Of a stretch of 64,000 nt of DNA, positions 1 to 64,000 are shown piece after piece (positions within the stretch are counted from its first letter, which is position 1; each line of letters opens with the position of its first letter). The position numbers were made by a program, and so were the translations under genes. The DNA is taken from NCBI GenBank assembly GCA_035640355.1, contig DASQWI010000026.1:1-64000 (forward strand), written 5' to 3'. The stretch is from Actinomycetota bacterium (GTDB taxonomy: Bacteria > Actinomycetota > UBA4738 > HRBIN12). Under the pieces are notes generated by a model, which worked only from the letters and a program-made list of their open reading frames with translations, was not told the origin of the DNA and searched no databases.

Positions 1-170
1 ACGTCGTCGCCGAGACGCCGGTCGTCGTCCTTCGCCTCACCACGGCGGCGATCGATCGGATCGAGGCCGAGAACCCCGAGCTCGCAACGGCGCTGCACCG
101 ATGGCTCGCGCGGACGCTCGCCGAGCGGCTGGCGGAGTCGCGGAGAACGTTCGAAGCCCTCGTCGATTAG
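1..170 (+). CDS. C-terminal fragment of a cyclic-nucleotide-binding-domain protein
   Basis: The frame is open from base 3 to the TAG at 168-170 and gives 55 residues. The sequence reads like the last helices of a Crp-type cNMP-binding domain: VVVLRLTTAAIDRIEAENP followed by LHRWLARTLAERLAES. This Glu-Asn-Pro plus ALHRWLA..LAERL pattern is common where a cNMP domain ends a SulP-type anion transporter or a stand-alone regulator. There is no helix-turn-helix after it, so a DNA-binding regulator is less likely than a membrane or enzyme fusion. The start and any transporter part lie outside the window, so the identity is an inference from about 50 residues. Confidence 0.5.
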   Translation, partial: VVAETPVVVLRLTTAAIDRIEAENPELATALHRWLARTLAERLAESRRTFEALVD

Positions 171-180
171 CGGGAACGTC

Positions 181-1857
181 CTACCAGGTCACCGCGCCGC
201 GTGAAGCGGAGCCGACGAGTCGCGCGTACTTCGCGAGCGCACCCGACGTGTAGCGCGGATTGGGAGCCTTCCATCCTGCCCGCCTGCGTTCGAGCTCGGC
301 GGCGTCGACGACGAGGTCGAGCGTTCGGTTCGCCGCATCGATCACGATCTCGTCACCGTCGCGCACGAGCGCGATCGGACCGCCGACGAACGCCTCCGGC
401 GAGATGTGGCCAACGCTGTATCCCTTCGATGCGCCGCTGAACCTGCCGTCGGTGATCAGAGCGACCTCCGCGCCGAGCCCCGCCCCGGCGACGGCGGCGG
501 TCACCGCGAGCATCTCCGGCATGCCGGGCGATCCCTTCGGGCCTTCGTATCGGATCACCATCACGTCGCCGGGAACGATCGCCCCGCTCGTCACGGCGTC
601 GAACGCGCCCTGCTCGGAGTCGAACGCGCGGGCCCGCCCGCGGAACTCGAGCGACGCCGCGCCGGCGATCTTCATGACCGAACCCTCCGGTGCGAGCGAG
701 CCGTACAGGACCGCGATCCCGCCATCGCGATGGATCGCGTCCGACGGGGGGTGTACGACGGTGCCGTCCGGGGCACGCACGTCCATCGCCGCGAGGTTCT
801 CGGCGAGGGTCGCGCCCGTGACGGTGAGGCAGTCACCGTTCAGCAAGCCGGCGTCCAACAGCTCCTTCGTCACAACCTGCACGCCGCCGACGCGGTCGAG
901 GTCGCTCATGACGAACTTCCCCGCCGGCCGAACGTCGACAAGGTGTGGGACCACGCGTGAGATCCGCTCGAAGTCGTCCAGTCCCAGCTCGACGCCCGCC
1001 TCGTGCGCGATCGCGATCAGGTGCAGGACAGCATTCGTCGAGCCGGCCAACGCCATCACCACCGCGATGGCGTTCTCGAACGCTTCCTTGGTCAGGATGT
1101 CGCGGGGTCGGATCCTCGCCTCGAGCAGATTGGTCACCGCGATGCCCGATTCCCGCGCGAACACCTCGCGCCGGTAGTCGACCGCCGGAGGAGACGCAGC
1201 CCCGGGAAGCGACATCCCGAGCGCTTCTGCGGCGGCCGCCATCGTGTTCGCCGTGTACATGCCGGCGCACGATCCCGTTGTCGGGCAGGCCGCACGCTCC
1301 ACGCCGAGGAGCTCCTCGTCGGTCATCGTGCCCTTCGAGTGCGCGCCGACCGCCTCGAACACGTCCTGGATCGTGATGTCGCGTCCGTGGTAGGTGCCGG
1401 GAAGGATCGTCCCGCCGTACAGATAGACCGACGGAAGGTTGAGCCGCGCCATCGCCATCAACATGCCGGGCTCGGACTTGTCGCACCCGGCGATGCCGAC
1501 GAGCGCGTCCATCCGTTCGGCGTGCATCACGAGCTCGACCGAATCGGCGATCACGTCACGGCTGACGAGCGAGGCCTTCATCCCCTCGTGCCCCATCGCG
1601 ATGCCGTCGGACACCGCGATCGTCGTGAACTCGAGCGGTACGGCGTTCCCCTGCCGAACGCCTTCCTTCGCCAGCGCCGCAAGCTTGTCGAGGTGATAAT
1701 TGCAGGGCGTCACCTCGTTCCAACTCGACGCCACACCGACCTGCGGCTTGCCGAAGTCGTCCTCGGAGAAACCGACGGCGCGCAGCATCGCGCGCGCGGG
1801 CGCGCGCTCAGGACCGTCGGTGACCTCGCGGCTACGGGGGCGTTCAGCCGGACCCAT
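181..1857 (-). CDS. ilvD: Dihydroxy-acid dehydratase
   Basis: This 558-residue protein is the Fe-S dehydratase of branched-chain amino acid and pantothenate synthesis. It turns 2,3-dihydroxy-3-methylbutanoate (or -pentanoate) into the 2-keto acid. Three cysteines sit where IlvD proteins hold their cluster: C52 in TPCNYHL, C125 in GCDKSEPG and C197 in [16 protein letters not shown]. The C-terminal swivel domain carries GSPGMPEM and DGRFSG. I chose the ATG at 1857 because the longer open frame upstream (to 2415) runs antisense to the next gene and has no family similarity. It diverges from the FAD oxidoreductase at 1930, with 72 bases between. No other ilv genes are in the window, so this is a detached pathway gene. 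The length is normal for the family. Confidence 0.95.
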
Positions 1858-1929
1858 CGAAGGATGACCTCCCGACTCGTGCGCCAGAATGGGCTCGAAC
1901 CTTAGCAGCGCCCGACGAGAGGAGGGTTC

Positions 1930-3351
1930 GTGAAGCAGGCGCCACGTCCAGCCCGAAGGTCGTGGTGGATGGAGGAGGCCCTCTCGCACCCCGAGTTCGT
2001 CGGGCCCGATACGCCGCCACTCCGTGGCGACACCAAGGCAGACGTCGTCATCCTCGGCGGCGGGTACACGGGAATGTGGACCGCGTACTTCCTGAAGGAA
2101 CGACAGCCCGACGTCGACGTCGTCCTCCTCGAGGCCGACATCTGCGGCGGCGGGCCGAGTGGCCGCAACGGCGGGTTCTGCGACGGCTGGTGGAGCCACA
2201 TCGAGGACGTCGCCGGGACCTACGGCGACGCCGATGCCATGGAGCTGCTGATGGCGGGTGGACGCTCCCCCACGGAGATCGGGCAGTGGTGCGATCGCCA
2301 CGGCGTCGACGCGTGGTTCCGGTACGCCGGGTGCCTCGGCGTGGCGACGAACCCGAACCACGAACGCGGATGGGGCGAGCTCCTCGACGTCGCGCGGCGG
2401 CTGGGGGTCGACCACGAGTTCGAGGTGCTATCGCCAGACGACATGCAGAAGCGTTGCGCGTCGCCGACGTTCCGCTCGGCCGTGTTCATGCCCGACGCGG
2501 GCACCGTTCAACCGGCGCGACTGGCGCGAGGACTCCGCCGGGTCCTGATCGAACAGGGAGTTCGGATCTTCGAGGGAACGCCGGTGACGCGATTCCGGAC
2601 AGGTAGGCCGGCGGTGGCCGAGACCCCGAGGGGAACCGTGACGGCCGGGGAGGCGGTAGTCGCGCTCGGCGCGTGGGCCACCTGGTGGAGGGAGTTCAAG
2701 CCGCGACTCACCGTTCGCGGGTCGTACATCGTCGTAACGGCTCCCGCCCCGGAACGGATCGAGGGGCTCGGCTGGACCGGCGGTGAGTCGATCTACGACG
2801 AGCGCTCGTCGCTCCACTACCTGCGAACGACGGCCGACGGGCGGATCGCCTTCGGCATGGGAGGGCTGCAGCCGAACCTCGCGCGGCGCATCGACGATCG
2901 TTACGACTACGTCGAGCGGTACGCGCGTCGGGTCGCGCACGATCTCGTTCGGATGTTTCCGAACTTCGCCGATGTGCCGATCGAGGCGGCATGGGGTGGC
3001 CCGATCAACGTCTCCGGATTGACGATGCCGTTCTACGGCACGATGCGTTCGGGCAACGTGCACTACGGGCTCGGCTACACCGGCAACGGCGTTGGCCCGT
3101 CGTACCTCGGCGGAAAGATCCTCGCGGCGCTGGCGCTGCACGCGAACGACGGGTTCACCCGGCTGGCCGTCGTAACCAGGAAACCGAAGCGCTTCCCGCC
3201 GGAGATGGTCCGCTCGCCCGGCATGTTCGCCGTCAACGCGGCGATCCGCCGCAAGGACGACCTCGAGGACGCGGGGCGTCGCGCAGGAGCGCTCACGCGA
3301 TTCGTCGCGACGCTCCCGCGCCGCCTGGGCTACAAGCTCGGGCCGCGATAA
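1930..3351 (+). CDS. FAD-dependent oxidoreductase (DAO family, gamma-glutamylputrescine-oxidase-like)
   Basis: A 473-residue D-amino-acid-oxidase-fold flavoenzyme. The dinucleotide-binding motif GGGYTGMW lies at residues 43-50, followed by [12 protein letters not shown] near residue 77. That pattern (SGRNGG) is typical of the PuuB/OrdL type that oxidises gamma-glutamylputrescine and related secondary amines. The C-terminal [14 protein letters not shown] matches the second FAD contact of that family. The GTG start at 1930 follows a good ribosome site (AGGAGGG). It fits with the polyamine-type importer and aldehyde dehydrogenases further along (44.6-50.4 kb) but is 40 kb from them. The substrate is inferred from family resemblance only; other secondary amines such as N-methylated amino acids remain possible. 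Confidence 0.8.
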
Positions 3352-3514
3352 CGGTCAGAACGTGAGCCCAGGTCCAGTGATAGTGCGTGCGTCCGCCCTC
3401 ACGCGAAGATGTTCCAAGGAGTTCCGATTCACGCAAGACAACCGTAAGGCTCGCCTACCTACGATCGACCAAGGACGGCGAACGCCGCCGTCGTTCGTAT
3501 GGGAGGGGATGGGT

Positions 3515-4258
3515 ATGCGCAGTATCCGCCAGACGTTCCGAGTCGTGATCCCTGCACTTCTTCTAGTCGGTGCCCTGGCGACACCGTCGGCTGGAGCGCC
3601 GGTCGATCTCCGCACCTATCGGGTCACGGTCACAAACCTTACTGCCGGGCAGCCGCTTACCCCTGTCCTGTTCGCGACCCACAACGCGAGCGCCGATGTC
3701 TTCACCATCGGCGCGCCCGCGAGCTTCGGCGTCAAGGAGATCGCGGAGAACGGGAACCTCGCGCCCCTCGCCGAGTCGCTCGAGGCCGCGGGTCGCGTGT
3801 CGGAGGTCTTCGTGGGCGGCATGCCGATCGTTCCTGAGGGACTTCCCGGATCGGCCCTGTTCCCCGACTCGGTCACCTTCGAGATCTCCGGCGAGCTCGG
3901 TGCCCATCGACTTTCGTGGGTGTCGATGTTGATCTGCACCAACGACGGGTTCACGGGCCTGGATTCCCTCAAGCTCCCCGCGCACATCGGCGACCAGGTC
4001 ACCGCGGCGACCGTCGGCTATGACGCCGGGACCGAGAACAACACCGAAGACTTCGCCGACATCGTGCCTCCGTGTCAGGCCCTGGTCGGAGTGAGCTCCG
4101 GCGAGCCCGGCACCGGCACCAGCAACCCCGCGCTCGCCGAAGGCGGCGTGATCCATCACCACGACGGGATCGCCGGCGGATCCGACCTCCTGCCCGAGGT
4201 GCATGGCTGGGACGTGAACGCGCCGGTCGCCGAGGTGATCGTCGAGCGGATCGCCTGA
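3515..4258 (+). CDS. Secreted spondin-domain protein
   Basis: 247 residues with an N-terminal signal peptide (MRSIRQTF, a hydrophobic run VVIPALLLVGALA, then a likely cut near SAGA). The mature part begins YRVTVTNLTAGQPLTPVLFATHN and continues with a series typical of bacterial Spondin_N proteins: LAPLAESLEAAG, PGSALFPDSVTFE, SMLICTNDGFTGLDSLKLP and YDAGTENNTEDFADIVPPC. The ATG at 3515 is preferred over the ATG at 3509 because the GGGAGGGG ribosome site at 3501-3508 is better spaced from it. It stands alone between the FAD enzyme and a stretch with no gene. Bacterial spondin-domain proteins are secreted and of unknown function; the GGVIHHHDGI stretch may bind metal, which is a guess. Confidence 0.85.
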   Translation: MRSIRQTFRVVIPALLLVGALATPSAGAPVDLRTYRVTVTNLTAGQPLTPVLFATHNASADVFTIGAPASFGVKEIAENGNLAPLAESLEAAGRVSEVFVGGMPIVPEGLPGSALFPDSVTFEISGELGAHRLSWVSMLICTNDGFTGLDSLKLPAHIGDQVTAATVGYDAGTENNTEDFADIVPPCQALVGVSSGEPGTGTSNPALAEGGVIHHHDGIAGGSDLLPEVHGWDVNAPVAEVIVERIA

Positions 4259-4525
4259 TCTGGCACGCTGATGCGCCGACTCGGCTTGGCGTGTCCCGTG
4301 CTATGGCCTGCCTCGTCCGGGCTCCTTAGGGTGAACTGACTCGCGAGCTCGGCAAGGTCAGTGGGGCCGGCTAGGTCATGGTGTGCGCGCGTGCACCGCT
4401 CGATCCTGACCTCTGACAGCAACCCCGGGATCCGCACGCGTCCAGGTTCGCCCGTCGAGTCGCCTCGGAGCTTGCAGCGTTCCGGTGGGACCTCGCGGCC
4501 GGGTCCACCGGCAACAGCATCGGGT
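4259..4525. other. Intergenic stretch without a recognisable gene
   Basis: These 267 bases separate two converging genes, the spondin-domain gene (+) and doxX (-). Open frames here are antisense shadows with no ribosome site and an arginine/proline-rich composition. I see no strong hairpin with a T-run and no RNA gene. Confidence 0.4.
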
Positions 4526-4957
4526 TCAGAAGGTGAACGCGGGGCCGGTGATCGTGTAGCGAAGGGCGTCGCCGGCCGATGTGAAGAACGCGAACATCAC
4601 GAGGCAGGCACCGACGATGATGAGATTGCGCCCGAACAGCTGCGACTGGGTCTGCTTCTGCATCGGATCGTCGACTTCCCAGAAGCGGTGGAAGTACGCC
4701 GCCGCGACGATGGCGAACGCGGCGATCATCAGCGCGCCGATGTCGGGCCAGACGCCTAGCGCGACCGAGAGCGCGCCGGCGACCAGCCAGATCCCCGTGG
4801 GCCAGCCGGCGATGCCCGCCACGGGGAAGCCCGTCGAGCGGGAGTAGTCCTCGGCCATCTTCGACATACGCACGTGGAACCCCGCACCGGAATAGATGAA
4901 GTAGGCCGCAAACAGGATCCGGCCGACCAACTGGATGATCCCTGCGGCGTCGCTCAC
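4526..4957 (-). CDS. DoxX-family membrane protein
   Basis: A 143-residue integral membrane protein with four predicted membrane helices. It opens with GIIQLVGRILFAAYFIYSGAGFH, the start typical of DoxX/DoxD-like proteins. A second helix with WLVAGALSVALGVWPDIGAL and a loop with YFHRFWEVDDPMQKQ follow, then LFGRNLIIVGACLVMFAFF. The HFWxVDDP-like loop is frequent in the family. DoxX proteins are linked to redox or sulfur functions, but for members like this one no activity is known. It lies 84 bases downstream of the crp-type gene on the same strand and may be its transcriptional neighbour. Confidence 0.85.
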   Translation of the reverse strand: MSDAAGIIQLVGRILFAAYFIYSGAGFHVRMSKMAEDYSRSTGFPVAGIAGWPTGIWLVAGALSVALGVWPDIGALMIAAFAIVAAAYFHRFWEVDDPMQKQTQSQLFGRNLIIVGACLVMFAFFTSAGDALRYTITGPAFTF

Positions 4958-5041
4958 ACCAACCTCCCTCTTTCGGATTCCGCCTGATTTGCAACGATCC
5001 GGGCGCTCCGATGCTTCCCGAGCGTCGGGGCCGAGGGACGC

Positions 5042-5755
5042 TCAAGCGCCCGGCGCATCCGTGGAGGGACGCCCGGCGACCCCCTCGAGGCCTAGCCGAT
5101 CCTCGATCCGCACCAGTCGGTAGGAGATCCGCACCAAGCCAGCGCGCTCGAACTCGCGGAGCACAGAGTTCACAGTCTGCCGCCGAACGGCGAGGAGTGC
5201 CGCGAGCGACTCCTGGGGAAGCTCCACCGCGCCGTCGCGCTCCTCGTCGAGCAGGAGCAGGGCGACCTTCCCTTGGACGTCACGGTCCTGGAGCTGAAGG
5301 ATCCGCCGTTGCGCGTGCACCAAACGGGCTGCCACGCTCGAAAGCCACCTCCGAGACACCTGCGGTCGCGTCGCTAGGAGTCGGTCCAGGTCGGCCGGCG
5401 TGATCACGAGAGCGTCGACCACGTCCAGAGCCCGTGCGGAATACGGGGGCGGCATCGACAGGATGATGCCGATGTCTCCCTCGACGTCCCCTGGGTGAAG
5501 GATCTGCACGATCAGCCGGCGACGCATCGGGCCGCGCCATACGAGCTCGACGCGGCCGTCGCGCACGATGAACACACCGTTGGGTGACTGCCCCTGGGCG
5601 AACAGCTGCGTTCCGGGCTCATACGTCCGTACGGACATACGGGTGGCGAGCTCCTCGAGATCGTCGTTCGCCAACGGAGCCCAATCTCCACGTCCGACGC
5701 AACGAGCCACCCATGCAGCTTCGCGAACCATGGGACGCGTGCCGGTTCGTAGCAT
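5042..5755 (-). CDS. Crp/Fnr-family transcriptional regulator
   Basis: 237 residues. Residues 22-135 form the cyclic-nucleotide-like sensor fold (YEPGTQLFAQGQSPNGVFIV, then HPGDVEGDIGIIL). A linker helix follows, and a winged helix at about 165-215 contains PQESLAALLAVRRQTVNSVL, the usual recognition helix layout. There is no N-terminal Cys cluster for an Fe-S centre and no heme motif, so the ligand is not evident. The GTG/ATG choice is open: the ATG at 5755 gives 237 residues, and one at 5731 would remove 8. It diverges from the membrane protein at 5895 with 139 bases between, so it may control that gene and itself. Confidence 0.9.
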   Translation of the reverse strand: MLRTGTRPMVREAAWVARCVGRGDWAPLANDDLEELATRMSVRTYEPGTQLFAQGQSPNGVFIVRDGRVELVWRGPMRRRLIVQILHPGDVEGDIGIILSMPPPYSARALDVVDALVITPADLDRLLATRPQVSRRWLSSVAARLVHAQRRILQLQDRDVQGKVALLLLDEERDGAVELPQESLAALLAVRRQTVNSVLREFERAGLVRISYRLVRIEDRLGLEGVAGRPSTDAPGA

Positions 5756-5894
5756 TCAGCGGCCTCGACTGTGGACCGGTCGGGCCCTCCACAACTGTCG
5801 ACCATCCCCATCAGAGCGTGTTCTGTCCGTCGCCCGACACTCTCGCGCCGAGAGAAGCACCTGGGGGCAAGACTGGTTACGGAGGTGAAGTGCG

Positions 5895-6506
5895 ATGGCG
5901 GCTGAGACCAAGCACACGAATGCTCGAACGACGTGGAATGAAGGCTGGGGACGAACCATTCTCATCGGAACCGTGGCGGGTCTCGTCGCCGCGATCGTCA
6001 TGGGGATGTTCGCGATGTTCGCGGCCGCCACATATCAGGGGACGGGGTTCTTCACGCCGCTGTACCACATCGCGTCGCCGCTCGCCGGCGGCGATCCGAT
6101 GATGACGTCGATGGACGCTGCCGCCGGGAGCAACTCGTTCACATTCGACGCGGGACCGGCGTTCCTCGGTCTGACGATACACGTGATCTCGGGCGCGTTC
6201 TGGGGAGCTGTCTTCTTTGCGCTGGCTCGCGCAACCGGCCTGCGAGGCGCTGCGCCGCTCGTCGCGGCGGGGATCGCTCTCGGACTTGCGATCATGTTGT
6301 TCATGAGCTGGGTGACGCTGCCGCTGACCGCGGCGATCGTCGGCGGTGGCCGTCCGATCGAGGAGATGCCGAGCGTGGTCGGCTGGGGCACCTTCTCAGT
6401 CGAGCACGCCATCTTCGGGCTGGTCCTTGGCGTGTGGGCCGCTGCGCGAGGCTCAACCTTGGCGCGCGGCGAGGCACAGCGGCACGAGCCGCGGCTCGCA
6501 GCCTGA
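5895..6506 (+). CDS. Integral membrane protein of unknown function
   Basis: 203 residues with about four membrane helices: TILIGTVAGLVAAIVMGMFAM, a segment around LGLTIHVISGAFWGAVFFAL, a third with LVAAGIALGLAIMLFMSW, and a last one around SVEHAIFGLVLGVWAA. A soluble loop of about 45 residues sits between the first two. I do not recognise a named family with certainty; similar proteins in actinobacteria and other soil bacteria are annotated as hypothetical. The start is preceded by GGAGGTGAAGTG, a good ribosome site. It faces the crp-type gene head to head, which suggests that regulator as its controller. Confidence 0.75.
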   Translation: MAAETKHTNARTTWNEGWGRTILIGTVAGLVAAIVMGMFAMFAAATYQGTGFFTPLYHIASPLAGGDPMMTSMDAAAGSNSFTFDAGPAFLGLTIHVISGAFWGAVFFALARATGLRGAAPLVAAGIALGLAIMLFMSWVTLPLTAAIVGGGRPIEEMPSVVGWGTFSVEHAIFGLVLGVWAAARGSTLARGEAQRHEPRLAA

Positions 6507-6559
6507 ACGATTTCCTCGCAGCCTGTTGACTGACCCGCCCCTCGCGAGAACGGATGTGA

Positions 6560-6745
6560 TCACGCCTCGTGCGCCGACTTCGCGTGCGCGTCGAGCTCTT
6601 CCTGCGATTCGAACTCCATGCCGCACGTGGGGCAGATGGCCTTGCGGCTACCGCCTGTGGCGGCGCCGTGCTCGGACCTCTCGTGCTCCCGCAGCTGCTC
6701 CGGCGTGTCGAACTCCATCCCGCACTTGGCGCAGACGTTCGCCAT
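6560..6745 (-). CDS. Small double C2H2 zinc-finger protein
   Basis: 61 residues made almost wholly of two classical C2H2 fingers with identical spacing (C-x2-C-x12-H-x4-H). The first uses C5, C8, H21 and H26; the second uses C38, C41, H54 and H59. Both share CGMEF after the second cysteine, so the gene looks like an internal duplication joined by a 12-residue Gly/Ser linker. Ribosome site AGGAGGC precedes the ATG at 6745. Bacterial mini zinc fingers of this kind are found in actinobacteria and some archaea; their targets are mostly unknown, and DNA, RNA or protein binding are all possible. It is convergent with the membrane-protein gene at 5895 and lies downstream of the YjeF-like gene. Confidence 0.85.
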   Translation of the reverse strand: MANVCAKCGMEFDTPEQLREHERSEHGAATGGSRKAICPTCGMEFESQEELDAHAKSAHEA

Positions 6746-6811
6746 TCGGCTTAGCCTCCTTCACAGGTCGAGGAACGGTTCATCTTTCCTCCGGCCGCCG
6801 ATTCGCGTGAC

Positions 6812-6837
6812 AGAACTGTCCGGACACGGACAGTTCT
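6812..6837. other. Perfect 11-base inverted repeat
   Basis: AGAACTGTCCG and its exact complement flank a 4-base GACA loop. It lies 53 bases past the end of the YjeF-like gene (minus strand) and 66 bases ahead of the zinc-finger start. No T-run follows on either strand, so it may be a factor-assisted terminator or a dyad operator for the zinc-finger gene. Confidence 0.45.
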
Positions 6838-6890
6838 CCCCGCGACGTCCGCGCCAGCAGCCGACGCCCTGGGCCGACGATGTGTTGGCC

Positions 6891-7553
6891 TCACGTGAGC
6901 CGCACGATGGCACTCGCACCGAATATCAGGCGGACCTTCATCCCGAGCGCCGCGTACACAGCGGACGGGATCGAGATGTCGGCGAGATAAAGCTCACCGA
7001 CCACATCGGAAGCCGTGGCGAGCCCCGTCTTCGGCAGCGCCAGCGTGAGCGTTGCCGTTGCCCGGATGCATGGCTCGCGGACGTCGCCGGTCGTCGCGTC
7101 GAGACCGCTCGGCACGTCCAGCGCGCACACCGGCGTTTCAGGTTCGTTCGCCCACCGGATCAGATCCGCCGTCCTATGTCGTGGATCTCCGCGAAGCGAG
7201 TAACCGATCAACGCGTCGACGATGAGGTCAGCCGTTACGGGCTGCGAAGCAACTGGGACCTCCATCCGTTCCAGGATCGTCAGCTGATGTCCCGGAACCT
7301 CACCGAGCCTGCTCGCATCCTCGGCGAGCGTCACGTGAACGATGACGCCGCGATTGGCGAGGTGTCGCGCCGCCACGAGCCCGCCGGCACCGTTGCCGCC
7401 TACCCCGCACAGCACCGCGACGCTCTCCGGTCGGAACCGTCGGACGACGAGCTCCGCAAGGTGCGCGCCCGCGTTCTCCATCATCTGGATCAAAAGGAGG
7501 TCGAAATCCTCGACGGCGACGCGGTCGGCCTCGCGCATCTCGTCGGCGGTCAC
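6891..7553 (-). CDS. YjeF N-terminal-domain protein (NAD(P)H-hydrate epimerase-like)
   Basis: 220 residues from the GTG at 7553. The family epimerises damaged NAD(P)HX. Visible landmarks are TADEMREADRVAVE at the start, MMENAG, the phosphate loop GVGGNGAGGLVAARHL, the catalytic-Asp segment VDALIG and DVPSGLDATTG. The loop normally reads NNGGDG; here the conserved Asp is Gly, so catalysis may differ. The frame stays open to an ATG at 7718, but that extra 55 residues is Arg-rich (RRRRTRP) and unlike the family, and the short form has the usual length. No linked dehydratase (YjeF C-terminal) domain is present. Its 5' end faces the rhodanese gene across fewer than 200 bases. Confidence 0.75.
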   Translation of the reverse strand: MTADEMREADRVAVEDFDLLLIQMMENAGAHLAELVVRRFRPESVAVLCGVGGNGAGGLVAARHLANRGVIVHVTLAEDASRLGEVPGHQLTILERMEVPVASQPVTADLIVDALIGYSLRGDPRHRTADLIRWANEPETPVCALDVPSGLDATTGDVREPCIRATATLTLALPKTGLATASDVVGELYLADISIPSAVYAALGMKVRLIFGASAIVRLT

Positions 7554-7741
7554 GCTGAGGATGGACGACGCCGGAACGGATGGGAAATCGACCTCTCGGT
7601 TCAGGGTTGTGGCCGGTCGCGTGCGTCGACGTCGGATCGTGGGGTCATACCTCGGCTCGCGGTTGTGTTTCAAGAGTCCGTCCCATTGAGGGTGATGACC
7701 GGCTAGCTTTGCCGACAAAAACGGCCAGAGGGAGGAGAACC

Positions 7742-8452
7742 GTGCCGAGTGAGATCGACCGCGAAGATGTTCAACGCCTCGTCGCAGAGGGCGCGCAGCT
7801 CGTCGAGGTCTTGCCGCCTTCGGAGTACCAGGAAGACCATCTGCCCGGAGCGATCAACATCCCCCTGAGGCTCGTCGATGCGCAGGCCAAGGAGATCCTC
7901 GATCGGGATCGCCCGGTGGTCGTGTACTGCTGGGACTCGGCCTGAGACCTCAGCCCACGAGCCGCGTGGCGGCTCGAAGCGCTTGGCTTTGCCGACGTCT
8001 CGGACTACGTTCATGGCAAGCTCGACTGGCTTGCCGCGGGTCTGCCGACCGAGGGGACGAACGCACAGCTCCCCAGAGCGGCCGACGTAGCCAGGAAGGA
8101 CGTGCCCACGTGCGGGCTCGGCGACCGCCTCGGCGACGTGCGTGACCGCGTTCGGTCTGCGGGATGGAAGGCGTGTGTCGTGGTCAACGAGCACTCTGTT
8201 GTTCTGGGTCTGCTTCGCGAGAGGGAGCTCGAAAGCGATGCGAGTCTCGCTATCGAGCAAGCCATGCGGCCGGGACCAAGCACCTTCCGGACCTACGTTG
8301 CGATCGCGGAGATGACCGAGTACATGACCAAGCACGACCTCGTGAACGCGCCCATCACCACCGCGGATGGCAAGCTGGTCGGGCTACTCCTCAGGGAAGA
8401 TGCCCAGCGCTCTACATCGGAGATCCAGCGGTCGAAGGGGAGCGAGAGATGA
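7742..8452 (+). CDS. Rhodanese-CBS protein with in-frame TGA: candidate selenoprotein
   Basis: The frame starts at GTG 7742 after a strong ribosome site (GGAGGAG) and runs to TGA 8450-8452 in one frame, crossed only by a TGA at 7943-7945 (codon 68). Codons 1-67 are the first part of a rhodanese domain (DHLPGAINIPL, VVVYCWDSA with the catalytic-type C63). Codons 69-104 continue it without a break (DLSPRAAWRLEALGF, YVHGKLDWLAAGLP), so the domain spans the TGA. In the relatives I know, this position is Cys (YCWDxxCDLSPRAA). The rest, to codon 236, resembles a CBS-domain pair (VVVNEHSVVLGLL, NAPITTADGKLVGLL). Both sides keep coding character, and a perfect hairpin lies 12 bases after the TGA. Selenocysteine is therefore a good reading. 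A recent nonsense mutation or a sequencing error (TGC to TGA) are the alternatives. selA, selB, selC and selD are not in the window. The stop overlaps the next start (ATGA). Confidence 0.7.
7958..7976 (+). promoter_or_regulatory. Candidate bacterial SECIS hairpin
   Basis: CGAGCCGC pairs perfectly with GCGGCTCG (8 base pairs) around a GTG loop. The loop begins 21 bases after the TGA at 7943-7945. Bacterial SECIS elements lie within the coding sequence just after the UGA, with a small apical loop, a G in its first two positions and about 16-37 bases between UGA and loop; all three hold here. GC-rich coding DNA makes chance hairpins possible, so the match is supportive, not proof. Confidence 0.5.
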
Positions 8453-8628
8453 CCCTCAAATCAATTGGGAGTCCACCCGAGGTCACCCTTCTGGCGTGCG
8501 TGGAATGTGGCCGCGACATCGACGTGTGCGCGTTCTGCGATGAGGCGCAGTGTGGAGCCGCGCTTTGCTACCGCTGTGTCAATCGGCTGCTGTATCTGGC
8601 CTCAGATTCTCATCAGGACGATGGCTGA
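8449..8628 (+). CDS. Small cysteine-rich protein, probably zinc-binding
   Basis: 59 residues that start at the ATG overlapping the previous stop (ATGA), so it is probably translated together with the rhodanese-CBS gene. It has seven cysteines in pairs: CVEC, CAFC, C and CYRC (ACVECGRDIDVCAFCDEAQC and ALCYRCV). This arrangement suggests a treble-clef or ribbon metal site rather than a disulfide protein. I do not recognise a named family. The coupling with a thiol or selenol sulfurtransferase suggests a role as a sulfur or metal partner, which is inference from position alone. Confidence 0.7.
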   Translation: MTLKSIGSPPEVTLLACVECGRDIDVCAFCDEAQCGAALCYRCVNRLLYLASDSHQDDG

Positions 8629-8668
8629 CGTAGGGTCGCGCCCTCGCCGCGAGCGAGAGGAGCCCGTC

Positions 8669-9052
8669 GTGATCGTTCGACAGACATCTCAGGTCGAAGG
8701 GACCAGAGCCGATGCGCGGGGCGACGGTTGGCGCAGCCTTCGCATGCTCACGCGCACCGACGGCATGGGCTTCACGATCACGCACACCACGGTCGAGGAG
8801 GGATTTCGCGCCGAGCTCCAGTACCGCAACCATCTGGAGGCGTGTCTCTGCCTGGAGGGTGCGCTCGAGATCCACAACCTCGACACCGGCGAGCGGCACG
8901 TCGTCCGACCCGGCACGGTCTACGCGCTCGACCGTCACGACAAGCACACGGTGAGCGCGCTCGAGAGAGCGACGCTCGTCTGCGTGTTCGCCCCGGCACT
9001 GGTCGGCGACGAGACGCACGACGAGTCCGGCGGGTACCCCGCCGCCGAGTGA
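8669..9052 (+). CDS. ectC: Ectoine synthase
   Basis: 127 residues, a single-domain cupin that closes N-gamma-acetyl-2,4-diaminobutyrate to ectoine, a compatible solute. The GTG at 8669 follows GAGAGGAG. The metal ligands described for ectoine synthase fall at exactly the same numbers here: E57 (NHLEAC), Y85 (GTVYALD) and H93 (HDKH); Y52 is also kept. The length equals the family norm (about 128). Longer open frames upstream overlap the Cys-rich gene and are not used. No ectA, ectB or ectD lies in the window, so this is an orphan ectC. Such orphans are known and may make ectoine from imported precursor, or catalyse a related ring closure. Confidence 0.9.
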   Translation: MIVRQTSQVEGTRADARGDGWRSLRMLTRTDGMGFTITHTTVEEGFRAELQYRNHLEACLCLEGALEIHNLDTGERHVVRPGTVYALDRHDKHTVSALERATLVCVFAPALVGDETHDESGGYPAAE

Positions 9053-9068
9053 AGCCGACGCCGGAACG

Positions 9069-10460
9069 CTACGGGACCGGGAAGGGCTCGTACCCCGGGG
9101 CCGAGAGGGGCCAGGGCCGTTTGCGCTCCCACGCATCGGCGAACGCGAGGACCATGTCGTCGCGCCAGCGCGGCCCGTTCACCTCGAGGCCGAACGGGAG
9201 GCCGTTCGAGCACATCCCCGCGGGGATCGCGAGCGACGGGTGACCGCTCATGTTGAACTCGCTGGTGTTGTAGCCCTCTGACCCGACGGGCTCGTTCGTG
9301 CCCGGAAGCATCCCGTCGGCCATCCATCCCTGGTACCCGTGCGTCGGACAGACAAGGACGGCGTCGCCGCCGAGCAGGCGATCGAGGTCGCTGGCGTAGT
9401 CGTACCGTCGGTGGCGCGCCGCCATGTACCGATCGATCGGCGTCGTGAGCGCGTCCTCCATCTCGCCGCGGAACGGCGCGCTGAACTCGTCCAAGTGCTC
9501 CTGCACCCATTCGCGCCCCAGCCAGTGGAGCTCCTCGACGATGACGGTGACGTACCAGTCTCGCGCCGGCTGGCCGCCGTTGGCGATCGCCGTGGGGAAC
9601 AGGGCCGGCGGCGTGAGCTCCTCGACGGGAAGCCCGAGGTCATGCTCGACGGACTCGAGGGCCAGCCGGTAGGGCCCCTCGACCTCCGCGGGTAGCGGCC
9701 CCCAGTCCCACGTCCGCGGCACCGCGAAGACTCGGCTCGGCATCCCGCCGGCAGGCGTCCAGGTGGCCGCGGCGGTCGGGTCGCCCTCGACCGGCCCGCG
9801 CATCACGTCGAGCAGCAATTTGACGTCCGCGACCGAGACTCCCATCGGGCCCTGCGTGGACACGTCGAGCCACGACGGGATCGGACGGCGCCCGATCAGA
9901 CCAGCCGTCGGCTTCAGGCCCACGAGGCCGCAGAACGACGCGGGCGTCCGGATCGACCCGCCGCCGTCGGTCCCCGTGGCGATCGGCGCGAGTCCGGCCG
10001 CGAGTGCCGCACCCGACCCGCCCGACGATCCGCCGGGCGACCATTCGAGCCCCCATGGGTTCCCGGTCACGCCGTACACGTCGTTCCACGTCCACCCCTC
10101 GAACGCGAACTCCGGAATGTTCGTTCGGCCCACGATGACCGCTCCGGCGTCGAGCATCCGCTCCACGGTGATCTCGCTGCGTTCGGCGGGAAGACGGTCG
10201 AGCATCGTTCGCGATCCGAACGTCGTCACGAGACCCGCAGCGTCCGTGCTGTCCTTGACGAGGAGCGGGACGCCGGCGAGCGATCCGTCCGCGCCTCGCT
10301 CGTCGAGGACCCGTGCTTCCTCGAGCGCCTGCTCGCCGCGGACGAGGGTGACGGCATTCAAAGCAGGATTGCGGCGCTCGATGCGTGCCAGCGACTCGGT
10401 TACGAGCTCGAACGCCGAGACGCGCCGAGAGCGAACCGCGTCCGCGAGCTCGGCAAGCAT
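9069..10460 (-). CDS. Amidase (amidase-signature family)
   Basis: 463 residues with the Ser-Ser-Lys apparatus of the family: K69 in PLLVKDS, the cis-serine in GGSSGGS near 143-149 and the nucleophile S169 in TDGGGSIRTPA. It hydrolyses an amide bond of unknown substrate. It lacks gatB/gatC neighbours and has a C-terminal part unlike GatA, so it is probably a stand-alone amidase (acylamide, nitrile-derived or aryl amide). It is 34 bases downstream of the PYROXD2-like gene on the same strand, so the two may be one transcript. It converges with ectC across 16 bases. Confidence 0.9.
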   Translation of the reverse strand: MLAELADAVRSRRVSAFELVTESLARIERRNPALNAVTLVRGEQALEEARVLDERGADGSLAGVPLLVKDSTDAAGLVTTFGSRTMLDRLPAERSEITVERMLDAGAVIVGRTNIPEFAFEGWTWNDVYGVTGNPWGLEWSPGGSSGGSGAALAAGLAPIATGTDGGGSIRTPASFCGLVGLKPTAGLIGRRPIPSWLDVSTQGPMGVSVADVKLLLDVMRGPVEGDPTAAATWTPAGGMPSRVFAVPRTWDWGPLPAEVEGPYRLALESVEHDLGLPVEELTPPALFPTAIANGGQPARDWYVTVIVEELHWLGREWVQEHLDEFSAPFRGEMEDALTTPIDRYMAARHRRYDYASDLDRLLGGDAVLVCPTHGYQGWMADGMLPGTNEPVGSEGYNTSEFNMSGHPSLAIPAGMCSNGLPFGLEVNGPRWRDDMVLAFADAWERKRPWPLSAPGYEPFPVP

Positions 10461-10494
10461 CTCTCAGCGGCCGCCGCGCCCGATGTCCATGCGA

Positions 10495-12120
10495 TCAGCG
10501 TCCGATGTTCTTGATGCGGTCGACGAACTCACCGCGTTTGTGATCGCGCAGCACCACGCTCGCTGCGTTCCGGCCCGGAATGCCCATCACGCCGCCGCCC
10601 GGGTGCGTCCCCGAACCGCACAGGTACATGCCGCCGACCGGCGTTCGGTAGTCGCCATATCCCGTGATCGGTCGGAACCCGAAGAGCTGATCGGGCGTGA
10701 GCTCGCCCTGCATGATGTTGCCGCCGACGAGTCCGAACCGGTCCTCGATGTCCTTCGGCGCGAGCACCTCGACCCGTTCGATCGAGTCCTTCAGCTTCGG
10801 CGCGTACTCACCGAGTCCATCGAAGACTCGTCGGGCGAACTCGTCTCGGCCGCCGTCGTTCCACGATCCCTCGGCGAGGTCGTACGGCCCGTACTGGGCG
10901 AACCCGAGCATCAGGTGCTTTCCGTCGGGAGCGAGTCCCTTCGGCTCGTGGGCGGTCGGGAAGACCACTTCGACGTACGGGTGCTCGCTCATCCGTCCGT
11001 ACTTCGCGTCGTCCCATGCCCGTTCCAGGTACTCGATCGACGGAGAGATCGCCACGAGTCCTCGGTGCAGGCTCGTCTCGTGCTCCCAGCTCGGGAACTC
11101 CGGCAGCTCCGAGAGCGCGACGTTCAGCTTCACCGAGCCCGAGCGCGTCCGATAGCGCTCGACGTCACGAACGACGTCGCCGGGAAGTCGTTCCGTACCG
11201 ATCAAGGACAGGTACGTCGTGACCGGATGCGCCGACGACACGATGCGTTGCGAGCGGATCAGGGTTCCGTCCAAGAGAGCGACGCCGACGGCTCGGCCGC
11301 TGGCGTTGATCGCGATGCGGTCGACCTCGGCGCCGGTACGGATCTCCGCGCCGGCGGACTCGGCGGAGCGCGCCATCGCCTGCGAGACGCCGCCCATGCC
11401 GCCCTTCACCCATCCCCACGCCCCGGCGTGCCCGTCGATCTCGCCGATCCAGTGGTGCATCAGCACGTACGCTGATCCCGGCGTCATCGGTCCGGCCCAC
11501 GCGCCGATGATGGCCTGCGTCGCCAATGCGCCCTTCACACGTTCGTCCTCGAACCACTCGTCGAGAAAGTCCGCCGCGCTCATCGTGAACAGCCGGACGA
11601 CCTCGTGGACGTCTCGCCCGCTCCACTTGCGGAACTTGCCGGCGGTGGCGGCCCACTTGGGCAGCTCACGGACGTTGATGTTCGGCGGCACGACGAACAT
11701 CAAGTCCTTGAGCAGGCGGGCCGCATGATCGAAGTAGCGATCGAATTCCACGTACGCGCTCGCGTCGCGTTCGGAGAAGGCCGCGATGGCCGCTGAGTCG
11801 CGTGACACGTCGCCCCACAGGGTGAGCGACGTTCCATCCGGGAAGGGGACAAAGTAGTCGGGGGTGACGATCGACACCTCGTACCCGTGTCGCTTCAAGT
11901 CCAGCTCCCGAACGATCCGCGGCGGCATGAGCGAGACGACGTACGACGCGCTCGACACGCGATAGCCGGGCCACGGCTCTTCTGTCGTCGCGGCGCCGCC
12001 GACCACCTCGCGCTTCTCGACGACGACGACATCCAGCCCCGCCTTCGCAAGGTAGGCTGCGCAAGCAAGGCCGTTGTGGCCTCCACCCACGATGACGACG
12101 TCGCGTTCGAACGCGCCCAC
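10495..12120 (-). CDS. FAD-dependent oxidoreductase (PYROXD2/phytoene-desaturase-like)
   Basis: 541 residues. FAD motif VIVGGGHNGLACAAYL is at the N-terminus with E35 closing the Rossmann unit (VVVVEKREVVGGAA). The C-terminal LCGSGTHPGGGVMGIPGRNA is the second FAD contact of the CrtI/PYROXD2 group. It is not a carotenoid gene by context, since no crtB or crtE is present. A paralogue lies at 19028-20647 and shares MSLMPPxIxRELxLxRHGYE. Members act on unknown substrates. The ATG at 12120 has no rival of note. Upstream it diverges from the secreted propeller-like protein across 69 bases, and downstream it leads into the amidase. Confidence 0.85.
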   Translation of the reverse strand: MGAFERDVVIVGGGHNGLACAAYLAKAGLDVVVVEKREVVGGAATTEEPWPGYRVSSASYVVSLMPPRIVRELDLKRHGYEVSIVTPDYFVPFPDGTSLTLWGDVSRDSAAIAAFSERDASAYVEFDRYFDHAARLLKDLMFVVPPNINVRELPKWAATAGKFRKWSGRDVHEVVRLFTMSAADFLDEWFEDERVKGALATQAIIGAWAGPMTPGSAYVLMHHWIGEIDGHAGAWGWVKGGMGGVSQAMARSAESAGAEIRTGAEVDRIAINASGRAVGVALLDGTLIRSQRIVSSAHPVTTYLSLIGTERLPGDVVRDVERYRTRSGSVKLNVALSELPEFPSWEHETSLHRGLVAISPSIEYLERAWDDAKYGRMSEHPYVEVVFPTAHEPKGLAPDGKHLMLGFAQYGPYDLAEGSWNDGGRDEFARRVFDGLGEYAPKLKDSIERVEVLAPKDIEDRFGLVGGNIMQGELTPDQLFGFRPITGYGDYRTPVGGMYLCGSGTHPGGGVMGIPGRNAASVVLRDHKRGEFVDRIKNIGR

Positions 12121-12189
12121 AGACGCCCGAGGTTATCGGGCGGTGTCTCGCACCAGCAAGCCGATCAGCGTTCGCGGAGTGCGGCGTCC

Positions 12190-13368
12190 GTGACCGATCC
12201 TGTACGGCTGCGCGCGCTGATCAACGGCGTCGTCGCGGGCCTCGTCACGCTCGTGATCGGTTCGGCTGTCGTGGTCGGCGCCTCCGAAGACGATCTCCTC
12301 GAACCGACTCCGACGCCGAGCGGCGAACCCTCCGCCACAGCGCCCGCGTGTGCACCGACATGGGAGCTCGTGCAGGCCGCCGATCCGAACGACGTTTCGA
12401 ATGCGCTCCTCGGCGTCGTCGCGATCGCGGGAACGGACGCCTGGTCGGTCGGCGGGTCCGGTGACCCGGCCGAGCCAGCGTTCGCGTTGATCGAACGGTG
12501 GGACGGCAGCGCATGGACGGCCGAGGAGGGCCCGAATCCGGCGGCCGAGACGAACGAACTCCTCGACGTCGACGCGTCGGGAACGAGCGACGTGTGGGCG
12601 GTGGGGCGATCGGCGGACGAGTTCGGCGATCGGCCGCTCGCGATGCGGTTCGACGGCATCCAGTGGGAAGCCGTCGAACTTCCCGAAGAGCTGAGCGGCC
12701 GCCTGACCGGCGTCGCCGTGATCGGGCCCGACGACATCTGGGCCGTCGGGTACAGCGGCTCCCCCGACGCGTTGACGGAGCGTGCGCTCCTGCTTCATTG
12801 GGACGGTACCTTGTGGGCGGACGTCGACGCCGGTCGCGCCGACGGTGTCGGCCGAAGCGCGCTCCTCGACATCGACGCGCTCGCATCCGACGACGTTTGG
12901 GCCGCCGGATACCTTCACAACCGCCCCCTGATGATCCGATTCGACGGCGAGGCGTGGTCCAGGATGGAATCGGACGCCCGGGGCACGATCCAGGCGATCG
13001 AGCCGCTGTCGTCCGACGATGGGTGGGCGGTCGGAGATTCGATCCTTCGGTTCGACGGGTCCACGTGGGTGGAGGACGAGGACGCCCGGCCGCCCGGCCG
13101 GCTCTCCTCGGTGGCGGCGGTCGGCGAGCAGGACGTCTGGGCCGTCGGCGCCGTGGTCGCGGACGTCGGGACGAGCCGGGCGCTCGTGATGCGGTTCGAC
13201 GGGCAGGGGTGGGCGATCGTCGATGGTCCGCGAGTTCCGGGCTCGGAAGCGCTCATCGCCGTCGACGCGTTGCCCGACGGGACCGTCATCGCCACAGGCC
13301 ATCGCGACGTCGACGCGGGCCGCCGCACGTTCGCCATCCGCGCGGCGACGTGCCCCGGCATCGCGTAG
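12190..13368 (+). CDS. Membrane-anchored protein with beta-propeller-like repeats
   Basis: 392 residues. One N-terminal membrane helix (LINGVVAGLVTLVIGSAVVVG) is followed by a Thr/Pro/Ser-rich linker (PTPTPSGEPSATAPAC) and about seven repeats of 40-50 residues. Each repeat holds a D-D/S-V/I-W-A-V/A-G core (DVWAVGRSADE, DIWAVGYSG, DVWAAGYLH, DVWAVGAVV) with an R/HWDG or RFDG turn. That pattern resembles kelch-like propellers; the exact family is not clear to me. The protein probably sits outside the cell. The GTG at 12190 gives the shortest form with an intact anchor. The next gene, a ROK kinase, starts 14 bases downstream. Function unknown. Confidence 0.75.
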   Translation: MTDPVRLRALINGVVAGLVTLVIGSAVVVGASEDDLLEPTPTPSGEPSATAPACAPTWELVQAADPNDVSNALLGVVAIAGTDAWSVGGSGDPAEPAFALIERWDGSAWTAEEGPNPAAETNELLDVDASGTSDVWAVGRSADEFGDRPLAMRFDGIQWEAVELPEELSGRLTGVAVIGPDDIWAVGYSGSPDALTERALLLHWDGTLWADVDAGRADGVGRSALLDIDALASDDVWAAGYLHNRPLMIRFDGEAWSRMESDARGTIQAIEPLSSDDGWAVGDSILRFDGSTWVEDEDARPPGRLSSVAAVGEQDVWAVGAVVADVGTSRALVMRFDGQGWAIVDGPRVPGSEALIAVDALPDGTVIATGHRDVDAGRRTFAIRAATCPGIA

Positions 13369-13382
13369 CGTGGGGACGCTTC

Positions 13383-14345
13383 ATGGACGTCATCACGGTC
13401 GGCGTCGACATCGGGGGGACGAAGATCCAGGCCGCCGCCGTCCGGAACGGGTCCGTCGCGGGGTCGCACCGAGTATCGACACCGGAGACGGGCGCGAACG
13501 GTCTCGTCGCCACCGTCGGAGACGCGATCACCAAGTCGCTCGCCGAGACCGGCGCCGACCTCGAGGATCTATCCGCGATCGGGATCGGCGTCCCCGGCGC
13601 CGTCGACACGGCGGCCGGGACCGTTTCGAATTCGCCGAACCTGCCGGGCTTCCAGGGCGCGGATCCGATTCCGCTCGCGAAGATGGTCTCGGCCGTCGCG
13701 GGAAACGTCACCGTCAGGTTGGACAACGACGTCCGCGTCGCGATCCTCGGCGAGTGGAAGCGCGGCGCCGGCCGGCCCTATCGGAACCTGCTCGGCGTGT
13801 GGGTGGGCACGGGCGTCGGCGGGGGCCTCGTGTTGAACGGCGAGCTGTACGGGGGAACCGGAGCAGCGGGCGAGATCGGTCACACGAACGTGAAGCCCGG
13901 AGGACGGGTCTGTTCGGACGGACGGAAAGGACACCTCGAGGCGTATGCCGGGCGAGGTCGGATCGAGGCCGAGGCGCGCGAGCGCGTCAAGAACGGCCAG
14001 AAGACGATCCTGTTCGAGCTGATGGAGAAGAAGGGGCGTACGCGCCTCTCGAGCGGCATCATCGCCACGGCGCTGGAGCGCGGTGACAAGCTCGCGGAAG
14101 AGCTGATCGACGACGCCGTGTGGGCACTCGGGGTCGCGTGCGCGTCCGTGCAGAACCTGCTCGCGCTCGAGGCGATCATTATCGGCGGTGGACTCACCGA
14201 CCGGCTGGGTGAGCCATTCGTCGACCGGGTCGCGCGTCAGATGCGGCCTCAGCTGTTCGTCCCCGAAGCCCCGCCGGTGATGCTCACTCCCGCCTTCGGC
14301 GACCTTTCCGGCGCGGTCGGCGGGGCGGTTCTCGCCGAGAGCTGA
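13383..14345 (+). CDS. ROK-family sugar kinase (glucokinase-like)
   Basis: 320 residues. The phosphate-1 motif VGVDIGGTK is at 7-14, the catalytic Asp is D116 in LDNDV, and GTGVGGGLVLNGELYGG is the phosphate-2 region. The usual ROK zinc motif (C-x-C-G-x-x-G-C-x-E) reads C177-S-D179-G-R-K-G-H184-L-E, after H167 in EIGHTNV. Two cysteines are replaced by Asp and His, so metal may be bound differently or not at all. Glucose or N-acetylated sugars are likely substrates. Start ATG at 13383. It is 14 bases behind the propeller-like gene, on the same strand. Confidence 0.88.
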   Translation: MDVITVGVDIGGTKIQAAAVRNGSVAGSHRVSTPETGANGLVATVGDAITKSLAETGADLEDLSAIGIGVPGAVDTAAGTVSNSPNLPGFQGADPIPLAKMVSAVAGNVTVRLDNDVRVAILGEWKRGAGRPYRNLLGVWVGTGVGGGLVLNGELYGGTGAAGEIGHTNVKPGGRVCSDGRKGHLEAYAGRGRIEAEARERVKNGQKTILFELMEKKGRTRLSSGIIATALERGDKLAEELIDDAVWALGVACASVQNLLALEAIIIGGGLTDRLGEPFVDRVARQMRPQLFVPEAPPVMLTPAFGDLSGAVGGAVLAES

Positions 14346-14357
14346 TACCCCCGCGCC

Positions 14358-15023
14358 CTACGTCGCGTTCAGACAACCGACCGCCTCGTCGGGAAGGCCG
14401 GGGATCGACAACCCCTCACCGCCGTCGACGAAGTCGTACGGGATGCCCGACCACAAGCCGGGCAGGCCGTCGTACGGCCTCGTGTCGGTGTCCGAGCTCT
14501 CGAACTGGAAGCCGATCCAATCGGGTGACCTGAAGCCGGTGCTGTCGTACGGCGCCACCGCGACGAGGCCGCTACCGAACCGACGCCGCTCGACGAGGAA
14601 TCTTCCCTGGAACGCCAGGTCGCGTTTCGCGTAGAGCTTCACGTACCACCGCTGCACGACGAGCAGGTATCCCTTGTCGGATGGCGGCGACTCCGGTCCC
14701 TCGAAGTAGCGCATGTCGACCACGAGCAGCGGACCGTCGATGGCCGTCGCTCGCCTGATCACCCCGAGCGGCAGCCGGTACCGAGACGAGTCCTCGGGCG
14801 GCGTCACCCATCCGTTCTCGCAGTCGGACGCGGCCCGACCGCGCGTCGGCGGAGGCTCGTCGGGCAACGCCGGCGGGGTCGGCGAAGCGGCGGACGGCGA
14901 CTCGGCAGGCGTGATCGACGGCCGTTCGACATCCGACGGCCCCGCGCCCTCGTTCGTGCACACGACGACGACGAACGCGACGACGATCGACATCGCGGCA
15001 CTGGAGGCGTCTCGGAGTTCCAT
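14358..15023 (-). CDS. Putative lipoprotein of unknown function
   Basis: 221 residues. A hydrophobic N-terminus (MSIVVAFVVVVC) ends in a cysteine that could be a lipobox, followed by a Pro/Ser/Thr-rich linker (PSAASPTPPALPDEPPPTRG). The remaining 150 residues include a DCENGWVTPP start and a C-terminal AVGCLNAT, two cysteines that may pair. I recognise no family. The start at 15023 gives the signal sequence close to the N-terminus; the frame continues to 15155 but overlaps the next gene's start region. It converges with the ROK gene and diverges from the phosphoesterase at 15078 across 54 bases. Confidence 0.65.
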   Translation of the reverse strand: MELRDASSAAMSIVVAFVVVVCTNEGAGPSDVERPSITPAESPSAASPTPPALPDEPPPTRGRAASDCENGWVTPPEDSSRYRLPLGVIRRATAIDGPLLVVDMRYFEGPESPPSDKGYLLVVQRWYVKLYAKRDLAFQGRFLVERRRFGSGLVAVAPYDSTGFRSPDWIGFQFESSDTDTRPYDGLPGLWSGIPYDFVDGGEGLSIPGLPDEAVGCLNAT

Positions 15024-15077
15024 CGAGTCGAACGGCGAGGATATCGTTCGCACGAGCGCTTGATAGCTTGAGCGCTC

Positions 15078-16544
15078 GTGCAGGACGTGCCCGGATCTCC
15101 GCACCGGCACGCGGAGCGCGAGCCCGAGGTCGGGTACGAGCGCCTCGCGCATCACGACTCGCCGTCGTTTTCCCGCCGTTCCTTCCTACGAAGGTCCGCT
15201 CTGGCGCTCGCCGGGGCGACGCTGTACGCGTGTACGGGCGGCGGTCGGAAGGAACGCGTCCTTGCCCCGACGACGACCACGTCGGTGCTGGCTGCGGACA
15301 CTCGGTGGCCGATCAAGCGCGTCGTCTACGTGATGATGGAGAACCGGAGCTTCGACAACCTGTTCGGTCGGTTCCCGGGCGCGCGTGGAGCGACGACCGG
15401 CCTGAAGTTCGGGCAGGAGGTTCCCCTCGAGCCCTGCCCCCAATGGCTGCCGGGCGACCTTCCGCACGATCGCGCCGCGCATCTGAACGCGGTGAACGGG
15501 GGAACCTTCGACGGGTTCGCGCTGGGGCAGTTCGGCGATCCGTGGGCGTACACGGCGTTCGAGCAACGACAGGTTCCGAACTACTGGCGCCTCGCCCGCG
15601 ACTACGTGCTGTGCGACAACTTCTTCTCCTCGGTCGCGGGGCCGTCGTATCCCAATCACTTCTTCTTCGTCGCAGGGCAGGCCGGCGGTGCTCTCGACAA
15701 CCCCGAGAACATCGAGACGCGCGACGAAGAGAACGGCAGTCGCTTCAAGAGCTGGGGTTGCGACGCCGTCGGCGACAACGTGTTCGTCCTCGTCAAGGAC
15801 GGGAATGGAAACACGACCAAGCACGACACCTGCTTCAACTTCAGATCCGTGCCCGAGCAGCTCGAAGAGGCGGGCGTGTCGTGGGCGTACTACTCGGCGA
15901 GCCCGTACCAGCCGGGCTACTTCTGGAACGCGCTCAACGGCGTGTCCGGCGTCTTCCACACCGACCTATGGCGTCCGGAACGGATCCGAGCGGTCGACGA
16001 CCTGATCGACGACGTGCGTTCGGAACGCCTGCCCGCGGTGACGTGGGTGACGCCACGGTTCGAGCTCTCCGACCACCCCCCCGAGAGCACCTGTTTCGCT
16101 CAGGAGTGGGTCACGGACCTGGTGAACGGCGTCATGGAGAGTGGCGCCTGGGAGCACACCGCGATGTTCATCACCTGGGACGAGTGGGGAGGCTTCTACG
16201 ACCACGTCAGGCCGCCCGAGGTCGACGACCTCGGGTTCGGCTTTCGCGTGCCGACGCTGGTCGTCTCGCCGTTCGCACGGAAGGGGTACGTCGACGACGC
16301 CGAGGGCGAGTTCAGCTCACCGTTGAAGTTCATCGAGGACAATTGGGGCCTGTCGTACCTGACCGACCGGATCGAGCGAACGCACAACTTCGAGCACGTC
16401 TTCGCTTTCGAACGAAACGCTCGACGCGATGGGCTACCGCTCCCCCGCGTCGAGGGCTGCTACGGAACGCCGTGGGATTTCCCCGGCTTCGACTACCCGG
16501 GTTGGCCGGAGGGCACGATGCCGGAGGAGAGCCATTTCGTCTGA
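15078..16544 (+). CDS. Tat-exported phosphoesterase (phospholipase C/acid phosphatase family)
   Basis: 488 residues. Residues 32-40 hold a twin-arginine signal (SRRSFLRRS), followed by a hydrophobic stretch and a lipobox-like LYAC with C52, so the protein is probably a Tat-exported lipoprotein. The catalytic domain opens with VVYVMMENRSFDNLFGRFPG (ENRSFDN at 88-94), the metal-site signature of the phospholipase C/acid phosphatase group. Further metal residues appear in SYPNHFFF and in WDEWGGFYDHV. It likely hydrolyses phospholipids or other phosphate esters outside the membrane. The GTG start at 15078 is chosen to include the Tat signal. Its stop overlaps the next start by one base (TGATG). 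Confidence 0.88.
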   Translation: MQDVPGSPHRHAEREPEVGYERLAHHDSPSFSRRSFLRRSALALAGATLYACTGGGRKERVLAPTTTTSVLAADTRWPIKRVVYVMMENRSFDNLFGRFPGARGATTGLKFGQEVPLEPCPQWLPGDLPHDRAAHLNAVNGGTFDGFALGQFGDPWAYTAFEQRQVPNYWRLARDYVLCDNFFSSVAGPSYPNHFFFVAGQAGGALDNPENIETRDEENGSRFKSWGCDAVGDNVFVLVKDGNGNTTKHDTCFNFRSVPEQLEEAGVSWAYYSASPYQPGYFWNALNGVSGVFHTDLWRPERIRAVDDLIDDVRSERLPAVTWVTPRFELSDHPPESTCFAQEWVTDLVNGVMESGAWEHTAMFITWDEWGGFYDHVRPPEVDDLGFGFRVPTLVVSPFARKGYVDDAEGEFSSPLKFIEDNWGLSYLTDRIERTHNFEHVFAFERNARRDGLPLPRVEGCYGTPWDFPGFDYPGWPEGTMPEESHFV

Positions 16545-16894
16545 TGGCTTCGTACACCGTGAACAGACGCGGAGTGGCAGAGGCTCGGAAACTCATCCGG
16601 GCCAAGCAATACGTCTTGAACAGCGAGTGGGGCGAGGTTCAGCCGAAGGCCGCAGCCGAGAACTCCTTCCTGAAGGAGCACACATGGCAGGAGTACTCGC
16701 GCTGGTTCCTGGGGCTGACGGAGGGTGCCGCCGACGAGACCAAGGCGCGATATGCCTTCGTCTACGGCGACTTCCGCCGCCTCCATCGGAGCGGCCTCAT
16801 CGCCTGCCTGTACCGAGCGGCTGAGTGGCGACACAAGGCGGTCGAGCGGGCCGCCTACAAGCTTCTGCAAGAACTCGACGCGGCGTCTTCCTAG
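16544..16894 (+). CDS. Conserved hypothetical protein
   Basis: 116 residues. It overlaps the phosphoesterase stop by one base, so the pair is probably translated together. The sequence is well ordered with a conserved look: RGVAEARKLIRAKQYVL, LGLTEGAADETKARYAFVYG and FRRLHRSGLIACLYRAAEWRH. Very similar small proteins occur in many bacteria as hypothetical proteins; the KARYAFVYGDFRR block is the recognisable part. No signal sequence and no membrane helix. It is likely soluble and helical. No function can be given. Confidence 0.8.
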   Translation: MASYTVNRRGVAEARKLIRAKQYVLNSEWGEVQPKAAAENSFLKEHTWQEYSRWFLGLTEGAADETKARYAFVYGDFRRLHRSGLIACLYRAAEWRHKAVERAAYKLLQELDAASS

Positions 16895-16915
16895 CCTCGC
16901 TCTGACCCGCGAACG

Positions 16916-19018
16916 TCACCGCCGCGGGAGCACGAGTGCGTCGACCGCGACGCATCCCTCGGGTCCGCAGATCACCGGGTTCACGTCGAACGCCTCCAGG
17001 CGGTCGCCGAGGTCACGCGCCAGCCACGACAGGCCGACGATGGCGTTCACCAACGCGTCGACGTCGGCAGGAGGTTGACCTCGGACGCCGTCGAGCAGTG
17101 GACGGACCCTGAGCTCGTCAACGAGCCGGCGGGCGCGCGCATCGTCGAGCGGCGGTAGTGCCAGACGGCGGTCCTTCAGCACCTCGACGAGGGCCCCGCC
17201 GGCCGCGACGAGGACGAGCGGCCCGAACTGCGCGTCCCTAACGATCCCCAAGTGGATCTCCACGCCGGGCGGCGCCATTGCCGCAACGGTGACGCGTCCC
17301 CCGAGTCGTCTCGAGAGCTCCGCGTACGAATCGATCAGCGATTGCCGGTCAACGAGGCCGAGACGCACGCCGCTGACATCGGACTTGTGCGAGAGCCCCG
17401 GCGTCGCGGTCTTGAGTGCGACCGGATACCCAACCGCTTCGGCGACACTCGCCGCGGCATCCGCCCCGTCCGCCATCGCGGCGGCAACCGCTGAGACTCC
17501 ATAGGACCGCAGAAGCTCGAACGCCTCGACCTCGTCGAACGGCTCACCGCCCTCCATCCGTCTCGCCCACTCGTTCCGCGTCGAGGCAGCGACAGGTGGT
17601 GGCGCCATGATCGGCGGCAACGCCCGGTGGTCACGATGGTCGAACAGGTGCCGGAAGGCCGCGAGACCCGTCAGCGTCCCCTCGAGCACTGGAGCTCCGG
17701 CGTCGTCGAGCCGTTGCGCATCGGACCGGTCGATGCCGCTCGCGAAGTTCGACAGCATCGCCATCGGCTTGTCGGTATCCGCCCACACGTCGAGGAACGA
17801 CGCGATATATCCCTCCTCCGGATCGTCCTCGGTGGTGAGGTCGACGGTGAACGCGAGCGCGGCCACGCTGGGGTCGTCGAGCAACGCGCGCTCGCACCCC
17901 GTGATCACGGCGAACGCATCTCGACCCGTTCCCCAAAAGTCCACCGGGTTCACCTGCGGAAGCCCCGGATCGAGCAACCCTTCCAGCCGCTTCGACGTCT
18001 CGTCGGAGATCTCGGCCAGCGGCACGCCGGCGGCGGCGGCGGCGTCGACGAGCATCGCGCGCTCGCCGCCCGAGTCGTGCACCGACGCAAGCGCGCCCGG
18101 CCCCGCGCGGCGTCCGGCCACGAACAGCGCGAGCGTGTCGCCGAGCTCGTCGAGTGTCTCGACGCGGTGCACGTTGTCCGCTCGGAACAGCGCCTCGTAC
18201 GCGCCGTCCTCGCCCGCCAGCGCGCCGGAGTGCGACGCGACCAGCTGCCGGGTGAGCTCCTCACGCCCAACCTTCAGGGCGATGACCGGGACGTCGCGTT
18301 CGTTCGCCACCGCCATCGCCTCGCGGAAGCCGACGGGATCACGGATCGTCTCGACGAACAGTCCGATCGCGCGCGTGCTCTCCAGGCCGAGCGCGTAACG
18401 CACGTAGTCGGCCGCCGTCGTGGCGAACTCCTGCCCCGCCGAGACCGCGATGTTGAACCGCAACGACCGATCGTTGTGCAGGAGCGCCGCGTATGCCGAC
18501 CCGGAATGACTGATGAACGCGATCGATCCCGGTTCGAGATCCTCCGGCTCGTACCAGCCCGTGGCGCGCAGGCCGCGCTCGACGTTCACGAATCCCATGC
18601 AGTTCCCGCCGCAGACGGCCATCCCGGCGTCGTGGGCGATCTTCGCGAGGCGCTCCGTGAGCGGCTCGCCGTCGCCCGGCTCCTCGTGTCCGCTCGCGTA
18701 GATGACTGCGGACGCCACGCCCGCATCGGCACACGCCGTGAGCGTCTCCTCGAGCAGCGCGTTCGACAGGGCGATCACCGCGAGGTCCACCGCCTCGGGC
18801 ACGTCGCCGACCGAGCCGTAACAGCGGTGCCCCTCGAGCTGGTCGTACTTTGGGTTCACGGGGAAGACAGCGCCGTCGAAGCGGCCCTTGCGGAGCTCGA
18901 CGAGCGTCTGATGTCCCGGTGTTCCCTCTCGCGCGCTCGCGCCGATCACCGCGACCGAACGCGCCTCGAGCATCCGCTCGAGCGCGCTGCGCCCCTGTTC
19001 CGCACGCGCCCCGGCCAC
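16916..19018 (-). CDS. ADP-forming acyl-CoA/acetate-CoA ligase family protein (alpha-beta fusion)
   Basis: 700 residues. The N-terminal CoA-binding Rossmann unit (SVAVIGASAREGTPGHQ, residues 23-39) is followed by a succinyl-CoA-ligase-like domain with VHDSGGERAMLVDAAAAAG, whose His and SGG surround the phosphohistidine region in relatives. A C-terminal ATP-grasp part starts near residue 490 (EAFELLRSYGVS, YPVALKTATPGLSHKSDV). The two halves match the alpha and beta subunits of NDP-forming acyl-CoA synthetases, here fused. It would activate a carboxylic acid to a CoA thioester with ATP and release ADP. It lies 9 bases downstream of the oxidoreductase at 19028 on the same strand, so both may be in the operator-controlled unit starting at 20647. 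Confidence 0.9.
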   Translation of the reverse strand: MAGARAEQGRSALERMLEARSVAVIGASAREGTPGHQTLVELRKGRFDGAVFPVNPKYDQLEGHRCYGSVGDVPEAVDLAVIALSNALLEETLTACADAGVASAVIYASGHEEPGDGEPLTERLAKIAHDAGMAVCGGNCMGFVNVERGLRATGWYEPEDLEPGSIAFISHSGSAYAALLHNDRSLRFNIAVSAGQEFATTAADYVRYALGLESTRAIGLFVETIRDPVGFREAMAVANERDVPVIALKVGREELTRQLVASHSGALAGEDGAYEALFRADNVHRVETLDELGDTLALFVAGRRAGPGALASVHDSGGERAMLVDAAAAAGVPLAEISDETSKRLEGLLDPGLPQVNPVDFWGTGRDAFAVITGCERALLDDPSVAALAFTVDLTTEDDPEEGYIASFLDVWADTDKPMAMLSNFASGIDRSDAQRLDDAGAPVLEGTLTGLAAFRHLFDHRDHRALPPIMAPPPVAASTRNEWARRMEGGEPFDEVEAFELLRSYGVSAVAAAMADGADAAASVAEAVGYPVALKTATPGLSHKSDVSGVRLGLVDRQSLIDSYAELSRRLGGRVTVAAMAPPGVEIHLGIVRDAQFGPLVLVAAGGALVEVLKDRRLALPPLDDARARRLVDELRVRPLLDGVRGQPPADVDALVNAIVGLSWLARDLGDRLEAFDVNPVICGPEGCVAVDALVLPRR

Positions 19019-19027
19019 CGCGGAAGG

Positions 19028-20647
19028 CTACTTCGTGGACGCGACCGAACGGTCCCTCTTCGCCTGACGGAACGCCTGCCACCCGGGGATGCCGCAGACG
19101 CCCCCGCCGGCGTGGGTCGCCGACGACCCGTGGTACAGACCGCGGATCGGCGTTCGGTAGTCCGCGTAGCCGGGAGCCGGCCGCATGTGGAACAGCTGGT
19201 CCACAGACAGCTCGCCGTGGAAGATGTTGCCGCCGATCAGGCCGAGCTCCTGCTCCATGTCGTACGGCCCGATGATCTGCCGTTCGATCACCGACGACTT
19301 GAAGTTCGGGGCGAGCTCGGTGTAGAGGTCGACGATCCGGTCGGCGTACTGCTCGAGCTCGTCCCGGTGCGGCTCGTCGACCCAGTCGTCCGGCACCCAC
19401 TGGGTGAACATCGAGAAGTTGTGGACGCCCTCGGGCATGAGCGTCGGGTCGAGCGTCGTGGGGATCACGCCGTCGACGAACGGCCGCTCCGACGCCTTCC
19501 GAAGGAAGTGCGCGTCCTGGAACGCCTTCTCGGCGAAGTCCGCGCTGAAGCAGAGCTCGACGGAGCCCGTGTGGTGGTCCTGGAGGTTCTTCCCCGGATC
19601 GGCGATGAAGTCGGGCAGCTCGCTGATGGCGAAGTTGATCTTCACGACGCCGCTGCGCGTCCGCCAGTTGCGGATGTCTCGGACGAAGTCCGCGGGCAGG
19701 TCGGTCTCGTCGATCAGCTTCAGGAACGCGATCTTGGGATGGACGGTCGTCACGACGACGGGCGCTCGGAGCTCCTCACCGTTTTCCAGGGCAACGCCGA
19801 CGGTCCTGTCGTCGCGAACGAGGATCTTCCCGACGCGGGCGTCCGTGCGGATCTCCGCGCCGAACGACTCCGCGGCCCGACGGCACGCGTCCGAGACGGC
19901 GCCCATGCCCCCGCGCTGGTACCCCCACGAGCCGAGGTGACCGTCGCCGACGTCGCCGATCGAGTGATGGAGCATGACGTACGCCGTTCCGGGCGAGTCT
20001 GGACCGGCCCACGTCCCGATCACGCCGTTCACGGTGAGCATGCCCTTCACCGGGTCCGACTCGAACCACTCGTTGAGCAGGTCCGAGACGCTCATCGTGA
20101 ACAACTTCGTCACGTCGCCCACGCCGCGGATGCCGAGTCCGCGGGTCTTCCACGCCACGCGAAGCTGCTCCAGCAGGTCGCGTACGCGTATCGACCCCAG
20201 TCGTGGCGGCACTTGAAGGAGGAGCGGGCCGAGTACGTCCGCGACGCCCGAGAGCCACGCGTCCCACTTGGGCATGGTCTCGGCGTCCTTCTTGGAGAAT
20301 TGCGAGATCGATTCGTAGTTCTTCTTCGCGTCGTCGGCGTACAGCTTGATCGCGCGTCCGTCCGGATAGGCCTGGTAGTAGGGGCCGAACGGCGTGACTT
20401 CGTAGCCGTGCCGATCGAGTTGGAGCTCGCGGATGATCGTCGGCGGCATCAAGCTCATGACGTACGAATAGGTGGTGACCTTGAAGTCGGGGTGCTCCGG
20501 CCACGGGCTGCTCGTGTCGGCCGCACCCCCCGTCTTGTTCCGGGCTTCAAGGACCACGGTCCGCGCTCCGGCCTTGGCGAAGAACCCCGCGCTGATCAGG
20601 CCGTTGTGGCCTCCGCCGATGACGATTGCGTCGTAAACGTTGGTCAT
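19028..20647 (-). CDS. FAD-dependent oxidoreductase (PYROXD2/phytoene-desaturase-like), second copy
   Basis: 539 residues, a paralogue of the protein at 10495-12120. The FAD motif VIGGGHNGLISAGF is at residues 9-22, and the C-terminal HGSSATHAGGGVCGIPGWQAF is the second FAD contact. I start at ATG 20647 because the extra upstream 12 codons lack a family match. A 15-base dyad lies at 20696-20710, 48 bases ahead of this start, and another at 20766-20780 ahead of the divergent TetR gene. The gene is followed by the acyl-CoA ligase and is probably its partner in oxidising a compound that is then activated to a CoA thioester. The substrate is unknown. Confidence 0.87.
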   Translation of the reverse strand: MTNVYDAIVIGGGHNGLISAGFFAKAGARTVVLEARNKTGGAADTSSPWPEHPDFKVTTYSYVMSLMPPTIIRELQLDRHGYEVTPFGPYYQAYPDGRAIKLYADDAKKNYESISQFSKKDAETMPKWDAWLSGVADVLGPLLLQVPPRLGSIRVRDLLEQLRVAWKTRGLGIRGVGDVTKLFTMSVSDLLNEWFESDPVKGMLTVNGVIGTWAGPDSPGTAYVMLHHSIGDVGDGHLGSWGYQRGGMGAVSDACRRAAESFGAEIRTDARVGKILVRDDRTVGVALENGEELRAPVVVTTVHPKIAFLKLIDETDLPADFVRDIRNWRTRSGVVKINFAISELPDFIADPGKNLQDHHTGSVELCFSADFAEKAFQDAHFLRKASERPFVDGVIPTTLDPTLMPEGVHNFSMFTQWVPDDWVDEPHRDELEQYADRIVDLYTELAPNFKSSVIERQIIGPYDMEQELGLIGGNIFHGELSVDQLFHMRPAPGYADYRTPIRGLYHGSSATHAGGGVCGIPGWQAFRQAKRDRSVASTK

Positions 20648-20695
20648 GTGCTGCGTTCTCCCTCCAGTTGGTTCTGGCGCCAATCCTGGCGAAGT

Positions 20696-20710
20696 TTGAA
20701 CGGTCAGTCA
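20696..20710 (+). promoter_or_regulatory. Putative operator of the TTGAACGG dyad family
   Basis: TTGAACGGTCAGTCA, an imperfect member of the 15-base dyad shared with five other sites. It lies between the divergent FAD oxidoreductase and TetR genes, 48 bases ahead of the oxidoreductase start. Confidence 0.5.
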
Positions 20711-20765
20711 AGCCGGGACGCGCCGGCCGCGAGTTGACATCGCTGCTCAACCCCGTAGAGTCGGC

Positions 20766-20780
20766 TGAACTGCCGTTCAA
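20766..20780 (-). promoter_or_regulatory. Putative operator of the TTGAACGG dyad family
   Basis: On the minus strand this reads TTGAACGGCAGTTCA, identical in all 15 bases to the site at 50414-50428. The arms TGAAC and GTTCA are exact complements with a 4-base spacer. It lies 49 bases ahead of the TetR start, where a self-regulating repressor would bind. Confidence 0.65.
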
Positions 20781-20829
20781 GTCGGCGCACGGGACGGCTC
20801 GTGACTGTACGGCGTTCAGGAGCGCGCGG

Positions 20830-21462
20830 ATGGCGACGAACCGGCAGACCAAGGACCGCCACCAGGAGATCCTGGACGCGGCGGCTCGCGTCATCACCGA
20901 GCGTGGCCTTGCGGAAACGCGCATCTCCGACGTCGCCGAGCAGGCGGGGGTCTCGCCGGGACTGATCCTGTACTACTTCGAGTCGAAAGACCGGCTGCTG
21001 GCCGAGGCGCTCACCTTTGCGAACGACCAGTTCTACCTACGGACGTCGCGAGAGATCCGCCGCTTGCCGAGCGCCGTGGACCAGCTCAGACGGCTCGTCG
21101 ACCTCTCCGTTCCGGGATACCTCCCCGAGTACGAGCGCCTGGACGAGTGGGCGCTGTGGATCGAGGTCTGGGTTCGCGCGCTTCGCGACAAGGAGATGGC
21201 CAAGGACCGCGAGGTCCTCGACGAACGGTGGCGTTCACAGATCGCCGACATCATCCGCAACGGGCGCGCGTCCGGCGAGTTCAGCTCGACCGAGGACGTC
21301 GACGAGCTCGCTTTGCGGCTCGCGTCGCTGATCGACGGCCTCGCCATCCAGGTCGTGATGAACGATTCCAAGGTGACCCCCGAGCGGATGCATCGGGCTT
21401 GCATGCAGGTCGCCGCGCACGAGCTCGGGTTCGAGTTCGCCAAGTCGGATTTAATGTCCTGA
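20830..21462 (+). CDS. TetR-family transcriptional regulator
   Basis: 210 residues. The N-terminal helix-turn-helix spans about residues 10-55 (HQEILDAAARVITERGLAET, then SPGLILYYFESKDRLLAEAL). The C-terminal ligand domain has WALWIEVWVRALRD and LIDGLAIQVVM, which look like the BetI/AcrR-type TetR_C subgroup that often responds to small amine or acyl ligands. ATG at 20830 is the natural start. It diverges from the oxidoreductase and is followed by a ribokinase-like gene 8 bases on. Two dyads lie in its promoter region. It is the best local candidate for the regulator of the TTGAACGG dyad, but that is inference from proximity. Confidence 0.93.
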   Translation: MATNRQTKDRHQEILDAAARVITERGLAETRISDVAEQAGVSPGLILYYFESKDRLLAEALTFANDQFYLRTSREIRRLPSAVDQLRRLVDLSVPGYLPEYERLDEWALWIEVWVRALRDKEMAKDREVLDERWRSQIADIIRNGRASGEFSSTEDVDELALRLASLIDGLAIQVVMNDSKVTPERMHRACMQVAAHELGFEFAKSDLMS

Positions 21463-21470
21463 CGCGTTCG

Positions 21471-22376
21471 GTGCCTGACGCCCCGCCGCTCGTCGTCGTC
21501 GGCGCGGTCAATGTCGACCTCGTTGTCCGCGGCGTTCCGCTCCCCGCGCCGGGGCAGACCGTGACCGGGGGCGTCTTCGAACGCCATCACGGCGGAAAGG
21601 GCGGCAATCAGGCTGTCGCGGCTGCGCGTGCGTTGCGCGGCGGTTCGCTCGACGGCGCCGTGCGGCTGGTCGGCGCGGTCGGCGACGACGGCATCGGTAC
21701 GAACGCGCTCGAGGCCTTGCAGGCCGAGGGAGTAGACGTGTCGCGGGTCGGCATCGCTCGCGGCGTCGCGACCGGCGTCGCGCTGATCGTTGTCGACGAG
21801 CACGGCGAGAACCAGATCGCGGTCGCGCCCGGCGCAAATGCGACGCTGTCTCCCGCAGACATCCAGGCGGCGCTCGACGATCTCGACGGCCGAAGCGTCG
21901 TCCTGGCGAGCCTCGAGGTTCCGCTCGACGTTGTTCGGCGGGCGGCGGAGCATTGCCACGAGGTGGGCGGGACGTTCGTGCTCAACCCGGCGCCGGCGAG
22001 CGCGGACGCCGCGTCACTCCTCCCGCTGGTGAACGTGGTCACACCGAACGAGGGCGAGCTGCGGCTTCTCGGCGAGGACGTGGAGTCGATCCGCGCGAAG
22101 CTTCGCGATCTCCACGTCATCCTCACAGAAGGGTCGCGCGGCGCGGTCATCGACGGTCGGACGGTCGTTTTCGCGCCGAAGGTCGAAGCCATTGACGCGA
22201 CCGGCGCCGGCGACTGCCTGAACGGCGTGCTCGCCGCCGGGCTCCTGGAACGCCGTCCTGTCCAAGAGGCCGTCGCCAGAGCCGTCGCGGCGGCGTCCGT
22301 CTCCGTGACTCGCCCCGGCGCACGGGGTGGCATGCCGACGCGCGACGAGATCGAGTCCGCGGTCGCCTCCGCCTAG
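21471..22376 (+). CDS. rbsK: Ribokinase-like PfkB-family kinase
   Basis: 301 residues. The PfkB signatures are clear: GAVNVDLVVRG at the start, GGKGGNQAVAAARAL around residue 42, and DATGAGDCLNGVLAAG near 252, with the catalytic Asp in GAGD. Ribokinases carry the same GGKGANQA and NPAPA motifs (here FVLNPAPA), so ribose is a plausible substrate, but other sugars or nucleosides cannot be excluded. GTG 21471 starts 8 bases after the TetR stop. I see no ribose transporter or nucleoside hydrolase nearby. Confidence 0.85.
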   Translation: MPDAPPLVVVGAVNVDLVVRGVPLPAPGQTVTGGVFERHHGGKGGNQAVAAARALRGGSLDGAVRLVGAVGDDGIGTNALEALQAEGVDVSRVGIARGVATGVALIVVDEHGENQIAVAPGANATLSPADIQAALDDLDGRSVVLASLEVPLDVVRRAAEHCHEVGGTFVLNPAPASADAASLLPLVNVVTPNEGELRLLGEDVESIRAKLRDLHVILTEGSRGAVIDGRTVVFAPKVEAIDATGAGDCLNGVLAAGLLERRPVQEAVARAVAAASVSVTRPGARGGMPTRDEIESAVASA

Positions 22377-22399
22377 GCCTGAGCGGCTAGGCCACGCGG

Positions 22400-22840
22400 C
22401 TAAGCAGGAGCGGAGAACCGCTCGAGATCAGCTCGGTGCTCGTCGTAGTGGTCGTACGTCTCGCCGGCGAGCTCCTCGACGGCGAGTTCGTCGACGTTCG
22501 GCAGCGCGTTCCATCCATCGACGACGAGCTCCCGCGCGGACATCAGTCCCCGGTACACGGCGTCGATCGTCATGCCGTGCGCCTGCGCCGCCAGCTCCTC
22601 GTTCCGCTCGTCGACGGTCTGCTCCGAGGCGAGCTCGTCCTCCCCTCGCGCGAATCGCTCGAGGTTCCGGGCGCACTTCTGCAGCCAGCCGGCCATGTGC
22701 CACAGGAGCTCCTTGACCGACCACCCGGGAAGGATTCCTTCCTCCTCCCACCGCTCACGCGGGATCCGCTCGAGCGCGCCCGCGAACGCCGCCCACGATT
22801 CGGCCTCGCGAGCCGCCTGCTCCGTCCGGAGATCGCTCAT
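22400..22840 (-). CDS. DinB-like/maleylpyruvate-isomerase-type helical protein
   Basis: 146 residues of four-helix-bundle type. The pattern LPGWSVKELLWHMAGWLQKC with a His in the third turn (WHMAGW) and a later TYDHYDEH near the C-terminus is that of the DinB/mycothiol maleylpyruvate isomerase superfamily, where three His residues bind a metal. Typical activities are thiol-dependent (mycothiol or bacillithiol) transfers. The ATG at 22840 overlaps the stop of the acyl-CoA dehydrogenase gene (ATGA), so the two genes are coupled, and it is probably under the same operator. Confidence 0.8.
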   Translation of the reverse strand: MSDLRTEQAAREAESWAAFAGALERIPRERWEEEGILPGWSVKELLWHMAGWLQKCARNLERFARGEDELASEQTVDERNEELAAQAHGMTIDAVYRGLMSARELVVDGWNALPNVDELAVEELAGETYDHYDEHRADLERFSAPA

Positions 22841-24015
22841 CCGGTCAGCGTCTGGACGCCGCGCTTGGCGAGCTGGTCGGCGATGATGTTCCGCTGGATC
22901 TCCGACGTTCCCTCCCAGATCCGGTCGACGCGCAGCTCGCGGTAGAACCGCTCGGCGACGTTCTCGCGCATGTATCCCCGACCGCCGAAGATCTGCAGCG
23001 CGCGGTCCGCGACTCGGTTGGCCATCTCGCTCGCGTAGAGCTTCGCCATGGAGCACTGCGCATGCTGCACCTTCACGTCCACGCCGCGATCGATGTTCTT
23101 CGCCAGCTCGTAGGTCATCAAACGAGATCCCCAGAGTTCGGTGAGCGAGTCGGCGAGCATGTGCTGGATCGCCTGGAACTCAATGATCGCGCTGCCGAAC
23201 TGGACACGCTCCTTCGCGAATGCGGTGGCCTCCTCGATCAGACGCTCCATGGCGCCGCAACACCGAGCGGCGATCATGAGCCGCTCATACCGGAACCACG
23301 CGTAGGTGAAGTCGAGACCGTCGCCCTCTTCCCCGATCAGATGAGACGCGGGGACCCGGACGTCCTCGAACGCCAGCGTCGCGTGCGAGTCTGAGTACGT
23401 GTGCGAGTACTTCGGCTCTCGAACGAGTCGCACACCGGGCGTGTCCTTGTCGACGAAGAACATCGCGTGCGCGCCGGCGTTCGGGCCGTCGGCGATCTTG
23501 GCCTGGAAGAAGATGTACTCGGACGTGTTGTACGACGTCACGTGCCACTTGACGCCGTTCAAGACGTACTCGTCACCGTCGCGTCGCGCCGTCGCCTGGA
23601 TCGAGTCGACATCGGAACCCGCGTTCTCCTCCGTGATCGCGTAGCACTCACGGACCTCGCCGCGAATGCCGGGCACAATCCACCGGTCGAGTTGCTCATC
23701 GGAGACGACGTCGGGCGCCCACCCCGGCGGGGTGTGCACGCACCAGCCGAGGCCGTTCGTCACCCGCCCGATCTGCTCGGAGACGAGGACTTGCTGGAGC
23801 GTCGTCATCCCCGTCCCGCCGAGCTCCTTCGGCATGTTCATCGAGTAGAACCCGAGCTCGAGTGCCATCTCGTGATGCCGTTCCCGTAGGCCGTCGGGCA
23901 GTCGGCCCTCGTTCATCTCGGCCTCGACCTCGTGCGGGATCAGTTCTACGTCGACGAACCGCCGAGCGCGATCCTGGATCTCGCGCTCCTCGTCTGACAG
24001 CGGGTACGTGCTCAC
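22837..24015 (-). CDS. Acyl-CoA dehydrogenase
   Basis: 392 residues with the three-part ACAD layout: helical N-terminus, central beta domain (YAITEENAGSDVDSIQATAR) and C-terminal helical domain ending in QIFGGRGYM and IWEGTSEIQRN. The Glu of IWEGT is the usual catalytic base. FAD-dependent alpha,beta-dehydrogenation of an acyl-CoA is the expected reaction; chain-length preference cannot be read. The start is GTG at 24015. The dyad at 24037-24051 lies 21 bases upstream, in the spot of a repressor site over the promoter. The following gene is the DinB-like protein. Confidence 0.95.
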   Translation of the reverse strand: MSTYPLSDEEREIQDRARRFVDVELIPHEVEAEMNEGRLPDGLRERHHEMALELGFYSMNMPKELGGTGMTTLQQVLVSEQIGRVTNGLGWCVHTPPGWAPDVVSDEQLDRWIVPGIRGEVRECYAITEENAGSDVDSIQATARRDGDEYVLNGVKWHVTSYNTSEYIFFQAKIADGPNAGAHAMFFVDKDTPGVRLVREPKYSHTYSDSHATLAFEDVRVPASHLIGEEGDGLDFTYAWFRYERLMIAARCCGAMERLIEEATAFAKERVQFGSAIIEFQAIQHMLADSLTELWGSRLMTYELAKNIDRGVDVKVQHAQCSMAKLYASEMANRVADRALQIFGGRGYMRENVAERFYRELRVDRIWEGTSEIQRNIIADQLAKRGVQTLTG

Positions 24016-24036
24016 GGCGAAAGCATATCCCGCGTG

Positions 24037-24051
24037 TTGAACGGTGATTCA
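24037..24051 (+). promoter_or_regulatory. Putative operator of the TTGAACGG dyad family
   Basis: TTGAACGGTGATTCA in the 46-base gap between the acyl-CoA dehydrogenase start and the end of the cysteine-synthase-like gene. It lies 21 bases ahead of the dehydrogenase start. Confidence 0.6.
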
Positions 24052-24061
24052 GCGCAGAACG

Positions 24062-25105
24062 CTACGGGATGAATTCGAGGCGGTTCCGGTTCGCGCGGAT
24101 CTGCGCAAGTGAGTCCGCGTCGATCTCGTGATCGCGCTCCGGACTGTCGACGTCCGGTCCGTCGCCGAACAGCTCACCGGACAGGTACCGCTGACCCGTG
24201 TCAGGGATGACCGTCACGATGCGTTCCATCTCCGGGTGCTTCTCCGCCACCTTGAGCGCGGCCGCCACGTTCATGCCGGACGACGGACCGCACAGCATCC
24301 CTTCGTCGCGTGCGAGTCGCCGAGCCATCTCCAGCGAATCCTCGGTCGACACGGTCACGATGCCGTCCATGCAGGACAGATCGAGGTTCTTGGGCACGAT
24401 CCCGTCGCCGATCCCCGGAACGCCGTGTTGCCCCCAGCGCTGTTCGGAGATCAGTGGGCACTCCGCCGCTTCCACCGCGTACGCCTTCACGCTCGCGTCG
24501 CGCTCCTTCAGTGCGCGAGCGACGCCGGTGATCCAGCCTCCGGTGCCCTGGGAAGCGACGACTGCGTCGACGCGGCCGTCGAGCTGTTCCCAGATCTCGA
24601 CGCCGGAGGATTCCTGCGCCTTCGGGTTGTCGGGGTTCTCGAACTCGGCCGGGAAGAAGTAGCGGTCGGGATCGGTCGCCACGATCTCGCGCATCTTTTC
24701 GAACGCGAGCTCGATGTCCGTTCCGGCGCCCGGGGAGAGCACGAGCTCCGCTCCGTAGGCGGCGATCATCCGCTTGCGTTCCTCGCTCATCCCCTCGGGC
24801 ATGACGATCACGCACCGGTAGCCCATGATCGCCGCCGTCGCCGCGCATGCGATGCCCGCGTTGCCCGTCGTGCACTCGATGATCGTCATGCCCCGGTGGA
24901 GGCGCCCGCGTCGCTCGGCTCGGCGGAGCATCTCGCGGTAGATCCGGTCCTTCACCGATCCCGTGGGGCCGTACCACTCGATCTTGGCGTAGAGGTCGGG
25001 ACCGTCCTCCGCGACGACGCGCCGCAGCCGGACGAGCGGGGTCCGCCCGACGGCGTCGAGCAACGAGTCTGCCGGACGCCTGGCGGCGTCCCACTCGGTC
25101 GGCAC
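24062..25105 (-). CDS. PLP-dependent cysteine-synthase-family enzyme
   Basis: 347 residues of the tryptophan-synthase-beta fold. The PLP lysine is K52 in GSVKDRI, the substrate loop is TTGNAGI and the phosphate loop is GTGGWITG. The C-terminus is longer than classical CysK. The GTG at 25105 is preferred because GGGAGG lies 7 bases ahead of it, while the upstream 19-codon extension has no family match. Beta-replacement (cysteine or a related amino acid) or beta-elimination are likely reactions. It stands downstream of a dyad (25147-25161) that may serve this gene and the diverging soxB. No sulfur-assimilation neighbour is present, so the real substrate may be a different hydroxy-amino acid derivative. 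Confidence 0.85.
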
Positions 25106-25146
25106 GACCCGGCCTCCCTTCCGGAACCGCGGAAGTGACAAAGTAC

Positions 25147-25161
25147 CTGAACGGTGGTTCA
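25147..25161 (+). promoter_or_regulatory. Putative operator of the TTGAACGG dyad family
   Basis: CTGAACGGTGGTTCA, matching the consensus except the first base. It lies in the 209-base gap between two diverging genes, 41 bases ahead of the cysteine-synthase-like start and 153 bases ahead of soxB. Confidence 0.6.
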
Positions 25162-25314
25162 ACTCGCCAACGCGGTTCGGCCGGGGGCTTCGGCGTTCAT
25201 GGACTTCAAGGTACCCGCCACCGGCCAGCGGGACACCCGCGCCCGGCCAGCGACCTCGTCCCGCTGGATGGCGCGAGCGCTAGGCTCGCGCTCGAACGAT
25301 CTCGAAGACGGGCG

Positions 25315-26523
25315 ATGGACGAGAACGGCCACAGGTACTGGCGCGCGGCGGAGCCAAAACCGGCCTACGACGTCATCGTCATCGGCGCCGGAGGCCACGG
25401 TCTTTCGACCGCGTACTACCTCGCGCGCAACCATGGCATCACCGACGTCTGCGTCGTCGAGAAGGGATGGCTCGGCGGCGGGAACATGGCGCGGAACACC
25501 ACGATCATCCGGTCGAACTACTTGTTGGACGAATCGGCCGCGATCTACGAGCACTCGCTGAAGCTGTGGGAGGGGCTCGAGGAGGACCTGGGCTTCGACC
25601 TCCAGTTCAGTCAGCGGGGCGTGCTGAACCTTTCGCACAGCGTCCAGGACGTTCGTTCGTCGATCCGGCGTCTCAACGCGAACCGGTTGAACGGCGTCGA
25701 CGCGGAGTGGCTGACGCCAGACGAGGTCAAGAAGTTCTGCCCCATCGTGAACGTCTCCCCGTCGCTCCGGTACCCGGTCATGGGCGCGACACTGCAGCGC
25801 CGAGGGGGGATCGCACGCCACGACAAGGTCGCGTGGGGGTACGCGACCAGGGCGAGCGACAAAGGCGTGGATATCGTGGAGCACTGCGAGGTGACGGGAT
25901 TCGTTCGAGGCGACGGTGGTCGCATCGACGGCGTCGAGACGACGCGCGGCGCGATCCAGGCGCCGAAGGTCGCGCTCGTCGCCGCCGGGCATACATCCGT
26001 GCTCGCGTCGATGGTCGGACTTCGTCTACCGATCCAGTCCCACCCGTTGCAGGCGCTCGTGTCTGCGCTGTTCGAGCCGGTGCTGGAGTGCGTCGTGATG
26101 TCGAACGCCGTGCACGTGTACGTGAGCCAGGCCGACAAGGGCGAACTCGTCATGGGCGCGGGGATCGACGCGTACAACGGCTATGGACAGCGGGGGTCGT
26201 TCCACGTGATCCAGCACCAGCTGGCCGCAGCCGTCGAGCTGTTCCCCATATTCGAGCACGCCAAGCTGCTCCGGACGTGGGGCGGAATCGTCGACGTCTG
26301 CCCCGATGCGTCGCCGATCATCGGGCCAACGCCGATCGACGGACTATTCCTCAACTGCGGATGGGGAACGGGTGGGTTCAAGGCGACGCCGGGTTCGGGA
26401 TGGGCGTTCGCAGAGACAATCGCGACGGGCGAGCCCAGCGAGCTGGCGAAGCCGTTCGGGCTCGACCGATTCACGACCGGCGCTCTGATCGACGAGCACG
26501 GCGCGGCTGCCGTCGCGCACTGA
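25315..26523 (+). CDS. soxB: Sarcosine oxidase subunit beta
   Basis: 402 residues. FAD motif [20 protein letters not shown] is near residues 22-41. H169 lies in [14 protein letters not shown], the stretch that in characterised beta subunits carries the covalently bound FMN. The C-terminus has [20 protein letters not shown], which is highly typical of SoxB. With SoxD, SoxA and SoxG it forms the heterotetramer that oxidises sarcosine (N-methylglycine) to glycine, passing the methyl group to tetrahydrofolate. ATG 25315 is chosen over upstream frame extensions. Its stop overlaps the next start (TGATG). It diverges from the cysteine-synthase-like gene across an operator. Confidence 0.95.
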
Positions 26524-26864
26524 TGCAGGCACGAACGATCCGGAAACTCGCCCTCGCTCTGCCCCACACGGAGGAGCGGGAGACGTGGGGAACGCCGACG
26601 TTCCGTGTGCGCAACAAGATCTTCGCGATGTTCGCCGAGGGCGGTTCGGAGGTCTGGGTGAAATCGACGTTCGACGAGCAGCGCGCGCTCGTCGCGATGG
26701 ACGAAGACACGTTCTTCTTCCCGCCATACGTGGGACCGAGCGGATGGGTCGGCGTGCGGTACCGGACCGTCGATCGCGACGAGATGGAGGAGCTCCTCGT
26801 CGAGGCGTGGCGGCTCACTGCGCCGAAGCGCATCGTGCAGGCTTTCGACGAGGAGGCGAGCTGA
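26523..26864 (+). CDS. MmcQ/YjbR-family protein
   Basis: 113 residues with the YjbR start (IRKLALALPHTEERETWGTP) and internal FRVRNKIFAMFAE plus WGVRYRTVD-type strands (WVGVRYRTVD). The fold is that of a small DNA-binding-like protein; its biology is unclear. It is inserted exactly between soxB and soxD, joined at both ends by one-base stop/start overlaps, so it is part of the sox operon here. In the usual sox clusters that place is empty, which makes a role with the enzyme complex or its cofactor possible. That is inference. Confidence 0.85.
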   Translation: MQARTIRKLALALPHTEERETWGTPTFRVRNKIFAMFAEGGSEVWVKSTFDEQRALVAMDEDTFFFPPYVGPSGWVGVRYRTVDRDEMEELLVEAWRLTAPKRIVQAFDEEAS

Positions 26865-27136
26865 TGCTCCTCGTGCCCTGCCCCTGGTGCGGCCCGCGCG
26901 ACGAGATCGAGTTCCGCTACGGGGGCCAGGCGCACGTGAACTACCCGGCCGACCCGGACGCGCTCTCGGACGAGGAGTGGGCCGACTTCCTGTTCATGCG
27001 GGAAAACCCGAAAGGTGATTTCCGCGAGCGTTGGTATCACACGGCCGGTTGCCGTCGTTGGTTCAACGCGGTCCGCGACACCGCGACGTACGAGTTTCGC
27101 GCGGTGTATCACGTCGGCGAGGAGGCTCCGGCGTGA
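26864..27136 (+). CDS. soxD: Sarcosine oxidase subunit delta
   Basis: 90 residues. The N-terminal CPWCG and later YHTAGCRRWF supply the Cys3His zinc site known from this subunit, and HVNYPADPDALSDEEWADFL with FMRENPKGDFRERW is the conserved core. The length is typical (about 90-100). It starts on the stop of the YjbR gene (TGATG) and overlaps the soxA start by four bases (GTGA). It holds the zinc that stabilises the alpha subunit in the complex. Confidence 0.94.
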   Translation: MLLVPCPWCGPRDEIEFRYGGQAHVNYPADPDALSDEEWADFLFMRENPKGDFRERWYHTAGCRRWFNAVRDTATYEFRAVYHVGEEAPA

Positions 27137-29685
27137 GCCGGCGGCTCGATACGGGTGGCACGTGGATCGATCGTTCCAAAACGCTGAGGTTCACGTTCGA
27201 TGGCGAGGAGTACGAGGGGTTCGAGGGCGACACGCTCGCCAGCGCGCTGCTCGCGAACGACGTGGTGGGCGGGTTCCTTTCACCGATACTGGGGCGACCG
27301 CGCGGGATCTACTCGGTGGGCGTCGAGGAACCGAACGCGTTCGTGGAGATCTCGGAGCCGTGGTTCGACGCGATCGTCGCGGCGACGATAGTCGAGTTGG
27401 TCGACGGTCTGGTCGCCCACAGCCGTCCAGGCGTCGGACGGCTCCCCGCCGACCGGAACGCCCTCCCCAGGCGCCGAACCGAACATCTGCATGCCCATGT
27501 CGAAACATTGGTCATCGGCGGCGGACCGTCGGGGCGTTCGGCTGCGATTGCCGCGATGAGTCGCGACGACCGAGTCCTGCTTCTGGACGCGTGGCATCGG
27601 ATCGACGACGTGCCTCGGGGAGTCACTGCGCTTCCGCACACAACAGCGATCGGGATGTACGACGACGGCTACGTCGTGGCGCACGAACGATTCGGCGATC
27701 TCGAGCGTCTCCGGCACATCCGCGCTCGGCGGGTGGTCTTGGCGACCGGAGCGCACGAGCGACCCGTCGCGTTCGCGAACTGCGATCTGCCCGGCGTGAT
27801 GCTCGCCTCGGCGGCGCGCGCATACGTGGAACGGTTCGGCGTTCTGCCCGGACGACGGGCGGCCGTTCTCACGACGAACGACAGCGGATTGGAAACTGCG
27901 GACGTGCTGCGCGCCGCCGGCGCTGAGGTCGTGGCGTTGGCGGACGTTCGCAAGGGAGAGGCCGTTTCGCAGGCCGTCGGTGATGCCGCCGTCGAGACCG
28001 TCCTCGTTCGAGACGCCGACGGCACCGAGCGCACGGTGGAGGCCGAACTCGTCGCCATCGCGGGCGGATGGAATCCCGCCGTGCAGCTGTGGCGCGCGAG
28101 CGGCGGTGCTCTCGCATGGGACGAGGATTGCGCGTGTTTCGTGCCGGATGGGACCGGACCGAGCTGGCTCGACATCGTCGGCCGGGCGTCCGGCGAGGGC
28201 CTGCCCGCATCGGGGCCCTATTGGTTCGTCCCCGCAGATGATCTGTCGACGCACTTCGTCGATATGCAGCGCGACCAGACGGTGGTGGACGTGATGCACG
28301 CCGTGGAAGCCGGTCTTCGTTCCGTCGAGCACGTGAAGCGCGCCACGTACATCGGCACCGCCGTCGACCAAGGGCGAACGTCCGGAGTGCTCACCGCCGG
28401 AATCGTCAACGCGCTCCAGCAGGCGAGCGCCGGCGCGCACGAGCCGACGAACGCTCGACCGCCGTACGTCCCCATCTCGTACGGGGCGGTTGCCGGTCCG
28501 TATCGCGGTGCGCTCCTCGATCCGGTTCGAACGACGGCGATGCACGACGCCCACGTTGAGCGCGGCGCCGTGTTCGAGGACGTCGGCCAGTGGAAGCGCC
28601 CGCAGTATTTCCCGCGCAACGGCGAATCGATGCGCGACGCCGTAACGCGCGAGTGCCTCGTGGTTCGGAACGACGTCGGGGCGATGGACGCGTCGACGCT
28701 GGGCAAGATCGAGTTGGTTGGGCCGGACGCGCCGGCGTTCCTCGACCGCATGTACACGAACCGGATGTCGAACCTCAAGATCGGCTCGATCCGGTACGGA
28801 CTGATGTGCGGGCTGGACGGGATGGTGTTCGACGATGGCGTCGCGATGCGCCTCGCCGACGATAGATATCTGGTCACGACGACGACCGGTGGAGCCGCGC
28901 ACGTGCTCGACCACTTCGAGGAGTGGCTCCAGACGGAGTGGACGGATCTCCGCGTGTTCTGCACCAGCGTCACCGAGCAGTGGGCCGTCGTGGCGGTGAA
29001 CGGCCCGCGCGCGCGCGAGGTGATCTCCGCAGTGGGCACCGATATCGACCTGACCAAGGACGTCTTCCCGCACATGACGTTCCGCGATGGGCTCGTCGCC
29101 GGTGTGCCGGCTCGGCTCGCGCGGGTCAGCTTCTCGGGCGAGCTCGCGTTCGAGATCCACGTGAAGTGGTGGCACGGCGCGCATATCTGGGACCGCCTGC
29201 TCTCGGAGGGCGTGAGCCCCTACGGAACCGAGACGATGCACGTGCTCCGCGCGGAGAAGGGGTACGTCATCGTCGGCCAGGACACCGACGGGACGGTGAC
29301 GCCCTTCGACCTCGGCATGGACTGGATCGTGAACCCCTCGAAGGGCGATTTCATCGGGCGGCGGTCGTTCAGTCGTGCCGACACGGCGCGCAAGGGTCGG
29401 AAGCAACTCGTCGGATTGCTCCCCAACGATCCCAAATGGCTACTTCCCGAGGGCGCCCAACTTGTCCTCGAGGAGACTGGTCGGATCCCGATGCCGATGG
29501 CAGGTCACGTGACATCGAGCTACCGGAGCGCCGCGCTCGGGCGAACGTTCGCGCTCGCCATGCTGGAACGCGGACAGGAGATGCACGGCGAGAAGGTGTA
29601 CGCCCCGCTGGAGGGCGAGACGATCGTCGCCACGGTCACCACGCCGGTTCTCTACGACCCCGAGGGAGCGCGTCTTGCCGGTTGA
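27133..29685 (+). CDS. soxA: Sarcosine oxidase subunit alpha (shortened form)
   Basis: 850 residues, shorter than the usual 960-1000. Layout: an N-terminal Fer2_4-like unit (TFDGEEYEGFEGDTLASALL, PRGIYSVGVEEPNAFV) without cysteines, a NAD-binding domain (VIGGGPSGRSAAIAA near residue 125), and a C-terminal GcvT-type folate domain from about 475 (YGLMCGLDGMVFDDGVAMRL, LRAEKGYVIVGQDTDG, where the latter is conserved). The part between the first two domains, about 100 residues in canonical SoxA, is reduced here. It takes the methyl group from oxidised sarcosine to tetrahydrofolate. GTG start at 27133 overlaps soxD's stop. Confidence 0.92.
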   Translation: MSRRLDTGGTWIDRSKTLRFTFDGEEYEGFEGDTLASALLANDVVGGFLSPILGRPRGIYSVGVEEPNAFVEISEPWFDAIVAATIVELVDGLVAHSRPGVGRLPADRNALPRRRTEHLHAHVETLVIGGGPSGRSAAIAAMSRDDRVLLLDAWHRIDDVPRGVTALPHTTAIGMYDDGYVVAHERFGDLERLRHIRARRVVLATGAHERPVAFANCDLPGVMLASAARAYVERFGVLPGRRAAVLTTNDSGLETADVLRAAGAEVVALADVRKGEAVSQAVGDAAVETVLVRDADGTERTVEAELVAIAGGWNPAVQLWRASGGALAWDEDCACFVPDGTGPSWLDIVGRASGEGLPASGPYWFVPADDLSTHFVDMQRDQTVVDVMHAVEAGLRSVEHVKRATYIGTAVDQGRTSGVLTAGIVNALQQASAGAHEPTNARPPYVPISYGAVAGPYRGALLDPVRTTAMHDAHVERGAVFEDVGQWKRPQYFPRNGESMRDAVTRECLVVRNDVGAMDASTLGKIELVGPDAPAFLDRMYTNRMSNLKIGSIRYGLMCGLDGMVFDDGVAMRLADDRYLVTTTTGGAAHVLDHFEEWLQTEWTDLRVFCTSVTEQWAVVAVNGPRAREVISAVGTDIDLTKDVFPHMTFRDGLVAGVPARLARVSFSGELAFEIHVKWWHGAHIWDRLLSEGVSPYGTETMHVLRAEKGYVIVGQDTDGTVTPFDLGMDWIVNPSKGDFIGRRSFSRADTARKGRKQLVGLLPNDPKWLLPEGAQLVLEETGRIPMPMAGHVTSSYRSAALGRTFALAMLERGQEMHGEKVYAPLEGETIVATVTTPVLYDPEGARLAG

Positions 29686-30199
29686 CGTTCGAGGCGCTCT
29701 CGCGGGCAGGACGCGTGACCTCGCTCGCGTCGCGAGCGAGGTCGAGGCACTGGCGCAGGTCGACGTTCGAGTCGGCTCCGCGCCGGCGTCCCTTGAGCTC
29801 CCACTCGAACCGAACACATGGATCGCGAAGGGCGATCGCGAGGCGTTGTGGCTGGGCCCCGACGAGTGGCTCATCGTCGGCCCACCCGGCGCCGAAGACT
29901 CGATCTCGAGCGATCTCGAACGAGCGCTCACCGGACTCCCCCACAGCGTTGTCAACGTGTCGGCCGCGCGAGCGATCCTCGAGGTCGAACCCACCGTCCG
30001 TCTCGAGCTGCTTCCGCAGGGATGCGGGATCGATCTGCACCCACGATCGTGGCGTGAAGGCATGTGCGCCCAGACGCTCCTTGCTCGAGTCCCGGTGATC
30101 CTCCAGGAACGCGAGACCGGCACGAGGATCTTCGTTCGTCCGTCGTTCGCGAACTACCTCGTCGACTGGCTCGGGCACGTCGCCGGCGTTCGACCGTGA
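29675..30199 (+). CDS. soxG: Sarcosine oxidase subunit gamma
   Basis: 174 residues from a TTG start at 29675 with GAGGGAG upstream; it overlaps the soxA stop. The sequence shows LGPDEWLIVGPPGAE and SVVNVSAARAILEVEP, which are the recognisable GcvT-like core of SoxG, and a hydrophobic ending FANYLVDWLGHV. It completes the soxB-D-A-G set. Family members bind near the folate-domain interface of the alpha subunit. The TTG start is rare but fits the ribosome site. Confidence 0.88.
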   Translation: MPVDVRGALAGRTRDLARVASEVEALAQVDVRVGSAPASLELPLEPNTWIAKGDREALWLGPDEWLIVGPPGAEDSISSDLERALTGLPHSVVNVSAARAILEVEPTVRLELLPQGCGIDLHPRSWREGMCAQTLLARVPVILQERETGTRIFVRPSFANYLVDWLGHVAGVRP

Positions 30200-30684
30200 T
30201 CGAACCTGACACACCCGCGCTCCATGCGCTGGAAGGCTCCACGCTGCGATTCGACGTCGTTCGTACGCAGCGCGCGCGAAGCGCGGAGGAGAGTGCGTCG
30301 TTTCAAGGGATCGAGCTGGGTCAGCTCCTCCGAACGATCGTCGTCAGGCGAGGCGCGGACGATTACGTCTTCGTGCTCGTGCCGGGCGGCCGCGAGATCG
30401 ACTGGAAGAAGCTCCGAGCGCATCTGGACGTCAGCCGCCTGTCGCTGCCGGACGCCGCCGAGGCAAAGGAGGCGACGGGCTACGAACGGGGGACGATCAC
30501 GCCCTTCGGATCGAGGACAGCGTGGCCCGTGATCGTCGATGCGACGATCCCGTCGATCGGCACGGTTGCGATCGGTGGCGGAGGGCACGGGATCAACCTG
30601 CACCTGGAAGGACGCGACCTCGTCACGTTCCTAAAAGCGGACGTCGCCGACGTCACGAAGTTCGTCGAGCGCTCGGCGGAGTGA
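30196..30684 (+). CDS. YbaK/EbsC-type aminoacyl-tRNA deacylase-like protein
   Basis: 162 residues. GIELGQLLRTIVVRRG, FVLVPGGREIDWKKLRAHL and the later GGGGHGINLHLEG fit the YbaK/ProX fold that removes mischarged amino acids from tRNA. The Lys and Gly pattern is retained. The GTG at 30196 overlaps the soxG stop by four bases, so it sits at the end of the sox operon. Editing of tRNA is the known activity; placing it next to an amino-acid-methyl degrading enzyme may be just operon drift. Its 3' end overlaps the converging gene by 32 bases. Confidence 0.85.
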   Translation: MIEPDTPALHALEGSTLRFDVVRTQRARSAEESASFQGIELGQLLRTIVVRRGADDYVFVLVPGGREIDWKKLRAHLDVSRLSLPDAAEAKEATGYERGTITPFGSRTAWPVIVDATIPSIGTVAIGGGGHGINLHLEGRDLVTFLKADVADVTKFVERSAE

Positions 30685-31243
30685 GGAGCGCGATCCGCTC
30701 GCCCCGAGCCGAGTGCTCGATCAGCGTCTCCAGCCGGCGCTGCCGAGTCTCGTCGCGCTTGGCGCTCACCACCCACCAGGTCGCGTTCCGTCGAAACCCG
30801 GGTGGCAGCGACTCCCAGAACGACCACGCGGCCTTGTTCTTCCGAAACCTCGCCGTCTCCGAACGGGAGAACGCCGGGTTCGCGCGCGCTGACGCGTTCT
30901 GCCGCGCGAGTTGCTCGTCGCGCCACTCGAACGCCTTCAGGCCGGCTGGATGCATCCTGCCTTCGGCGATGAGCTCTCTGACACGCGCGATGTTGACTGC
31001 GCTCCAGTAGCTCTTCGGCGTGCGCGGCGTGAACCGGTTCACGTACCGCTCGGCGTCGACGCTGTGTCTGACGCCGTCGATCCATCCGAAGCACAGCGCC
31101 TCGTCCAGGGCCTCGCGGAACGTGATGCTCTCCTTCCCCGTGCCCTTCTTGTAGAAGCCGACCGTGATCTCGCTCTCGCGTGCGTGGTTTCGCTCGAGCC
31201 AACGCCGGAACTCCGCCGCGGAGCGGAAGTACCGAGCCTTCAT
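30653..31243 (-). CDS. YdeI/OmpD-associated-family protein
   Basis: 196 residues. The pattern FRRWLERNHARESEITVGFYK, then ALCFGWIDGVRHSVDAERYV and FTPRTPKSYWSAVNIARV is the YdeI family core, related to bacteriocin-protection proteins. The C-terminal tail (WWVVSAKRDETRQRRLETLI) is also usual. It is the last gene of the minus-strand cluster that starts near 40179, 11 bases after the GcvT/DmdA-like gene. The last 32 bases overlap the converging ybaK-like gene. Its role here is not clear. Confidence 0.85.
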   Translation of the reverse strand: MKARYFRSAAEFRRWLERNHARESEITVGFYKKGTGKESITFREALDEALCFGWIDGVRHSVDAERYVNRFTPRTPKSYWSAVNIARVRELIAEGRMHPAGLKAFEWRDEQLARQNASARANPAFSRSETARFRKNKAAWSFWESLPPGFRRNATWWVVSAKRDETRQRRLETLIEHSARGERIALLTPPSARRTS

Positions 31244-31254
31244 CGAGCGCCGCG

Positions 31255-32427
31255 CTAGCCTTTCGGGATCTCTTTCGACGGGTCCCAGTGCGGCATCTGG
31301 ACGACCTTCGCCGCGACGCGACCCGACTTCGGGGTCTCGACCTGGAGCTCCGTGCCGAGCTCGGTGAACTCGATTGGGAGCATCGCCAGGCCGATGTTCT
31401 TCTCCAGCCGCGGCGAGTAGCACGCGGAGGTCACGCGGCCGACCCCTCGGCCGTCCGCGGACGTCGGGAAGAAGTCGAGCATCTCGTTGTCGATGTACGT
31501 GCCGAGGGGTTCGCCGTCGATGTCGACGCCGACGAGCTTCTGCTTCACACCCTCTTCCTTGATCCGCGTGAGGGCGGCCTTGCCCATGAAGTCGGCTTCC
31601 TGATCGAGATCGACCATCCACGTGTAGTGGTATCCGACCTCGAAGGGGTTGTTCTCGTACCACATGTCCGCTCCGAAGGCGAGGATGCCTCCCTCGATGC
31701 GACGGATGTGGCACGGGCCGATCACCTCGAGCCCGTGTGGGCGACCGGCCTCGAGCACGGCGTCCCACAGCTCGACGCCGTGCTTGGACGCGTCCTGCAG
31801 GTAGATCTCGTAGCCGATCTCCCCCGTGTAGCCGGTGCGCGAGATGACGACGCGCCTGCCGTTGAGCTCGGTCTGCATCAGGCCGTAGTACGGGATGTCG
31901 AGGACCTTGTCGCCGAACAGGTTGGTCAGGACGCCCTTGGCGTTCGGTCCCTGGATCTGCACGGGCGCGACGTCGATCTCTCGAACCGTGACGTTCATGC
32001 CCTTGGCCGCGGCGATGCCCAGCGCGTACAGGTTCACGTCGCTGTCGGCGAGCGAGAGCCAGAACTCGTCCTCGGCCACGCGAAGCAGCACCGGGTCGTT
32101 CAGGATCCCGCCATCGGGTGCCGTGATGAACACGTACTTCGCCTGATCGACCGCGCACTTGTGCAGGTCGCGCGGAACGATCATGTTCGTGAGATCGAAC
32201 GCGTCCGGCCCCTTGATCTGGATCTGCTTCTCCACGCCGACGTCCCAGAGCGTGACGCCGCTCACCAGGTGCCAGTACTCCTTCACCGGGTCGCCGTAGT
32301 GGCGGGGGTGGTAGGTGTGGTTGTACACGCTGTACCGCTGCACGCCGTGCCGACGCGAGGCGTAGAAGTACGGCGACTTTCGGATCCGCGTGTACAGCAG
32401 GATCCCGGGGTTCTCGATCACGCTCAC
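31255..32427 (-). CDS. GcvT-family aminomethyltransferase-like protein (DmdA-like)
   Basis: 390 residues of the T-protein fold. RIRKSPYFYASRRHGVQRY with VYNHTYHPRHY and VKEYWHLVSGVTLWDV closely resembles the start of DMSP demethylase (DmdA) and its relatives (RxTPF..., YNHMxLP, YWHLKE, VWDVxxERQ). Later motifs are DGGILNDPVLLRV, FWLSLADSD, SRTGYTGEIGYEIY and GGILAFGADMW. Expected role: folate-dependent demethylation of a methylated compound. It could serve DMSP, but in this gene neighbourhood dimethylglycine or betaine-derived methyl groups are equally plausible. It follows the FAD-GcvT fusion by 43 bases. Confidence 0.8.
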   Translation of the reverse strand: MSVIENPGILLYTRIRKSPYFYASRRHGVQRYSVYNHTYHPRHYGDPVKEYWHLVSGVTLWDVGVEKQIQIKGPDAFDLTNMIVPRDLHKCAVDQAKYVFITAPDGGILNDPVLLRVAEDEFWLSLADSDVNLYALGIAAAKGMNVTVREIDVAPVQIQGPNAKGVLTNLFGDKVLDIPYYGLMQTELNGRRVVISRTGYTGEIGYEIYLQDASKHGVELWDAVLEAGRPHGLEVIGPCHIRRIEGGILAFGADMWYENNPFEVGYHYTWMVDLDQEADFMGKAALTRIKEEGVKQKLVGVDIDGEPLGTYIDNEMLDFFPTSADGRGVGRVTSACYSPRLEKNIGLAMLPIEFTELGTELQVETPKSGRVAAKVVQMPHWDPSKEIPKG

Positions 32428-32470
32428 GTACGCGTTCCTCCTTCTGTCCCAGCCCGCTCCGGCCGGCTTC

Positions 32471-34942
32471 TCATGCCCGAAGGCGCTCGCCCTTCGGGTC
32501 CCACAGCGGCTCGGACGCGACGTGCGCCGGGAGCCGTTCGTCGAAATACTCGATCTCGAGCGACGTATCCTCGACGGCCAGCTCGCTCGGAAGGTAGCCG
32601 TACGCGATGCACCGCCCGATCGAGTAACCGTAGCCGGCGCTCGTCACGTAGCCCACGACGTCCCCGTTCGCGCGGATCGGCTCCTTGCCCATGACGACGT
32701 GGCTGGTGTCGTCGAGGGTGACGCAGCAGAGCTTCCGCTCGATGCCGTGTTCGAGTTGGCGTTCGAGCGCTTCCTTTCCCTGGAAGCCCTTGTGCATCTT
32801 CACGGCGAAGCCCAGACCGGCCTCGAACGGGCTGTACTCGGTGCCGATGTCCTGGCCCCACAGGCGATAGCCCTTCTCCAGCCGAAGGGTGTCGAACGAG
32901 CCGAGGCCTGCTGCGACGATCCCGTGATCCCGGCCGGCGTTCCACAGGAGCTCCCACGCCCGGTCGCCCATGGCGAACTGGCCGTACAGCTCCCAGCCGA
33001 GTTCTCCCGCGTAGCTGATCCGCTGCGCCCAGACCGGGGCGACCTCGCCGACGTTCAGGTACTGCGCGGACATATACGGGAAGGCCTCGTTCGACAGGTC
33101 GGCGTGGGTCACCGCGCTCAGCACGTCGCGCGCCATCGGTCCCCACAGGCCCAGCGCGAACAGCGACCCAGTGCGTTCGGTGATCGTGACGCGTTCGCCG
33201 TCGCGGAGCTGCGCACGAAGCCACCCGACGTCGTGCGGCCCCGTGCCACCGCCGGTAACGATGCGGAACAGGTCCTTCCCCTTGCGCGCGATGGTCAGGT
33301 CGAGGCGGATCCCGCCCCGTGGCGTCAGCGCGGCCGTGTAGATGAGCGTACCGACGGGACGGTCGATCCGGTTGGCGAACACGCGCTCGAGGAACGCGAG
33401 GGTGTCAGGTCCCTGGACGTCGAACTTGGCGAAGGCCGTGATGTCGAACAGGGCGACGCGGTTCCGAGTGGCCAGGTGCTCCGCGCCCTCGATCGGCGAC
33501 CAGAGCTTGGCCGCCCACTCGTCGCGTCGGAACCAGGGCTCGTCGTCACGAACGAGGGACCCGTTCGCCTCGAACCACTGTGGACGCTCCCACCCTGCAC
33601 CGACGACGAACTGCGCGCCGAGCTCCTCTTGCCGGGCGAAGAACGGCGACAGTCGAAGCTTCCGCGGACGAGCCGGTTGCTGGCGCGGATGGATGATGTC
33701 GTAGACCTCGCGGTACTGCTGCTTCCCCCGCTCGAGCACGTAGGGCGGCGTTGTCGCATACGGGTAGAAGCGGTTCGCGTCCGCCTCGGCAAGGTCGTAC
33801 GAGGGCTCGCCGTTCACCATCCACTCCGCGACCTGTTGCCCGAAACCGCCGGCGTGCGTCACCCACACCGCCTCGCACACCCAGACGCCGCGAACGCTTA
33901 CGGACTCGCCGACCACGGACGCGGCATCCGGCGTGAACGAGAACATCCCGTTGATCGAACGCGACGGATCCTTGGCCCGCATCCTGCCCTTCAGGGCGGG
34001 CAGCAACCGTGCCGCCTCGGCCTCGGCCACGTCGAAGTCGCGCGGCGTCCACGGCATGAGCGAGGGCATCGGCCCGGGGTTGCGGGGATGTCGGATCGAT
34101 GTCTGCGGCGTGGCGATCGGCTCGTGCTTGTAGTTCCCGACCGCGTAGTGGTCCTCGCGCTGTCGGAAGTACATGGCCATGTCCTGATGACGAAGGATCG
34201 GGTGGACGACCTCGCGCGTCTCGCCTTCGAGCTCGGGAACCGGATCGGTCCACACGAGCTGGTGCTGCACGGCGACGAGCGGGATCGGAACGCCGACCAT
34301 CGCGCCGACGGTGGGCCCCCAGATACCGGCGCAGATCAGCACGCGTTCGCAGTCGATCGAGCCGTGGTCGGTGACGACGCCGCGAACCCGGCCGTCCCGC
34401 ACGTCGAACCCCGTCACCGTCACGTCACCCTCGAAGGCGACCCCCCATGCCGATGCCCTCGCCGCGAGCGCCGCGGCGATCCGAAGCCCCTTGGCGATTC
34501 CGTCGCTCGGCACGTGATACGCGCCGAGGATCGTCGAACCGTCGAGCAGCGGGATGAGCTCGACCGCCTCGGACGGCGTCAGGAGGTCGGCGCCCTGCAA
34601 CCCGTACGAGCGCGCGAACCCCAGCCGTCGCTTCAGCTCCCGCAAACGCTCGTCGGTCGTGGCCACCTCGATGCCGCCGACGCCGTACCAGGCCGGCTCC
34701 CCGTCCACCGACAGCGTCGAGTACAGCGCGACGGAGTCTTGCGCGATCCGACACATCATCTGGGAGGCGTTCGTCTGAAACGCGAGCCCGGGCGCGTGTG
34801 AGGTCGATCCGCCCGTCTCGAACAACGGTCCCTGATCGAGGACGAGCACGTCCGCAGCGCCGAGCTCGGCAAGGTGGTACGCGGCGCTCGCCCCGACGAT
34901 GCCGGCGCCGACCACGACGGTCTCCGCGCGATCCGGGATCAC
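32471..34942 (-). CDS. Dimethylglycine/sarcosine dehydrogenase-like FAD-GcvT fusion
   Basis: 823 residues. The FAD motif VVVGAGIVGASAAYHLAELG is at residues 9-28. H49 in GSTSHAPGL sits where dimethylglycine dehydrogenases attach FAD covalently. The N-terminal half is a DAO-type oxidase (to about residue 400). A C-terminal GcvT-type folate domain follows (FDVQGPDTLAFLERVFANR, GELGWELYGQF, LEKGYRLWGQD). Such fusions oxidise N-methyl amino acids and pass the methyl group to tetrahydrofolate. The frame stays open to 35302, but that part overlaps the metallophosphoesterase and is low-complexity, so I start at the GTG at 34942. A TTG at 35002 is an alternative. It is in the middle of the minus-strand cluster. 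Confidence 0.88.
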   Translation of the reverse strand: MIPDRAETVVVGAGIVGASAAYHLAELGAADVLVLDQGPLFETGGSTSHAPGLAFQTNASQMMCRIAQDSVALYSTLSVDGEPAWYGVGGIEVATTDERLRELKRRLGFARSYGLQGADLLTPSEAVELIPLLDGSTILGAYHVPSDGIAKGLRIAAALAARASAWGVAFEGDVTVTGFDVRDGRVRGVVTDHGSIDCERVLICAGIWGPTVGAMVGVPIPLVAVQHQLVWTDPVPELEGETREVVHPILRHQDMAMYFRQREDHYAVGNYKHEPIATPQTSIRHPRNPGPMPSLMPWTPRDFDVAEAEAARLLPALKGRMRAKDPSRSINGMFSFTPDAASVVGESVSVRGVWVCEAVWVTHAGGFGQQVAEWMVNGEPSYDLAEADANRFYPYATTPPYVLERGKQQYREVYDIIHPRQQPARPRKLRLSPFFARQEELGAQFVVGAGWERPQWFEANGSLVRDDEPWFRRDEWAAKLWSPIEGAEHLATRNRVALFDITAFAKFDVQGPDTLAFLERVFANRIDRPVGTLIYTAALTPRGGIRLDLTIARKGKDLFRIVTGGGTGPHDVGWLRAQLRDGERVTITERTGSLFALGLWGPMARDVLSAVTHADLSNEAFPYMSAQYLNVGEVAPVWAQRISYAGELGWELYGQFAMGDRAWELLWNAGRDHGIVAAGLGSFDTLRLEKGYRLWGQDIGTEYSPFEAGLGFAVKMHKGFQGKEALERQLEHGIERKLCCVTLDDTSHVVMGKEPIRANGDVVGYVTSAGYGYSIGRCIAYGYLPSELAVEDTSLEIEYFDERLPAHVASEPLWDPKGERLRA

Positions 34943-35042
34943 GGGCGCGATGCTCTCGGACCGAAGCTGGGCCGACAAATCGGGGGTAGCACCGTGATCC
35001 AATCGAACGTTGTGCGACCCCGGCCAAGATGGCGCAATGGGC

Positions 35043-36032
35043 TCAGCCCGAGGTGTGCTGGTAGGCGCCGAGGCGCGCGTCGCTGAGCTCCGCGATGACG
35101 CCCTCGAGACGTCCCTCGCCGTACTGGCTCCCCGGGTTGAAGCACGGCGTGCGGCCGATCCGAACGCGGCCGGGCGATTCGTGGATATGGCCGTGGAGCG
35201 CGACGAGCGGCTGGTACTCACGGATCGCCTCGCGAACGGCAACGCTCCCGCCGCCCGTCGTGACGAACCGGCCGCCCTCGCGCACCGGTCGAGGAAGCTC
35301 ACCGGGCGCCTCGCGTCGGAGCTTCAGGCAACGGTCGATCAGCGTGTCCTTCGGTGGGCAATGAAGGTTGAACACGGATCGCGTGAGGTCCCGCACCTGG
35401 GCGGCCGAGGTGTCGATCGCGGAGCGGATCTCCTCCTCGCTCGCCTCTCGCGCCGTGTCCCACGGCGTCGCCGTCGAAAGCCCGACGGTGATCATCGTGT
35501 GCACGTCGTCGAGCTCCACGACTCGGCCCTCGCTGGCGACGATGCGCTCGCCGTCGGCCTCATCCAGCACGTCGAGCACCGCCGGAGCGTCGTCGTTGCC
35601 ACCCGTGAGAAACACGCGCACCGGCGTTCCGCGAAGACGATCCTCGGCGAACTCCATCCACTGGTGGAGCCGTTCGCGCGCGAGCTCCTGCACGAGACCC
35701 TCGACGAGCAGCGCGTCGGCGCCGAGACGCTCGTGCTCATCGGCATCGATCACCCGCCAGTAGAGGCCGTTGACCTCGACGAGGCGGGTGAACTCCTCCA
35801 TCGCCGACCGCGAGTCCAGCGTGTGAGCGCGGCCGTGGAGCTCGGCGTGCATCGTGCCGTTCCTCCGAACGATCGGCACGAGCGCCTTGCCCATGAGGTC
35901 CCCGCCGAACACCAGCGCGTCGACCTCATAGAACGCCGCCGCGTTGACGAACTTCCGCCACGCCGGTTGCGAACCGTGCAGGTCCGCGGCGAAGAACAGG
36001 CGGATCCCGTTTCGCTCGCGCCGACGAGGCAC
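35043..36032 (-). CDS. Metallophosphoesterase
   Basis: 329 residues. The metal motifs of the calcineurin-like fold are visible: AADLHG (D-x-H) near residue 16, FGGDLMGK, TGGNDD in place of GNHE, and LHGHIHES near residue 290. It is a paralogue of the protein at 39232-40179 with the same order DLHG, GGD, NDD, LHGHIHES. Substrates of the group include cyclic nucleotides, phospholipids and nucleotides. Its placement between an aldehyde dehydrogenase (10 bases upstream) and a dimethylglycine-dehydrogenase-like gene suggests a role in methylated-amine use, for example freeing choline from a phosphate or diester. That is only inference. Confidence 0.88.
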   Translation of the reverse strand: MPRRRERNGIRLFFAADLHGSQPAWRKFVNAAAFYEVDALVFGGDLMGKALVPIVRRNGTMHAELHGRAHTLDSRSAMEEFTRLVEVNGLYWRVIDADEHERLGADALLVEGLVQELARERLHQWMEFAEDRLRGTPVRVFLTGGNDDAPAVLDVLDEADGERIVASEGRVVELDDVHTMITVGLSTATPWDTAREASEEEIRSAIDTSAAQVRDLTRSVFNLHCPPKDTLIDRCLKLRREAPGELPRPVREGGRFVTTGGGSVAVREAIREYQPLVALHGHIHESPGRVRIGRTPCFNPGSQYGEGRLEGVIAELSDARLGAYQHTSG

Positions 36033-36042
36033 GCAACGACTC

Positions 36043-37491
36043 CTACGAAACGTCGACGACGATCGTCTTCAGCTCGGTGAGGCGCTCCATGGAGAAGCGA
36101 CCGCCGACGCGGCCGACCCCGCTCGCCGAGCCCGCGCGCCCGCCAAACGGCAGGTGCGACTCCCAGTAGTTCGTTCCCTCGTTCACGTTGACCCAGCCCG
36201 TCCGAACGGCCTCGGCATAGCGCAGTCCGCGTCGAAGGTCGCGAGTGAAGATCGCGGAGAGCAGTCCGTACGGTGATGAGTTGACGATGGCGATCGCCTC
36301 GTCCTCGGAGTCGATCGCCGAGACCGGAACGACCGGCCCGAACGTCTCCTCGCGGGCGATCTCCATGTCGTCGGTGACACCGTCCACCACCGTCGCCTCG
36401 AAGAACAGGTCGCTTCCGTGCTGCGGCGCGCGCTTGCCGCCGACCGCGACGTTCGCGCCGCGCGACGCGGCGTCCTCCACGTGCCGTTCGGTCTTGTCGG
36501 CGACGCCGGTGTTGTTCAGCGGACCCATCGTGGTTTCGGCCTCGAACGGGTCGCCCAGCCGGATCCGTGCCGAGATCGCCTCGCCGAGCCGGCGCAGGTA
36601 CTCGTCGTGCACGTCTCTGTGCACGAGCACGCGCTCTCCGGCGGTGCAGCTCTGCCCTGCGTTCAGGAAGCAGGCCGAGAGCGTCCCCTCGACCGCGCGG
36701 TCGAGATCCGCGTCCTCGAGGACGACGAGTGGCCCGTTGCCGCCCATCTCGAGCAACAGCTCCTTGCCCGCGGCCCGCTCGGCGACCCGGCGGCCGGTGG
36801 CGACCGAGCCGATGAACCCGACTGCGTGCGTTCCTTCGTTGGCGGCGACCTCGTCGCCGACGACGGGACCGGGACCGGTGACGAGGTTGAACACGCCGGG
36901 CGGGAGGTCCGCCTCGCCGATGCACTCGGCGAGCTTCGCCGCGCAGACGCTCGTCGTCGGTGCCGGCGCGAGCACGACCGCGTTCCCGTAGGCGAGAGCC
37001 GGCGCGACGATCTCGGCCGGCATCGTGTACGGCCAGTTCCACGGACTGATCACGCCGACGATGCCGCGGGGAACGCGCTGGACCAGCACGCGCTTGTTCG
37101 CGTCTCCGGATGGCGGCAACAGGCCGTCCGCGCGAACTGCGTCCTCACCGGCCATGGAGAAGTAGACGATCAGCTCCTCGACCTCGTCTCGCGCCTCCGC
37201 GACGAGCGGCTTGCCCTGATCGAGCGCGAGCGTTCGAGCGAGGTCGTCGCGGCGCGCTTCGATCGCGGCACCGATCCGCCGCATCGCGGCCGATCGGTCA
37301 AACGCGGACATCGCCGCCCATCCGGGCCACGCGCGGTTCGCACCGTCGATCGCCCGGTAGACGTCCTCCCGCGTGCCCTGGGGAACCGTCCCGATGACCT
37401 CGCCGGTGGATGGGCTCGTCGCCTCGAACACGGCTCCGGACTCCGACGCCGTCCACGAGCCGTCGATGAACATCGCGTACTCGTCAGCCAT
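36043..37491 (-). CDS. NAD(P)-dependent aldehyde dehydrogenase
   Basis: 482 residues. The catalytic Glu lies in LLEMGGNGPLVV and the catalytic Cys in FLNAGQSCTAGERV; the NAD loop VGFIGSVATGRRV is intact. The sequence groups with the succinate-semialdehyde/glycolaldehyde type rather than the betaine-aldehyde type, but the exact substrate cannot be read. It stands between the APC permease and a metallophosphoesterase in one minus-strand cluster. Products of amine oxidation would be natural substrates. The hairpin at 37519-37546 separates it from the permease. Confidence 0.93.
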   Translation of the reverse strand: MADEYAMFIDGSWTASESGAVFEATSPSTGEVIGTVPQGTREDVYRAIDGANRAWPGWAAMSAFDRSAAMRRIGAAIEARRDDLARTLALDQGKPLVAEARDEVEELIVYFSMAGEDAVRADGLLPPSGDANKRVLVQRVPRGIVGVISPWNWPYTMPAEIVAPALAYGNAVVLAPAPTTSVCAAKLAECIGEADLPPGVFNLVTGPGPVVGDEVAANEGTHAVGFIGSVATGRRVAERAAGKELLLEMGGNGPLVVLEDADLDRAVEGTLSACFLNAGQSCTAGERVLVHRDVHDEYLRRLGEAISARIRLGDPFEAETTMGPLNNTGVADKTERHVEDAASRGANVAVGGKRAPQHGSDLFFEATVVDGVTDDMEIAREETFGPVVPVSAIDSEDEAIAIVNSSPYGLLSAIFTRDLRRGLRYAEAVRTGWVNVNEGTNYWESHLPFGGRAGSASGVGRVGGRFSMERLTELKTIVVDVS

Positions 37492-37518
37492 GGCTCATCT
37501 CACACTCCCCACCAGACG

Positions 37519-37546
37519 CGAGGGGCGGTCCGAAGACCGCCCCTCG
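37519..37546 (-). terminator. Hairpin between permease and aldehyde dehydrogenase genes
   Basis: A 12-base stem (CGAGGGGCGGTC and its complement) with a CGAA loop. It follows the end of the permease gene on the minus strand. No T-run follows, so it may cause attenuation rather than full termination. Confidence 0.55.
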
Positions 37547-37563
37547 CACCGGACCAACCGAGG

Positions 37564-39201
37564 CTACTCGACGGGGATCTCCCGGTGGATCGCGCTGAGG
37601 TTGATGCCCTGGCTCCGCCGCACGAACCACGCGATGACGTAGATCACAATCGCCAGCCCGTACATCGCCGCCATGAACCACAGCGACGTCGAGTCGTTCA
37701 CCGCGTACAGGTCGTTGGTGAACCAGTGGTACAGGTTGAAGCCGAGGAACAGCGCCGTGATCGCGCCCGTAATGGTGATGAGCGGGATCCCCGCGACCTT
37801 GTACCGGGCGATCGGGGAGTTCTCGTATAGCCGCTTCTTGCGGTACGGAAGGATCATCGCCGCGATCGACGTTCCGAAGAACGTCACCGCGATCACCAGG
37901 GTCGCGTCGAGGATGAACGTCGCGAAGTCCGCCGTGTACACGTACAGCCAGCTCACGACGATCGACGGGACGAGCATCAGCAGCAGCGCCCAGTACGGGA
38001 CGTGCCGTCGCTCGGACACGTCGGCCACCTTCTCCGGAAGGATGCGGTCGAACGCCGCAGCGAAGATCACCCGCGTCGACGACAGGAACAGCGTCCCGGC
38101 CCACCCCAGGAACCAGGCGCCGAAGACGAGCACGATGATCGCCTGGACCGCCTCGTTGTGGAAGTAGAAGCTCGCCAGCATCGGCGGGTACGACCAGATG
38201 GGGATCGCCGCGTCGCCGAACCCGTACACGGTCGCCCAGTAGTTGAGGTTCGCCGCGTTGAAGAACTCCCATCCGAAGAACTTCGCCGAGAGCAGGACGA
38301 ACACGAAGGCGATGGCCACCGTCACCCACAGACCCCACATCATCCCGCTCATGACGCGCCGGAAGTCGCTCGCGCCGCGGACCTCGCCGTACAGCGTGGC
38401 GCCCCAGTTCGGCCACAGGATCCAGAAGCACAGGAACGGGATGAGTAGCAGTGAGTCGCCGAAGAACGGCGTGAACCCGAGCTCCGGGACGATAGGCCCC
38501 GCGTTGTTCGTCTGACCGAGCTCGATCGTCTGCTGGTACGCGTTGCCGCTCGTGCCGAACAGGTTCGAGGCCTCCTGGTTGAAGGCGCTCTCGAACCCGC
38601 TGCGCGAGCCGAACAACATCACCAGGAAGATGACCGCGAGGCCCGCAAGGCCCAGGTAGAAGCAGAACTTCTGGATCCTTGCATAGCCCTCCATCCCCAG
38701 CGAGACGAGGACGGCCGCGAGCCCCACCGTCACGATGGCCACGGTGAACAGCCCGATGTCCTTGGCCAGGAAGTCGGTGAGGCCGTCGAGTCCGAGCACC
38801 GCCGCCAGCGGCTGGAACACCTCGACGTTCAGGATGTTCGCGTAGACCGGCGCCCAGTACCACAGGATGAACCACCATCCCGTCACCGCCAGCACGAACG
38901 CGATGCCGCCCCCGAGCACGCGACTCTGCCAAACGTAGTCGCCACCGGCCCGCGGCATGACCGAGATCAGCCCGGCGTACGTGACCACGAGGAACGTGAC
39001 GAATACCCCGGAGATCAGCAGCGCAGGCAGGATCTGACCGCTCGGTACGAACGCCAGCACGGAAAACGCGAAGAACAGGCCGAGCGTTACGAAGTTGACC
39101 GACATGAAGCTGTACAGGAACGCGTCGAACTTGGACCATCCCTTGACGAGGCCCGTGGCCTTTCGCAGGAACAGGCCGGGTGCTTCGCTCACAACCGCCA
39201 T
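37564..39201 (-). CDS. APC-family amino acid/amine permease
   Basis: 545 residues with about 12 membrane helices. The first (FFAFSVLAFVPSGQILPALL) and the VMPRAGGDYVWQSRVLGGG stretch are typical of the amino acid-polyamine-organocation superfamily, where PRAGGxY lies in the first helices. The C-terminus is soluble and short. It probably takes up an amino acid or amine that the neighbouring genes degrade. It starts at the ATG at 39201, 30 bases after the metallophosphoesterase gene ends, so the two are likely in one transcript. Confidence 0.9.
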   Translation of the reverse strand: MAVVSEAPGLFLRKATGLVKGWSKFDAFLYSFMSVNFVTLGLFFAFSVLAFVPSGQILPALLISGVFVTFLVVTYAGLISVMPRAGGDYVWQSRVLGGGIAFVLAVTGWWFILWYWAPVYANILNVEVFQPLAAVLGLDGLTDFLAKDIGLFTVAIVTVGLAAVLVSLGMEGYARIQKFCFYLGLAGLAVIFLVMLFGSRSGFESAFNQEASNLFGTSGNAYQQTIELGQTNNAGPIVPELGFTPFFGDSLLLIPFLCFWILWPNWGATLYGEVRGASDFRRVMSGMMWGLWVTVAIAFVFVLLSAKFFGWEFFNAANLNYWATVYGFGDAAIPIWSYPPMLASFYFHNEAVQAIIVLVFGAWFLGWAGTLFLSSTRVIFAAAFDRILPEKVADVSERRHVPYWALLLMLVPSIVVSWLYVYTADFATFILDATLVIAVTFFGTSIAAMILPYRKKRLYENSPIARYKVAGIPLITITGAITALFLGFNLYHWFTNDLYAVNDSTSLWFMAAMYGLAIVIYVIAWFVRRSQGINLSAIHREIPVE

Positions 39202-39231
39202 CGACCGGACCCTCCTCTCCGTCCCGACGGA

Positions 39232-40179
39232 TCAGCCGTTCACGAGCTGGTAGTTCTTGATCTTCTTCTTCTTGGCGTCGATGTTGACGATCGCCGCCTG
39301 CAACACCCCTTCCTCGTACGAGCTCCCGGGATTCAGCGCCAGGGTCCGTCCGATCCGGGCGGACCCCTTGCTCTCGTGGATGTGGCCGTGGAGCGACAGC
39401 AGCGGCTGACGCGCTTGGATCGCCTCCCGGACCGACGTCGAACCAACCGGCCGGATCGCCTGACCCCCCGAGACGTACGTCAGGTCGGCGTTCAACGCGG
39501 GCGCGTTGTCGAGCTTGGAGCCGTACGGCGGCGCGTGGAAGTTGAAGATCGTCGAGTCCGGATCGCTCGCGTGCTCGAGAGCGCGTTCGATCCGCTTGGC
39601 CAGCTCCGGTTCCTCGGCCTCGCGGAACGTGTTCCACGGCGTCGGGTTCGTCCACCCCATCGAGATCATCGTGAACCCGTCGAGCTCGATCGGGTGATCC
39701 TCGTCACCCGTCTCGACCATCTCCGCCCGAGCGAGGACGTCGTCGATCTCGAACATGTCATCATTCGCCGGGCAGGCGATCGCCCTGATCCCCGTCCCCG
39801 CGAGTCGCTCCTCGGCCATGGCGATCCAGCGCTCGGTCCCCTCGATCATGACCTCCTTGAAGCGCTTGTCGACGAGATCCTCGTCCTCCTGCAACGCGAC
39901 GTACTCCTGGTCGGACACTCGGATCGGGTAGTACCCGCGGTTCATGACGCGCTTCTCGAACTCGACGATCTCGGACTCGGACTCGAGCGTCTCGCGGTGA
40001 TCCTGTAACGACGCCTCCCAGCTGCCGTTGGAACGCTGGACGATGGGGACCATGGCCTTCCCGGTGACGTCGCCGCCGAGAACGACCACGTCGGCCTGGT
40101 AGAACTCCCCGGCGTTCAGGAACTTCTTCCAGCAGATCTCCGAGCCGTGGAGATCCGTGACGTAGAAGATCTTCGGCAT
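39232..40179 (-). CDS. Metallophosphoesterase (paralogue of the one at 35043)
   Basis: 315 residues. Motifs: VTDLHG, LGGDVTGK, CPANDD, and LHGHIHES, which match the metal-ligand pattern of calcineurin-like phosphoesterases and follow the order seen in the 35043-36032 paralogue. I chose ATG 40179 (MPKIFYVTDLHG) because the upstream extension lacks the family start. It is the first gene of the seven-gene minus-strand cluster and lies behind two dyads at 40206-40238. The pairing of two such enzymes around a permease and an aldehyde dehydrogenase is unusual. The substrate is unknown. Confidence 0.88.
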   Translation of the reverse strand: MPKIFYVTDLHGSEICWKKFLNAGEFYQADVVVLGGDVTGKAMVPIVQRSNGSWEASLQDHRETLESESEIVEFEKRVMNRGYYPIRVSDQEYVALQEDEDLVDKRFKEVMIEGTERWIAMAEERLAGTGIRAIACPANDDMFEIDDVLARAEMVETGDEDHPIELDGFTMISMGWTNPTPWNTFREAEEPELAKRIERALEHASDPDSTIFNFHAPPYGSKLDNAPALNADLTYVSGGQAIRPVGSTSVREAIQARQPLLSLHGHIHESKGSARIGRTLALNPGSSYEEGVLQAAIVNIDAKKKKIKNYQLVNG

Positions 40180-40205
40180 CGCTCCCGTCCTCAGCGGCAA
40201 TCTTG

Positions 40206-40238
40206 GTTGGGACGGCCAACATGCGCAACCGAGGTTGC
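40206..40238. promoter_or_regulatory. Two tandem dyads upstream of the metallophosphoesterase cluster
   Basis: GTTGG-GACGG-CCAAC (40206-40220) and GCAACC-GA-GGTTGC (40225-40238) are perfect inverted repeats 4 bases apart, 27 bases before the first gene of the cluster. They look like tandem operator sites of a dimeric regulator. Confidence 0.45.
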
Positions 40239-40317
40239 GGGCGTGGACAACCGCTCCTCCCAAGGCCCTACGTTCGGTCGATCCGCTCGTTCACCCTTCG
40301 AGCCCTCGGCACGCCGG

Positions 40318-41073
40318 CTAATGCCCGACCTCCTCGGGAAGGTCGTACCACTGAACCCGGTCTCCGACGCGGGCCCTGACCTTCCACTTCAGACCCTTGG
40401 GGACGGCGTCGGCGTGCTTGCGGAGCGCGACCGCCTGATCGATCGGATCGAAGTCGCAACCCGGCGGGACGAGCCGCGCGAGCTCGCCCCGGGCGAGCTC
40501 CACCACGCGATCGAGGTTGCCGGTCGTGGTCCGCCACCATCCCCAATCGTCGGCGACGACCTTGCCGAACCGCGCGAGCCCGATCGTCTCGGCCTCGTCG
40601 CCGTCGCGAACCTCGTAGCACGAGAGGAGATAGATGATGTCCTGCACGTCCTTCTCGTTCTGCTGCACGACCTGGAGCTTGGTCAGCAGCAGGTCCGTGA
40701 CGTCGAGCGTCAACGGCATCCGATCGATCCGGCCGCTGAAGTCCAGCACGTGGCACATCCGCAGCTGATCCATGACCACGTCGGCCGATGTGCCGTTGGC
40801 CGCTGTGAAGTACATCTGCCGGTGGCCGTGCATCGTGTTGAACTGCCGGTCGCCCTGGAACCCCCTGTTGAACAGGAACTCCATTACCGGCTTCTTCGCC
40901 GAGGAGACCGACGCGAAGTCCATGTCCTGATCGTTCCGGACCCGAGGAGCGCACGTGTGCTGGGTCAGGTAACGCACCGCCTGGCCGCCGATGAGCTTCA
41001 GGGGGACGCCCTCACGATTCGCCGCTTGGACGGCGTCGATCGCCGCGCCGTACGCGTCGGTCGAAGCGCCCAT
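40318..41073 (-). CDS. Nucleotidyltransferase-fold protein
   Basis: 251 residues. [12 protein letters not shown] followed by [15 protein letters not shown] is the GG...DxD pattern of the polymerase-beta-type nucleotidyltransferase fold (the metal pair would be D of DQDMD). Downstream come [22 protein letters not shown] and [11 protein letters not shown], a helical part seen in AbiEii-like and related proteins. I cannot name the family or substrate. It lies 138 bases upstream of the metallophosphoesterase cluster on the same strand and diverges from the GMC oxidoreductase. A functional link to the two phosphoesterases is possible but unproven. Confidence 0.7.
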
Positions 41074-41132
41074 CGATCAGCACGATAGCGCTGATCGGCA
41101 CGAACGGCGTTCGACTAGCATCGCGTACGAAC

Positions 41133-42815
41133 GTGACGATCTACGACTTCGTCATCGTCGGCGGCGGCTCGGCGGGGTGCGCGCTGGCGAACCGTCTCAG
41201 CGCCGACCCGTCCAACCGCGTGCTCGTCCTCGAGGCCGGACGGTCCGACTACCCGTGGGACGTGTTCATCCACATGCCGGCGGCGCTCACGTACCCGATC
41301 GGCAGCCGCTTCTACGACTGGAAGTACGAGTCCGAGCCGGAGCCGTTCATGAACGGTCGTCGCGTGTACCACGCGCGCGGGAAGGTGCTCGGCGGCTCCA
41401 GCAGCATCAACGGGATGATCTTCCAGCGCGGCAACCCGCTCGATTACGAACGCTGGGCGGCCGAACCGGGCATGGAGACGTGGGACTACGCGCATTGCCT
41501 TCCCTACTTCAAGAGGATGGAGAACTGCCTCGCCGCGGCGCCCGACGATCCCTACCGAGGGCACGACGGGCCGCTCGTGCTCGAACGCGGACCGGCGACC
41601 AACCCGCTGTTCGGCGCGTTCTTCCAGGCGGCGCAGCAGGCGGGCTACGAGCTCACCGACGACGTGAACGGCTACCGGCAGGAAGCATTCGCGCCGTTCG
41701 ACCGGAACGTCCATCGAGGACGGAGGCTGTCGGCGTCGGACGCGTACCTCGACCCCGTCCGGCACCGGAGGAACCTCGAGGTCCGCACCCGCGCCTTCGT
41801 CACGCGTATCCTGTTCGATAAGGCCAAGACGCGTGCCCTCGGCGTCGAGTACTCACGTCTCGGCAAGCGCGAACGCGTTCGCGCCAACGAGGTGATCCTA
41901 TGCGGTGGGGCGATCAACTCGCCCCAGCTGCTCCAGCTCTCCGGCGTCGGCAACGCTCGCGAGCTCGAGACGCTCGGCATCGAAGCGGTGCACGACCTCC
42001 CCGGCGTCGGCGAGAGCCTCCAGGACCACTTGGAGGTGTACATCCAGTACTCGAGCAAGCAGCCGGTGTCGATGGCTCCGTACCTCAAATGGCGGTACCG
42101 GCCATGGATCGGCTTCCAGTGGCTGTTCTTCCGGAAAGGACCCGGCGCGACGAACCACTTCGAGGGCGGCGGGTTCGTCCGCGGCAACGACGACGTCGCG
42201 TATCCGAACCTGATGTTCCACTTCCTGCCGATCGCGGTGCGCTACGACGGCTCGGCGCCGGCCGGCGGCCACGGATACCAGGTGCACGTGGGGCCGATGT
42301 ATGCCGACACGCGAGGCTCGGTGAAGATCAAGAGTGCCGATCCTCGGGTGCATCCGGCCCTTCGCTTCAACTACCTGTCGACGCCGGGCGACCGGCGCGA
42401 ATGGACCGAGGCCGTGCGCGTGGCCCGGCACATCCTGAACCAACCGGCGATGGATCCGTTCAACGGGGGGGAGGTGTCTCCCGGCCCGTCGGTTGAGACC
42501 GACGAGCAGATCCTCGCTTGGGTGGCGCGCGACGCCGAAACGGCGCTCCATCCGTCCTGCACCTGCCGGATGGGAACCGACGAGATGGCCGTGGTCGACC
42601 CGCGGGCGATGAAGGTCCGCGGTCTCGGAGGGCTACGCGTGGTCGACGCCTCGGTCATGCCGTTCGTGACGAACGGGAACATCTATGCGCCGGTGATGAT
42701 GATCGCCGAGAAAGCCGCCGACCTCATCCTCGGGAACGCGCCACTCCCCGCCGAGCACGTGGAGTTCTATCGGCACCGGCCCGTTACGCGCCCAGCAACA
42801 GCAGGCCCGCGATGA
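41133..42815 (+). CDS. betA: GMC-family oxidoreductase (choline dehydrogenase-like)
   Basis: 560 residues. The FAD motif [17 protein letters not shown] is at the N-terminus, followed by [20 protein letters not shown] (signature 1) and [15 protein letters not shown] (signature 2). The C-terminal HPSCTCRMG and [19 protein letters not shown] hold the catalytic His (HPSCTC) and the second conserved residue (N) of the group. Choline dehydrogenase (to betaine aldehyde) is the best reading; related alcohol dehydrogenases share the same motifs. The GTG at 41133 is the family-like start. The final 32 bases overlap the converging EamA gene. Confidence 0.83.
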
Positions 42816-43641
42816 CCATGGCCACCCCGATGTAGTGATTGATGGCTGGACGCTCATCGAGTAGCGCGATGCCGCCGAACACCGGGATCAACGGGTAGGT
42901 CGCCGACACCGCCGTGACGATCGAGACGAGCCCCACCTCGGAGCCGCGCGAGTAGGAGATCGTCCCGGCCAGATCCGCCACGCCAAGCAGCGCGCACAAG
43001 GCGACTGCTCGTGTCGAGAGTGTTCCGCGGACCGCCGGTCGCATTACCGCGATCGCCACGACGGCCGCGATGACGAACAGGAGTGCCGTGGAGGTTCGCA
43101 CGAGCCACAACGAGGTGAGCCAGCCCACCCTCTTGGCAGACCAGGCGACGGCGTACGCCGCGGTTCCGAACAGGATCGTCGACGCGAGGGCCCACGGTAA
43201 CGCCGCAGCGGGCACCCGCGTCCCCGTCCGCAGCGATCGCACGTCGGCAGAGGTCACGACGGCGCCGCCGATCGTGACGGCGGCGCCGGCGATCTCGACC
43301 GAGCCGAGCGTCTCGTCGAGGAAGATCACCGCGAGCAGAACCGGGATGACCGCGTACGACGCCAGAAGCGGTGAGACGAGAGCGATCGGGCCAAGCTCGA
43401 GAGCTCGATACAGCGTCACGTAGGCCACCGCGGTTACCGCGGCGATCGGGAGCAACCAGCCTGCGACCTCGTCGAGTCTGTCGAGATCGTGCCCGGAAGC
43501 GAGTACCACGACGCTGATGACAACGGCGGCCGCGACCTGCGAGAGCAAGACCGTGGCAGCGACGCCGACCCTTCGCCCGGAGAACGCTGCGAACAGATCG
43601 GCGAAACCCCAAAAGATCGCCGCGCCGAGGCCATAGATCAC
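42784..43641 (-). CDS. EamA/DMT-type transporter
   Basis: 285 residues with ten predicted membrane helices in two similar halves, each ending in an EamA-like unit ([25 protein letters not shown] in the first, [24 protein letters not shown] in the second). This is the drug/metabolite transporter superfamily; direction of transport is not evident. The GTG start overlaps the stop of the enoyl-CoA hydratase gene by four bases, so they form one transcript. It converges with the GMC gene. Confidence 0.85.
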
Positions 43642-44459
43642 GTGTCGCCGCGGTACTGAGCGTCTCGCCAGGCGATCGCGGCCTTGAGCCCCCGCTCCTG
43701 GGTGATCCTGCGGAACTCCTCGCGCATGGGCAGGTTAGCGGTCTCGATGTCGACGTCGATCTCGACGTTCGCATCCATCGCGTCGCGGAACCCGGCGACC
43801 TCCCACACGCGGTTCACCGCCCGCTTCGTCGCCGCGACAACGTGGGGTTCGTTCATCGCGATCTGGTCGGCGAGCTCCAGCGTCGCCTCGTCGAGCCGAT
43901 CGCGCGGGACCACGCGGTTGACCAGCCCAAGCCGGAGCGCCTCGGGCGCCGGCACGCGATCCTCCCCGGTGAACAGCAGCTCCTTCGCCGCGCGCACGCC
44001 GATCACCCACGGCAGGAACATGGACACGACGCCCGAGCCGAACCGCACGTCGACGTACCCGAAGAACGCGTCGTCGGCGACGACGGCCAGATCGCACGCG
44101 AGCATCAGGTCGGTGCCGCCGGCGAGGCAGTACGAGTGGACGCTCGCGATGACCGGCTTGGGGTGATCGAAGATCCTCATCATCCGATCGTTGTCGCGTT
44201 TCAGGACCGTCAGCCAGGCGCGCGCATCCATCGGCTCGCCGGACGCGTCCTCGTTGAGGTCGTAGCCGGAGCAGAACGCGCGTCCGGCACCGCGGATCAC
44301 CACGACGTGAACGGCGTCGTCGCTCGCCGCCGCGTCGAGCGCCGACTCGAGCGCCTCGAGGAGCTCCTTGTTCAGCGCGTTCAGCGATCGCGGCCGATTC
44401 AGCGTGAGGCGCCGAACCGGCCCGACATCCTCTGAGAGCAGCACGACGTCATCGACCAC
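43638..44459 (-). CDS. Enoyl-CoA hydratase/isomerase family protein
   Basis: 273 residues from the GTG at 44459. The crotonase core is clear: NRPRSLNALNKELLEALESA, GAGRAFCSGYDLNED (oxyanion hole), and SYCLAGGTDLMLACDLAV. The usual catalytic Glu positions read as Gly-Ser-Gly in VRFGSGVVSMF, so isomerase or another crotonase activity is as likely as hydration. The frame is open to 44573 but the dyad at 44479-44493 lies there, and the longer form lacks the family start. It is coupled to EamA and probably part of the acyl-CoA regulon. Confidence 0.85.
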   Translation of the reverse strand: MVDDVVLLSEDVGPVRRLTLNRPRSLNALNKELLEALESALDAAASDDAVHVVVIRGAGRAFCSGYDLNEDASGEPMDARAWLTVLKRDNDRMMRIFDHPKPVIASVHSYCLAGGTDLMLACDLAVVADDAFFGYVDVRFGSGVVSMFLPWVIGVRAAKELLFTGEDRVPAPEALRLGLVNRVVPRDRLDEATLELADQIAMNEPHVVAATKRAVNRVWEVAGFRDAMDANVEIDVDIETANLPMREEFRRITQERGLKAAIAWRDAQYRGDT

Positions 44460-44478
44460 GGCGCCGATGATATTGCCT

Positions 44479-44493
44479 TTGAACGGCGCTTCA
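44479..44493 (+). promoter_or_regulatory. Putative operator of the TTGAACGG dyad family
   Basis: TTGAACGGCGCTTCA, 19 bases ahead of the preferred GTG start of the enoyl-CoA hydratase. If the longer start is used it would lie inside the coding sequence, so the site also argues for the shorter start. Confidence 0.55.
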
Positions 44494-44599
44494 GCCAGCG
44501 CGTTCACCGCGCGGCTGGGAGGAGCGCCGTCGTGCACGACCGGGACGCCGGAACAGGCGCTTGGGTTGCGCATGAGGTCGCTCTGTGCTACTCACAATG

Positions 44600-44615
44600 T
44601 TGTACAGCCGTACAA
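44600..44615. promoter_or_regulatory. Inverted repeat ahead of the PotD-like gene
   Basis: TTGTAC-AGCC-GTACAA: six-base arms that are exact complements, just 16 bases before the start of the binding-protein gene and 5 bases before its ribosome site. Operator-like for a dimeric repressor; the arms resemble some GntR-type sites, which is a guess. Confidence 0.5.
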
Positions 44616-44631
44616 ACCGCAGGAGCGAGGC

Positions 44632-45897
44632 ATGCTGCATCCGCGTGAGCCACGCCGGTCGATCAGTCGTCGAGACTTCCTGCGCCGCTCCGTCGGCGCG
44701 GCGGCCGCCTTTCCGTCGGCGGCCGCGATCTTGGCCGCCTGCTCGAAGCCGGGGACGACCGGAGGGGCCACCGGCAGCACGAGCGGCGAGCGCGTCCTGG
44801 CGCGCCCCGACAACCCGGTCACGCTGCCGATGACGCGCGACCCCATCGCGACGGACACTGCGCTGGAGTCGGGCCCGCTGCGCGTCTACAACTGGGACGC
44901 GTACATGTACAAGAAGGTCCTGAAGGCCTTCGAGGATGAGTTCGACGTCTCGATCGAGGTGACCACGTTCAACAACATGGAGGAGGGGATCCAAAAGCTC
45001 GTCGCCGGCCAAGTCCAGGCAGATGTCTTCTTCCCCACCACCGACTACGTCGCCCGCCTGGCCGAGCGCGACATGCTCCAACCGCTCAACCACGAGCTGA
45101 TCCCCAATCTGGAAGCGAACTACTGGCCGACGTTCTCCGATCCCGGTCCCTGGTACGACCGTGAGTGGCGGTACACGGTCCCTTACGTCATCTACACCAC
45201 GGGTGTCTCGTATCGACGCGATCGGATCCCCGACTCGGACGCCGACGCCGCCGGCTACGACCTGTTCTTCGATCCGCGTGTTCGAGACGCCGTGAGCTAC
45301 TACGACTCATACCGGGACGCGCTCGGCATGATGCTGCTCCGGAACGGCCATACGGACGCGAACACCGACGACGCAGCCGCGATCGAACAGGCCAAGGACG
45401 ACATCCTCCAGATGATCAACGAGAACGGGGCGCGGCTCACCATCAACGGGACCTACGCCCGCCTTCCCGAGGGCGAGTTCACCGTCTCGCAGGCGTGGTC
45501 CGGAGACATCGTCGGCGCCAAGTGGTACCTGCCGAGGGACACGGGCGAGGATGTGCTCGGCTACTGGTACCCGGCGGACAACCGAGGCCTGATCGGGAAC
45601 GACACGATCACCATTCCGGGGGCAGCGGAGAGCCCGCGTCTCGCGCACGAGTTCCTGAACTTCTTCCTCGACGAGCATTGGTCCTACGTGAACTTCTCCC
45701 AGTGGAACGGCTACCAGCCACCGCTGAACTCGATCGTTCCCGAGCGACTGGTAGACGAAGGCGTTGTCCCCGAATCGCTATCGCGGGCCGTGCTCGGCGA
45801 GGAGAACTTCACGATGGGATACATCCAGGGCGAGCTCTCCGCCGATGCGGACGCGCTCTGGCTCGACGCCTGGAGCGAGATCCAGGCTGGTGGCTAG
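44632..45897 (+). CDS. potD: Spermidine/putrescine-type substrate-binding lipoprotein
   Basis: 421 residues. A twin-arginine signal (SRRDFLRRS), a hydrophobic run and the lipobox LAAC start the protein. The mature part has LRVYNWDAYMYKKVLKAFED, with the YNW pattern typical of PotD/PotF that binds polyamines, and later YVIYTTGVSYRRD, WSGDIVGAKWYLP and DNRGLIGNDTITIPG. The gene starts at ATG 44632 after AGGAGCGAGG. It overlaps the next permease gene by eight bases. It is the extracellular receptor of an ABC importer for polyamines or similar short amines such as choline derivatives. Confidence 0.88.
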   Translation: MLHPREPRRSISRRDFLRRSVGAAAAFPSAAAILAACSKPGTTGGATGSTSGERVLARPDNPVTLPMTRDPIATDTALESGPLRVYNWDAYMYKKVLKAFEDEFDVSIEVTTFNNMEEGIQKLVAGQVQADVFFPTTDYVARLAERDMLQPLNHELIPNLEANYWPTFSDPGPWYDREWRYTVPYVIYTTGVSYRRDRIPDSDADAAGYDLFFDPRVRDAVSYYDSYRDALGMMLLRNGHTDANTDDAAAIEQAKDDILQMINENGARLTINGTYARLPEGEFTVSQAWSGDIVGAKWYLPRDTGEDVLGYWYPADNRGLIGNDTITIPGAAESPRLAHEFLNFFLDEHWSYVNFSQWNGYQPPLNSIVPERLVDEGVVPESLSRAVLGEENFTMGYIQGELSADADALWLDAWSEIQAGG

Positions 45898-46843
45898 CGG
45901 CGCGGAGGACGCGCCGGCGCGGTCCGGGCGCGCGGGCGCCGACGGTTCGAGAACGTCCGGAGCGTGGTTCCCCAGGACGTACTGGCCATCGTTCACGCTT
46001 CCCGCATCGATCTGGCTCGCAGTCTTCTTCGTTTTGCCGTTCTACGTGGTTCTCTCGGTGGCATTCGGGACCGTGGATCCGCTGTTCCGAACGCCGCTGC
46101 CCGTGTACCAGCCGTGGTGGTGGAGCTTCGCCACGTTCTCGGACACGTTGCAGAAATTCGTCGGCCGCGACGCCATCTACCTCGACCCGCTGATCCGAAC
46201 GCTCCTCTACGTCGTCGCCGCCAGCGCTATCTGCCTCGTCGTCGGGTATGCCGTCGCGTACTACACGGCACGTCACGCGGGAAGGTATCGCGGGCTGATC
46301 TTGGTCCTGCTGATCTCACCGTTCTGGATCAGCTACCTCATGCGGATCTATTCGTGGCAAAGCCTGCTGCAGCCGGACGGCTACATCAACGATATCGCCG
46401 GCATCTTCGGCGTCGTGCCGATCGACTGGCTCGCCGGGAAGCCGGTAACGGTCATCCTCGGCCTCGTCTACGGCTATATCCCGTTCATGATCCTGCCGTT
46501 GTTCGGGTTCCTCGACCGGATCGACGTGAGCGTTCTCGAAGCTGGACGTGATCTCGGCGCGGGAGCGCTGGAGACGTTCCGCCGGATCACGCTGCCGCTG
46601 TCGAAGCCCGGCATCCTCGCGGGCGTGGTGATCGTCTCGTTGCCGATGTTCGGGGACTACTACACGAACGATCTGCTCGGCTCGGACCGGACGTCGATGT
46701 ACGGGAACCTCATCGACAACGCCGTCGGTCAGGCGGGCCAGGGTCCCGAAGCGGGGTCGCTCGTCCTGATCCTCATAGCCATCGTCATCATCCCGATGCT
46801 CTACTACCTGCGGTCCACGCGGCGGGCAACGGAGGCCTCGTGA
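45890..46843 (+). CDS. potB: ABC-transporter permease (PotB-like)
   Basis: 317 residues with six predicted membrane helices. LDPLIRTLLYVVAASAICLV opens the permease core, and the EAA loop is EAGRDLGAGALETFRRITLP. A soluble N-terminus of about 50 residues precedes the first helix. GTG 45890 is used because it follows the overlap with potD and matches the family start. It pairs with the PotC-like protein next to it. The order (binding protein, permease, permease) is typical of polyamine importers. Confidence 0.9.
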   Translation: MASGAEDAPARSGRAGADGSRTSGAWFPRTYWPSFTLPASIWLAVFFVLPFYVVLSVAFGTVDPLFRTPLPVYQPWWWSFATFSDTLQKFVGRDAIYLDPLIRTLLYVVAASAICLVVGYAVAYYTARHAGRYRGLILVLLISPFWISYLMRIYSWQSLLQPDGYINDIAGIFGVVPIDWLAGKPVTVILGLVYGYIPFMILPLFGFLDRIDVSVLEAGRDLGAGALETFRRITLPLSKPGILAGVVIVSLPMFGDYYTNDLLGSDRTSMYGNLIDNAVGQAGQGPEAGSLVLILIAIVIIPMLYYLRSTRRATEAS

Positions 46844-47760
46844 GCGACCTTACGCTCGCGCGCGAGCGTCGCGTCGGCGTTCCCGCAACGTCCGTCTCGG
46901 CGTGGCGACGGAACCCGTGGCGGAAGCCGAGGTTCCTCCAGGCGATCACGGCCGGATATCTCATCTGGTCGATCGCGCCGGTCGTGATCGCCATCGTCTT
47001 CTCGTTCAACTCGGGACGGTCGCGCAGCACGTGGCAGGGGTTCTCGTTCCGATGGTGGTACCAGGACCCGTTCGATTCGCTCTGGAGCGATCTGGCGCTG
47101 CGATCCGCCATGTTCCAAACACTCCGGCTGTCCCTGATCACGGTCCTTCTGGCCGTTCCCCTCGGCACGGCGTTCGCCATCGGCATCGATCGGTGGCGCG
47201 GGCGGCCGGCCTCGACCGCGAACTTCTTCATGTTGTTCTCGTTCGTCATCCCGGAGATCATCCTAGGAACGTCGCTGTTCCTTTTGTTCACGAACCTGCT
47301 CCGCAACGCGGTCAGCCTGGGGACCACGGCACAGGTGATCGGCCTCGTCACGTTCCAGCTGTCGTATCCGGTGATCATCGTTCGCGCGCGCCTTCTCTCT
47401 ATCGGTCCGGAGTACGAGGACGCCGCGATGGACCTCGGTGCGTCGCCGTTGCAGGCGCTCCGCAGGGTGCTCCTGCCGCTCCTCGGCCCGGCGATCCTCG
47501 CCAGCGCCGCGCTGGTTTTCGCCGACTCCGTCGACAACTTCGTGACGGTTCGGTACCTGTCCGGACAGGCCCCGACCGAGCCTCTGTCGGTGAAGATCTA
47601 CTCGGCGGCGCGTTCTTCACCGACCCCCGCCGTGAACGCCGCGGCCACGGTCATGCTCGTCGCGACGCTCATCGTGATCGTGCTGGCGTGGCTCGCGTAC
47701 CGCCGGATCGCGACAACCAGGGGGGAGGAGCCGTCTGCCGCCGGCCTCGCCGAGCTGTAG
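46840..47760 (+). CDS. potC: ABC-transporter permease (PotC-like)
   Basis: 306 residues with six predicted membrane helices, including ITAGYLIWSIAPVVIAIVFS near the start. The EAA loop is DAAMDLGASPLQALRRVLLP. The start overlaps the potB stop by four bases (GTGA). It is the second permease of the importer. The operon ends here: the ATPase gene that normally joins it lies on the other strand, 17 bases beyond and converging. Confidence 0.9.
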   Translation: MSDLTLARERRVGVPATSVSAWRRNPWRKPRFLQAITAGYLIWSIAPVVIAIVFSFNSGRSRSTWQGFSFRWWYQDPFDSLWSDLALRSAMFQTLRLSLITVLLAVPLGTAFAIGIDRWRGRPASTANFFMLFSFVIPEIILGTSLFLLFTNLLRNAVSLGTTAQVIGLVTFQLSYPVIIVRARLLSIGPEYEDAAMDLGASPLQALRRVLLPLLGPAILASAALVFADSVDNFVTVRYLSGQAPTEPLSVKIYSAARSSPTPAVNAAATVMLVATLIVIVLAWLAYRRIATTRGEEPSAAGLAEL

Positions 47761-47776
47761 CCCACTCTCGGAGGCG

Positions 47777-48898
47777 CTACGCCGCCGGCGATCCCTCGAG
47801 CTGCGCCGCCGGGCGCCCGTTGTCGACCAGCACCCGAAGCGCGTCTGGCGGCAGGTGCACCGTGACCGGATGCCCCTGCGCGTACGGAATGCCGTCGCCC
47901 TGGTTCTGCACCCACGCCTGCAACGTGGGTCCGGACGCGAGGTGGACGATGACCTGCATCGTGGAACCGACGTACACGACGCGCTCGACCATGCCGGGGA
48001 TCCGGTTCTCGCCCGTGGCACCGCTCTCTTCCAGCCGAACGCGTTCGGGACGGATCACGACCTTCACGTCGCCACGCGCGTCCGTGTCGCCGTGCGCGGC
48101 GACGAGCTCGAAGTCCCCGAGCTGGATCCTGCAGCGGCCGTCGCCATCGACCCCCTCGGCGTCGGCGTCCATCAGGTTCGACACCCCGAGGAAGTCCGCC
48201 ACGTACGCGGTCGACGGCTCCTCGTACACCTCCGACGGCGTTCCGATCTGCTCCACGCGCCCGTTGCTCATCACGGCGAGCCGGTCCGACATCGTGAGCG
48301 CCTCCTCCTGGTCGTGCGTCACGTAGATGAACGTGATGCCGACCTCTTCCTGGAGCGCCTTGAGCTCGATCTGGAGCGCCTTGCGGAGCTTGGCGTCGAG
48401 TGCGCCCAGCGGCTCGTCGAGGAGCAACACCGACGGGTTCAGCACCAGAGCCCGAGCGAGCGCGACACGCTGCTGCTGACCGCCGGACAGCTGTGACGGT
48501 CGCCGGCGTTCGAGCCCCTGAAGCCGAACCAGCTCGAGCGAATCGGAGACCCGCTTCTTCGCCTCCTGCTTGGAGATCTCCTTGTAGCGGAGCCCGAACC
48601 CGACGTTGTCCGCCACCGACAGGTGCGGGAACAGCGCGTAGTTCTGGAACACCGTGTTGACGTTCCGCTTGTGGGGCGGAGTCTGCGCCATGTCGACGCC
48701 GTCGAGCAGGATCTGCCCCTCGTCGGGCCGCTCGAACCCCGCGATCAGCCGGAGCGTCGTCGTCTTGCCGCAACCCGACGGGCCGAGCAGCGAGAAGAAC
48801 TCGCCGGGCGGCATGTCCAGGTTGATGCCCGCGACCGCCGTGACGTCGGCGAACCTCTTCACGAGATCGACGAGGACGACCTCACCACCCCCGGCCAT
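47777..48898 (-). CDS. potA: ABC-transporter ATP-binding protein (PotA-like)
   Basis: 373 residues. The Walker A motif GPSGCGKTTT, the Q-loop (FQNYALFPHL), the signature LSGGQQQRVALARAL, Walker B (SVLLLDEPLGALD) and the H-loop (VTHDQEEAL) are intact. A C-terminal TOBE-like regulatory domain follows. It fits the PotDBC importer but is transcribed against it and, 42 bases after the end of the aldehyde dehydrogenase gene, shares that gene's transcript. The ATG at 48898 is preferred; a GTG at 48913 adds five residues. Being under the 50414 operator would tie transport to that regulon. Confidence 0.9.
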   Translation of the reverse strand: MAGGGEVVLVDLVKRFADVTAVAGINLDMPPGEFFSLLGPSGCGKTTTLRLIAGFERPDEGQILLDGVDMAQTPPHKRNVNTVFQNYALFPHLSVADNVGFGLRYKEISKQEAKKRVSDSLELVRLQGLERRRPSQLSGGQQQRVALARALVLNPSVLLLDEPLGALDAKLRKALQIELKALQEEVGITFIYVTHDQEEALTMSDRLAVMSNGRVEQIGTPSEVYEEPSTAYVADFLGVSNLMDADAEGVDGDGRCRIQLGDFELVAAHGDTDARGDVKVVIRPERVRLEESGATGENRIPGMVERVVYVGSTMQVIVHLASGPTLQAWVQNQGDGIPYAQGHPVTVHLPPDALRVLVDNGRPAAQLEGSPAA

Positions 48899-48940
48899 GC
48901 CGGGACGATACACGACGCTCGCCGCGCCTTGCCGCGAGGA

Positions 48941-50389
<1,449 letters not shown>

Positions 50390-50413
50390 GTCTCGCCTCC
50401 CGCGTCGCGTTCC

Positions 50414-50428
50414 TGAACTGCCGTTCAA
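50414..50428 (-). promoter_or_regulatory. Putative operator of the TTGAACGG dyad family
   Basis: Reads TTGAACGGCAGTTCA on the minus strand, 24 bases ahead of the aldehyde dehydrogenase start and identical to the site at 20766-20780, which is about 30 kb away. Confidence 0.65.
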
Positions 50429-50498
50429 GGGTACTCCGCCGCGTTCGGCGGTGAAGGTCGACGCATCGGGGGCCCATCCCGCAGCTAGTCTGCGCGCC

Positions 50499-51383
50499 GT
50501 GTCGATCGAGGCGTGGGTGGACAGCGACGGAGTTCGCCTCCACGTTCGCGATTGGGCAGCGACGGGCGGGCCGACGACGGGACGCCGAGCCGATCGCGCA
50601 GCGCTCCTCGTCCACGGCCTCGCCTCGTCCTCGCACATCTGGGATCTCGTTGCGCCGAAACTCGCGCACGCGGGCGTACGCGCCGTCGCGTACGACCAAC
50701 GCGGGCACGGCGAGTCGGCGAAACCGCCTTCCGGGTACGGGTTCGACGAGACGGCCGCGGACGCGGCGGCGGTGATTCGCGCCCTGCGCCTCCGGCGCCC
50801 GGTCGTCGTTGGTCACTCGTGGGGCGCGAACGTGGCGCTCGAGCTCGCTGTTCGCCGGCCGCGCCTCGTAGGGACCGCCGTGCTGCTCGACGGCGGGTTC
50901 ACTCGGATGCGCGATCAGTTCGACTGGCCGACTGCGCGGAGGGAGCTCGAGCCACCGAGCATCGACGGCATGACCGTCGAAGATTTCCTTGCGTGGCCGA
51001 GGATCCATCTTGCCGAGGTTCTGACCATCACGCCTGAGATCGAGCAAGTGTTCCTGTCACTCGTTCGCGTCGACGCGAGCGGCCGGATCCACCGGCGGCT
51101 CACCGTCCGGAAGCACATGCGCATCGTCCGAGCGATCTGGGAACAGGACGCGCCGGGACTCCTTCGCCGGGTAAGCGTTCCGACGTTGGTACTCGCGGTT
51201 CGGTCCGTTCCGGGCGCGCCGGATCCCGCGGGGCTCGTCGAGGAACGGCGGCGCGCGGCGCGCGCCGTCAAGGAGATCGGCCCACCCGTCCGGTTCGAAT
51301 GGATCGAGGGCATTCACGACGTTCCGCTCCAACGACCGGCGGCGGTCGCTCGCCGGATCATCGATAGCACGCGACGGTCGTAG
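50499..51383 (+). CDS. Alpha/beta-fold hydrolase
   Basis: 294 residues. HGLASSSHIWD is the oxyanion-side strand and VGHSWGANVALELA holds the nucleophile Ser. A later IEGIHDVPLQRP carries the catalytic His. This is a typical lipase/esterase/haloalkane-dehalogenase-like hydrolase; substrate unknown. GTG 50499 gives the usual N-terminus (VRLHVRDWAATG). It is followed by a small membrane protein 9 bases downstream. Confidence 0.88.
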   Translation: MSIEAWVDSDGVRLHVRDWAATGGPTTGRRADRAALLVHGLASSSHIWDLVAPKLAHAGVRAVAYDQRGHGESAKPPSGYGFDETAADAAAVIRALRLRRPVVVGHSWGANVALELAVRRPRLVGTAVLLDGGFTRMRDQFDWPTARRELEPPSIDGMTVEDFLAWPRIHLAEVLTITPEIEQVFLSLVRVDASGRIHRRLTVRKHMRIVRAIWEQDAPGLLRRVSVPTLVLAVRSVPGAPDPAGLVEERRRAARAVKEIGPPVRFEWIEGIHDVPLQRPAAVARRIIDSTRRS

Positions 51384-51392
51384 GATGGAGTT

Positions 51393-51659
51393 GTGCTTCT
51401 GTTCGTGCTCCTTCTGCTGCTGCTCGCCGCTGCGACCGGGGTCCTTGGGGCCGTCCTGAAGGCGACGCTCGTCATCGTGCTGTCGCTCGTGCTTACCGTC
51501 GTCGCCCTCGGTTGGGTGGCAACGTGGTACGCCAGGCGTCGCATGCGCGAGTTCCACCGGGAGTTCGACCGCCGAGTCGACCACGATCGCCGCCGGCAGC
51601 ACGCCTACGACGTCGGCGAGGACCCGGCGGGTCGGCCGAGGATCGGCGACGGCGCGTAG
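51393..51659 (+). CDS. Small membrane protein of unknown function
   Basis: 88 residues. Two hydrophobic helices (LLFVLLLLLLAAATGVLGA and TLVIVLSLVLTVVALGWV) are followed by a basic, His- and Arg-rich tail (YARRRMREFHREFDRRVDH). The gene is close behind the hydrolase. No family recognised. Its last base abuts the converging LLM oxidoreductase gene. Confidence 0.6.
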   Translation: MLLFVLLLLLLAAATGVLGAVLKATLVIVLSLVLTVVALGWVATWYARRRMREFHREFDRRVDHDRRRQHAYDVGEDPAGRPRIGDGA

Positions 51660-52592
51660 CTAGAGCTCGAGCAACGCTGGCGCGAGCTCGCGCAGCGCGT
51701 CGACCGCCACGTCGTTCTCGTCCTCCGTGACCGGCTGGACGCACACATGGTCGGCGCCGGCGTCGAGGTGCTGGCGCACCCGCAGCGCGATCTTGTCGAC
51801 GTCACCCCACGCGATCACGGCGTCGATCACGGCGTCGCTCCCGCTCGACAGATCGGAGTCGGTCCACCCCATGCGCTTGAGGTTGTTCGTGTAGTTCGTC
51901 GTCCGCAGGTAATCCGACGCGAACGTACGAGCGATCCCTCGCGCCTTCCCCGGATCCGTTTGCAGCACCACCGTTTGTTCGACGGCCAGGACCGGACCGG
52001 GGCCGAGCCGTTGCCGCGCGAACGCCGTGTGTTCGACCGGGACGAAGTACGGATGGGCTCCGAGCGTCTGCTCGGCGGCCAGGCTCAACATGCGGGGGCC
52101 GAGGGCCGCGAGCATCATCCGCGGATACGACTCGGGCTCCGGCGCTGCGGACGGCGCGCGCATCATGGCATCGAGGTACTCACGCATCGCCGAGACCGGT
52201 CGCGCGTAGGCGCTGCCGCGTCGACCGACCGAGGGCGCATGGCTCACGCCGACCCCGAGGAGGAACCGGCCGGGGTACGCGTCGGTGAGCATCCACCAGC
52301 CGTTTGCCATGGCGATCGGATCGCGTGCCCACATGTTGGCGATGCCTGTCGCGACGACCGCCCGTTCGGTCGATGCGAGGAGCCAGCCGGCGTGACTGAA
52401 CGCCTCGCGGGACTCCACGCCCTCGCCGAACCAGATGGCGCCGTAGCCGAGCGATTCGATCTCCGCCGCGGCGTCGCGCTCCTCAGCCGCCGTTTGCGTC
52501 TCGAGCGCGAAGCTCCACACGCCGACCCTGCCGAGCGAAGTGCGGAGCGCGTCGCGCTCCCGCCGAAGCTCGAGGTCGGCGGGTTCCTCCAT
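51660..52592 (-). CDS. LLM-class flavin/F420-dependent oxidoreductase
   Basis: 310 residues of the luciferase-like monooxygenase fold. GYGAIWFGEGVESREAF, GIANMWARDP and YPGRFLLGVGVSHAP are typical of the actinobacterial F420-dependent group (TIGR03620-like). The flavin or F420 choice is inferred from the family, not visible. It stands alone on the minus strand, with a terminator for the next gene just beyond its start. Confidence 0.85.
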   Translation of the reverse strand: MEEPADLELRRERDALRTSLGRVGVWSFALETQTAAEERDAAAEIESLGYGAIWFGEGVESREAFSHAGWLLASTERAVVATGIANMWARDPIAMANGWWMLTDAYPGRFLLGVGVSHAPSVGRRGSAYARPVSAMREYLDAMMRAPSAAPEPESYPRMMLAALGPRMLSLAAEQTLGAHPYFVPVEHTAFARQRLGPGPVLAVEQTVVLQTDPGKARGIARTFASDYLRTTNYTNNLKRMGWTDSDLSSGSDAVIDAVIAWGDVDKIALRVRQHLDAGADHVCVQPVTEDENDVAVDALRELAPALLEL

Positions 52593-52694
52593 GGCGGTCG
52601 GACCCTATCCGCGACCGGGGGTTCGCACAACGCGCTTCGCTCACTGTGCCCCGGCACCCCCGATCAGGGTGCGTTCGCGCAGTCAGATCAAAAG

Positions 52695-52733
52695 CGAACG
52701 GGCCCTGCCGTTGGGGACGGCAGGGCCCGTTCG
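52695..52733 (-). terminator. Strong intrinsic terminator after the MMPL gene
   Basis: A perfect 17-base stem (CGAACGGGCCCTGCCGT and its complement) with a TGGGG loop. On the minus strand it is followed by CTTTTGATC. It lies 12 bases past the MMPL stop. Confidence 0.85.
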
Positions 52734-52744
52734 GGTGAACGCTG

Positions 52745-55006
52745 TTAGCGGGCCTCGCCCGCCGTCACCGACTCGCGTTCGGGCTGGACGGGCTCCGCGA
52801 CCTGCTCTGCCTCGTGACCCTCCACGCGCAGCTGCGGCAGCCACTCGAGCCACTTCGGCAAGTACCAGTTGAGGTTGCCGAGCAGCTTCATCGACGACGG
52901 GACCAGGATCGACCGTACGATCGTCGCGTCCAGGAAGACCGCGACTGCCAAGCCGAACCCCAACTGCTGCATCGGCGCCAGCCGTCCCGCCGCGAAACCG
53001 GCGAACACTGCCACCATGATCAGCGCGCACCCGGTGATCAGCCCTCCGGTGCTTCGCAGGCCGTACGCGACGGATCCGGCGTTGTCCCCCGTGAAGTCGA
53101 ACCGCTCCCGGATCCGCGTCAGCAGGAACACGTGATAGTCCATCGACAGCCCGAACAGGATCGCGAACAGGAACAGCGGGATCCACGCCTCGATCGACTG
53201 GGTCTGCTGGAAGTTCAGCGCGTCCGCGATGTCCTTCACGAAGCCCGGTCCGACGCCCTGCTGGAAGAACGCCACTACCAGTCCGTACGCGGCGCCGACC
53301 GACAGCAGGTTCAGGATGATCGCCTTCACCGGAAGGACGATCGAGCGGAACACCACTGTCAGCAGCAGGAACGACAGACCGAGAACGAACGCGAACACGA
53401 TCGGCGTGTACGTGTCGGCGAGGTCGAAGAAATCGACGTTGAACGCGGTCTCGCCGCCCACCAGCACCTCCGCGTCGACACCGCTGAAGGCCTGGGGAAT
53501 GTACTCATCGCGCAGGTCTCGGAGACCCGCGATCGACGCGTCCTCGTAGATGTCGCCGCTGAATGGGATCGGGAGTACGGCGAGGTCACCGGACTCGTTC
53601 GGCAGCAGCTCACCGGGCGGACCGAAGCGGTCGTCGGCCGCGACGGCACTCTCGAGCTCCGCGATCGACGCCTGAACATCCGGCGAGGCGATGTCGCCGT
53701 CGATGACGACCTGTGCGGGCTCCGCGAGGCCGCCCGCGAAGTTCTGCTCGAGCAGGACGAACGCCTGCTTGGCCTCGAGGTCGTCCGGCAACGTGCTCAC
53801 GCCCGCTGTGCCGGTGTGGATGCTGAAGTACGGAAGCGCGAGCACGACCAACAGGCCGCCCGCCGCGAGCAGGCTGACGACCGGACGCCGCATGACCAGC
53901 CGAGACGCCCAGTCCCAGAATCCTGTGCCCGCCTCGACTCGACCCGCGTTCCTCCGCACGCGTAGCGCATTGATCTTGTCGCCCAGCACGGCGAGCAACG
54001 CGGGCAACAGCGTCATCGCGGCGGCCACCGCGCCGATCACGACGAAGATGGCGCCGGCCGCCAGCGCGCCGAAAATCGTCGTCGGAACGATCAGCAGGCC
54101 GAGGAGCGCGATCACCACGGTCATGCCGCTGAAGAACACGGCCCGGCTCGCGGTTCCACCAGCGTGCGCGATGGCGTCGAGCTTGTCGCGGCCGTGGAGC
54201 CGCTCCTCGCGGTACCTCGCGACGATGAACAGCGAGTAGTCGATGCCGACGGCCAGACCAACCATCGTGATCATGTTCTGGACGAAGAACGAGAAATCGA
54301 AGATGAGTCCGGCGAGCGCCGTGAGACCCATCGCCGTCCCGATGGCGAACGCGGCGAGGAGGATGGGAATGATGCCGGCGACGACCGCGCCGAGCACGAC
54401 GAGCAGAACCACAAGCGCGACGACGACTCCGATCGTCTCGCCCTTGGCGATGTCCTCCTCGATGACCTCCTGGAACTCGTTGAACACGGTGGCCGGACCG
54501 GCGAGGAACGTCTCGAAGCCTTCGGGGGCCTCAACCGATCGCACCGCCTCCTCCAGAGCGAGGGCGTCGTCGCTGAGCACGTCCTCGTCTGTGTGCGTCA
54601 TGAGGACCGGGAGCAACGCGGAGTCGCCGTCTGCCGACACCTGTCCGTCATCGGTCAGGTAACTGCCAACGTGCCTGACGACCGAGTCGTCGAGCGCGTC
54701 AACCTCCGCCTGGATCGCCCCGACGTACTCCGCGAATGCCGGGTCATCCACTGTCGCGGTCTCGGATGTGACGAGAACGAGCTCCGTGTCCGGTTCGGGA
54801 CCGCCGCGCAGTCGGTCCTCGACGAGCTGCGCCGCCTCCTTCGACTCCGGGTTGTTCGTGAAGTCGATCCCGTTGGTCAGCGCGTCGTTGAACAGCCCCG
54901 CCGATACGAGCGTGAACGACCCCACCAAGATCACTAGCCAGGCGCCGAACGTCCGCCACGGGTGACGGCTGCTCGCGCGGGCGATCGATTCCGGGTTCAG
55001 CCTCAT
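52745..55006 (-). CDS. MMPL/RND-family transporter
   Basis: 753 residues. Two similar halves, each with one membrane helix, a large extracytoplasmic loop and then about five helices. The sequence FSFFVQNMITMVGLAVGIDYSLFIVARYREE holds the conserved GxxxDY pattern, repeated in the second half as LFGLSMDYHVFLLTRIRE. These are the proton-relay positions of MmpL-type exporters. Lipids, drugs or other hydrophobic compounds are typical cargo. It diverges from a TetR gene across a long dyad and is probably repressed by it. Confidence 0.92.
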   Translation of the reverse strand: MRLNPESIARASSRHPWRTFGAWLVILVGSFTLVSAGLFNDALTNGIDFTNNPESKEAAQLVEDRLRGGPEPDTELVLVTSETATVDDPAFAEYVGAIQAEVDALDDSVVRHVGSYLTDDGQVSADGDSALLPVLMTHTDEDVLSDDALALEEAVRSVEAPEGFETFLAGPATVFNEFQEVIEEDIAKGETIGVVVALVVLLVVLGAVVAGIIPILLAAFAIGTAMGLTALAGLIFDFSFFVQNMITMVGLAVGIDYSLFIVARYREERLHGRDKLDAIAHAGGTASRAVFFSGMTVVIALLGLLIVPTTIFGALAAGAIFVVIGAVAAAMTLLPALLAVLGDKINALRVRRNAGRVEAGTGFWDWASRLVMRRPVVSLLAAGGLLVVLALPYFSIHTGTAGVSTLPDDLEAKQAFVLLEQNFAGGLAEPAQVVIDGDIASPDVQASIAELESAVAADDRFGPPGELLPNESGDLAVLPIPFSGDIYEDASIAGLRDLRDEYIPQAFSGVDAEVLVGGETAFNVDFFDLADTYTPIVFAFVLGLSFLLLTVVFRSIVLPVKAIILNLLSVGAAYGLVVAFFQQGVGPGFVKDIADALNFQQTQSIEAWIPLFLFAILFGLSMDYHVFLLTRIRERFDFTGDNAGSVAYGLRSTGGLITGCALIMVAVFAGFAAGRLAPMQQLGFGLAVAVFLDATIVRSILVPSSMKLLGNLNWYLPKWLEWLPQLRVEGHEAEQVAEPVQPERESVTAGEAR

Positions 55007-55062
55007 CGGCCCCTCTCCTCTCCTCTCCGGGGCTCATTGCGCGAGCGCCGGTCCACCGCTAT

Positions 55063-55111
55063 ACTTACGGCATATGCTTACAGCGTACGGAGTATATGCG
55101 TACGATGTAAG
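55063..55111. promoter_or_regulatory. Operator region between MMPL exporter and TetR genes
   Basis: CTTACAGCGTAC (55077-55088) and GTACGATGTAAG (55100-55111) are complementary in 11 of 12 positions with an 11-base spacer, in the 159-base gap between diverging genes. A further CTTACGGCATATG lies just before (55064-55076). This is the arrangement of a self-regulated TetR-exporter pair. The region is AT-richer than its surroundings and probably also holds the two promoters. Confidence 0.65.
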
Positions 55112-55165
55112 GTGTCAACCCCCGAGCCACCCAAGTATTCCGGGCGCTCGTGAACGGAGTCGAAC

Positions 55166-55873
55166 GTGAAGACGGCCGGACGACGATCGACAGCCGAACG
55201 AGCAGGACGGCCAATCCGCCGTGCTCCCCTCACGCGTGAGCGGGTCCTCGAGACTGCGCTTCGGGTGATGGACCAGGACGGGCTGGAGGCCGTGACGATG
55301 CGGCGGATCGGTCGCGAGCTCGGCGTCGAGGCCATGTCGCTCTACAACCACGTCGAGGACAAGGACGACATCCTTGCCGGCGTTGTCGAGATGGCCATGG
55401 GCGAGTTCCGCTTCCCCGAACCGAGCGGTCACTGGGAGACGGACGCCCGGACGATGGCCTACGAGTGGCGACGGCTCCTGACGCTGCACCCGCCGCTTTG
55501 CCAGCTCCTCGCGGAACGGCACAAGCCGCTCGAGGGGCTCGCGGCGTTCCGGGCCATGGACGCCGCGCTGGGCGTCTTTCGTGCCGCCGGTCTGTCCGAC
55601 CGCGACGCTGCGCAGGCGTTCAACGCGATCGGCAGCTACATCCTCGGGTTCGTCGTGATGGAGCAGGGGCTCATGCTCGGCCAGGACGAGGAACACGCCC
55701 GCCAACACGAGTACGCGATGCAAGGGATCCGCCAAGCAGGGCTCGAGAACGTGGCGGCCGTCCTTCCCTACTTCGTGGAGTGCGCACCGGATCAGCAGTT
55801 CGAGTTCGGGCTCGACCTGATCTTCCGCGGCGTCGAGGCGGCCGCCCGAAAGAACGCCGCAACCGCGAACTAA
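55166..55873 (+). CDS. TetR-family regulator of the MMPL exporter
   Basis: 235 residues. The helix-turn-helix is PLTRERVLETALRVMDQDGL then TMRRIGRELGVEAMSLYNHV, with the YNHVxxKDDIL pattern of the TetR/tetracycline-type subgroup. The C-terminal domain (LPYFVECAPDQQFEFGLDLI) resembles TetR_C of that subgroup. GTG 55166 follows GGAG. It lies opposite the MMPL gene across the operator and overlaps the converging kbl by four bases. Confidence 0.93.
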   Translation: MKTAGRRSTAERAGRPIRRAPLTRERVLETALRVMDQDGLEAVTMRRIGRELGVEAMSLYNHVEDKDDILAGVVEMAMGEFRFPEPSGHWETDARTMAYEWRRLLTLHPPLCQLLAERHKPLEGLAAFRAMDAALGVFRAAGLSDRDAAQAFNAIGSYILGFVVMEQGLMLGQDEEHARQHEYAMQGIRQAGLENVAAVLPYFVECAPDQQFEFGLDLIFRGVEAAARKNAATAN

Positions 55874-57051
55874 CGCAGACCGAGCTCGCGCCCCACGCGG
55901 CCGAAGATCTCCAGCGCCTCGTCGAGGTCCTCGTCCGTGTGCTCGGCGGTCACGATCGTACGCACCCGTGCGAGACCCTTCGCGACCGTTGGGAACACGA
56001 TCGCCGGCGTGAACACGCCCTCCTCGAACAGGCGCCGGGCGAAGGTCTGCGTCGCCTCTTCTTCTTCGGTGACGACCGGCGTGATCGGCGTCTCGCTGGC
56101 GCCGGTGTCGAAGCCGAGCTCGCGAAGCCCGGTCTTGAATGCGCTGGTGTTGTCCCAGAGGCGCTCGAGTCGATCGGGCTCGTCCGCGATGATGTCGAGC
56201 GCCTCGATGCACGCGGCGACGACGGCGGGGGGCGCGCTCGTCGAGAACAGGAACGGACGCCCCCGGTTCACGAGCCACTCGATCAGCGCTCGGGGGCCCG
56301 CGATGAACCCCCCGAGCACGCCGATCGCCTTCGACAGCGTCCCCACCTGGATGTCAACGCGCCGGTGCAAGCCGAAATGATCGACCGTTCCGGCGCCGCC
56401 CTTGCCAAGGACGCCGGATGCGTGCGCGTCGTCGATCATCATGATGGCGCCCCGGCGTTCGGCCACCTCGACGAGGTCCGGCAGCGGCGCGATGTCGCCG
56501 TCCATCGAGAACACGCCGTCGGTGATCAGCAGCTGACGTCGTCCCGGCCGGGCGGTCTCCGCGAGGAGCTCATCCGCGTGCTGCGCATCCTTGTGATCGA
56601 ACACCTTGATCTCCGCGCGCGACAGCCGCGCGCCGTCGATGATCGACGCGTGGTTCAGGCGGTCGCTGACGATCACGTCTTCCTTGTCCAGGACCGCGGC
56701 GACCGTTCCGGCGTTCGCCGTGAACCCCGACTGGAACATAAGGGCGTCCTCGGCGTGCTTGAACTCGGCGAATCGTCGCTCGAGCTCCTCGTGCATCGTC
56801 ATGGTGCCGGCGATCGTGCGGACCGCGCCGGTCCCGGCACCGAGCTCCGCCGCGGCACTCGAAGCGGCGGCGTTCATGCGCGGATGGTTCGCCAGGCCGA
56901 GGTAGTTGTTCGACGCGAGATTGATCACGTCGCGGCCGTCGAACCGCGCCCGAGCGCCCGTAGGGCCCTCCAGCGTACGCGGACGGATCGCCAGTCGCTG
57001 CGACTCGAGCTCGGCGAGACGTTCCTTCAGAAAGTCGAGCGAACCTGCCAT
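55870..57051 (-). CDS. kbl: Glycine C-acetyltransferase (2-amino-3-ketobutyrate CoA ligase)
   Basis: 393 residues of the alpha-oxoamine synthase family. NNYLGLANHPRM at the N-terminus, SGFTANAGTVAAVL, DDAHASGVLGKGGAGT (the Asp-Asp-Ala-His PLP site) and GTLSKAIGVLGGF with the PLP lysine are all present. It splits 2-amino-3-oxobutyrate with CoA to glycine and acetyl-CoA, the second step of threonine breakdown. The first enzyme, tdh, lies 0.5 kb away on the same strand, separated by an opposite-strand gene. Start ATG at 57051. Confidence 0.92.
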   Translation of the reverse strand: MAGSLDFLKERLAELESQRLAIRPRTLEGPTGARARFDGRDVINLASNNYLGLANHPRMNAAASSAAAELGAGTGAVRTIAGTMTMHEELERRFAEFKHAEDALMFQSGFTANAGTVAAVLDKEDVIVSDRLNHASIIDGARLSRAEIKVFDHKDAQHADELLAETARPGRRQLLITDGVFSMDGDIAPLPDLVEVAERRGAIMMIDDAHASGVLGKGGAGTVDHFGLHRRVDIQVGTLSKAIGVLGGFIAGPRALIEWLVNRGRPFLFSTSAPPAVVAACIEALDIIADEPDRLERLWDNTSAFKTGLRELGFDTGASETPITPVVTEEEEATQTFARRLFEEGVFTPAIVFPTVAKGLARVRTIVTAEHTDEDLDEALEIFGRVGRELGLR

Positions 57052-57086
57052 CGCGCCCACGCTAACGCATGCGATAGCGTCGGACG

Positions 57087-57554
57087 ATGGCGATTGAGGT
57101 CGACGCGTTCCTGGCCGACTCCGTCGTCGCCGTTCAGGGCAAGCTGTACGCGCTCGGTGTGGGCTGGAACCGGATTGTCGTTCCGACGTTTCCGGCTCGC
57201 CACGATCGCATCGGCATCGGGCTGCTCTTTCGACTGCCCGCAAGCACTCGGAACGAGCGTCGTCGGTTCGACCTCCGCGTCGAGGGTCCCAACGGAGCGG
57301 AGATCCAGCTGGGCGCGGGACCCGGCGGCACCGGCGGCCGGCTCGGCGGCGAGTTCACCGCCGGCGCGGCCGACGAGCAGATCGTCCCCATCGCGCTGAA
57401 CCTGAACGGCATGCCGCTCACGCAGGCCGGTGATTATCGCTTCGTCGTGTCCCTCGGCGGGAACGACGTCAAGGTCCTGCCGTTCAGCGTGGCGCAGATC
57501 TCTAGCGCGCCATCGACCGAACCACCGGCCACCGGAACGGCCGGGTATCTCTGA
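57087..57554 (+). CDS. DUF6941-like protein
   Basis: 155 residues. The start AFLADSVVAVQGKLYALGVGW and later RIGIGLLFRLPAST with AGDYRFVVSLGG fit a domain I believe is DUF6941, seen widely in actinobacteria as a single-domain hypothetical protein. It appears to be a beta-rich soluble protein with no signal. It lies between kbl and tdh on the opposite strand, and overlaps neither. Function unknown. Confidence 0.7.
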   Translation: MAIEVDAFLADSVVAVQGKLYALGVGWNRIVVPTFPARHDRIGIGLLFRLPASTRNERRRFDLRVEGPNGAEIQLGAGPGGTGGRLGGEFTAGAADEQIVPIALNLNGMPLTQAGDYRFVVSLGGNDVKVLPFSVAQISSAPSTEPPATGTAGYL

Positions 57555-57572
57555 CGCTGCGGGACGAGCGCA

Positions 57573-58631
57573 TCACGCCCCCGGGAACATGATCACCTTC
57601 GCCGCTCGTCCCGACGCGGCCGTCTCGAACGCCTCGTCGTACCGCTCGAGCCCGAAACGATGCGTGATCACCGGAGAGATGTCGACTCGCCCCGTCGAGA
57701 GTAGCGTCGTTGTCTGCTGCCAGGTTCGGAACATCTCACGGCCGGTGATCCCCAGGATCTTCGCCTCCTTGAAGATCACCTGATCGTTGAGGTCGAGCGT
57801 GACCGGGGCGTCCGGAAGGCCGAGCAGAGACATCCGCCCTCCACGCGCGAGCATCTTCGTTCCCTGATCGATCGCGCGCGCGTTCCCGGACATCTCGAGC
57901 ACGACTTCGGCGCCGTTGCCGTCGGTCTCGCGGAGGACGACCTCCACCGGATCCTCGACGGTCGGATCGACCAACAGGTCGGCCCCCATACGGCCGGCGA
58001 GGGCGCGACGCTCGTCGTTCGGCTCGATCGCGAAAACCTTCCACGCACCGAGCGCCCTGGCGATGGCTACGGAGAACAGACCGATAGGCCCGCAGCCGAT
58101 CACGGCAACCGGGTTCGTGAGCAGGTCCTCCCCGCCCTCGGTCCCGAACGCCGCATGCACTGCGTTGCCGAACGGCTCCATCACCGACGCGTGATCGGGG
58201 TCGATCCCCTCGCCCACGATCCATACGTTCGCGGCCGGCACGACGACGTATTCGGCGAAGGCTCCTTCGGTGTCGACACCGAGGATGCGAAGGTTCCTGC
58301 AGATGTGGGCGCGGCCGGTACGGCACGTGGAGCAGATCCCGCACGCGATGTGGGTCTCGGCCGCGACGAAGGCGCCGGGCGCGAGGTGATGGACCTCCGG
58401 TCCCACCGACTCGACCCACCCCGCGACCTCGTGGCCGAACGTCATCGGCAGGCTAGTGATCCGGCCCTGCGCCCACTCGTTCCAGTCGTAGATGTGGAGA
58501 TCGGTGCCGCAGATCGAGGCCGCGTGGACGCGGACGAGGACCTCGCCCTCGCCGGGCTCTGGTACCGGGATGTCCTCCAGGTCGGCGCCGCGACGTGCCG
58601 ATGTCTTCCGCAGGGCGCGCATCGTGCCCAT
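57573..58631 (-). CDS. tdh: L-threonine 3-dehydrogenase
   Basis: 352 residues, a zinc-dependent medium-chain dehydrogenase. The catalytic-zinc Cys is in SICGTDLHIYDWNEWA, with GHEVAGWVE for the His-Glu pair. The structural-zinc cysteines are in CGICSTCRTGRAHIC. The NAD motif is VIGCGPIGLFSVAIA. The DLHIYDWNEWA segment is characteristic of threonine dehydrogenase. The product goes to Kbl. The ATG at 58631 is used; the next one at 58622 is three residues in. Confidence 0.92.
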   Translation of the reverse strand: MGTMRALRKTSARRGADLEDIPVPEPGEGEVLVRVHAASICGTDLHIYDWNEWAQGRITSLPMTFGHEVAGWVESVGPEVHHLAPGAFVAAETHIACGICSTCRTGRAHICRNLRILGVDTEGAFAEYVVVPAANVWIVGEGIDPDHASVMEPFGNAVHAAFGTEGGEDLLTNPVAVIGCGPIGLFSVAIARALGAWKVFAIEPNDERRALAGRMGADLLVDPTVEDPVEVVLRETDGNGAEVVLEMSGNARAIDQGTKMLARGGRMSLLGLPDAPVTLDLNDQVIFKEAKILGITGREMFRTWQQTTTLLSTGRVDISPVITHRFGLERYDEAFETAASGRAAKVIMFPGA

Positions 58632-58763
58632 CGGTGGGAGCGTACCCGCTCGCGTGCCGTACGCACGGTCGAGGAACCCGCCGACGGCGCAGGTCGTCAA
58701 AGCGCGAACACCCATCGGGTCGAGGCGCCGCCGAGTGGGCCTCGACGAGAAGGAGGACCAGTC

Positions 58764-59645
58764 ATGAAGACGCGCATCATCGCGATCGCCCTCGCTGCCG
58801 TCGCGTTCCTCGCGGCCTGCGGCCGACTGAGCGACGACGGCGCGGGTGACGGCGACGGTGATGGCAACGGATCGATCTTGCACCCGACCGGAGCGAACGA
58901 GCTCGTGCTCCGAATCGCTACCGGCGGGGGCTTCGTCCCCGTGGAGTTCAACCTCCGCTCGTTGCCCGGCATCTCCATCTACGGCGACGGCAGGATGATT
59001 GTCGAGGGCCCCGTGATCGAGATCTATCCAGGCCCGGCCATGCCGAACCTGCAGGTCCGCCAGCTCACCGAGGAAGCCGTGCAGGCGATCCTGCGCGAGG
59101 CGCGCGCTGCGGGACTCTTCGGCGCCGACGCCACCTTCGACTACCCCTGCGTAACGGACCTGCCGACCACGACGTTCACGGTGGTTGCGGAAGGCCGGAC
59201 CCACACCGTCTCCGCCTACGCGCTCGGGTTCACCGAGGCCGCGGAGGAACCTGCTCAGTGCCCGGGCGTCGACGCCGAGGCGCGCCAGGCGCTCTACGAC
59301 TTCCAGGTCAAGATCGGCGATCTCGCGAGCTGGCTGCCCGAGGGTTCGTTCGGACCGGAGGAGCCGTTCGAGCCGAGCGAGATGCGGGTGTATGTCCTTC
59401 CGTACCGCGGAGACCCCGAGCTCGAGCAGCGCCCGGTGGACTGGCCGATCCTTCCGGAGCTGGATCGGTTCGGAGAGCCCGACGCGAACATGACCGACGT
59501 CCGCTGCGGGGTCGTCGCCGGCAATGACCTCTCAACGCTCCTGCCGGAGGCGCAGTCGGCCAACCAGCTCACACCGTGGGTGAGCGATTCCGGCGAGTTC
59601 GCGCTGGTGTTCCGTCCGCTCCTGCCGGACGAGCACACCTGCTGA
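58764..59645 (+). CDS. Lipoprotein of unknown function
   Basis: 293 residues. The signal peptide ends with a lipobox LAAC (C21), followed by a Gly/Asp-rich linker (GDGAGDGDGDGNGS-like). The remaining part reads ELVLRIATGGGFVPVEFNLR and then ISIYGDGRMIVEGPV, a beta-rich domain found in many actinobacterial surface lipoproteins. It ends with several cysteines that may pair. The start follows AAGGAGG. The hairpin after its stop is a probable terminator. Function unknown. Confidence 0.7.
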   Translation: MKTRIIAIALAAVAFLAACGRLSDDGAGDGDGDGNGSILHPTGANELVLRIATGGGFVPVEFNLRSLPGISIYGDGRMIVEGPVIEIYPGPAMPNLQVRQLTEEAVQAILREARAAGLFGADATFDYPCVTDLPTTTFTVVAEGRTHTVSAYALGFTEAAEEPAQCPGVDAEARQALYDFQVKIGDLASWLPEGSFGPEEPFEPSEMRVYVLPYRGDPELEQRPVDWPILPELDRFGEPDANMTDVRCGVVAGNDLSTLLPEAQSANQLTPWVSDSGEFALVFRPLLPDEHTC

Positions 59646-59652
59646 GGTCTCT

Positions 59653-59685
59653 CGTGGGACCGGACGCACGCCGTCCGGTCCCACG
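59653..59685 (+). terminator. Terminator-like hairpin after the lipoprotein gene
   Basis: CGTGGGACCGGACG and its exact complement form a 14-base stem around CACGC, 8 bases after the stop. A T-run is missing, so it may be factor-assisted. Confidence 0.65.
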
Positions 59686-59820
59686 GCTACTCAACGCCCC
59701 GTCTCTGGCGTGAGGTGTCCGGGCCTCGTCCCCGAACGGGCCTACTGGCACCCTCGGTCTCGACGGTCAACTCCCCCCTTCGACGAGCCGATACCTAGGG
59801 CACGGAGAGAAAGGGAGTAC

Positions 59821-61689
59821 GTGGACCCGACGTCCCACCAGGGACGCGTGCCTGCGTTGGTCGCCCTACGGGAGCTCCTCGATCATCTCGGGGAGTTGCC
59901 CGAGCGTGCGCGTGAGCTCCTCGACGTTATCGGGGACGACCTCCACCGGGTCGACGCCGAGTTTCGGGAGCTCGACGCCAGGTACCGCGCCCTCGTCGAG
60001 CAGATCCCGGCGATCGTCTACGTCGACGTGGCCGACGAGTCCATGGCCACCACGTACGTGAGCCCCCAGATCGAGGCCCTCCTCGGTTTCACACCGCAGG
60101 AGTACATCGACGACCCTGAGCTCTGGACGAGACAGCTCCACCCCGACGACCGGAAGCAAGCGCTCGACACGTACACCCGAGGACGAAAGGGGGGCAAACC
60201 GTTCACCTTCGAGTACCGACTCATGTCCACCGACGGGCGACAGGTGTGGTTCCGCGACAGCGCCGTCGTCATCCACGACGAGAACGGCGATCCCGCCTTC
60301 ATCGAGGGCGTCATGCTCGACATCACCGACCGCAAGAACGCGGAGGAGCAGGCCGCATTCCTCGCCTATCACGACAAGCTGACCGGCCTTCCGAACAAGG
60401 CGATGTTCGAGGAGCTCCTCAACCTCGCGATCGCGCGAGCGCGCCGCCACGACATGGCCGTCGCAGTGATCTGCACGGATCTCGACGACTTCAAGCTCGT
60501 GAACGACAGCCTCGGTCACGAGAAGGGAGACGAGCTCATCCGTCAGCTCGCCGACCGCCTCCGCGAGGCGACGCGAGAGACCGACCTCGTGGCCAGGCAG
60601 AGCGGCGACGAGTTCCTTCTGCTCCTCGCCGACATCGACCGTTCGGGCCCGCCGGGCTCACCCGACGCCGCTGTGCTCGTCGCCGAGGGTGTGGCCGCGC
60701 GCGTTCGCCAGGCCCTCATCGCGCCGTTCGATCTCGGCGAGACCGAGGTGTATCTCAGCGCCAGCATGGGCATCGCGCTCTACCCGAACCACGCCGACGA
60801 GCCGGCCGAGCTGCTGAGGAACGCGGGCGCTGCGATGTTCCGGAGCAAACGAAACTCGTCAGGCGGCTACTCCACCTACGCCGACGAGAACGTCGACGCG
60901 CTCGGACGGCTGTCGCTCTCGACGCTGCTGCGGAAGGCCGTCGAGCAACAACACTGGGAGCTCCACTACCAACCGATCGTCGACCTCACCGACGGAAAGA
61001 CCATCGGCGTCGAGGCGCTGATCCGGTTGAACGACCCGAACGGCGGTCTCGTGCCGCCCGGCGAGTTCATCCCGTTGGCGGAAGAGATGGGCCTGATCGA
61101 GATGATCGGTGACTGGGTCATCGAGGAGGTCGCGCGACAGGACGCCGCCTGGCGTCAGGAGGGACTCGAACTCGAGCTGTCCTTCAACCTGTCGCCGCGT
61201 CAGCTGTGGCAGCCCGACGTCGCTACGCGGATCCTGGCCAGGCTGGCAACGCAGGACGTCGCGGCACCCCGAACGATCGTCGAGGTGACCGAGTCCACGG
61301 CGATGACGGATCCCGATCGCACCTTGCGGACCCTGTGGGACCTCCACGCGAAGGGCCTGCGCTTGGCGATCGACGATTTCGGCACCGGCTACTCATCGCT
61401 GTCGCGTCTGAAGCACATGCCGGTCGACGTCTTGAAGATCGACCGTTCCTTCATCCACGAAGTTCACGCCGACGAGCAGGCGGGCAACATGGTGAAGGCG
61501 ATCATCCAGCTCGCCGAGGGTCTCGGCATGACGCCGCTCGCCGAGGGCATCGAGACGGCGCAGGAATGGCAGTTCCTCGTCGAGAACGGCTGCCGGCTCG
61601 GGCAGGGCTACTACTTCTGCAAGCCCGTTCCCGCGGCGGACGTCTTGGCGCGTCACCGTCGGGCTGGGCTACAGGTCGTCGGCGACTAG
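59821..61689 (+). CDS. PAS-GGDEF-EAL cyclic-di-GMP protein
   Basis: 622 residues. A PAS domain (about 54-175; HPDDRKQALDTYTRG, RDSAVVIHDENGDPAFIEGV) is followed by a GGDEF domain (about 180-355) whose active site reads SGDEF at 261-265 rather than GGDEF. An EAL domain (about 370-615) keeps E398-A-L, NLSPRQLW, DDFGTGYSS (518-526), LKIDRSF, EGIET and GQGYYFCKP. The EAL domain should therefore hydrolyse cyclic-di-GMP; the GGDEF may be weak or regulatory. The PAS ligand is not evident. The GTG start at 59821 follows AAAGGGAG. It is soluble, with no membrane helices. Confidence 0.92.
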   Translation: MDPTSHQGRVPALVALRELLDHLGELPERARELLDVIGDDLHRVDAEFRELDARYRALVEQIPAIVYVDVADESMATTYVSPQIEALLGFTPQEYIDDPELWTRQLHPDDRKQALDTYTRGRKGGKPFTFEYRLMSTDGRQVWFRDSAVVIHDENGDPAFIEGVMLDITDRKNAEEQAAFLAYHDKLTGLPNKAMFEELLNLAIARARRHDMAVAVICTDLDDFKLVNDSLGHEKGDELIRQLADRLREATRETDLVARQSGDEFLLLLADIDRSGPPGSPDAAVLVAEGVAARVRQALIAPFDLGETEVYLSASMGIALYPNHADEPAELLRNAGAAMFRSKRNSSGGYSTYADENVDALGRLSLSTLLRKAVEQQHWELHYQPIVDLTDGKTIGVEALIRLNDPNGGLVPPGEFIPLAEEMGLIEMIGDWVIEEVARQDAAWRQEGLELELSFNLSPRQLWQPDVATRILARLATQDVAAPRTIVEVTESTAMTDPDRTLRTLWDLHAKGLRLAIDDFGTGYSSLSRLKHMPVDVLKIDRSFIHEVHADEQAGNMVKAIIQLAEGLGMTPLAEGIETAQEWQFLVENGCRLGQGYYFCKPVPAADVLARHRRAGLQVVGD

Positions 61690-61727
61690 CGGCCTCGCAA
61701 CAGAACGGCGGCCGGCAAACCCGCGAC

Positions 61728-62924
61728 CTAGACGAGCCGCCGGCGCCTGGAGCGAAGACCCGATCGTCGCCCCGACGCGGACGCGGAGTACACCACGCGT
61801 GGCGGGGCGACCTTCATCCCATCGAGCTCGAACGCGTCGTGAAGTGCGAGACGCGCGGCCATCCGCCCGACGTCGCCCTGCTGCTCGGCTGTGACGAGCG
61901 TGATCCCGGTCCCGGTCCTGCCCGCACGCGCCGTTCGACCGATCCGGTGAACGTACGACTTCTCGTCCTGGGGCGGGTCGTAGTTCACGACGTGACTGAT
62001 CCCGTCGAGGTCCAGGCCGCGGGCGGCGACGTCCGTCGCAACGAGAACGTCGACGCGGGCCGCCTCGAAGCGCTCGAGCGCGCGCTGACGAGCCACTTGC
62101 GTCATGTCGCCGTGGAGCGGGGCGGCTTTGATGTCCTTCTCGGCGAGCTTGCGGACCAACCGGTCGGCGCCGCGCTTGGTGCGGACAAACACGAGCGTGA
62201 GTCCGTCGTCGTGGCGGAGGAGCTCGGCGAGCGCGTCCGCCTTCGAATGTGCAGAGACGGAGACGAATCTGTGGTCGACACCCTCTGCCGATTCGATGCT
62301 CGCTTCCACCTCGTGCAGGACGGCCCGACGTGTGTACAAGCGGGCCATCGCGCCAACGGCTCCGTCGAGCGTCGCCGAGAAGAACATCGTCTGGCGATCC
62401 TTGGTGATGCGCCCGACGATCTGATCGACCTGGGGCTGGAACCCCATGTCGAGCATTCGGTCCGCCTCGTCCAGGACGAGGATCCGAACATTGCCCAGAT
62501 CGACGAGCCGACGTTCCGCGAGGTCCCGCAGCCGGCCGGGCGTCGCGACGAGCACGTGTGCTCGCCTGATATCGCGTGCTTGCTCGCGCACCCTCGTACC
62601 GCCGTACGCGACGCCCACTCGAAGGCCCTTCGCCTTCGCGACGGGGTCGAAGTCGTCGGCGACCTGCTGCGCGAGCTCACGCGTCGGGACCAGGACGAGA
62701 GCAACCGGAGCGGGTTCATCCACACGCACTCGCTCCACGATCGGTAGCGCGAACGCGAGCGTCTTGCCCGAGCCCGTTCGCGAACGGGCGAGGACGTCGC
62801 GACCGGAGATCGCGTCGGCGATGACAAGAGTCTGGACGGGGAACGGGGTATCGATGCCGAGCGCGCGAAGCGCCTCGACAACTGGCTCGGACACGCCGAG
62901 CTCGGCGAAGGTAGCAGTTGGCAC
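61728..62924 (-). CDS. DEAD-box RNA helicase
   Basis: 398 residues with all the family motifs: Q-motif (ELGVSEPVVEALRALG, PFPVQTLVI), SRTGSGKT, PTRELAQQV, TPGRL, DEAD, SATLD, then HRIGRTARAG in the second domain. A basic C-terminal tail (SGRRSGLRSRRRRLV) should bind RNA. The GTG at 62924 is preferred because AAGGAG precedes it, and the longer frame is low complexity. Such helicases unwind RNA in ribosome assembly or cold adaptation. It converges with the PAS-GGDEF-EAL gene across 38 bases. Confidence 0.93.
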   Translation of the reverse strand: MPTATFAELGVSEPVVEALRALGIDTPFPVQTLVIADAISGRDVLARSRTGSGKTLAFALPIVERVRVDEPAPVALVLVPTRELAQQVADDFDPVAKAKGLRVGVAYGGTRVREQARDIRRAHVLVATPGRLRDLAERRLVDLGNVRILVLDEADRMLDMGFQPQVDQIVGRITKDRQTMFFSATLDGAVGAMARLYTRRAVLHEVEASIESAEGVDHRFVSVSAHSKADALAELLRHDDGLTLVFVRTKRGADRLVRKLAEKDIKAAPLHGDMTQVARQRALERFEAARVDVLVATDVAARGLDLDGISHVVNYDPPQDEKSYVHRIGRTARAGRTGTGITLVTAEQQGDVGRMAARLALHDAFELDGMKVAPPRVVYSASASGRRSGLRSRRRRLV

Positions 62925-63037
62925 GTTCTCTCCTTGCTTGCACCGGCGGTTCACGCCGGAGGCGGATCGTGGGGAGGTTTCGATCTTGGCCCCGAGACCG
63001 CCTGAAGGAGGAACGAGGGGGAGGAGCGGAACCTCAC

Positions 63038-63056
63038 AGGACGGCGACGCCGTCCT
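63038..63056 (-). terminator. Hairpin between TrhA-like and helicase genes
   Basis: AGGACGGC and its exact complement pair around a GAC loop, in the gap between the end of the TrhA-like gene and the helicase start on the minus strand. Short and without a T-run, so a weak terminator at best. Confidence 0.45.
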
Positions 63057-63081
63057 TGGCATTCACAGTACCAGGAGCGCT

Positions 63082-63714
63082 TCACCGGACGACGAGCGCG
63101 ACCATCGCGAAGTGGCAGACGGCGGCCGCGACCTGGAAGGCATGCCACACCTCGTGGTAGCCGAACGTCGCCGGGCGAGGGTCGGGACGACGCCTGGCGA
63201 GCACGATCGCACCCCCCGTGTAGAGGAGCCCGCCGGCAATCATCAGAACCGCACCGGCCAGCCACATCGCGTCCACGAGTCGTGGGAGCGCGATGACGGC
63301 CAACCAACCAAGAGCCATGTACAGCACCGCGCTCGCGACGCCGAGCCCGTTCGGACGCGCCAGCTTCAGCGCCACGCCGACCGCGGCGCCGGACCACGCG
63401 GTGGACAGCAGGACCGCTTCCCATGGCCCGCGCAGCGCGAGGACCGTTACCGGGGTGTAGGTTCCCGCGATCAACACGTAGATCATCGAGTGGTCCAGGC
63501 TCTTCATGCGCACTCGCGCCCGCGGCGACCATCGACCGACGTGGTAGGCGGCGCTAGCGCCGAACAGCGCAACAAGGCTCGTTGCGTAGATCGATGCCAC
63601 GGCCGTCGCCACGGCGCCGCGCGCGATCAGCACGAGCGCGATCGCGGCCGGCACGGAGACGAAGAAGGCGGCCTGATGAATCTTGCCTCGAAGGCGAGGC
63701 ACAGGCGCTTCCAC
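63082..63714 (-). CDS. TrhA/hemolysin-III-type membrane protein
   Basis: 210 residues with seven predicted helices. The motifs SAAYHVGRWSPRARVRMKSL followed by DHSMIYVLIAGTYTPV, and near the end GYHEVWHAFQVAAAVCHF, supply the His and Asp residues that bind zinc in the PAQR/hemolysin III fold. Family members act in membrane-lipid or energy regulation rather than haemolysis. GTG at 63714 chosen for family length. It diverges from the ade gene across 43 bases. Confidence 0.88.
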   Translation of the reverse strand: MEAPVPRLRGKIHQAAFFVSVPAAIALVLIARGAVATAVASIYATSLVALFGASAAYHVGRWSPRARVRMKSLDHSMIYVLIAGTYTPVTVLALRGPWEAVLLSTAWSGAAVGVALKLARPNGLGVASAVLYMALGWLAVIALPRLVDAMWLAGAVLMIAGGLLYTGGAIVLARRRPDPRPATFGYHEVWHAFQVAAAVCHFAMVALVVR

Positions 63715-63757
63715 TGCGGCCGATCCTACCGGCAAAACGTTCCGGTACCCTCCGGGC

Positions 63758-64000
63758 ATGGCGCGTGACCTCGCCCGCAGACTGGCAGTCGCCAGGGGCG
63801 ACGAGCCCGCCGATGTCGTGCTCCGCGGCGGCACGGTGCTCTCGGTGTTCACGGGGGAGCTCGTTCCCGCCGACGTGGCCATCTCTGGCGAGTACGTCGC
63901 GGGCGTCGGCGAGGGCTACGAAGGGTCTGAGATCGCCGACGTCTCTGGCCTGATCCTTCTTCCCGGCCTCGTCGATGGCCACATGCACATCGAGTCGACC
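63758..64000 (+). CDS. ade: Adenine deaminase, N-terminal part (cut by the window end)
   Basis: 81 codons of a gene that continues past the window. The start RGDEPADVVLRGGTVLSVFTG and then GLILLPGLVDGHMHIEST are typical of amidohydrolases of the adenine deaminase type; DGHMHIEST carries the two metal-binding His. Adenine deaminases convert adenine to hypoxanthine and ammonia; a related amidohydrolase remains possible until the remainder is seen. Confidence 0.75.
   Translation, partial: MARDLARRLAVARGDEPADVVLRGGTVLSVFTGELVPADVAISGEYVAGVGEGYEGSEIADVSGLILLPGLVDGHMHIEST

What the first reader, a model, noticed from the sequence alone, without database searches (positions are those of the whole stretch)
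7742..8452. Rhodanese-CBS gene with an in-frame TGA at a conserved cysteine: candidate new selenoprotein
One frame runs from a strong ribosome site at 7742 to 8452, interrupted only by TGA at 7943-7945. Both sides have clear rhodanese and CBS-like coding sequence. The TGA replaces the cysteine of YCWDxxC that relatives keep five residues after the catalytic cysteine. The rhodanese domain would be cut in half by a real stop, yet the second half is intact (168 codons without another stop). A Cys-rich protein is coupled to its end.
Basis: partly seen in the sequence, partly recalled or inferred. Interest (0 to 1): 0.85.

Follow-up and report, generated by a model that had tools for sequence, protein, structure and literature searches.

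The report
Selenocysteine rhodanese-CBS protein family
What looks like a gene cut in half by a stop signal is an intact gene that reads that stop as the rare amino acid selenocysteine, and it belongs to a widespread but unlisted family of soil-bacterial proteins, some of which sit beside mercury-detoxification genes.

Summary
Window 7742-8452 (GTG start, Shine-Dalgarno at 7731-7737) encodes a rhodanese domain plus two CBS repeats, interrupted only by TGA at 7943-7945. The assembly has tRNA-Sec, selA, selB and selD. I collected 94 relatives from Actinomycetota, Chloroflexota and Dormibacterota (including the isolate Rubrobacter marinus); 92 carry TGA at exactly this codon. A bSECIS-type hairpin (7958-7976, 20 nt after the UGA) is conserved. 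Synonymous sites are frozen only inside it, and it shows a C-G to U-A double change that costs an Arg-to-Gln change. The one Cys (TGT) version has lost the hairpin and lies in a genome without detectable selB. Some Chloroflexi members also have TGA at the catalytic Cys (UxxxxU). No NCBIfam model claims the family, the 2026 catalogue of 119 selenoprotein families has no rhodanese-CBS entry, and R. marinus is annotated as a truncated CBS protein. The closest known forms are the single-domain rhodanese selenoproteins and TsoB, so this is a new variant of a known kind. Function is inferred: a Cys/Sec pair in a rhodanese loop acting in thiol, persulfide or soft-metal chemistry under CBS control. 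Nine of 77 loci lie next to MerA and/or MerB-like genes.

The parts
7731..7737 (+). Shine-Dalgarno GGAGGAG
   Evidence: sequence
7742..8452 (+). rhodanese-CBS selenoprotein gene, 236 residues with Sec68, stop TGA 8450-8452
7763..8035 (+). rhodanese domain (residues 8-98)
   Evidence: Pfam PF00581, 53.1 bits; AF2 model pLDDT 97.6; Foldseek hit 3nhv
7928..7930 (+). codon of the catalytic-loop Cys63 (TGC; TGA in six Chloroflexi/Dehalococcoidia loci)
7943..7945 (+). Sec68 codon, in-frame TGA
   Evidence: TGA in 92 of 94 family members
7958..7976 (+). bSECIS-type hairpin: arms 7958-7965 and 7969-7976, loop GUG 7966-7968
8081..8410 (+). CBS pair (Bateman module), approximate limits, residues about 114-223
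   Evidence: Pfam PF00571, two stretches; PDB profile hits; Foldseek
8449..8628 (+). overlapping small Cys-rich protein, 59 aa (CxxC, CxxC, C, CxxC)
   Evidence: no Pfam family over cut-off

Best explanation
The gene encodes a full-length selenoprotein. UGA 7943-7945 is decoded as selenocysteine by SelB and tRNA-Sec, directed by the hairpin 20 nt downstream. SHOWN by comparative sequence evidence: the recoding. Sec68 lies five residues after the catalytic-loop Cys63 of the rhodanese domain, in the motif (C/U)-x-D-x-x-U-D-(L/M)-S-P-R-A-A. A C-terminal CBS pair follows. INFERRED: Cys63 and Sec68 form a thiol/selenol pair. It either takes up sulfane sulfur or another soft electrophile on Cys63 and resolves it through Sec68 as a selenenylsulfide, or holds a soft metal ion between S and Se. 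The CBS pair would tie activity to an adenosine ligand, and the small Cys-rich protein in the window's clade is a plausible partner or acceptor. In distant members the neighbouring MerA, MerB-like, DF-family and metalloregulator genes point to mercury or thiol-stress handling. The confidence given is for the selenoprotein reading; the inferred chemistry as a whole is perhaps 0.5, and no single substrate is above 0.3.
For: tRNA-Sec 73.4 bits with UCA anticodon; selA 478.6, selB 321 and selD 386.4 bits, all over cut-off, selA next to selB. TGA at the same codon in 92 of 94 members across three phyla; 42 of 396 sampled Actinomycetota genomes hold the family, nearly every match with an in-frame TGA. 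The hairpin meets the published bSECIS criteria: 8 bp, 3-nt loop starting with G, 20 nt from UGA, MFE -15.1 alone and -21.8 in 48 nt. Codon entropy collapses at codons +6, +7, +9, +10 (0-0.28 versus background 1.65-2.16 bits). A C-G to U-A double change occurs in 4 sequences, 0 of 500 shuffles reach that cell count, and 96% of cells pair versus 28-59% for slid structures. L107 has TGT, a destroyed hairpin and no selB hit; L126 has the TGA codon deleted and no selB hit. selB is over cut-off in 61 of 76 handles searched. pN/pS is 0.31-0.40 downstream of the TGA in close relatives, like upstream. AF2 pLDDT 97.6. For the functional part: neighbours.
Against: No protein-level evidence of Sec insertion exists. 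Several genomes with the TGA gene show no selB, mostly incomplete MAGs, but one (G060) is 94% complete. Sequence covariation is limited (one pair with a double change) because the hairpin lies in conserved coding sequence. The mer neighbourhood is absent from the window's own clade, and the window's genome has no MerA over cut-off, so substrate and pathway are unproven.
Confidence: 0.93

Rival explanations
1. The TGA is a true stop: a truncated rhodanese and a separate CBS protein are made from one mRNA (this is how NCBI annotates R. marinus).
For: The R. marinus plasmid gene is annotated as a CBS protein starting after the TGA; possible start codons exist downstream in the window (GTG 8102).
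Against: The stop would remove the second half of the rhodanese fold just after the catalytic loop, yet that half (SPRAAWRLE...) is the most conserved part. Only TGA, never TAA or TAG, occurs at this codon in 92 members. The hairpin and the selB linkage would be unexplained.
Confidence: 0.03
2. Sequencing error, or a decaying pseudogene with a nonsense mutation of a Cys codon.
For: One base separates TGA from TGC/TGT; several MAGs are fragmentary.
Against: The same TGA in dozens of independent assemblies and in a finished isolate genome; purifying selection downstream; no decay in the window gene.
Confidence: 0.01
3. TGA is read as another amino acid by a variant genetic code or by general readthrough.
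For: None specific.
Against: The gene itself and the small downstream gene end in TGA; a complete Sec set is present; the SECIS-type hairpin goes with the TGA forms and is lost in the Cys form.
Confidence: 0.01
4. Functional rival, compatible with the selenoprotein reading: the protein is chiefly a mercury/organomercurial-handling factor, with a Cys/Sec or Sec/Sec pair binding Hg(II) between MerB-like and MerA-like enzymes, rather than a sulfurtransferase or general redox enzyme.
For: Nine of 77 loci lie next to MerA and/or MerB-like genes: MerA over cut-off in L070, L072, L128 and close in L101; MerB-like in L101, L104, L112, L121, L127, L128, L072, L078. DF-family (seleno)protein genes lie directly upstream in about ten loci, and MerR- or ArsR-type regulators are nearby.
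Against: The window's clade of 27 rows has no clear mer gene beside it; the window genome has no MerA over cut-off; the MerB-like hits are below the equivalog cut-offs.
Confidence: 0.3

Closest known systems
Rhodanese/DsbD fusion-like selenoprotein TsoB (NF045694, UxxxxU; 'form 5')
   Same: Sec in a rhodanese loop with a five-residue spacing; the double-Sec Chloroflexi members here have the same UxxxxU pattern; best NCBIfam selenoprotein match (3.4e-7).
   Different: 28.8 bits against a cut-off of 805; TsoB is a rhodanese/DsbD-like fusion, this is rhodanese plus CBS pair, usually with Cys at the first position.
Rhodanese-like selenoprotein form 1 (UxxS, WP_010941598.1; PMC13188914 Table 1)
   Same: U-x-x-S also describes UDLS/UDMS here, so the Sec site may be the same loop position.
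Rhodanese-related selenoprotein form 3 (NF041203, YCxU)
   Same: Sec close to the catalytic Cys of a rhodanese.
   Different: Sec at C+2 instead of C+5; 18.7 bits against a cut-off of 115.
Cys-type rhodanese BH2092 of Bacillus halodurans (PDB 3nhv)
   Same: Top fold match to the rhodanese part (29% identity), with Cys exactly at the Sec column, YCWGPACNG.
   Different: No Sec, no CBS pair.

Membership tests
Bacterial selenoprotein | in-frame UGA conserved at one position in homologues, with Cys or other residue in non-Sec forms | tested here: met
   92 of 94 TGA; L107 TGT; BH2092 Cys
[quoted passage not shown]
   8 bp, loop GUG, 20 nt, -15.1 kcal/mol; frozen synonymous sites; covariation
Bacterial selenoprotein | SelA, SelB, SelD and tRNA-Sec in the genome | tested here: met
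Bacterial selenoprotein | selenium shown in the protein | not testable with these tools
   needs mass spectrometry or 75Se labelling
Rhodanese (PF00581) | domain score over Pfam cut-off and catalytic-loop Cys (or Sec) | tested here: met
   53.1 against 22.2 bits; position 63 is Cys or TGA in all aligned members
Rhodanese (PF00581) | sulfurtransferase activity | not testable with these tools
   enzyme assay needed
CBS pair (PF00571) | two CBS repeats over cut-off | tested here: met
   31.3 against 24 bits, two stretches; fold matches to AcuB, ST2348
CBS pair (PF00571) | binds an adenosine ligand | not testable with these tools
   ligand-binding assay needed
TsoB (NF045694) | score over the curated cut-off of 805 bits | tested here: not met
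   28.8 bits
Rhodanese LYCAU form 3 (NF041203) | score over the cut-off of 115 bits; Sec at C+2 | tested here: not met
   18.7 bits; Sec at C+5
Rhodanese selenoprotein form 1 (UxxS) | homology and same Sec position | tested here: inconclusive
   Reference sequence not held. A screen of 395 genomes of the L131 (Desulfobacca) phylum with a stand-alone CxxxxU form gave YCxU forms and one CxxxxU form

The most novel reading that the evidence does not exclude
The family is a selenium-dependent part of a mercury or organomercurial defence found in soil and marine Actinomycetota and Chloroflexota. A Cys/Sec pair (Sec/Sec in some Chloroflexi, both UGAs served by one SECIS hairpin) in a rhodanese loop captures soft metal or reactive sulfur and passes it on, with nucleotide control through the CBS pair and a small Cys-rich acceptor in the window's clade.
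Probability: 0.25. Interest if true: 0.8.

Novelty: new variant of a known kind. Interest (0 to 1): 0.66.

Why it matters
It adds a widespread family to the prokaryotic selenoproteome: 42 of 396 sampled Actinomycetota genomes, plus Chloroflexota and Dormibacterota. Current annotation breaks it; in R. marinus the database lists only a headless CBS protein. It gives a natural series (Sec, Sec+Sec, Cys, deleted) with matching gain and loss of the SECIS hairpin and SelB, in a lineage with a cultured host, so Sec use in these phyla becomes testable. The mer-gene neighbourhoods make a selenium-mercury link directly testable.

Tried and rejected
The first genome-contig scan with Cys in place of Sec found nothing because its patterns held the Cys codon or were too specific; masking the site with X in an alignment solved it. 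The Haft and Tolstoy 2025 paper on TsoB is not held. Paper searches for rhodanese + selenoprotein + CBS domain, and for selenoprotein + Dormibacter, gave no paper. MerA assignments in L054 and L107 were dropped because they score below the TIGR02053 cut-off. 'True stop', 'error/pseudogene' and 'variant code' were considered and rejected (see rivals). Distances between Cys63, Sec68 and the nearly invariant Cys124 could not be measured because model coordinates are not exposed.

Full report
Observation. The frame 7742-8452 is as described: GTG start with GGAGGAG five bases upstream or so, TGA only at 7943-7945, final stop TGA 8450-8452 overlapping the ATG of a 59-residue Cys-rich ORF. With TGA read as Sec (C in searches) the protein scores over the Pfam cut-offs for Rhodanese, across the TGA, and for CBS.

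Sec machinery. The assembly (2.79 Mb, 29 contigs, 97% complete) has a tRNA-Sec of 73.4 bits with anticodon UCA, matching the whole 91-position family model, selA and selB side by side on one contig, and selD, each over its curated cut-off.

Relatives. A search of 60 relatives found about 18 strong matches, every one with one in-frame TGA. An alignment with the site masked brought 80 loci from named genomes: Actinomycetota (including Rubrobacter, Acidimicrobiia, Thermoleophilia, Solirubrobacterales), Chloroflexota (Thermomicrobiales, Dehalococcoidia) and Dormibacterota. At the Sec column the tBLASTn tally of those loci was 75 TGA, 1 TGT (L107) and 1 in-frame deletion (L126). Over all 94 gene copies extracted, 92 are TGA; a few loci are the same contig reached twice, and 82 of the 48-nt stretches after the site are distinct. 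Of 396 Actinomycetota genomes, 42 carry the family. In the isolate Rubrobacter marinus (finished genome) the gene lies on a plasmid and is annotated as a CBS protein that begins after the TGA; its chromosome has selB and, beside it, tRNA-Sec.

SECIS. Directly after the UGA all TGA-bearing members keep a hairpin, in the window CGAGCCGC-GUG-GCGGCUCG (7958-7976). It satisfies the four published bSECIS criteria (PMC13188914). Among 84 distinct regions the codon choice is frozen at codons +6, +7, +9 and +10 (entropy 0.28, 0.22, 0, 0.22 bits against 1.65-2.16 background), while other equally conserved codons vary. Eight pairs hold in 96.3% of cells, against 28-59% when slid. One pair changes from C-G to U-A in four sequences, and there the protein changes from Arg to Gln, i.e. 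the RNA pair is kept at the cost of the residue. The hairpin is gone in L107, whose genome has no selB match at E <= 1e-50; L126, with the TGA codon deleted, also lies in a genome without a selB match but still has the hairpin, as expected of a recent loss. Of the 76 handles searched (some are the same genome twice), 61 have selB over cut-off; the exceptions are mostly incomplete MAGs, but G060 (94% complete) is unexplained.

Coding constraint. pN/pS against the four closest relatives tested is 0.31-0.40 downstream of the TGA (hairpin left out) and 0.33-0.53 upstream. AlphaFold2 on the 76-row alignment gives pLDDT 97.6 over the whole read-through protein. Foldseek matches the first half to the rhodanese BH2092 (3nhv), whose loop is YCWGPACNG with Cys at the Sec column, and the second half to CBS-pair proteins, some with AMP/ADP/ATP.

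Variants. Six loci (five Chloroflexi/Dehalococcoidia assemblies) have TGA also at the catalytic Cys: VVYUMDGLUDMSPRAA and similar. The first UGA is then 35 nt from the apical loop, still within the bSECIS range, so one hairpin could serve both (inference). The TGT form is nested inside Sec forms on the tree.

Neighbourhood. In about 22 members, nearly all in the window's clade, a small protein with CxxC motifs and a C-terminal HPHxHGG overlaps or follows the gene. In more distant members the gene is next to a DF-family (seleno)protein gene (NF049942) directly upstream, MerR- and ArsR/CmtR-type regulators, MerB-like lyases and true MerA (over TIGR02053 cut-off in L070, L072, L128). L127 has DF and MerB in one ORF upstream. 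Nine of 77 loci have MerA and/or MerB-like genes close by; for genes that usually occur about once per genome at most, this is well above expectation (inference, no formal control). The window's own genome has no MerA over cut-off.

Mechanism. Shown: UGA codes for a conserved residue with all the sequence marks of Sec. Inferred: Cys63 and Sec68 are a redox or chelating pair on the rhodanese loop. The invariant Asp65 and Asp69 and the lack of the Arg that classical rhodaneses carry near this place (established knowledge) argue against plain thiosulfate:cyanide transfer and for persulfide/electrophile or soft-metal chemistry. The CBS pair is the likely regulatory input. The nearly invariant Cys124 at the start of the CBS part may be a third thiol.

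Known or new. The May 2026 catalogue lists five rhodanese selenoprotein forms and no rhodanese-CBS form. NCBIfam release 20 (June 2026) has no model over cut-off. No paper in the library joins rhodanese, selenoprotein and CBS domain. TsoB (UxxxxU) and possibly form 1 (UxxS) use the same loop position, so the site is not unprecedented; architecture, lineage, SECIS and neighbourhood are. I file it as a new variant of a known kind.

Noticed in passing
L082, L085, L086, L088, L095, L106: Chloroflexi/Dehalococcoidia members have TGA at both the catalytic Cys and the Sec68 position (UxxxxU); L086 and L088 are two copies on one contig.
   Followed up: partly
L150 and L151 (genomes G036, G242): A separate stand-alone rhodanese of about 104 aa with TGA at the same C+5 site (YC-x4-U-H-S/A-S); one copy is in Rubrobacter marinus.
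   Followed up: partly
L159; L161, L164, L170, L171, L173: In genomes of the L131 phylum: a stand-alone rhodanese YCASDTU (C+5) and several YCTU/YCSU forms (C+2, like known form 3).
   Followed up: partly
L127:319-1278 (+): DF-family thioredoxin-like domain fused to a MerB-like lyase, upstream of the rhodanese-CBS selenoprotein gene.
   Followed up: partly
L144:6259-6753 (NZ_CP045122.1 135258-135752): RefSeq protein WP_166398754.1 is the C-terminal piece of this selenoprotein, annotated as a CBS domain protein starting after the TGA.
   Followed up: yes
window 8449-8628; about 22 relatives: Small Cys-rich protein (CxxC...CxxC...C...CxxC...HPHxHGG) without a Pfam family over cut-off; in L028 the frame holds a TAG.
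   Followed up: partly
L145 (G080:C20:13571-14242): A paralogue with Ser at the Sec column in a genome that also has the Sec form.
   Followed up: no
window 8630-9052: Ectoine synthase-like cupin gene (PF06339, 149.7 bits) directly downstream of the Cys-rich ORF.
   Followed up: no
L126 (3.9 Mb genome G445): Three bases including the Sec codon deleted in frame while the hairpin persists, and no selB found: looks like a recent loss of Sec.
   Followed up: partly
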